Positions 1-64,000 of a stretch of 64,000 bases of DNA are shown piece by piece. The DNA is taken from assembly GCF_035474595.1 (NCBI RefSeq), contig NZ_DATIND010000151.1, positions 1-64,000 of the forward strand, in the 5' to 3' direction. The translations under genes and the position numbers were made by a program. This DNA comes from Longimicrobium sp. GTDB lineage: Bacteria > Gemmatimonadota > Gemmatimonadetes > Longimicrobiales > Longimicrobiaceae. The notes below the pieces were generated by a model that saw nothing but the letters and a program-made list of their open reading frames with translations, was not told the origin of the DNA and made no database searches. The first letter of the stretch is position 1; every line of letters begins with the position of its first letter.

Positions 1-9
1 AGGACAGTG

Positions 10-102
10 GTCGTGAGCGCTGATGCCACAGAATGAGCGGATCAGCCTCGCGCAGTTTGCGAGGCTTCCCGTAGTTGTTGCTGCGACTTCAGTCGCCGGT
101 GG
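10..102 (-). repeat. Dispersed hairpin repeat, copy A
   Basis: Roughly 90 bases are shared, in inverted orientation, with 30084-30174 and 39408-39495. The core is a stem-loop at 44-66 with arms AGCCTCGC and GCGAGGCT (8 bp) around a 7-base loop. All three copies lie just beyond the 3' end of a minus-strand biosynthetic gene. The function is unknown; a mobile or REP-like element, or a transcript-end structure, are both possible. Confidence 0.85.
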
Positions 103-250
103 GGGGCCAGGCCGCGAACTTTCTATTCAGGCCGGCCACACCGACCCAGCCCCCGCGCAAACCGTTGCAGGCCGAAGGATCTATAGCCGGCCCCGCACGC
201 CCGCCCGTCGAACCGCACCCGTCCGAATCGCCCCAAGTGCCGTGCTACTC

Positions 251-277
251 AGGACTTAGGACTTAGGACTTAGGACT
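251..277. repeat. AGGACTT heptamer tandem repeat
   Basis: Three full and one partial copy of AGGACTT stand head to tail ten bases beyond the NRPS stop codon. A short tandem array like this is prone to slippage. No role can be read from the sequence. Confidence 0.85.
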
Positions 278-286
278 GTCTGTTCT

Positions 287-13237
<12,951 letters not shown>

Positions 13238-13253
13238 TCCTGTAGTTCCGGCT

Positions 13254-15284
13254 TCAGGTGGTAAGGCCCAGGAGGCGGTCCAGCTCGTCCTCGGACAGGT
13301 CGTCGATCACGGCCAGCAGGCGGTGCGGGCTGGCGGCTTCGCCCACCTCCGCCGCGCGGCCGCCATGCGCCGGAACGGCCGGGGGATCGGGGAGATGGCG
13401 GGCCAGCGCCTCGATGGTGCGGTTCTCGAACACCGCGTCCAGCGTCAGCTCGGCACCGAAGGTCCGGGAGATGCGGCTCGCCGCGCGGATGGCCAGCAGC
13501 GAGTGCCCTCCCAGCTCGAAGAAGCTCTCGCGCACCCCCACGCGGCCCAGCCCCAGCACCTCGCGCCAGATCGCCGCGAGCGCCGCCTCGGCCGGCGTGC
13601 GTGGGGCCACGTACTCCGCGTCCGCCGCCTCGAAGCGGGGCGCGGGAAGCGCCTTGCGGTCCAGCTTGCCGTTGGGCGAAACGGGAAAGCGGTCGACCGT
13701 GACGAAGGCGCCCGGCACCATGTGCTCGGGAAGCGTCCGCCGCAGGTGCGCCCGCAGCGCGTCCGCCTCCGCCGCGCCGGCGACGTACGCCACCAGCCGC
13801 CGCTCTCCGCCCCCGTCCTCGCGCGCGACGACCACGCAGTCGTGAACGCCCTCGCACCCGCGCAGCGCCGCCTCGACCTCGCCCAGCTCGATGCGGAAGC
13901 CGCGGATCTTCACCTGGTCGTCCAGGCGGCCCAGGTAGTGAAGTGCGAGAGTGCGAGAGCGCGAAGGTGCGAGAGTGGCTTCGGCGTGCGATGAGTCGCT
14001 CTCGCACTCTCGCACTTCCGCACTTTCGCACTCCGTCCACCGCGCCTCGTCGCCCGTGCGGTACAGCCGGGCCCCCGGCATGCCGCCCAGGGGGTCGGGG
14101 ACGAAACGCTCCGCCGTCAGCGCCGGACGGTTCAGGTAGCCGCGCGCCACCTGCACCCCGCCGATGTACAGCTCGCCGGATGCGCCGGCGGGCACCGGGC
14201 GTAGCTCCGCGTCCAGCACGTACAGTTCGGTGTTCCACACGGGGCGGCCGATGGGAACCACGTCGGCCGCGGCGCGCTCGCACGGCCAGTGGCTGACGTC
14301 CACCGCGGCTTCCGTGGGGCCGTACAGGTTGTGCAGCGTGACCGGCGGCGCGAACCGCTCGTGGAAGCGCGCGGCCAGCGCGGGCGGCAGCGCCTCGCCC
14401 GAGCAGATCACCCGCTTCAGCGTCCGGCAGCGCGCCGGGTCCGCCGCGTCCACGAACTGCCGCAGCATCGAGGGAACGAAGTGCAGCGTGGTCACCCCGC
14501 GCCGCTCGATCACCTCGGCCAGGTACGCCGGGTCGCGGTGGCCGTCCGGCCGGGCCATCACCAGCGTGGCCCCCTGCTGCAGCGGCCAGAACAGCTCCCA
14601 CACCGAGACGTCGAACGAGACCGGCGTCTTCTGCAGCACCGCGTCGCCCGGCCCGATCCCGTACTCCGCCTGCATCCAGCAGAGGCGGTTGACGACGCCG
14701 CGGTGCGCGTTCACCACGCCCTTGGGGCGGCCGGTCGATCCGGAGGTGTAGATGACGTACGCCGCGTTGTCCGGGGTGACGCCGCTCTCCACCGGCTCCG
14801 CGGGCTCGGCGGCGATGGCGTCCCATCCTCCGTCCATGCTGGCGACGGCAATGCCCGGGGGGATGGGAACGGCGCCGCGCAGCCGCTCCTGGGTCAGCAG
14901 CACCGGCGCGGCCGAGTCGGCCAGCATGTGCCGCAGCCGCTCGGCCGGGTAGCCGGGGTCCAGCGGAACGTAGGCGCCGCCCGCCTTCAGCACGCCCAGG
15001 ATGGCTACCGCCAGCTCCAGGCCGCGCTCCAGCGCTATGGCCACCGGCACCTCCGGCCCCACGCCCAGCCGGCGGAGGTGGTGGGCCACCCGGTTCGCCC
15101 GCGCGTCCAGCTCGCGGTAGGCCAGCGAGGCGTCCTCGAACACCAGCGCCACGGCGTCCGGCGTGCGCGCCGCCTGCTCCTCGATGAGCGCGTGGATGCA
15201 GCGATCGGCCGGAAACGCCGCCCGCGCACCGGTCCCGCCCGCCACGACCCGCTCCAGTCCGGCCCCGTCCCGCGCCAGCGTCAT
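13254..15284 (-). CDS. Single-module NRPS, A-T (Ser-type loading module)
   Basis: A 676-residue protein with an adenylation domain (about 25-530) and one carrier domain (LGGHSLL serine near 591), but no condensation domain. This is the layout of an initiation module. The code reads DVWHISLVD, one conservative change from the serine code DVWHLSLID, so L-Ser is predicted. The start codon is ATG at 15284. Its first bases overlap the TGA of the upstream SHMT-like gene (ATGA), so translation is probably coupled. The downstream four-module NRPS begins 16 bases after its stop, so Ser would be the first residue ahead of Val-Thr-Thr-Hpg. An in-frame palindromic insert sits at residues about 417-449, between A7 and A8. 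An alternative is that it donates Ser in trans to another protein. Confidence 0.92.
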   Translation of the reverse strand: MTLARDGAGLERVVAGGTGARAAFPADRCIHALIEEQAARTPDAVALVFEDASLAYRELDARANRVAHHLRRLGVGPEVPVAIALERGLELAVAILGVLKAGGAYVPLDPGYPAERLRHMLADSAAPVLLTQERLRGAVPIPPGIAVASMDGGWDAIAAEPAEPVESGVTPDNAAYVIYTSGSTGRPKGVVNAHRGVVNRLCWMQAEYGIGPGDAVLQKTPVSFDVSVWELFWPLQQGATLVMARPDGHRDPAYLAEVIERRGVTTLHFVPSMLRQFVDAADPARCRTLKRVICSGEALPPALAARFHERFAPPVTLHNLYGPTEAAVDVSHWPCERAAADVVPIGRPVWNTELYVLDAELRPVPAGASGELYIGGVQVARGYLNRPALTAERFVPDPLGGMPGARLYRTGDEARWTECESAEVRECESDSSHAEATLAPSRSRTLALHYLGRLDDQVKIRGFRIELGEVEAALRGCEGVHDCVVVAREDGGGERRLVAYVAGAAEADALRAHLRRTLPEHMVPGAFVTVDRFPVSPNGKLDRKALPAPRFEAADAEYVAPRTPAEAALAAIWREVLGLGRVGVRESFFELGGHSLLAIRAASRISRTFGAELTLDAVFENRTIEALARHLPDPPAVPAHGGRAAEVGEAASPHRLLAVIDDLSEDELDRLLGLTT
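13938..14032 (-). repeat. In-frame palindromic 8-mer element, insert 3 (Ser-type A domain)
   Basis: This is a divergent copy. The GTGCGAGA and CGCACTCT octamer arms are clear, but the GGATCC centre of the other copies is replaced. It is read in frame as [14 protein letters not shown] and so on, between GDEARW and LHYLGR. The insertion point is the same as in four other A domains of different substrate type. Confidence 0.88.
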
Positions 15285-16765
15285 GCGGCGTCCCCGGCCG
15301 GGAGCGAGAACGGGTCGACCGGCGCGGTCGCACGCGGCGGGGCGATGGAGACCACTTCGGGCGGCCAATCGGCGGACCAGCCGGGGATGGGGAAGCGCGC
15401 GCAGAGCGCCGCCACCTCGTCGCGCGCCATGGCGGCCACGGCGGGGCACAGCTCGTACGCGTCGTCGTCCACCGGGCGCACGGCGGCCAGGACCATGTCC
15501 ACCAGCTCGGCGCACCGCGCCATCTCCGCCGGGCCCATCCCCCGCAGCGCCAGGCCGTGGGTGCCCAGGCGCACGCCGCTCGCGGCGGCAGGGCTCCGCC
15601 CGTCTCCGGGAACGCGGCACCGGCTCACCCTCATCCCGCACTCCTCCAGCGCCCGCTCGGCCACCGCGCCGGCCAGCCCGCGCGCGGAAAGGTCGACCGC
15701 CACCAGGTGGGTGTCGGTGCCGCCGGTGACCAGGGCCCAGCCGCGCGAAGCCAGCCCGGCCGCCAGCGCCCGGGCGCCCGCGGTGGCGCGGCGCGCGGCC
15801 TCGTGGAAGCCGGCCGACGCGGCGGCGGCCAGCATGCTGGCGGCGGCGGCGATCGCGGCCAGGTCCGGCCCTTCCGGCGAGGCGAGCGAGGCGGTGCGCT
15901 CGATGGCCCCGGAGAGCGTCCCCTCGCCCACGGGGGCGGGGGCGTCGTGGTCGCGCCCCATCAGCACCAGCCCGCCGCGCGGCCCCGGCAGCTGCCCGCG
16001 GGTGCGGGTGATGGTGAAGTGCGCGTGGTCGATGGGGCTGGGGTGCTCGCCCGCCGCCACCAGCGCGGCCACCGGAGAGATGTCGGCCAGGAGGAAGGCG
16101 CCCGCCTCGTCGGCGATGCGGCGGAACGCGGCGAAGTCGGTGGCGCGGGGATGGGCGGACGCGCCGCAGACGATCACCCGCGGCCGGTGCTCCAGCGCCA
16201 GCCGCCGCACCGCCTCGCCGTCGATCCGCCCGTCCGCTCCCGCCCCGCAGGCCACCGTCACCGTCCCGGGGGGCGAGGACGGGAAGCCGTCCGCCTCCGG
16301 CGCCAGGACGACGTCGCCCGGGCGGAGGAGGATGGAAAGGACGAGCTCGCGGGCGGCGGACCCCGAGGCCGGCCGCACGCTGGCGTAGCGCGCCGCGAAC
16401 GCCAGCCGCGCCCGCAGCACCGCGATGCGCTCGACCGCGCCGGCCACGCCGCACCCGGCCGGCGTGTTGGCCAGCGGCGATCCCCCGCAGGCCAGCACGG
16501 CCGCGCCCGCCACGCCCGAGGCGTCGTCCATCGCCAGCGTGGCGTTCTGCCGCCGGTGCTCGCGGGCGACCAGGCCGTACAGCTCCGGGTCTCCGGCGCG
16601 CAGGGGCTCCAGCCCGTGCGCGGCGGCGGACTCCGGCGCGCGGCCGTCCGCGTCCGCCCGCTCGCCGGCGTGCGGCGCCGGCGGCTGCACGATCCCGCCG
16701 GGAACGCGCACCTTTCCGGGCTCGCGTCCCGCAACCACTGCCGCAGCTGCGCCGATCGGGGTCAT
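15281..16765 (-). CDS. SHMT-like protein lacking the PLP lysine (probable pseudoenzyme)
   Basis: A 494-residue protein with the serine hydroxymethyltransferase fold signature. The stretch LVAAGEHPSPIDHAHF, then GPRGGLVL (261-268), and later GVRLGTHGLALRGM align well with GlyA, including the substrate-carboxylate Arg region. The catalytic segment is not conserved: where GlyA has T-H-K-T-L before GPRGG, this protein has T-R-G-Q-L, placing Gly257 at the Schiff-base lysine. The PLP-stacking His is Pro231, while the pyridine-binding Asp (D228) remains. ASEN of the N-terminal motif is AMDD. No lysine lies nearby. The start at 16765 is preceded by a weak CCAGG; an in-frame ATG further upstream would add unconserved sequence. 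It is coupled by ATGA overlap to the Ser-type loading module. It may be a scaffold, a serine-binding partner or a new activity. Family certain, function unknown. Confidence 0.85.
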   Translation of the reverse strand: MTPIGAAAAVVAGREPGKVRVPGGIVQPPAPHAGERADADGRAPESAAAHGLEPLRAGDPELYGLVAREHRRQNATLAMDDASGVAGAAVLACGGSPLANTPAGCGVAGAVERIAVLRARLAFAARYASVRPASGSAARELVLSILLRPGDVVLAPEADGFPSSPPGTVTVACGAGADGRIDGEAVRRLALEHRPRVIVCGASAHPRATDFAAFRRIADEAGAFLLADISPVAALVAAGEHPSPIDHAHFTITRTRGQLPGPRGGLVLMGRDHDAPAPVGEGTLSGAIERTASLASPEGPDLAAIAAAASMLAAAASAGFHEAARRATAGARALAAGLASRGWALVTGGTDTHLVAVDLSARGLAGAVAERALEECGMRVSRCRVPGDGRSPAAASGVRLGTHGLALRGMGPAEMARCAELVDMVLAAVRPVDDDAYELCPAVAAMARDEVAALCARFPIPGWSADWPPEVVSIAPPRATAPVDPFSLPAGDAA

Positions 16766-17694
16766 TCGCGCTACCTGGTGCCTGTGGGGGGGGTCCGGCC
16801 GCCGCCGCGCCCGCGGCGGGGATGCCGCTCGCGCCGGGGTCCCGGCGCGCGAATACTTCGGTTGGCGGGCGCAGCTCGCGCCGGAGCGGCGGCGAATGTT
16901 TTGACGCGCGGCGGCGGAGCTGGAGACCGGCTGTCTCCATGAACCGGCCGCGGCGGACAAGGACACGCTGCCGTTCGACTGCGGGGATGCGGCACCGAAC
17001 CGGCCTGCTGCTTCCGTCGCTCCGGGAGCGCCGCCCGGGGGCGGCAGCCATCCAGAGTTCACGGATGTTTAATACAAAGAGTCTGGAAAGAGATGGATGC
17101 GGGATCGCGCCTTTCGACCCCGGGCGGCGCGCCCGGCGCACCGGCAGAGCGCGGTCCCGTGAGTGGAATCCGGCAGTGCGGTGGAGCTCCCATTCGGACG
17201 CGAAGCCCGCCAGAAGCCGCCCGGCCACCCGTCTCCCGCCGCTTCGCCGATAAACATGCGGTTACCGCGGCGCACAACTGATAAGGCCACAAGCTCAGAA
17301 CCACAAGGGATGACCCCGTACCGACACGGAATGCGCCATTACATTTTCAACCGCACCGGAACGACTTTTTATTCATCCAGGTCGACGGAAACACCCGTCG
17401 CCGGGGAGGCCCGGCCGTACGGGGGTCTGCCGGAAACCCATGTGCCACCGGCCGCGCGCCGGATGGAATCGGGTGTTTACAGGGGTGCCCTTGACGTCAC
17501 ATAACGGTCGTGGCTACTCTTTGGGCCGGTGCGGGTCCGTTCGTGCGGAGTCTCTCGCCAGTGTCTCATTCGGATCGCAGGCCGGAACCGGCCGTGTTCC
17601 GCGGCGCCCCCCCGCCGCGTGATCCGCCCATCCCGCACGCATCGCCGCCGCCCGCGGGAAGGCGGCGCACGTTCATCTCCCCAGGGAGTCCCTG
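16766..17694. other. Divergent promoter region between NRPS and Hpg-supply operons
   Basis: This 929-base gap separates the minus-strand SHMT/NRPS operon from the plus-strand hmaS operon. No short reading frame in it looks coding. Base composition drops at about 17060-17090 and 17280-17390. On the minus strand TATTAA lies near 17070-17075, a possible -10 for the NRPS operon with about 300 bases of leader and no good -35. A better plus-strand candidate is annotated separately. Confidence 0.5.
17491..17520 (+). promoter_or_regulatory. Candidate sigma-70-type promoter for hmaS
   Basis: TTGACG (17491-17496) matches five of six -35 consensus positions. Eighteen bases later TACTCT (17515-17520) is a weak -10. 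It lies about 175 bases upstream of the hmaS start and is the only TTGAC-type hexamer I picked out in this gap. Confidence 0.35.
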
Positions 17695-18816
17695 ATGGCC
17701 ACGATCGAGCAGGAAATCCAGGCCCCCGTGCTCCACGGCGCGCTGCAGCTGAACGGCATCGACCACGTGGAGCTGTACGTGGGCAACGCGTACCAGGCGG
17801 CCCACTTCTACCGCGCGGTGTTCGGGTTCCGGCCGGTGGCGCGCGCGGGGCTGGAAACCGGGGTGCGCGACCGCATGTCGGTGGTGCTGGAGCAGGGCGA
17901 CGTGCGGCTGGTGCTGACCAGCGGCATCGCCCCCGAGTCCGAGATCGCGCGGCACGCGGCGCTGCACGGCGACGGCGTGAAGGACGTGGCGTTCACCGTG
18001 GACGACGTGGAGGCCGCCTTCGAGACGGCGGTCCGCCGCGGCGCGCACGGGCTGTCGGAGCCGCGGGTGCACGAGGACGCGCACGGCCGCGTGCTGCGCG
18101 CCACCATCGCCGCGCCGGGCGACACGGTGCACTCGTTCGTTGAGCGGCGCGGCTACGGCGGCGCCTTCCTCCCCGGCTTCGACCCCATCCTGGGCGCTCC
18201 CGCCACGGTCTCGACCGGGATCACCGAGGTGGACCACGTGGCGGTGAGCATGGAGCAGGGCGAGCTGGACCGCTGGATCGACTTCTACACCGACGTGCTG
18301 GGCTTCCACCAGTCTCACCACGAGATGGTGTGGACCAAGCACAGCGCCATGAACAGCAAGGTGGTGGAGGACGCGTCGGGGAAGGTGAAGTTCCCCATCG
18401 TGGAGCCGGCGCAGAATGCCGAGAAGAGCCAGGTGCAGGAGTACCTGAACTTCAACCGCGGCGCGGGCGCGCAGCACGTGGCCTTCCTGACCCCCGACAT
18501 CCGCCGCAGCGTGCGCGCCATCCGCGACAACGGGGTGAACTTCCTGAAGGTCCCGCCGACGTACTACGAGGTGCTGGAGGAGCGCGTGGGGCACCTGGGG
18601 CCGGAGATGATGGCGGAGCTGCAGGAGCTGGGAATCCTGGTGGACAGGGACGACGACGGCCGGCTGATGCAGATCTTCAGCGAGCCGGTGGGGTCGCGGC
18701 CGACGATGTTCATCGAGCTGATCGAGCGGCAGGGCGCGCTGGGCTTCGGCTCGGGGAACATCAAGGCGCTGTTCGAGGCGGTGGAGCGCGAGCAGGAGCG
18801 CCGCGGGACGATCTGA
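17695..18816 (+). CDS. hmaS: Hydroxymandelate synthase-like dioxygenase (HPPD family)
   Basis: A 373-residue two-domain vicinal-oxygen-chelate protein using Fe(II), O2 and 4-hydroxyphenylpyruvate. Metal ligands are visible as H181 (VDHVAV), H261 (AQHVAF) and E341 (FIELIER). Two positions argue against ordinary 4-hydroxyphenylpyruvate dioxygenase. The near-invariant PINEP is PIVEP here (Val236), and the GNF of the C-terminal helix is GNI (Ile356). In hydroxymandelate synthases these positions are hydrophobic or Ile, and a Phe-to-Ile change at the GNF site is known to push HPPD toward mandelate formation. I therefore predict (S)-4-hydroxymandelate, the first Hpg precursor, rather than homogentisate. 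It heads an operon with an aminotransferase and an Ldh_2 dehydrogenase, and no homogentisate catabolic gene is near. GGGAG precedes the start codon. An HPPD assignment remains possible. Confidence 0.8.
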   Translation: MATIEQEIQAPVLHGALQLNGIDHVELYVGNAYQAAHFYRAVFGFRPVARAGLETGVRDRMSVVLEQGDVRLVLTSGIAPESEIARHAALHGDGVKDVAFTVDDVEAAFETAVRRGAHGLSEPRVHEDAHGRVLRATIAAPGDTVHSFVERRGYGGAFLPGFDPILGAPATVSTGITEVDHVAVSMEQGELDRWIDFYTDVLGFHQSHHEMVWTKHSAMNSKVVEDASGKVKFPIVEPAQNAEKSQVQEYLNFNRGAGAQHVAFLTPDIRRSVRAIRDNGVNFLKVPPTYYEVLEERVGHLGPEMMAELQELGILVDRDDDGRLMQIFSEPVGSRPTMFIELIERQGALGFGSGNIKALFEAVEREQERRGTI

Positions 18817-18823
18817 TCTTCGC

Positions 18824-18884
18824 TGCGGAAGTGCGGAAGTGCGGAAGTGCGGAAGTGCGTGAGTGCGGAAGTGCGTGAGTGCGG
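18824..18884 (+). repeat. Intergenic single arm of the 8-mer element
   Basis: About seven head-to-tail GTGCGGAA/GTGCGTGA octamers begin eight bases after the hmaS stop. They are the same units that build the palindromic inserts in the five A domains, but the centre and opposite arm are missing. The array abuts a palindrome of a second repeat family at 18891. Confidence 0.85.
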
Positions 18885-18890
18885 GTGATC

Positions 18891-18950
18891 TCACGCGGAG
18901 ACGCGGAGGCGCGGAGAACCGGGCCTCCGTGGCTCCGTATTTCCGCGTGA
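18891..18950. repeat. TCACGCGGAG palindrome, copy 1
   Basis: An imperfect inverted repeat opens with TCACGCGGAG and closes with TTCCGCGTGA. The arms are made of GACGCGGAG-like units. It lies between hmaS and the aminotransferase gene and ends about 25 bases before the latter's start, so in mRNA it would fold just upstream of the ribosome-binding site. Related palindromes lie at 20203, 27061 and 30208. Confidence 0.8.
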
Positions 18951-18977
18951 GGTTTCCCTTCTTTCTGGGTGGAGATG

Positions 18978-20183
18978 ATGACCGAAATCGCGCCGGCGCG
19001 GACGCGGATGGAGCTGGCGGCGTGGGCCCGCGCCTCGGGGGCGTCGGCACTGCAGACGATGCTGTCGGTGGGAACGCGCCCGGGGACGATCTCGTTCGCC
19101 CTCGGCCTTCCCGCGCCCGAGCTGTTCCCCACCGAGGAGTACGGGCGCGCGGCCGCGGCGGTGCTGGCCGAGGACCCGCGCGCGCTGCAGTACTCGCCGC
19201 CGCACGCGCCGCTGCAGGCGCACGTGGCCGCGCTGATGGCCCAGCGCGGGGTCACCTGCGCGCCGGAGCAGGTGTTCCTGACCACCGGCGCGCAGCAGGG
19301 GATCGCCCTTCTCGCCCGGCTGCTGCTGGAGCCCGGGGGCGAGATCATCACCGAGACGCTGTGCTACACGGGCCTTCAGCAGGCGGTGGAGCCGTTCGGG
19401 CCGCGCTTCCTGACCGTGCCGTCGGACCCCGAGACGGGGATCGACGTGGACGCGGTGGAGTCGCTGCTGGCCTCCGGCTCGCGGCCGGCGTTCCTGTACA
19501 CGGTGCCCGACGGCAACAACCCGCTGTCGCTCAGCCTGAGCGCGGAGAAGCGCGCGCGGCTGGCGGCGCTGGCGGCGGAGCACGGCGTGCCCATCATCGA
19601 GGACGACCCGTACGGCTTCCTGGCGTACGACGGGCCCGCGGCCACGCCGATCCGCGCGCTGGACGCGGAATGGGTGCTGTACGTGGGCTCGTTCTCCAAG
19701 ATCCTGGCGCCGGGGCTGCGGCTGGGGTGGATCGTGGTGCCCGAGGAGCTGGTGCCGCTGCTGGCCATCGCCAAGGAGGCCAGCGACATCAACACGGCCA
19801 CGCTGGCGCAGCGCGCGGCGGCGCGGTACCTGGACGGCGGGCACCTGGCCGGGCACCTGGCCACCGTCCGCCGCGAGTACCGCCTTCGCCGCGACACCAT
19901 GCTGGCCGCGCTGGAGACGCACTTCCCGGCCGGGTCGCGCTGGCAGCGGCCGTCCGCGGGGGTGTTCGTGTGGGTGGAGCTTCCGGAGGGCTACGACACC
20001 GCCGAGGTGCTGCGCGCGGCGCTGGAGCAGCGCGTGGCCTTCGTCCCCGGCCACGCCTTCGCGGCGGACGGCAGCCGCACGGGGAGCAACTGCATGCGCC
20101 TGAACTTCTCCCACTCGACGCCCCAGGTGATCGAGGAGGGGATCGCCCGCCTCGGACGCGCGCTGGAGGCGGTCCGCGCGTAG
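18978..20183 (+). CDS. hpgT: PLP-dependent aminotransferase, HpgT-like
   Basis: A fold-type I aminotransferase of 401 residues, of the LysN/2-aminoadipate and HpgT type. Visible motifs are TTGAQQG (PLP phosphate), VPDGNNP (Asn at the PLP ring), EDDPYGF (Asp and Tyr) and SFSKILAPGLRLGW, with the Schiff-base Lys about residue 241. In this operon the expected reaction is amination of 4-hydroxyphenylglyoxylate to L-Hpg with tyrosine as donor, which would regenerate hydroxyphenylpyruvate for hmaS. Two adjacent ATG codons follow GGTGGAG; I chose the second (18978) because it leaves some spacing, and a GTG at 18969 is also in frame. A paralogue lies at 34825-36075. The fold is certain, the substrate is inferred from context. 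Confidence 0.85.
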   Translation: MTEIAPARTRMELAAWARASGASALQTMLSVGTRPGTISFALGLPAPELFPTEEYGRAAAAVLAEDPRALQYSPPHAPLQAHVAALMAQRGVTCAPEQVFLTTGAQQGIALLARLLLEPGGEIITETLCYTGLQQAVEPFGPRFLTVPSDPETGIDVDAVESLLASGSRPAFLYTVPDGNNPLSLSLSAEKRARLAALAAEHGVPIIEDDPYGFLAYDGPAATPIRALDAEWVLYVGSFSKILAPGLRLGWIVVPEELVPLLAIAKEASDINTATLAQRAAARYLDGGHLAGHLATVRREYRLRRDTMLAALETHFPAGSRWQRPSAGVFVWVELPEGYDTAEVLRAALEQRVAFVPGHAFAADGSRTGSNCMRLNFSHSTPQVIEEGIARLGRALEAVRA

Positions 20184-20202
20184 ATTCCGGCATCGACCTG
20201 TC

Positions 20203-20259
20203 TCACGCGGAGACGCGGAGTCGCGGAGGAGTCATCCGCGGCTCGGCGTCTCCGCGTGA
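20203..20259. repeat. TCACGCGGAG palindrome, copy 2
   Basis: TCACGCGGAGACG (20203-20215) is matched by CGTCTCCGCGTGA (20247-20259), a perfect 13-bp stem around a GC-rich loop. It fills most of the gap between the aminotransferase stop and the dehydrogenase start. Confidence 0.88.
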
Positions 20260-20285
20260 GCTCATCTTTTCAGCGACCGACCAAC

Positions 20286-21386
20286 GTGACCGATACACCT
20301 GCGACCGCGGCCGAGACTTTCCCGATCGAGCGGCTGCGCGAGTTCTCCACCCGCGTGTTCGCGGCGTGCGGGGTGCCGGAGGAGGACGCGGCGCTCGCGG
20401 CCGGGGTGCTGGCCAGCGCGGACCTGCGCGGGATCGACACGCATGGCGTCGCCCGTCTCCCGCAGTACCACGAGATGTTCGAGCAGGGGAGGATCAACCC
20501 GCGCCCGAACATCCACGCCGTGCGCGAGTCGCCGGCGACGGCCACGGTGGATGGGGACAACGGGCTGGGGCTGGTGGTCGGGCCGCGCGCGAACGAGATG
20601 GCGATGGAGAAGGCGGAGCGGGTGGGGACGGGATGGGTGGCGGTGCGCAACAGCAATCACTTCGGCGCGGGCGAGTACTATCCGCTGCAGGGGCTGCCGC
20701 GCGGGCTGATCGTGTGGGCGATGACGAACTCGCCGCCGCAGGTGGCGCCGCTCTGGGGCGCGGAGAAGATGCTGGGGACCAATCCCATCTCCATCGCCTT
20801 TCCGGGGATGGAGGAGCCGGCGGTGGTGATCGACTTCACCACCAGCGCCATCGCGTTCGGCAAGGTGGAGCACGCGGCGCGGAAGGGCGCCACCATCCCC
20901 GCGGGCACCGCCATCGACCGCGACGGGCGGATGACGACGGACCCGCGGGAGATGCTGGACGGCGGCGCGCTCCTCCCGCTGGGTGGCGACGCGGAGCACG
21001 GCGGGCACAAGGGATACTGCCTGGCGGCGATGGTGGACCTGCTGGCCGCGGCGCTTCCGGGAGCCAACTGGGGCCCCTTCCCCCCGCCCTTCCCCGCGCA
21101 TCTCCCGGAGCCACCGCGCTCGGTGGGGCTGGGCGTGGGGCACATGTTCGGCGCGTTCCGCATCGACGCGTTCGCCGACCCGGCGGAGTTCCGCCGCCAG
21201 GTGGATGACTGGGTGCGGACGATGCGCTCCACCCGCCCGGCCGCGGGCACGACCGGGCCCATCATCCCCGGCGACCCCAACCGCCGCGCGGAGGAGACGC
21301 GCCGCGAGCACGGCGTTCCCGTCATCCGCCCCGTGGTCGAGGCGCTGGAGCGCGTGGCGGCGGCGACCGGAGTGCCGTTCCGGTAG
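20286..21386 (+). CDS. Ldh_2 (malate/L-lactate dehydrogenase) family oxidoreductase
   Basis: A 366-residue NAD(P)-type 2-hydroxyacid dehydrogenase of the Ldh_2/ureidoglycolate dehydrogenase family. Family motifs are DLRGIDTHGVARLP (His53), NSNHFGAG (His125), GTNPISIAFP and HKGYCL. These enzymes interconvert 2-hydroxy and 2-oxo acids. Placed after hmaS and the aminotransferase, the fitting step is oxidation of 4-hydroxymandelate to 4-hydroxyphenylglyoxylate. That role is filled in known Hpg operons by the unrelated FMN enzyme Hmo. It could instead reduce hydroxyphenylpyruvate to hydroxyphenyllactate. The GTG at 20286 was chosen because the only earlier in-frame start (GTG 20256) lies inside the palindrome; no strong ribosome-binding site is visible for either. 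Family high confidence, substrate inferred. Confidence 0.85.
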   Translation: MTDTPATAAETFPIERLREFSTRVFAACGVPEEDAALAAGVLASADLRGIDTHGVARLPQYHEMFEQGRINPRPNIHAVRESPATATVDGDNGLGLVVGPRANEMAMEKAERVGTGWVAVRNSNHFGAGEYYPLQGLPRGLIVWAMTNSPPQVAPLWGAEKMLGTNPISIAFPGMEEPAVVIDFTTSAIAFGKVEHAARKGATIPAGTAIDRDGRMTTDPREMLDGGALLPLGGDAEHGGHKGYCLAAMVDLLAAALPGANWGPFPPPFPAHLPEPPRSVGLGVGHMFGAFRIDAFADPAEFRRQVDDWVRTMRSTRPAAGTTGPIIPGDPNRRAEETRREHGVPVIRPVVEALERVAAATGVPFR

Positions 21387-21742
21387 AGGCGATGGCGGTG
21401 GGGGGGTTCTCCGCCATCGGCGAGCGCGGCTGGGAAGGCGAATGAATTCGCGGCAACAACTGCACGAAGTCCCCGCGGGACTGCTGTCCGGCATCGGGGC
21501 GGAGGAAACGGCACCGGTGCGGCCTCGGGTGTGAGGCTGGCGGGCGGAGGGTGTCCGCTCGTGGGACGGCGGTTCCCACATCCGCATACCGATCCTCCCG
21601 GCTCCATCGACGAAGTTGTTGCGCTGCAAAGACTTATCTGAAGATACAAATCGGCACGCGTCTTCCTTTACTCTGCGCGCAGCACCGCCCTCCGAACGAG
21701 CTGGCGACCGATCCTCAATCTCAATCTTCCGGAGTTGGAAAC
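21387..21742. other. Intergenic region upstream of the efflux pair
   Basis: This 356-base gap lies between the dehydrogenase and the membrane-fusion gene. No gene was seen. At about 21449-21480 a diverged fragment resembles part of the dispersed hairpin repeat (CGGCAACAACTGC). AT-rich sequence at 21616-21672 probably carries the promoter of the efflux genes, including a sigma-54-like element listed separately. Confidence 0.5.
21652..21666 (+). promoter_or_regulatory. Weak sigma-54 (-24/-12) promoter candidate
   Basis: CGGCACG-CGTC-TTCC has the -24 GG and the correct spacing of the consensus TGGCACG-N4-TTGC, but one invariant -12 base differs (CC for GC). It is about 75 bases upstream of the membrane-fusion gene. 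An NtrC-type activator is encoded nearby at 27255, which makes the site worth testing. Confidence 0.25.
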
Positions 21743-22990
21743 GTGGATATTCCCCGCAAGCCGGCGCGCAAGAGCCGCAAGTGGTTCGCCTACAGCGGCG
21801 CGGCGATCCTGCTGCTGGTGGTGGTGACCGCGGCGCTGGCGCGCATGGACCCGGCGGCGCCGTCGGTCGACCGCGCGACGCTGTGGACCGACACCGTGCG
21901 CAAGGGCGAGATGATGCGGCAGGTGCGCGGCCCCGGCACGCTGGTGGCCGAGAACATCCGCTGGATCAGCGCGGTCACGCAGGGGCGCGTGGAGCGGAAG
22001 CTGGTGCAGCCCGGCACCACCGTCGCGGAAGGCGCGGTGCTGGTGGAGCTCAGCAACCCCGACGTGGAGCGGCAGGCGCTCGAGGCGCAGCGCCAGCTCA
22101 CCGCCGCCGAGGCGGAGCTGACCACGCTGCGGACGAACCTGCAGAACCAGCTGCTGACGCAGCAGGGCGCCGTCGCCCAGATCCAGGCGCAGTTCAACCA
22201 GGCGCAGCGACAGGCGCAGTCGGCCGAGGCGCTGGCGCGGCAGAACATGGTCTCGTCGCAGGAGCTGGCCACCGCGCGCGACAACGCCGCCGACCTGCAG
22301 ACGCGGCTGAACGTGGAGCGCCAGCGGCTGGACTACATGCGCGGCTCCATGCGCCAGCAGATCGCCGGGCAGGAGGGGCAGGTGACGATGCTGCGCCGCC
22401 TTGCCGCGTTCAACCAGACGCAGATCGCATCGATGCAGGTGCGCTCGCCGCAGGCCGGCGTGCTGCAGGAGCTTCCCGTCGAGCTGGGGCAGTGGGTGAA
22501 CTCGGGCGCCACGCTGGCCAAGGTGGTGCAGCCGGGGACGCTTAAGGCCGTCCTCCGCATCCCCGAGACGCAGGCGAAGGACCTGGCGGTGGGCCAGCCC
22601 GCGTCGATCGACACGCGCAACGGGGTGGTGCCGGGCCGGGTGACGCGCATCGACCCGGCGGCGCAGAACGGCACCGTCACGGTGGACGTGGCGCTGACGG
22701 GCCCGCTGCCGCGCGGCGCCCGCCCCGACATGTCGGTGGACGGCACCGTGGACCTGGAGCGCCTGGGCGACGTGCTGCACGTCGGCCGCCCCGCCTACGG
22801 GCAGGCCGAGAGCACGGTGGGGATGTTCCGGCTGCTCCCCGGCGGCCACGAGGCCGAGCGCGTGAGCGTGCAGCTGGGCCGCGGCTCCGCGACCGCGGTG
22901 GAGATCGTCCGCGGGCTGAACCCCGGCGACGTCATCATCCTGTCGGACATGTCGCAGTACGACGCCGCCGAGCGCGTGCGGCTGAAGTAA
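21743..22990 (+). CDS. Periplasmic adaptor (HlyD/MacA-type membrane-fusion protein)
   Basis: A 415-residue efflux adaptor. A cationic N-terminus (RKPARKSRK) precedes one membrane anchor at about 14-33 (AAILLLVVVTAALA). Then come the first half of a lipoyl-like domain, a long Gln/Ala-rich coiled-coil hairpin (about 115-215), the second lipoyl half (MQVRSPQAGVLQELP) and beta-barrel/membrane-proximal domains. Such proteins link an inner-membrane transporter to the outer membrane. The GTG start at 21743 was chosen because it follows CCGGAG at good distance and gives a sensible anchor; the frame is open further upstream but not protein-like. The ATPase gene follows after 45 bases. No permease follows, the likely partner being the ADOP permease at 36522-39017. 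It presumably exports the NRPS product. Confidence 0.88.
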   Translation: MDIPRKPARKSRKWFAYSGAAILLLVVVTAALARMDPAAPSVDRATLWTDTVRKGEMMRQVRGPGTLVAENIRWISAVTQGRVERKLVQPGTTVAEGAVLVELSNPDVERQALEAQRQLTAAEAELTTLRTNLQNQLLTQQGAVAQIQAQFNQAQRQAQSAEALARQNMVSSQELATARDNAADLQTRLNVERQRLDYMRGSMRQQIAGQEGQVTMLRRLAAFNQTQIASMQVRSPQAGVLQELPVELGQWVNSGATLAKVVQPGTLKAVLRIPETQAKDLAVGQPASIDTRNGVVPGRVTRIDPAAQNGTVTVDVALTGPLPRGARPDMSVDGTVDLERLGDVLHVGRPAYGQAESTVGMFRLLPGGHEAERVSVQLGRGSATAVEIVRGLNPGDVIILSDMSQYDAAERVRLK

Positions 22991-23035
22991 GCAACTGCAT
23001 CCATCGATATCGATCCCCCAACCCCGCTACATCTG

Positions 23036-23785
23036 ATGAACAAGCGTAACGGCAACGGCAGCGACGCGCTGATCAAGCTCGAGGGCGTGAGCAAGGTGTT
23101 CCTGACCGAGGACGTGGAGACGCATGCGCTCGGCGGCGTGCACCTGGAGATCGGGAAGGGCGAGTACGTGGCGATCGCCGGCCCGTCCGGCTGCGGCAAG
23201 ACCACGCTGCTCTCGATCCTGGGGCTGCTGGACTCGCCCAGCAGCGGGACGTACCTGCTGAACGGCGAGCCCGTCTCCGGGCTGACGCCCGCGGACCGCG
23301 CGCGCATCCGCAACCGCGAGATCGGGTTCGTGTTCCAGGCGTTCAACCTGATCGGCGACCTGACGGTGAAGGAGAACGTGGAGCTGCCGCTGACCTACCG
23401 CGGCATGCCCGCCGGCGAGCGCACGAAGCGCGTGCAGGAGGCGCTGGAGAAGGTGGGGATGAGCCACCGGATGGGGCACTACCCCAGCCAGCTCTCCGGC
23501 GGCCAGCAGCAGCGCGTGGCCGTCGCCCGCGCCATCGCCGGATCGCCCAGCGTGCTGCTGGCGGACGAGCCCACGGGGAACCTGGACTCGGCCAACAGCG
23601 AGCAGGTGATGTCGCTGCTGCGTGAGCTGCACGCCGAGGGCGCCACCATCTGCATGGTGACCCACGACCCGCGCTACGCCGAGCACGCGCAGCGCAGCGT
23701 GCACCTGTTCGACGGCCAGGTCGTCCGCGACGAGAGCAGCGGCGTGTTCGACGAGCTGGAGCGCCACGGCTTCGTGCACGCGTAG
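23036..23785 (+). CDS. ABC transporter ATPase (MacB/LolD type)
   Basis: A 249-residue nucleotide-binding protein with Walker A GPSGCGKT (about 54-61), a Q-loop at FVFQAFNL, signature LSGGQQQR, Walker B VLLADEPTGNLDS and switch histidine VTHDP. The signature with DEPTGNLD is typical of MacB/LolD-family ATPases, which drive FtsX-like permeases by a mechanotransmission mechanism. It is co-transcribed with the adaptor gene, but the operon ends without a permease. The next genes are on the other strand. The pairing with the ADOP permease 13 kb away is inference. Confidence 0.93.
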   Translation: MNKRNGNGSDALIKLEGVSKVFLTEDVETHALGGVHLEIGKGEYVAIAGPSGCGKTTLLSILGLLDSPSSGTYLLNGEPVSGLTPADRARIRNREIGFVFQAFNLIGDLTVKENVELPLTYRGMPAGERTKRVQEALEKVGMSHRMGHYPSQLSGGQQQRVAVARAIAGSPSVLLADEPTGNLDSANSEQVMSLLRELHAEGATICMVTHDPRYAEHAQRSVHLFDGQVVRDESSGVFDELERHGFVHA

Positions 23786-23883
23786 CCGCATCCAGAGCAT
23801 CACCCGGATCGTAAAAAGACCGGGAGTGCGCCCGCTGGCACCGGAAACCGGGATCCGGGCAGATTTCCGCACCTTGGCCCCGT

Positions 23884-24312
23884 TCACATCGCAAACGCGT
23901 CCGTGAGCGTCAGGTCGCGGCGCACCACGAGGAGTATCGCGAACTCCGACCGCGGCGGGGCGGCTGCGGCGAGAAAATAGAAGCCGCCTGCGCGGAAGTA
24001 GGTGAACGGCTCGCCTCCCGGCGCCGCGACGGCGGCGGCGCGAAGCCTCCTGCACGCTTCGCTGTCTCGCCGGTCCGTGAGTAGCCGCAGCTGCGCGGGG
24101 CTTACGTTGATCCCGTGCTTTGCCCGTTGCACCGCCAGCGCCGGCGACGATAGGAAACGGACCGCGATCGCACGGGTGCGCGGGTACTCGCGAGGGCAGT
24201 CGCGCCTCCCCCGGTCCGCGCTCGCCGGTCCGGCGCCCAGGCACCCCGCCAGCGTGATCCCGGCCGGGACTATCATGAGAAGCGCCCTGCGGGCGCCGCG
24301 TCCTTTCGGCAT
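23884..24312 (-). CDS. Hypothetical lipoprotein
   Basis: A 142-residue protein of unknown function. The N-terminus MPKGRGARRALL, a short hydrophobic stretch and LAGC (Cys24) form a lipobox, so it is probably a lipid-anchored cell-envelope protein. The remainder contains two further cysteines (RRDCPRE, SEACRRL) that could pair. GGGAG lies just before the ATG. It is the last gene of a small minus-strand operon, twelve bases after the helix-turn-helix gene, and is convergent with the ATPase gene. I recognise no family. Confidence 0.65.
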   Translation of the reverse strand: MPKGRGARRALLMIVPAGITLAGCLGAGPASADRGRRDCPREYPRTRAIAVRFLSSPALAVQRAKHGINVSPAQLRLLTDRRDSEACRRLRAAAVAAPGGEPFTYFRAGGFYFLAAAAPPRSEFAILLVVRRDLTLTDAFAM

Positions 24313-24324
24313 TCTCCCTCTTCC

Positions 24325-24702
24325 CTACCCGGTGAGGCTGGAGCGTACCCGCCGCACCCACTCCGGCGCGGGCACTCCCGCACTGCCATATAGCCGGTTG
24401 ATCGTGGCGATCAGGATCGCCACTCCCTCATCCGGCTCCGGCAGCGTGCTCACGTAGCGGCGGAGCTGGTCCGCGATCACCTGCGCGGGGACTCCGCTCA
24501 AGCCCTCCTCCCGCTGATACCACTCCCGCAGCCGGACCATCGTCTTGCCATAGGGCTGCGTCCCGTTCAGCACGTTGCTCAGGCCCGTGGGCGACATTCG
24601 CACCGACTCCGCGACGGAGCGCAGCGAACGAGCGTCGACCTCGGCCTGGAGCGCGCTCCTGATCCGCTCCAGCTCGCTGGAGCTTCCGCGTGGGAAGGTC
24701 AC
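24325..24702 (-). CDS. Putative helix-turn-helix DNA-binding protein
   Basis: A 125-residue protein. Residues about 22-60 (SLRSVAESVRMSPTGLSNVLNG) read like an XRE-type helix-turn-helix, with the second helix SPTGLSNVL as the recognition helix. The C-terminal half is helical and contains no known ligand domain. The GTG start at 24702 follows GAGG and comes 15 bases after the stop of the frameshifted upstream gene. It is likely an autoregulator of this small operon or a regulator of neighbouring genes. Function inferred from the motif alone. Confidence 0.65.
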   Translation of the reverse strand: MTFPRGSSSELERIRSALQAEVDARSLRSVAESVRMSPTGLSNVLNGTQPYGKTMVRLREWYQREEGLSGVPAQVIADQLRRYVSTLPEPDEGVAILIATINRLYGSAGVPAPEWVRRVRSSLTG

Positions 24703-24717
24703 GACCTCAGCGCCTCG

Positions 24718-24907
24718 TCATCTCGGATGTGCACCTGGCGCCGCGCGCCGGATGCCGTCGCGCAGCTCGCCCGCGCCGACGTCGAGCTCCGCCAGTTCCG
24801 CCTCGTCGCAGCGGGGCTTGAGCAGGAGCCGCGATCAACCTCGCGACCTCCCCCGGCTCTTCCTCCATCGCCTGCACCCGTACCCGCGCTTCGTGCGGCG
24901 GGCTCAC
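24718..24907 (-). pseudogene. Small hypothetical gene broken by a +1 frameshift
   Basis: A GTG at 24907 overlaps the TGA of the upstream gene (GTGA). It opens MSPPHEARVRVQAMEEE and continues in good high-GC3 codons to about 24835. From there the protein-like frame changes by one base and continues LLLKPRCDEAELAELD to a TGA at 24718. The length of 190 bases is 63 codons plus one, so one extra base (near GATCGCGGCTCC on the coding strand) explains it. It could be a true mutation, a sequencing error or a programmed shift. Function unknown; acidic and helical. Confidence 0.5.
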
Positions 24908-25101
24908 GTCCGGAGCCGCGCGCGCAGCCGGCCCAGCCATCCGGGAACCTCCCGACCGTGGGCCTCGTGGATTTCCGCCAGCCGCTCCGCGAACTCCCGC
25001 ACGGCGTCATCACGCTGCTCCGGCGGGATATCGTCGAAGATGCCGTACAGCATCGTGGCGAGCGCTTCCGTATCGTCCCGAAAGGAATCTCGACTTGACA
25101 C
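24904..25101 (-). CDS. Small acidic hypothetical protein
   Basis: A 65-residue helical protein with a run DDIPPEQRDDAVREFAERL and a basic C-terminus (WLGRLRARLRT). GTG at 25101 was chosen because sequence upstream of it in the same frame does not look like protein. It is the first gene of a four-gene minus-strand operon, joined by a GTGA overlap to the next. No family recognised. Confidence 0.5.
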   Translation of the reverse strand: MSSRDSFRDDTEALATMLYGIFDDIPPEQRDDAVREFAERLAEIHEAHGREVPGWLGRLRARLRT

Positions 25102-25360
25102 GCTGCCGCAGCCTGCCGCCGTTGGAACTGGAGCGGACCACTCCCCCGCCTCGCGCCTCCTGCTGCCTCCGGAAGTGAATCGTAGGGCATCCGTTTTCGT
25201 GCAAACAGCCGCACAAATCAGCATCCCGGAACTGACTTACAAATTGGCGCGTGCGAACTGACTACGGTTCTGGCGGCTCGTGTGTGGTGCAGGTTATACT
25301 CCCCCTTCGCCGTCCGGCGCTCGAATGCAATTCACCCGCGGACCACGGGGGAGACACACC
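25102..25360. promoter_or_regulatory. Divergent promoter region with a good -10
   Basis: The gap is AT-richer than its surroundings (25185-25300) and separates the minus-strand small operon from the plus-strand Gly-rich lipoprotein gene. TATACT at 25295-25300 is a five-of-six -10 match for the plus-strand gene; no good -35 accompanies it. GGGGGAG lies just before that gene's ATG. Confidence 0.45.
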
Positions 25361-25582
25361 ATGAAGCGAATCGGCCTCGCAATGTGCCTGGCGCTGGGTA
25401 TCGCATGCGGCGTCGCGGGATGCGAAAAAACAGCGGGCACGCCCACGTTTCCCGATGGGGCGCGCTACGACAACGGCGGTTCGCTGGGGGGAGGCGGACG
25501 TTCGGGTGGGATTGCGCCGGGTAGCGATTCCGCCGCGGCCACACCGATCAACGGTGGTTCGCTGGGTGGTGGTGGGCGCTGA
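25361..25582 (+). CDS. Small Gly-rich lipoprotein with duplicated NGGSLGGGGR
   Basis: A 73-residue precursor. A basic start (MKR), a hydrophobic segment and VAGC (Cys21) make a clear lipoprotein signal. The mature part of about 52 residues contains the decapeptide NGGSLGGGGR twice, the second copy forming the exact C-terminus. The body between is small and polar. A repeated Gly-rich C-terminal peptide could be an export or processing tag, an adhesive tail or a peptide-natural-product-like core. GGGGGAG precedes the ATG. It ends 24 bases from the convergent TPR gene. No family recognised. Confidence 0.65.
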   Translation: MKRIGLAMCLALGIACGVAGCEKTAGTPTFPDGARYDNGGSLGGGGRSGGIAPGSDSAAATPINGGSLGGGGR

Positions 25583-25606
25583 TCACGAAGACGTGCGTTC
25601 GCGATG

Positions 25607-26902
25607 CTAGGTGGCGCCCCGTCGCCATCCGGTAGAGGCGGCTGTTTCGCTCGGCGGGGGTTGCTTCGGTTCATGCTTGCGTAGCATGCGTGCTGCTTGT
25701 CCGCGAGGACGGGAAGCCCATCGGCCCAATCTGTCAACGCACTCTCGCGCCAGGGCGGCATACCCGGAGGGCGCGGCCCGGTCGGCGGGAGGAGATTCCT
25801 GTCGTTCCGTGCGCTCAATCAGCACGCGTGCGAGCCTTTGCACTTCATTGTCGCTCCGGCGAAGAGCGAGATCCATCGCTCGTGCAGCGAGGTCCACCGC
25901 TCGCGAGGCTTGCCCCAAGGAGTGGGCTCCTTCTGCTGCACCGAGGAGCCCGCGTGAGGCGTTTTCGTCCGACACCGAAGCGAGGCGGACAACCTCGTCG
26001 GCTGCGGTTTCGAACCGGTCGGCTCTGCGTGCCCCACCGGCAGCGCGTGCAATGTTGCCGACCACCACCACGCGTTCCTGGACTGCGGAAATCAGCGGCT
26101 CGACGTGGTCCAGAAGCTTCAGCGCGGCCGTATAAAAGCCATTCCGGGCCAGCAAGAATGCGTAGTCGTGGACCAGGTGAGGCACGCGCGGGAAGTATAC
26201 GGGATAGAGAGACAGTGCTCTCAGCGCGTGCCGCTCACCTTCTGCATATGAGCCCAGATCGGACGCGAGGGTAAGCAGGTTGTGATGCGCCACTCCTGCC
26301 AAAGCCCTGCGCCCGTAACGCCTGGCTGCCCTTCCGGCGGATCGGTACTTCCGTTCGGCCTCGCTGTATTCAGCCTTTTGGAAATGCAAGAACCCGTGCC
26401 AGAGCAGTGCTTGAATGAACAATTCCCACTTCTGGAGAGAGCGAGCCAGCGCCGCACCCCGCAGATACCAGCCTTCCGCCCGGTCGTAGTCCGCCGTCCG
26501 TCGCCGCAGCCGACCGGCGATGATCGCCGGTGCGGGATCGCCAGGGGTCAGGTAGGCGGCAGATTCGACGCAGAGCGTGGCTGTTTGCAAATAGGAATTG
26601 TCCTCGGCCCACGTGGAAATAGCGACCAGGGAGCAAGCCACGAATTCGCGGCGGTGACCGGCAGCATTCCGAATGCATGCAAACGCCTCGTCCAGAGTAG
26701 GCTCCGGCGCCTGGACGGTGTGGTCGCCGTCATCACGGCCGGCCTGCTGATCGATGATCGTTCTTACCCTGCGCCAGAGTTGGAGGGTGAATTCTTCGTC
26801 TTCACGATTCATTTCCTGAAATATACCCAGCCCCACCGGCTGAGGGTGCGGCGCAGCAGGGATTCGGCGAGGGCGCAAAGAATCAGTCGGACTTCGGGAC
26901 AT
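25607..26902 (-). CDS. TPR-like helical repeat protein
   Basis: A 431-residue soluble protein made of helical pairs resembling tetratricopeptide repeats (about 85-370). Examples are DYDRAEGWYLRGAALAR, EYSEAERKYRSAGRAAR and SYAEGERHALRALSLYP. It has no signal peptide or enzyme motif. Its conserved-looking N-terminal segment DEEFTLQLWRRVR may be the true start; an internal ATG at 26812 directly follows CAGGA, while the longer start at 26902 has no strong ribosome-binding site. The C-terminus is basic and low-complexity. It is probably a protein-protein interaction or regulatory component; nothing ties it to the NRPS pathway. Confidence 0.65.
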   Translation of the reverse strand: MSRSPTDSLRPRRIPAAPHPQPVGLGIFQEMNREDEEFTLQLWRRVRTIIDQQAGRDDGDHTVQAPEPTLDEAFACIRNAAGHRREFVACSLVAISTWAEDNSYLQTATLCVESAAYLTPGDPAPAIIAGRLRRRTADYDRAEGWYLRGAALARSLQKWELFIQALLWHGFLHFQKAEYSEAERKYRSAGRAARRYGRRALAGVAHHNLLTLASDLGSYAEGERHALRALSLYPVYFPRVPHLVHDYAFLLARNGFYTAALKLLDHVEPLISAVQERVVVVGNIARAAGGARRADRFETAADEVVRLASVSDENASRGLLGAAEGAHSLGQASRAVDLAARAMDLALRRSDNEVQRLARVLIERTERQESPPADRAAPSGYAALARECVDRLGRWASRPRGQAARMLRKHEPKQPPPSETAASTGWRRGAT

Positions 26903-27254
26903 GTCTCGCTGGGAAAGGGCACTGCCATCGCTTTACGACAGATTAGCACACGCGTTCTTCTCCCGCCATCCTGAGCTCCCCGGCAGAGAGCAAGAGAACG
27001 CACCGACAAAAAGGCGGGAAGTGGAGATCCGGCCGGATTTACCGCGTGAGGTGGCAGGGGTGACACGGAGGCGACGGAAAGGCGCGCCAGACCGTGTCCG
27101 TCGCCTCCGTTTCCTCCGTGTGATATCTGTCTTCTTCATCTTCCTGCTTGAGCCGTTCTTCATCCGGCGAAGATGGAGCGGGTACCCTTATGCGGCGCGG
27201 AGCACTAGCTTTCCGACCGATTTTCCCGTCTCCCGAAAGCGAACGCCCGTACCG
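26903..27254. other. Divergent gap between the TPR gene and the response regulator
   Basis: This 352-base region contains a palindrome (27061-27123). It must also hold promoters for both divergent genes, but no clear -35/-10 pair was found. No coding potential was seen. Confidence 0.5.
27061..27123. repeat. CGGAGGCGACGG palindrome (TCACGCGGAG-like family), copy 3
   Basis: ACGGAGGCGACGGA near 27065 pairs with TCCGTCGCCTCCGT at 27097-27110, and the outer edge reads CTCCGTGTGA. The construction from GGAG/GACGG units resembles the palindromes at 18891, 20203 and 30208. Confidence 0.75.
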
Positions 27255-28637
27255 ATGCAGATCATCCCGCCGCCGCGCATCCTGATCGCCGACGACCAGC
27301 CGGACGTGCTGGAGGCGCTGCGCCTGCTGCTGAAGGGCGAGGGCTTCCAGATCGAGACCGCCAGCTCGCCCGCGGGGATCCTGGCGCTCGCGCGCGAGCA
27401 GGACCTGGACGTGGTGCTGATGGACCTGAACTACACCCGCGACACCACCTCCGGCCGCGAGGGGCTGGAGCTGCTGGGCGGGCTGCAGGCGCTGGACGCG
27501 ACGCTGCCGGTGGTGGTGATGACCGCGTGGGGAAGCGTGGAAAGCGCGGTGGAGGCCATGCGCCGCGGCGCGCGCGACTACGTGCAGAAGCCGTGGGACA
27601 ACGCGCAGCTGCTGGCCACGGTGAACCGCCAGGTGGAGCTGGGGCGCGCGCTGCGGCGCAGCCAGCGGCTGGAGCAGGAGAACAGCCGGCTGCGCGCCGA
27701 CGGCCTGCCGCAGATGATCGCCGGGAGCCGGGGGATGGAGGCGGTGCTGCGGCTGATGGAGCGCGTGGGGCCGTCCGAGGCCACGGTGCTGATCACCGGC
27801 GAGCACGGCACGGGCAAGGACGTGGTCGCCCGCTGGCTGCACGCCAGCAGCCCGCGCGCCCAGCGCCCGCTGGTGACGGTGAACGCCGGCGCCATTGCCG
27901 AGGGGGTGTTCGAGAGCGAGCTGTTCGGCCACGTGAAGGGGGCGTTCACCGACGCGCGCACCGACCGCGTGGGCGCCTTCGAGCTGGCGGACACGGGGAC
28001 GCTCTTCCTGGACGAGATCGGGACGATGCCGCACGCGCAGCAGGCCAAGCTCCTGCGCGTGCTGCAGACCGGCGAGTTCCAGCGCGTGGGCTCGAGCAAG
28101 ACGCGGCGGGTGGACGTGCGCGTCCTTGCCGCCACCAACCTGGACATCCGCCAGGCCGCGGCCGAGGGGCGCTTCCGCGAGGACCTGCTCTTCCGCCTGA
28201 ACACGGTGGAGATCCACCTTCCCCCGCTGCGCGAGCGGCGCGAGGACATCCCCCCGCTGGCCCGGCACTTCCTGGCGCGGCAGGCGGCGCGCTACCGCAA
28301 GGAACTCACGGGCTTCGAGCCGGACGCCATGCAGGCGCTGCTGGGGTACGCCTGGCCCGGCAACATCCGCGAGCTGGAGCACACCATCGAGCGCGCCGTT
28401 CTCCTCGCCTCGGGCCTGGCGATCGCCGCGGGCGACCTGGCGCTGCGGGCGCCCGCCGGCGCGTCGGCGGCGATGGAGGAGATGTCGCTGGAGGACGCCG
28501 AGCGGCTGCTGATCCGCAAGGCGCTGGCGCGCTACAACGGCAACGTGAGCCAGGCCGCCGACGCGCTGGGGCTGAGCCGGAGCGCGCTGTACCGCAGGCT
28601 GGAACGCTTCGGCCTGCAGGCGCAGGAAGACGCGTGA
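27255..28637 (+). CDS. NtrC-family sigma-54 response regulator
   Basis: A 460-residue transcription activator. The receiver domain (about 8-125) has Asp57 as phosphoacceptor, Thr90 and Lys112. The AAA+ domain (about 155-390) has Walker A GEHGTGKD (182-189), the sigma-54 contact loop GAFTDA (229-234) and Walker B LFLDEIG. The Fis-type helix-turn-helix lies at the C-terminus (NVSQAADALGLSRSALYRRL). The start at ATG 27255 directly precedes the receiver fold. Its stop overlaps the kinase start (GTGA), so the two are translationally coupled. Such pairs often sit beside MacA/ADOP efflux genes and could control the efflux operon at 21743; that link is inference. Confidence 0.93.
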   Translation: MQIIPPPRILIADDQPDVLEALRLLLKGEGFQIETASSPAGILALAREQDLDVVLMDLNYTRDTTSGREGLELLGGLQALDATLPVVVMTAWGSVESAVEAMRRGARDYVQKPWDNAQLLATVNRQVELGRALRRSQRLEQENSRLRADGLPQMIAGSRGMEAVLRLMERVGPSEATVLITGEHGTGKDVVARWLHASSPRAQRPLVTVNAGAIAEGVFESELFGHVKGAFTDARTDRVGAFELADTGTLFLDEIGTMPHAQQAKLLRVLQTGEFQRVGSSKTRRVDVRVLAATNLDIRQAAAEGRFREDLLFRLNTVEIHLPPLRERREDIPPLARHFLARQAARYRKELTGFEPDAMQALLGYAWPGNIRELEHTIERAVLLASGLAIAAGDLALRAPAGASAAMEEMSLEDAERLLIRKALARYNGNVSQAADALGLSRSALYRRLERFGLQAQEDA

Positions 28638-30043
28638 GCCGCCCCTCCGCGCGGCCCTGGGATGGCGCGGCGCGCGCCGCCGGAGCCGCGGCGGCCGAGG
28701 GAGCTTCGTCGGCCGCCGGGCGGCGGGAGCCGCGGCACCAGACGCAGGTGCTGCGGGGGGCGCTGCTCACCGGCCTTCCCGGCTTCGCGCTGGCGATGGC
28801 GCTGCTGTGGACGGGGACGCTCCCGGCGCCGGTGAAGTGGGCGCTGACGCTGCTGGTGGCGGGGATGTGGATCGGGCTGGCGGCGGCGCTGCGCAAGCGC
28901 GTGGTGCACCCGCTGCAGACGCTGGCCAACCAGCTGGGCGCGCTGCGTGGCGGCGACTTCGCGCTGCGGGCGCGCGGCGCGCGGGCCGACGACGCGCTGG
29001 GGCTGGTGCTGCTGGAGGCCAACGCGCTGAGCGCCACGCTGCGCGAGCAGCGCATCGGGGCGATGGAGGCCACGGCGCTGCTGCGCAAGGTGATCGAGGA
29101 AATCGACGTCGCCGTGTTCGCCTTCGACGAGCAGGTGCGGCTGCGGCTGGTGAACCGCGCTGGCGAGCGGCTGCTGGGGCGCCCGCGCGAGCGGCTGCTG
29201 GGCCTGGGCGCCGAGGAGGTGGGGCTGGCGGTGGCGCTGGAGGGGAAGGCGCTTCGCACCGTGGACCACGCCTTTCCCGGCGGGAGCGGGCGCTGGCAGA
29301 TCCGCCGCGACCCGTTCCGCCAGGGCGGGCGGCGGCACCGGCTGCTGGTGATCTCGGACCTCTCCAGCGCGCTGCGCGAGGAGGAGCGGCAGGCGTGGCA
29401 GCGGCTGATCCGGGTGCTGAGCCACGAGATCAACAACTCGCTGGCGCCCATCCAGTCCATCGCCGGCACGCTGCACAAGCTGACCGGGCGCGAGCCGCCG
29501 CCGCCCGACCTGCGCGACGACCTGCTCCGCGGGCTGGACGTGATCGGGTGCCGGGCGCGCGCGCTGGGCGACTTCATGGCCGAGTACGCGCGGCTCGCCC
29601 GCCTCCCCCCGCCCACGCTGCGGCCGATGGAGGTGGGGGATTGGGTGCGCCACGCGGCCGGGCTGGAGACGCGCGTGGCCGTGCAGGTCGCCGAGGGCGC
29701 GCCGGTGGAGATCCGCGCGGACCGCGACCAGCTGGACCAGCTGATGATCAACCTCCTCCGCAACGCCGCCGACGCCGTGCTGGAGACGGGCGGCGGGGTG
29801 CGGGTGGGATGGGGGATGCAGGGCGAGACGGTGGAGATCCGGGTGGAGGACGACGGGCCGGGGCTGCCGGAGACGGCCAACCTGTTCGTCCCCTTCTTCA
29901 CCACCAAGCCGCACGGGACGGGGATCGGCCTCGTGCTCTCGCGGCAGATCGCCGAGAACCTGGGGGGGACGCTGACGCTGCGGAACCGCACGGATGCGCG
30001 GGGATGCGTCGCCCGGCTCGTCCTCCCGGCAGGATCCACCTGA
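28634..30043 (+). CDS. NtrY-like sensor histidine kinase
   Basis: A 469-residue membrane kinase. Two transmembrane segments (about 43-61 and 67-85) enclose almost no periplasmic loop, so the signal is likely sensed in or near the membrane. A HAMP-like stretch (about 90-140) and a PAS-like region (145-245) follow. The phosphoacceptor is His264 in LSHEINNSLAPIQSI. The ATP-binding domain shows NLLRNAADAV (N box), DDGPGLP (G1), FVPFFTTKP (F box) and GTGIGLVLS (G2). The GTG start overlaps the regulator stop and has AGGAAGA upstream. It phosphorylates the coupled NtrC-type regulator. Confidence 0.93.
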   Translation: MSRPSARPWDGAARAAGAAAAEGASSAAGRREPRHQTQVLRGALLTGLPGFALAMALLWTGTLPAPVKWALTLLVAGMWIGLAAALRKRVVHPLQTLANQLGALRGGDFALRARGARADDALGLVLLEANALSATLREQRIGAMEATALLRKVIEEIDVAVFAFDEQVRLRLVNRAGERLLGRPRERLLGLGAEEVGLAVALEGKALRTVDHAFPGGSGRWQIRRDPFRQGGRRHRLLVISDLSSALREEERQAWQRLIRVLSHEINNSLAPIQSIAGTLHKLTGREPPPPDLRDDLLRGLDVIGCRARALGDFMAEYARLARLPPPTLRPMEVGDWVRHAAGLETRVAVQVAEGAPVEIRADRDQLDQLMINLLRNAADAVLETGGGVRVGWGMQGETVEIRVEDDGPGLPETANLFVPFFTTKPHGTGIGLVLSRQIAENLGGTLTLRNRTDARGCVARLVLPAGST

Positions 30044-30083
30044 TGTGGTCGGCGTGAATGGAAAGTCCCGGGCGCGACCGGTC

Positions 30084-30174
30084 ACCGGCGACTGAAGTCG
30101 CAGCAACAACTACGGGAAGCCTCGCAAACTGCGCGAGGCTGGTCCGCTCACTCCGCGGCATCGGCGCTCACGAC
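30084..30174 (+). repeat. Dispersed hairpin repeat, copy B
   Basis: Inverted relative to copy A at 10-102 and collinear with copy C at 39408. The stem-loop at 30118-30140 (AGCCTCGC/GCGAGGCT) is identical in all copies. It lies in the convergent gap between the kinase and the KS-AT gene. Confidence 0.85.
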
Positions 30175-30207
30175 CGATCTCCTGATGCCGGGTCGATGCG
30201 GCGAGGA

Positions 30208-30277
30208 TGCACGCAGAAAAACGGAGAAGCGGAGAGGGGTGGCATTCCCTCTCCGCTTCTCCGTTTCTCCGCGTGCA
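30208..30277. terminator. Large hairpin between convergent genes (repeat family copy 4)
   Basis: TGCACGCAGAAAAACGG and the following bases to about 30238 pair with CCCTCTCCGCTTCTCCG onward to TGCA at 30277. The stem is about 31 bp with a few mismatches and a 7-base loop. It starts ten bases beyond the KS-AT stop and sits between convergent operons, so it could end transcription in both directions. It lacks a U-tract, so intrinsic termination is unproven. Confidence 0.6.
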
Positions 30278-30286
30278 ACCCTTCCG

Positions 30287-32539
30287 TCAGCGGAGCTCGC
30301 CCGCGAGCGGTTCCGTCTGGGTCGGGCGGCGGAGGGCGAGGGGGTGGCCGGGGAGGACGACGCGGCGGCGGCGCTCCGCGCTCTCCTGACGGGACCAGTC
30401 CACCGCGACGCCGTACGTCCAGAGCTGGCCCAGCGCGCGGAGGACGATGGCGCGGTCGCTCCCCGGCTGGCGGCCGTGGCGCAGCGACGTGGCCACGCGC
30501 TGCGCCCCCTGCTGCCGCGCCCACGAGCCCAGCACCGCGCCCGGCCCCACTTCCAGCAGCACCGGCTCGCCGCCCAGCCCGCGCAGCGTGTCCACGCAAT
30601 CGGCGAAGCGCACGGGCGCCATCAGGTGCCGCACCCAGTAGTCGGTCGACTGCGCTTCTTCCGCCGTCAGCCATCCGCCCGTCGCGTTCGCGGCCAGCGG
30701 GATCTCGGGCGCGCGGCGCTGGATGGAGGCGAGCACCTGGACGAAGGCGTCGCGCGCGGGCTCCAGCAGCCCCGAATGGAAGGGGTGGCGCACGGCGAGC
30801 GGCATCACCAGCGCGTCCTCGCGCTCGGCGGCTTCGGTGAAGCGGGCGATGGCGTCCGCGCTCCCCGACACCACGCACGAGCGGGGGGAGTTCACCGCCG
30901 CCAGCCAGAGCGGGCCGCCCTCCGCCACCACAGCGTCCACCAGCGCCCGCGTCTCGTCCCCGGGGAGCGAGACGGCGGCCATGCTCCCGGCGACGGGCTC
31001 CAGGAGCGCGGCGCGCCGCATCACCAGCGACAGCGCGTCTTCCAGCGTGAACACGCCGGCCACGCACGCGGCCACGTACTCGCCCAGCGAGTGCCCGGCC
31101 ACCGCGCGCGGCTCGATCCCCCGCGCGCGCCAGAGCTCGGCGAGGGCGTAGCCGACCGAGAACATGGCCGGGTGCCCCCAGCGCGCGCCCTGCAGCGGAT
31201 CGCCCTCCGTGGGCCCGCCGCCGCCGCGGACCAGGGCGCGGAGGTCCCATCCCCCGCCCTGCCCGGCCGCGCTCGCCGTCGCCGGGTAGAGCACGGGCGC
31301 CATCTCCATCCCCCACTGCTCGCGCAGGACGGCGAAGCAGCGGTCCATCGCGGCGCGGAAGGCGGGCTCGGTGTCGTACAGCTCGCGCCCCATCCCCGCG
31401 TACTGCGTCCCCAGCCCCGAGAAGAGGAAGGCGACGCCCGGATCGTCGCCGCCCGCCGTGTGCGTCGCCACGCGCGAGGCGTCGCCGCTCCTGAGGAGCG
31501 AGGCGGCCTCGGCGGCGGACGAGGCGACCAGCGCGCGGCGGTGCGCGAAGGCGGTGCGGCCGCGCGCCAGGGTGAAGGTGACGTCGGCCAGCGGCGCGCC
31601 CACGCCATCCTCCAGCTGCCCCGCCATCTCCGCCGTGAGCCATTCCAGCGCTTCCGGCGTCCGCGCGGAGAGGACCAGCAGCTCCGGCCGCTCGTCCTCC
31701 GCCTCGCCCATCTCCCGCGCGGGGGCCTTCTCCATCTCCACCCGCACCACGCCGTCCGAGCAGGACGCGGCGGAGGGCGATCCGTCTCCCTCCCCGACGG
31801 AAATCACGGCACGCACGAGCTCCGCCAGCGCCGCCGCCTCGCCCGCCGTCACGGCTGGCGCGGAGGAGTCACCGTCGACGATGGACGAGGTGATGACGGC
31901 GTGCACGCGGTCGCCGTCCGCCAGGGCGTCGGAGAGGCGCTTCAGCAGGAGGACGGCGGCGCCGGCGCCCTTCTTCTCCGAGCCGCCGCATCCGCCCGAG
32001 GCGAGCGCGGGGCACGTTCCGCAGCAGCCTGAAGGAGGGAGCGCGACGCCGCCGGCCAGCGCGGCATCGCAATCCCCCACCCGCAGCGCGCCGCAGGCCT
32101 GGTGGACGGCGGAGAGCCCACGGGAGCCCGTGGAGCGGACGGTGACGGAGGGGCCGCGCAGCTTCAGGCGCGACGACACCAGCGTGGCCAGCAGGTCGCC
32201 GTCGCCCAGGACGCGGAGCGGGCCGCCGTACGCCGCGGGCGCGCCGCCTTCCGCGCCGCCGAAGACGCCCACGCGGCCGGGGAACGACGCCGCGTCGCAG
32301 CCGCCGTGCTCCAGCGCGGCCCACGCCTGCTCCAGGAAGAGCCGGTGCCCGGCGGGAAGGTGATCGGCCTGCCCCGGCGCGAAGCCGAAGAACTCGGCGT
32401 CGAACGCCCCGCCGTCCGTCTCCCCCGCCCCGCCGCCGCGGAGCGACGCGGCGAGCTCGGGCGCGCCGGGAAGCCGGAACGCCACGCCCACCACCGCGAT
32501 CCGCTCCGCCCCGCCGGGGCCGCCGCCCGTGCCGCTCAT
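30287..32539 (-). CDS. PKS-like protein: truncated inactive KS fused to an acyltransferase
   Basis: A 750-residue protein. Residues about 14-225 are the N-terminal half of a ketosynthase. At the active site the usual TACSSSL is STGSRGL, so Gly138 replaces the nucleophilic Cys. The second half, with HGTGT and the Lys/His motifs, is absent. Residues about 365-690 are a complete acyltransferase with FLFSGLGTQY, GHSLGE (Ser484) and HPFH (His588); HxFH is typical of malonyl-type enzymes. No ACP, KR or further PKS domain is present. The ATG overlaps the carbamoyltransferase stop (ATGA), so the two are coupled. It may deliver an acyl unit to a carrier in trans or act as a docking scaffold. Domain calls are secure, function unknown. 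Confidence 0.88.
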   Translation of the reverse strand: MSGTGGGPGGAERIAVVGVAFRLPGAPELAASLRGGGAGETDGGAFDAEFFGFAPGQADHLPAGHRLFLEQAWAALEHGGCDAASFPGRVGVFGGAEGGAPAAYGGPLRVLGDGDLLATLVSSRLKLRGPSVTVRSTGSRGLSAVHQACGALRVGDCDAALAGGVALPPSGCCGTCPALASGGCGGSEKKGAGAAVLLLKRLSDALADGDRVHAVITSSIVDGDSSAPAVTAGEAAALAELVRAVISVGEGDGSPSAASCSDGVVRVEMEKAPAREMGEAEDERPELLVLSARTPEALEWLTAEMAGQLEDGVGAPLADVTFTLARGRTAFAHRRALVASSAAEAASLLRSGDASRVATHTAGGDDPGVAFLFSGLGTQYAGMGRELYDTEPAFRAAMDRCFAVLREQWGMEMAPVLYPATASAAGQGGGWDLRALVRGGGGPTEGDPLQGARWGHPAMFSVGYALAELWRARGIEPRAVAGHSLGEYVAACVAGVFTLEDALSLVMRRAALLEPVAGSMAAVSLPGDETRALVDAVVAEGGPLWLAAVNSPRSCVVSGSADAIARFTEAAEREDALVMPLAVRHPFHSGLLEPARDAFVQVLASIQRRAPEIPLAANATGGWLTAEEAQSTDYWVRHLMAPVRFADCVDTLRGLGGEPVLLEVGPGAVLGSWARQQGAQRVATSLRHGRQPGSDRAIVLRALGQLWTYGVAVDWSRQESAERRRRVVLPGHPLALRRPTQTEPLAGELR

Positions 32540-34554
32540 CGCGCGGCGCCGCTGGGCCTGAGCGTCACCACGCGGCGCGACCACAGGTCCTCCATCTCCT
32601 TCAGCAGCCGGCCCACCCGCTCGTCGCCGCTGATGCCGCGCTCGGGCATCAGCTCGCCCAGCGTGCGGCGGCCGTCCGCGTCCCACAGCACGCCGAAGGC
32701 GTCGGCGGAGATGGGCGTGGCCTTCTCGCCGAAGTAGCGGTTCACGGTGCTCTCGATGAGGTACTCGCGCGCGCCGTCCACCCCGCTCTGCATCACCAGC
32801 TTGCGGGTGGAGGGGAGCGCCGGGGAGAGGCCCTGGTAGCCGGCCAGGCGCGCGTCGTCGCCCCGCTTGCGCACCACCCAGTCGCCCACGACCAGGAAGT
32901 CCAGCCCGGTGGTGAGGAAGCAGGTGACCGCCTCGTCCAGCGAGTCGACGATGGGCTCGGCGTGGTTGTTGAACGAGGTGTTCAGCAGCATGGGCACGCC
33001 GGTGTGCTCCTCGAAGGCGCCCAGCAGCCCCCAGTAGCGGGGGTTGGTGTCCTGCGCCACCGTCTGCACGCGGGCGGTGCCGTCCACGTGGGTGATGGCG
33101 CCCAGCAGCGTCCGCGCATCCTCGCGCACCTTCAGCGCGAAAGTCATGAACGGGAACTCGTCGCTCGTCTTGGGCAGCTCGAAGTAGTCGCCCGCGCGCT
33201 CCTGCCGCACCGAGGGCGCGAAGGGGCGGTACCCCTCGCGCTTCTTCACCATCGCGTTGATGCGGTCCTTGTTCTCGGCGGGGCGCGGATCGGCCAGGAT
33301 GCTGCGGTTGCCCAGCGCGCGCGGGCCGAACTCCGAGCGCCCCTGCACCCAGCCGGCCACCTGGCCCTGGGCCAGCAGCGCGGCCGTCTCGCGCTCCACG
33401 TCGGCGCTGCGCTGGAAGGTCACCAGCCCTTCCCAGCCGCGCAGTCCCTGCTCCACGCCGCCGTCGTCGGGGATCCCCGTTCCCAGGTAGACGTGCTTCA
33501 TGGCCTGGGGGTTCATCTCCACCCCCTCGTCGTGCAGCACGGCCAGCGCGGCGCCCAGCGCGTTCCCCGCGTCGTGCGCGGCGGGCTGCACCCACACCTC
33601 GTCGAACAGCCCGCTGTAGGCGATGCGGCCGTTCATGGAGCAGTTGTGCGCCACGCCGCCGGCCATGCAGAGCGAGCGCGCGCCCGTCTCGGCCTGGAAG
33701 TGGGTGAGCACGTGCATCACGATCTTCTCCAGCGCCTGCTGCAGCCCGGCCGCGAAGTCGCGGTGCGACTGGTTGAAGGGCTCGCCCTTGCGGCGCGCCT
33801 GGTGCGCCAGCCCGGCCGCCTGGGTGATGCGCAGCAGGGTGGCCAGCGAGGCCACCTCGTAGGCGCCGTCGGGAAGGAGGCGGTACGACTGCGCGAACAT
33901 GTCGGCGTAGCGCGACGCGTCGCCGTACGGCGCCAGCCCCATCACCTTGTACTCGTCGAAGCGGGTGTAGCCCACCAGCCCGATGTACTCGCGGTAGAAG
34001 AAGCCCAGCGACTGCCGCTGGGGGATCTCGCGGAGGATGGTGAGGTCGTTCCCCTCGAAGGTGCCGATGGCGCCGGAGAGGAAGTCGCCCGAGCCGTCGA
34101 TGGACACCGCCAGCCCGCGCTGGAAGCCGGAGGGGAGGAAGGCGCTGTACAGGTGCGCGCGGTGGTGGTCGATGAAGCGCAGCCGGTCGGCCACCTCCTG
34201 CCCGAACTCGCGCTGGAAGAGGCCCGACACCTGGCGGCGGCCGCTGCCCAGCGGGTGCGCGGCGTTCTCGAGCGCGCGGGCCAGGTAGTACTGGTTCACG
34301 TTGGCCTCGGAGAAGTCGACGGCGATGAGGTCGACGTCGTCGAGGGTCTTCCCGGCCTCTTCCAGGCAGCGGCGGATGGCGCGCGCGGGGAAGGCGTTGG
34401 AGTGCTTCACCCGGTTCAGGCGCTCTTCCTCGATGGCGGCCAGCACCTTTCCGTCTTCCACCAGCACCGCCGCCGCGTCGTGGTAGGCCCACCCCGGATC
34501 CATGGTTTCGAAGTCGCGGATGGGTGAGAAGCTGTGGGTACCCAGAACGAGCAT
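32536..34554 (-). CDS. O-carbamoyltransferase (NodU/CmcH/TobZ family)
   Basis: A 672-residue enzyme that makes carbamoyl-adenylate from carbamoyl phosphate and ATP and transfers the carbamoyl group to a hydroxyl. The Kae1-like domain shows EEERLNRVKH, the metal ligands His130 and His134 (DHHRAH), SIDGSGDF, GLAPYG and AGGVAHNCSMNGR. The second domain shows GRSEFGPRALGNRSIL, HVDGTARVQTV and LLNTSFN. The last 80 or so residues (from about 585) form an extra domain ending LWSRRVVTLRP that resembles a small winged helix. A good GGGAG precedes the ATG at 34554. In this cluster it most likely carbamoylates a Ser, Thr or phenolic hydroxyl of the peptide; target inferred. Confidence 0.92.
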   Translation of the reverse strand: MLVLGTHSFSPIRDFETMDPGWAYHDAAAVLVEDGKVLAAIEEERLNRVKHSNAFPARAIRRCLEEAGKTLDDVDLIAVDFSEANVNQYYLARALENAAHPLGSGRRQVSGLFQREFGQEVADRLRFIDHHRAHLYSAFLPSGFQRGLAVSIDGSGDFLSGAIGTFEGNDLTILREIPQRQSLGFFYREYIGLVGYTRFDEYKVMGLAPYGDASRYADMFAQSYRLLPDGAYEVASLATLLRITQAAGLAHQARRKGEPFNQSHRDFAAGLQQALEKIVMHVLTHFQAETGARSLCMAGGVAHNCSMNGRIAYSGLFDEVWVQPAAHDAGNALGAALAVLHDEGVEMNPQAMKHVYLGTGIPDDGGVEQGLRGWEGLVTFQRSADVERETAALLAQGQVAGWVQGRSEFGPRALGNRSILADPRPAENKDRINAMVKKREGYRPFAPSVRQERAGDYFELPKTSDEFPFMTFALKVREDARTLLGAITHVDGTARVQTVAQDTNPRYWGLLGAFEEHTGVPMLLNTSFNNHAEPIVDSLDEAVTCFLTTGLDFLVVGDWVVRKRGDDARLAGYQGLSPALPSTRKLVMQSGVDGAREYLIESTVNRYFGEKATPISADAFGVLWDADGRRTLGELMPERGISGDERVGRLLKEMEDLWSRRVVTLRPSGAAR

Positions 34555-34743
34555 GGCAGAGACTCCCTTGGTGCCGTGTGGTTTGTGCCCCCGCCGCGGT
34601 GGGCGGGGCCTTGCTGGTTGATCGCCCGCCCGGCCTCGTGCCGGGCGGATTTCCGGATCTGCATCTACAGCGAACTCATCGAGAGATGAGGCTCGGCGAC
34701 GGGTGGCGATGCCCTGCCCGCCTGGTCGGCCCTCTCCCCCCGG

Positions 34744-34774
34744 CCCCCTCCCCAAAACTGCCTGGGGGAGGGGG
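34744..34774. terminator. C/G hairpin after the second aminotransferase gene
   Basis: CCCCCTCCCC (34744-34753) pairs with GGGGAGGGGG (34765-34774) around an 11-base loop, about 50 bases beyond the aminotransferase stop. It could separate that gene from the carbamoyltransferase operon. No U-tract follows, so rate of termination is unknown. Confidence 0.45.
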
Positions 34775-34824
34775 AGAACTCAGCGTGGGGGCGGTGGTGG
34801 ATCGATTCCGCTCCCTTCTTCCCG

Positions 34825-36075
34825 TCAGACGAGCGGGACGGCGCCGATGCGGATGGTGCCGCCCAGGAGGCGGCCCAGGCGCGCGATCCCTTCCTCGATG
34901 CGCTCTACCGGCATGCTGGCGAAGCACAGGCGCATGCAGCGGGCGGCCTGGCCCGGGTCGTGGGCGCAGAAGGCCGCGCCCGGCACGAAGGCCACCTGCT
35001 CCTCGTCCACCGCGCGGCGGAGGAGCTCCACCGCGTCCTTCCCCGGCGGGAGGGTGACCCACACGAACATCCCGGCCTGCGGCACCGTCCAGCTCACGCT
35101 CTTCGGGAAGCAATGCTCCATGGCGGCCAGCATGGCGTCGCGGCGGGCGCGGTACTCGGCGCGGACGCGGGCCAGGTGCTCGGGGAGCGCGCCCGCGTCC
35201 AGGAAGGCCGAGAGGGTGCGCTGCGCCGTGGTGGTCACGTCCAGGTCGCTGCCGTGCTTCAGGATGGAGAGGATGGACACCAGCGCCTGGGGCGCCACGA
35301 TCCACCCCACGCGCACGCCGGGGGCGAAGATCTTGGAGAACGAGCCCACGTACAGCACCCACTCCGGGTCGATGGCCCGCAGCGCCGGCAGCGCCGCGTC
35401 GTCGTAGCGCAGGAAGCCGTACGCGTCGTCCTCCACCAGCGGCACCTCCCAGCGCCGGGCCAGCTCCGCCAGGCGGACGCGGCGCTCCAGGCTCATCGAC
35501 ACGCCCAGCGGGTTGTGCCCGTCGGGGATCACGTAGACGAAGGCCGGCCGCGCGCCCGCCTCCAGCATCGCCTCCAGCGCGTCGACGTCGATCCCCTCGG
35601 CGTCGGAGGGGACGGTGAGGATCTGGGGGCTCTGCGGGCGCACGGCGGCGTGGATCCCGTCGTACACGGCGGCCTCGACCGCCACCTGGCCGCCCTGCTC
35701 CAGCAGCAGGCGGGCGAGCAGGCTCATCCCCTGCTGCGCGCCGGTGGTGAGGAAGACCTGCTCCTCGGTGCAGTCCACGCCGCGCTCGGCCATCATCTCC
35801 ACGATCTGCCGCTTCAGCGCCGCGTGCGGAACGCCGTACTGCAGCGGGAGGGCGCCGCCGTCCAGCACGCGGCGGGTGGCCTGCACGTACGCCTCGCCGG
35901 GAAGGAGCTCGGCGGCGGGCATGCCCAGCGCGAAGGAGAGCAGCCCCGGGCGCGTGAGCATGGGCAGGATCTCGCGCAGCGCCGACGGCGCGATGGTGCG
36001 CGCCCAGCCCGCCAGCGAGCCCTCGATGCCGGGGCCGGGCGCGGCACCGGGGTTCGGTGCCAGGGTGTCCGTCAT
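34825..36075 (-). CDS. Second HpgT-like PLP aminotransferase
   Basis: A 416-residue fold-type I aminotransferase, clearly paralogous to the protein at 18978-20183. Shared motifs are FALGMPAAELLP, TTGAQQGMSLLARLLLE, IPDGHNP, EDDAYGF and SFSKIFAPGVRVGW with Lys248. AGGAGA and AGGA precede the ATG at 36075. Two copies in one cluster suggest different substrates, for example Hpg formation and supply of an unusual amino acid for one of the unreadable modules, or simple redundancy. Family certain, substrate unknown. Confidence 0.88.
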   Translation of the reverse strand: MTDTLAPNPGAAPGPGIEGSLAGWARTIAPSALREILPMLTRPGLLSFALGMPAAELLPGEAYVQATRRVLDGGALPLQYGVPHAALKRQIVEMMAERGVDCTEEQVFLTTGAQQGMSLLARLLLEQGGQVAVEAAVYDGIHAAVRPQSPQILTVPSDAEGIDVDALEAMLEAGARPAFVYVIPDGHNPLGVSMSLERRVRLAELARRWEVPLVEDDAYGFLRYDDAALPALRAIDPEWVLYVGSFSKIFAPGVRVGWIVAPQALVSILSILKHGSDLDVTTTAQRTLSAFLDAGALPEHLARVRAEYRARRDAMLAAMEHCFPKSVSWTVPQAGMFVWVTLPPGKDAVELLRRAVDEEQVAFVPGAAFCAHDPGQAARCMRLCFASMPVERIEEGIARLGRLLGGTIRIGAVPLV

Positions 36076-36521
36076 GGTCCTGCGTCTCCTTCCGGCGCGC
36101 GGCGCCGTCGGGGTCATGGTGGGATGAAGATGGAGATGCCCGCGCCGGCTCCCGCGTGTCTGGAGCCGGTCCGTCTGACGATGTTCCCGATGAGGGAGCG
36201 AAGCTGTCGAAAAATCCCGGAGCGGCCGTTCCCGCGATGGTCCGCGAGGGGGATCGATCGCGCAATCCGGCAGCGCACTTGCGACCTCGCCTATAGATCC
36301 TTCGGCCTGCAACCCCTTGTGCTGGGCAAAGACGGTGTGGCCGGCCTCAGGATGACGTCCCTCCGTGCGTTTGTGATGCGCAGGTGATTGCCAGAGCCGT
36401 GGGGAGACCCTGCTCCGCCGCGGCTGATCGCTTTCCCGTGCCCTTGAAAAGGTGCGGGAGAGGACATCTGCCGGGGCGTTGCCGCTCCCCTCCCGATGAA
36501 GGGAGAGGAGAGGCGGGTCGA
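36076..36521. other. Intergenic region with repeat fragments
   Basis: This 446-base gap lies between the permease and aminotransferase genes. It contains repeat pieces at 36291-36395 (see separate entry). No gene or convincing promoter was seen. Confidence 0.55.
36291..36395 (+). repeat. Composite repeat shared with 164-186 and 39543-39595
   Basis: The first 23 bases (CTATAGATCCTTCGG and following) are a perfect inverted match to 164-186. The last 50 bases (CTCAGGATGACGTC, then GTGCGTTTGTGATGC) match 39543-39595 with small gaps. The pieces occur in gene-end regions, suggesting dispersed repeats rather than genes. Confidence 0.8.
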
Positions 36522-39017
36522 TTACGCCGCGCGGAGGGCCTCGGTGGGCTCGATGCGGAGGCCGCGGCGCGCGGGGATGACCGCGGCCAGGAGGCCCACC
36601 AGCAGCATCAGCACGCCCACCACGGGAAGGAGCACCGCGGCGTGGCCCTGCATCAGCGTGCCGCCGGAGCCCAGGTCCAGCAGCGCGGCCACGACCGCGC
36701 CCACCACCACCCCCGCGGCCAGCTGCACCACCGCGCGGCTGAAGATGGCGCCCACGATCTGCCGCGGGTGCGCCCCCAGCGCCGAGCGGATGCCGATCTC
36801 GCGGCGGCGCTGGGCCACGGTGAACGACATCAGCGCGTAGATCCCCGCGGCGGAAAGGAGGAGCACGCTCAGGGTGACCAGCGCCAGCGCCCACGCCGTC
36901 AGCCGCGTGGCCACCTGGCTCTTGCGGTACACTTCGTCCAGCGGAAGCACGTCGTGCAGCCGCAGCGCCGGGTCCAGCGCCGTGGCCACCTCGCGCAGCC
37001 GTCCGGCGAAGGCGGCCGGCGAGCCGCGCCCCACCTTCACCCCGATGCTCACCGGGTACACCTGGCCGGGGACCAGCGGGTGGTACATCCGCGCCTCCAC
37101 GTCGCCCGGCTCCATGGCGGTGGCGGGAAGGTCGCGCACCACGCCCACGATCTCGTACCAGCGCCCGTCCTCCACGTCGGGCGGCGGCGGCTCGTCGCGC
37201 GTGCTCACGTAGCGCACCCGGCGGCCCACGGCGTTGCCGCCGCCCAGGAACTGCTTCACGAAGGCGCGGTTCACCACCACCGCGGTGGAGGCGGCGTTGA
37301 AGTCGCCCTCGTAGAAGCCGCGCCCCGAGAGCACCGGGGCGTCGAAGGCGCCGAAGAACTCGGCGTCCACGCGCGAGCGGCGGGCCTGGTGCCCGGTGGC
37401 CGTCTCCGCGCCGGCACCCTTCGCGCCGTCGACCTCCACCAGCGACTTCGGCTCGCTCCCCGGGAGCGCCAGCGCCACCGTCACGGCGGTTACGCCCGGA
37501 TCGGCCTTCAGCCGCCGCACCAGCTCGGCCTGGTAGCCGGCGAAGCGCGCGGAGTAGTCGGCCTGGTACTGCCTGGCCTCGGCGCTGGGCGGCAGCTCGC
37601 CGTCCATCGCCACCGTGGCGCTCAGGAACTGGTCGGCGGCGAAGCCGGCCTGGAAGGTGGCGTGGCGCACCGAGTCCCACACGGTGAACACCGCGGCGGG
37701 AAGGACGGCCACGGCGAAGGCCACCTGCAGGATGATGAGCGCCGTCCACGTCTTTCCCAGCCGCAGCCCGGTGCCGCCGCCCAGCTGGCGGAGGCTGGAC
37801 TGCAGCTGCTGCCCGGTGGCCTGCACCGCCGGGAGCACGCCCGCGATCACCGCGGCCAGCACCGTCAGCCCCGCGACGTAGATCACGGTCGTCGACGACA
37901 GGTGCAGCTTCATCCAGAAGGGCGCGCCGCCGGCCATCTCCTGCAGCATCAGCTCGTGCGCCTGCTTCAGCCCCACGGCGGCCAGCACCAGCCCCACCGC
38001 GGCGGCCGCGGCCGAGAGCACCAGCGCCTCCACGAAGAGCTGCGCCACGATGCGGCGGCGGCTGGCGCCCAGCGCGCTGCGCACGGTGATCTCGCCCTGG
38101 CGGGTGACGGTGCGGGCGTAGACCAGGATGGCCACGTTGGCGCAGACCACCACCAGGAGAAGGCTGACCATGAACTGCATCATGTGCATCTCCGCCGGGT
38201 CGCCGTCGTCGTCCAGCCCCAGCAGGGGGTAGGTGTAGGGAACGATGCGGGGCTGCAGGCGCTCGTGCGTTCCCGGCGCGGTCACGGCGGTGCGCGCGCC
38301 GATGGCGGTGAGCTCGGCCTGCGCGCGCTCGGGGGTGACCCCCTGCGCCATCCGCCCGAAGACGAAGACCGGCGGCGACTTCCCCTCGGCGTAGTCGGCG
38401 GGGTCCTCGCGCATGGCGGCCCAGAGATGGTGGTTCATGGGGAAGGCGAAGCCCTTCGGCATCACCCCCACCACCGTGTAGCGCTGGTCGCCCAGCTGCA
38501 GGGTGCGCCCCAGCACGTGCGGGTCGCCGGCGAAGCGCGTCTGCCACACGTCCCAGGCGATGACCAGCACCGGCGGCGCGCCCTTGCGCTCGTCGTCGGC
38601 CGTCAGCGGGCGCCCAAGCAGCGGCGGGACGCGGGCCACGCGGAAGCCGGCGGCGTTCATCTCGGCCACCTGCACCGGCTCGGCCTGCCCGTCGGCGGCC
38701 ACCAGGTTGCGCCAGTGCGGCTGGAAGGCGCCCAGCGGCTCGAACGAGCGCACCTCGTCCTTCCACGCGGCGAAGTCGTGCAGCGAGGGGTGCGTGCGGT
38801 GGCCGCGGGCCGCGTCCCAGCTCTGGATGGCCACGATGCGCTCGCCCTGGTCCAGCGGGATCGTGGGGTCCAGGTACGCCTGGATGACGTCGAAGAGCGC
38901 CGCGCCGATGGCGATGGCCACGGCCATCCCCAGCCCGCCCACCAGGGTCAGGGCGGGATACTTCACCAGCATGCGGGCACCCAGCTTGAAGTCCAGCCAG
39001 GAGATGCCTGTCCTCAT
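36522..39017 (-). CDS. ADOP/MacB-type ABC permease (duplicated FtsX)
   Basis: An 831-residue inner-membrane permease with two FtsX/MacB halves. An N-terminal transmembrane segment (about 20-45) and a large periplasmic domain (to about 270) are followed by three membrane segments (about 275-400). A second set follows: a segment near 430-450, a periplasmic domain to about 705, and three C-terminal segments. Motifs include YTVVGVMPKGFAFP and RSALGASRRRIVAQL, repeated as RSALGAHPRQIVGAIF. The start at 39017 has GGAGAAGG upstream. No ATPase is adjacent; the ATPase/adaptor pair at 21743-23785 is the obvious partner. It likely exports the peptide and could confer self-protection. Family secure, partner inferred. 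Confidence 0.9.
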   Translation of the reverse strand: MRTGISWLDFKLGARMLVKYPALTLVGGLGMAVAIAIGAALFDVIQAYLDPTIPLDQGERIVAIQSWDAARGHRTHPSLHDFAAWKDEVRSFEPLGAFQPHWRNLVAADGQAEPVQVAEMNAAGFRVARVPPLLGRPLTADDERKGAPPVLVIAWDVWQTRFAGDPHVLGRTLQLGDQRYTVVGVMPKGFAFPMNHHLWAAMREDPADYAEGKSPPVFVFGRMAQGVTPERAQAELTAIGARTAVTAPGTHERLQPRIVPYTYPLLGLDDDGDPAEMHMMQFMVSLLLVVVCANVAILVYARTVTRQGEITVRSALGASRRRIVAQLFVEALVLSAAAAAVGLVLAAVGLKQAHELMLQEMAGGAPFWMKLHLSSTTVIYVAGLTVLAAVIAGVLPAVQATGQQLQSSLRQLGGGTGLRLGKTWTALIILQVAFAVAVLPAAVFTVWDSVRHATFQAGFAADQFLSATVAMDGELPPSAEARQYQADYSARFAGYQAELVRRLKADPGVTAVTVALALPGSEPKSLVEVDGAKGAGAETATGHQARRSRVDAEFFGAFDAPVLSGRGFYEGDFNAASTAVVVNRAFVKQFLGGGNAVGRRVRYVSTRDEPPPPDVEDGRWYEIVGVVRDLPATAMEPGDVEARMYHPLVPGQVYPVSIGVKVGRGSPAAFAGRLREVATALDPALRLHDVLPLDEVYRKSQVATRLTAWALALVTLSVLLLSAAGIYALMSFTVAQRRREIGIRSALGAHPRQIVGAIFSRAVVQLAAGVVVGAVVAALLDLGSGGTLMQGHAAVLLPVVGVLMLLVGLLAAVIPARRGLRIEPTEALRAA

Positions 39018-39337
39018 GACGCCTTCTCCAACCAGTGTGGGTTCGGGGTGCGCTCGCCGGAGCGCCCCGGGTTCGGCTGCCGCACGTCCGCCGCGGATCG
39101 TCCCGTCCCCGCAGCGGGGACGGTCACCAGGTCGCGGGAACGGGAATCGAGACGGGGTCCGCGGATCGCCGCGCAGCGCTCGCGCGGCGGGTGTGGCGGG
39201 GATCGGGGTGGAGCGTGCTCGGCCGGGGGATTCCGCCGGGGTGAAAGGCATCCCCCGTGCCGCATCCCGCGGGAGATGCATCCCGTTGCGGCGCAACGAC
39301 CTGCGTCCCGTATCCCCATCTCCCCCATCCCCCGCTC

Positions 39338-39374
39338 TGTCCGGCCGTGGGAAAGCGCGTTCCACGGCCGGACA
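39338..39374. terminator. Perfect 13-bp hairpin
   Basis: TGTCCGGCCGTGG (39338-39350) pairs exactly with CCACGGCCGGACA (39362-39374) around an 11-base loop. It lies 230 bases beyond the NRPS stop and could end that very long transcript. No U-tract is present. Confidence 0.45.
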
Positions 39375-39407
39375 ACCGTCGTCAGAAAGTTCCGGGCGCG
39401 GCCGGGC

Positions 39408-39495
39408 ACCGGCGACTAAAGTCGCAGCAACAACTACGGGAAGCCTCGCAAACTGCGCGAGGCTGATCCGCGCACTCCGCGGCATCGGCGCTCAC
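39408..39495 (+). repeat. Dispersed hairpin repeat, copy C
   Basis: Collinear with copy B at 30084 and inverted relative to copy A at 10. The conserved stem-loop is at 39432-39454. Confidence 0.85.
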
Positions 39496-39542
39496 GTCTG
39501 ATCTCCTTTCCTCCTCCCCGGACGCGCGCAGCGCGGGGACGA

Positions 39543-39595
39543 CTCAGGATGACGTCTCTCTCTGTGCGTTCGTAAATGCAGAGGTGATTACCAGA
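39543..39595 (+). repeat. CTCAGGATGACGTC repeat
   Basis: Matches 36346-36395 over about 50 bases with a few substitutions and a 3-base length difference. It ends eight bases before the NRPS stop codon at 39603. Confidence 0.75.
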
Positions 39596-39602
39596 TCCGG
39601 CA

Positions 39603-52607
<13,005 letters not shown>

Positions 52608-52757
52608 GGCAGTGCAGTCGTTGCGTAGAGGGAGCAGGCCGGCGTGCCCGGAGGGTGGGTCCGGGCGGCGGCCGTGCGATTTCGTGTTCGGGTCGATCGC
52701 CGCGCGGACGCGGGTCACCGCCGCCGGGAGAAGCTTCCCCCGGCGGCGGAGGGTGGA
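52608..52757. other. Short gap between two NRPS genes
   Basis: Within these 150 bases no terminator hairpin or promoter was recognised, so the two NRPS genes are probably co-transcribed. No strong ribosome-binding site precedes the downstream ATG. Confidence 0.5.
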
Positions 52758-63824
<11,067 letters not shown>

Positions 63825-64000
63825 CTGCTTTTGGAGCCGTTGTGCGGGTACGGGCGCGGCGCTCCGCGGCCGCCGGTGGGGCGGTCGCGCGAGCCGCGCT
63901 GCGATGTTCGTCGGTTTTCCGCCGCCGGCGGGGGCGGGCGCCGGCCGGGGCCGGGCCCGCTCTGCGTTCAGGCGGACGGGTTCGAGGTCTGCTGGGTCCG
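63825..64000. other. Upstream region at the window edge
   Basis: These 176 very GC-rich bases precede the three-module NRPS. No promoter-like hexamers or gene start was recognised. The beginning of the operon may lie outside the window. Confidence 0.4.

Follow-up and report, generated by a model that had tools for sequence, protein, structure and literature searches.

Several SHMTs make building blocks for natural products: PbzB, FmoH, AsmD and XvbB produce 2-hydroxymethylserine or alpha-methylserine, and enzymes of this type are marked by the segment TAEG--RYH (PMC10098953). Of the NRPS A domains that partner such SHMTs, PbzD-A2 has been reported to belong, against expectation, to the Cys clade (PMC10098953), and position 278 of FmoA3 is Asn (PMC11253843). 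In the L-threonine transaldolases, His131, Asp204 and Lys234 (ObiH numbering) are conserved among active enzymes (PMC10495429), and ObiH His131, the equivalent of E. coli His126, stacks on PLP (PMC8072733). Here we describe an SHMT-like open reading frame (ORF) in a 64,000-nucleotide stretch of DNA from Longimicrobium sp. (assembly GCF_035474595.1, contig NZ_DATIND010000151.1, positions 1 to 64,000; hereafter the window). With a probability of roughly 0.7, we read this ORF as a decayed SHMT of the PbzB/FmoH/AsmD type, a supply enzyme left dead once ordinary serine had taken the place of the earlier building block.

A degenerate SHMT-like gene ahead of NRPS genes

The SHMT-like ORF (Table 1) is the first gene of its operon, since a 929-bp intergenic region and a divergent gene lie upstream of it. 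An AGGT-like site precedes its ATG, no sigma-70-like promoter was found in the 929-bp region, and GC3 along the core is coding-like at 0.97. The overlap of its stop with the start of the A-T gene, noted in the initial annotation, takes the form of an ATGA (15284..15281).

Table 1. Positions in the window of the SHMT-like gene, its landmarks and its neighbours.
Feature	Position	Strand	Basis
Four-module NRPS, (C-A-T)x4, same direction, downstream; start 16 bp past A-T gene	287..13237	(-)	
A-T NRPS protein, 676 aa, code DVWHISLVDK (L-Ser)	13254..15284	(-)	
Degenerate PbzB/FmoH-type SHMT-like ORF, 494 aa	15281..16765	(-)	ORF call, Pfam, alignment, tree, Foldseek
ATGA overlap, SHMT-like stop (TGA) / A-T start (ATG)	15281..15284	(-)	sequence
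Codon 399 (Arg), E. coli Arg363 column, kept	15569..15571	(-)	alignment
Codon 257 (Gly), Schiff-base lysine column	15995..15997	(-)	alignment
Codon 231 (Pro), E. coli His203 column	16073..16075	(-)	alignment
Codon 228 (Asp), E. coli Asp200 column, kept	16082..16084	(-)	alignment
Junction of 7-residue in-frame deletion (AGGHLSH of sister copy; PLP-stacking His126 gone)	16286..16291	(-)	alignment
Junction of 10-residue in-frame deletion (TEGYPGARFH of sister copy; E57/Y64/H65 region gone)	16457..16462	(-)	alignment
929-bp divergent intergenic region upstream of SHMT-like ORF	16766..17694	no strand	

Divergent from the SHMT-like ORF, an HPPD/hydroxymandelate-synthase-like gene, a class I/II aminotransferase and an Ldh_2 dehydrogenase stand consecutively at 17695-21386 (+). 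The HPPD-like gene exceeds the NCBIfam HPPD cut-off, and the three genes could be a hydroxyphenylglycine-type supply set in which a dehydrogenase replaces the usual oxidase. NRPS genes on one strand occupy about 100 kb (G000:C151:287-114354), within which three A domains have the code DARHVGVVDK in common and a carbamoyltransferase (Carbam_trans_N/C, NodU-like) is found at 32536-34755 (-) of the window; the whole genome gives 141 A-domain-like matches, fragments counted.

Descent from natural-product SHMTs

That the protein has the GlyA (SHMT) fold, as initially annotated, is well supported: it matches the Pfam SHMT family (PF00464) at E=9.3e-65, and in a Foldseek search with its AlphaFold2 model the first-ranked structure is 7QCW (target TM 0.93), the title of which gives PbzB of benzobactin biosynthesis and which is also the nearest solved structure by sequence. 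AlphaFold2 predicts a confident SHMT core, though this is weak evidence and not an independent call of the fold, because an SHMT alignment was given as input. On the NCBIfam SHMT model NF000586 the protein scores 241.7 bits, below the cut-off of 335, and intact relatives score 437 and 454 bits. The genome also holds an intact housekeeping glyA (C44, L002); no second PbzB-type SHMT was found in it.

In our phylogeny the protein is sister to a copy from another member of the genus (G003; support 89/80), to which it is 59% identical; G052 joins this pair (98/95), followed by G355 and PbzB (99/99; 5-row set). The G003 copy is intact, with TTEGYPGARFH, the Schiff-base Lys and His126 all present, and the intact relatives keep the Lys, GGHL.H, DISH and a T.EG..R[YF]H motif. 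This last segment (TAEG--RYH in place of YAEG--RYY) is present in G003, G052, G280 and the Streptomyces copies, and is deleted in the window protein. On sequence comparison, the ORF descends from natural-product SHMTs of the PbzB/FmoH/AsmD type. Ancestry among the L-threonine transaldolases was considered because the codes of SHMT-linked A domains resemble Thr codes; it was dropped, PbzB being far closer and the TAEG--RYH motif fitting. A scan of GTDB contigs with P0002 gave almost only housekeeping-type glyA genes.

Loss of the active site

The protein was aligned with 52 GlyA sequences and the intact paralogues. In the column of the Schiff-base lysine, occupied by Lys in 52/52 GlyA references and in all intact paralogues, it has Gly257, in agreement with the initial annotation, and there is no lysine at the active site; its sole Lys, K18, lies in a tail predicted to be disordered. 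The same annotation took Pro231 to replace the PLP-stacking His. The substitution is there, but its column is that of E. coli His203, whereas the ring-stacking His126 is absent altogether, falling inside a 7-residue deletion. A proposed correspondence between ASEN and AMDD proves to be out of register, since the residues opposite E. coli ASEN are D-A-S-G, and the intact paralogues already read AASS there. Loss at the PLP site is in fact wider than was first described: a 10-residue deletion, overlooked at that stage, removes the TEGYPGARFH segment, the E57 column is a gap, His228 is Arg in the alignment with GlyA, N102 is Arg, P258 is Leu, G262 is Glu, N347 is Cys, and K272 is also lost. The cofactor Asp and the carboxylate Arg do persist, as claimed, in the form of Asp228 (= Asp200) and Arg399 (= Arg363).

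With the lysine changed to Gly and both the stacking His and the folate/substrate loop deleted, the protein should not catalyse aldol reactions or hydroxymethyl transfer; by sequence it is catalytically dead, and we infer that catalysis has been lost. Loss of the lysine is not in itself proof that ligand binding is lost, since crystals of K226M and K226Q SHMTs with Ser or Gly exist (1YJY, 1YJS). Binding of serine or PLP is nevertheless unlikely, given the deletion of the stacking His and of the substrate/folate loop. A literature search for Lys-less SHMTs gave nothing relevant.

Tempo and pattern of divergence

The end branch leading to the window protein has a length of 0.85, against 0.17 for its G003 sister, which amounts to roughly five-fold faster protein change. 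By parsimony, changes specific to the window copy have an N/S of 58/24 and those specific to the sister 18/27 (Fisher p=0.0012). A codon model gives omega values of 0.107 and 0.035 for the window and sister branches respectively, a difference that does not reach significance in a likelihood-ratio test (2dlnL ~3), dS being close to saturation. Under the same saturation, and hence as a rough value, omega=1 over the whole window branch is rejected (2dlnL ~20), so neutral decay cannot cover the whole branch. Constraint was lost or lowered during part of it.

Of the 80 ungapped sites that are at least 95% conserved in GlyA, 25 have changed, compared with 3/80 in the sister, and near-invariant sites have changed as heavily as other sites. 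At codon positions 1-2, window-specific changes run AT>GC 47 times and GC>AT 7 times (sister, 3 versus 11), and FYMINK residues have been lost at 65%, GARP residues at 16%, the heaviest losses falling on amino acids with AT-rich codons. This pattern suggests relaxed change, of the kind that drift biased towards GC would produce.

The reading frame and the length of the ORF have both been preserved. Each of its three internal deletions (10, 7 and 2 aa) is in frame, an outcome with a chance of about 1/27 were frame irrelevant, and changes in the hydrophobic core (14 conservative, 7 radical) lean further towards the conservative than neutrality would predict (p=0.012). The lack of stop codons is weak evidence, since neutral simulation at this GC leaves the frame free of them with P ~0.26 at 0.44 changes per codon.

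A search for homologues lacking the lysine beside NRPS genes, as proposed in the initial annotation, gave none across 394 genomes of this class, nor any second Lys-less open copy, the other copies being intact or frameshifted. In a third member of the genus (G027) this paralogue is reduced to a remnant with a frameshift and an internal deletion. Random placement and decay of homologues had been named as what would speak against a functional role; the G027 remnant, which lies on an NRPS-bearing contig, is an instance of such decay.

The partner A domain

Serine had been proposed as the substrate of the adjacent A-T protein, and the prediction stands: in its code, DVWHISLVDK, positions 236/278/301 are V/H/S, as in the L-Ser-activating EntF, and among the PDB structures that it matches with high scores are Txo2, Txo1, EntF and FscH, all of them Ser-activating. 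The code positions were placed by motif in this protein, and the codes of other A domains were read by alignment to it.

The A domain next to an intact SHMT has the code DMYNFGMIHK in G003, DMYHLGLMDK in G280/G355, DMYNLGMIHK in Streptomyces NBC_01136, DMYNMGLIHK in Streptomyces BHT-5-2 and DMYNLGMIDK in Pseudonocardia pFRP1-1. Thus 5/5 next A domains conform to DMY[N/H]xG[M/L][I/M][H/D]K in what is a small sample (five intact SHMT-NRPS pairs, three genus members). All five carry GGATE in place of GPTE and form one clade (100/99), outside which the window A-T falls, grouping instead with an internal Ser A domain of G003 (99/96). The DMY[N/H] code with GGATE is a candidate signature for alpha-substituted serine: the relatives' SHMTs would hydroxymethylate Gly, Ala or Ser, and the product would pass to the adjacent A domain, both products and substrates being putative. 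The combination recurs straight after intact PbzB-type SHMTs at G003:C2:346280 on (L055) and at L075, L078, L079 and L080. The NRPS cluster of G003 also has a stand-alone formyltransferase (Formyl_trans_N; L056:2576-3457), another one-carbon enzyme near an SHMT-bearing operon. No DMY code is present among the A domains of the window's contig or in the 8 best own-genome A-domain matches read.

ATGA coupling of SHMT to NRPS is also seen in G003 and Streptomyces NBC_01136, and TGATG in Pseudonocardia pFRP1-1, all with intact enzymes. As intact relatives are coupled too, coupling and adjacency are best regarded as inherited from an active enzyme and are no sign of complex formation. The exception to adjacency is G052, where the SHMT is on an 11-kb contig without NRPS neighbours; this intact paralogue (L057, G052:C71) has in its vicinity a TonB receptor, a periplasmic binding protein of iron type and an M14 peptidase.

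A dropped building block or a new role?

The decayed supply enzyme that we favour would have had an ancestor making an alpha-substituted serine (2-hydroxymethylserine or alpha-methylserine) for the adjacent NRPS A domain. This special building block was probably dropped, as the A-T protein reads L-Ser and no special-type A domain is seen in the contig or the closest own-genome matches, and the supply enzyme would thereby have been freed from selection; with plain Ser as the consumer's substrate it would have no purpose. Either the change of A domain or the failure of the enzyme could have come first. The frame may have been kept by the position of the ORF as first gene and its ATGA coupling to the A-T gene, by the recency of decay, or by both; such coupling would act against changes that break the frame but tolerate amino-acid substitutions, in line with the pattern observed. 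The placement of the protein with PbzB and its kin in structure and tree, the long end branch with its shifted N/S, the changes at conserved sites and the AT>GC excess all speak for this reading, as do a Ser-coded A domain where intact SHMTs have DMY-coded ones, the lack of a DMY code or second PbzB-type SHMT in the own-genome searches, and the G027 remnant. It sits less easily with the open, full-length frame and in-frame deletions, with a rough whole-branch omega of ~0.11 for which omega=1 is rejected, with the conservative bias in the core, with the confident if weakly informative AlphaFold2 core, and with there being one degenerate open copy known.

Apart from the last, those same features, together with the retained Asp228 and Arg399 and the existence of crystallised Lys-less mutants, are what would favour a true pseudoenzyme, that is, a dead SHMT fold with a non-catalytic role for the A-T protein (scaffold, chaperone, serine sensor or regulator), under selection that is changed and not absent. 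Inherited coupling, dominant AT>GC drift that does not spare near-invariant sites, the deleted His and loop, and the failure to find other Lys-less copies in the class, or conserved ones in several lineages, count against it, and we consider it unlikely, though the leading rival. That a dead PbzB-type SHMT was recruited as a dedicated partner of the Ser-loading A-T (scaffold or serine-sensing regulator) when the building block changed seems to us rather improbable. A serine-binding scaffold, chaperone or regulator of the loading module was the proposal of the initial annotation; residual constraint on frame and core is in keeping with it, but a serine-binding scaffold has little support, and the match to Ser more plausibly marks the loss of a special building block, because intact relatives lie beside DMY[N/H] and not Ser-coded A domains. 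Continued enzyme activity by an unusual mechanism that dispenses with lysine would account for the kept Asp and Arg and the predicted fold, but the sole Lys is in a disordered tail, His126, His203, E57 and the loop are gone, and no DMY-type consumer was found in the A domains read, making this very improbable. Hardly credible at all is a sequencing or assembly artefact: although the assembly is in 163 contigs, dozens of dispersed substitutions, in-frame deletions and coding-like GC3 are unlike sequencing error, and an intact sister with an identical ATGA junction exists.

The pathway has apparently been caught switching its building block, the pairing of SHMT and DMY[N/H] A domain seen in relatives being gone here on both sides. 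It follows as a prediction that an A domain with DMY[N/H]xG[M/L][I/M][H/D]K beside a TAEG--RYH SHMT should load alpha-substituted serine. The case also counsels caution: that an ORF devoid of catalytic residues stays open and is translationally coupled does not by itself make it a functional pseudoenzyme.

Comparison with known systems

The closest known system is PbzB, the benzobactin SHMT that makes 2-hydroxymethylserine, together with its kin: it is the nearest structure, an NRPS-cluster SHMT, and shares a clade with G003, G052 and G355. The window protein differs in lacking the Schiff-base Lys, the stacking His and the TAEG--RYH segment, and in having a partner A domain for plain Ser. Housekeeping GlyA has the fold and family in common with it, but forms a separate clade, with intact catalytic residues and an end branch of 0.065 compared with 0.85. 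The L-threonine transaldolases (ObiH, LipK, FTase) are likewise SHMT-related PLP enzymes of biosynthetic clusters, yet of their three conserved residues the window protein retains the Asp alone, and it matches the FTase model poorly (31.9 bits, where the cut-off is 650). As for the A domains, those linked to SHMTs in intact relatives resemble FmoA3 and PbzD-A2 in having Asn278 in 4/5 cases and in sharing Cys-clade-type GGATE motifs, whereas the A-T protein of the window has Val/His/Ser at positions 236/278/301, like EntF for L-Ser.
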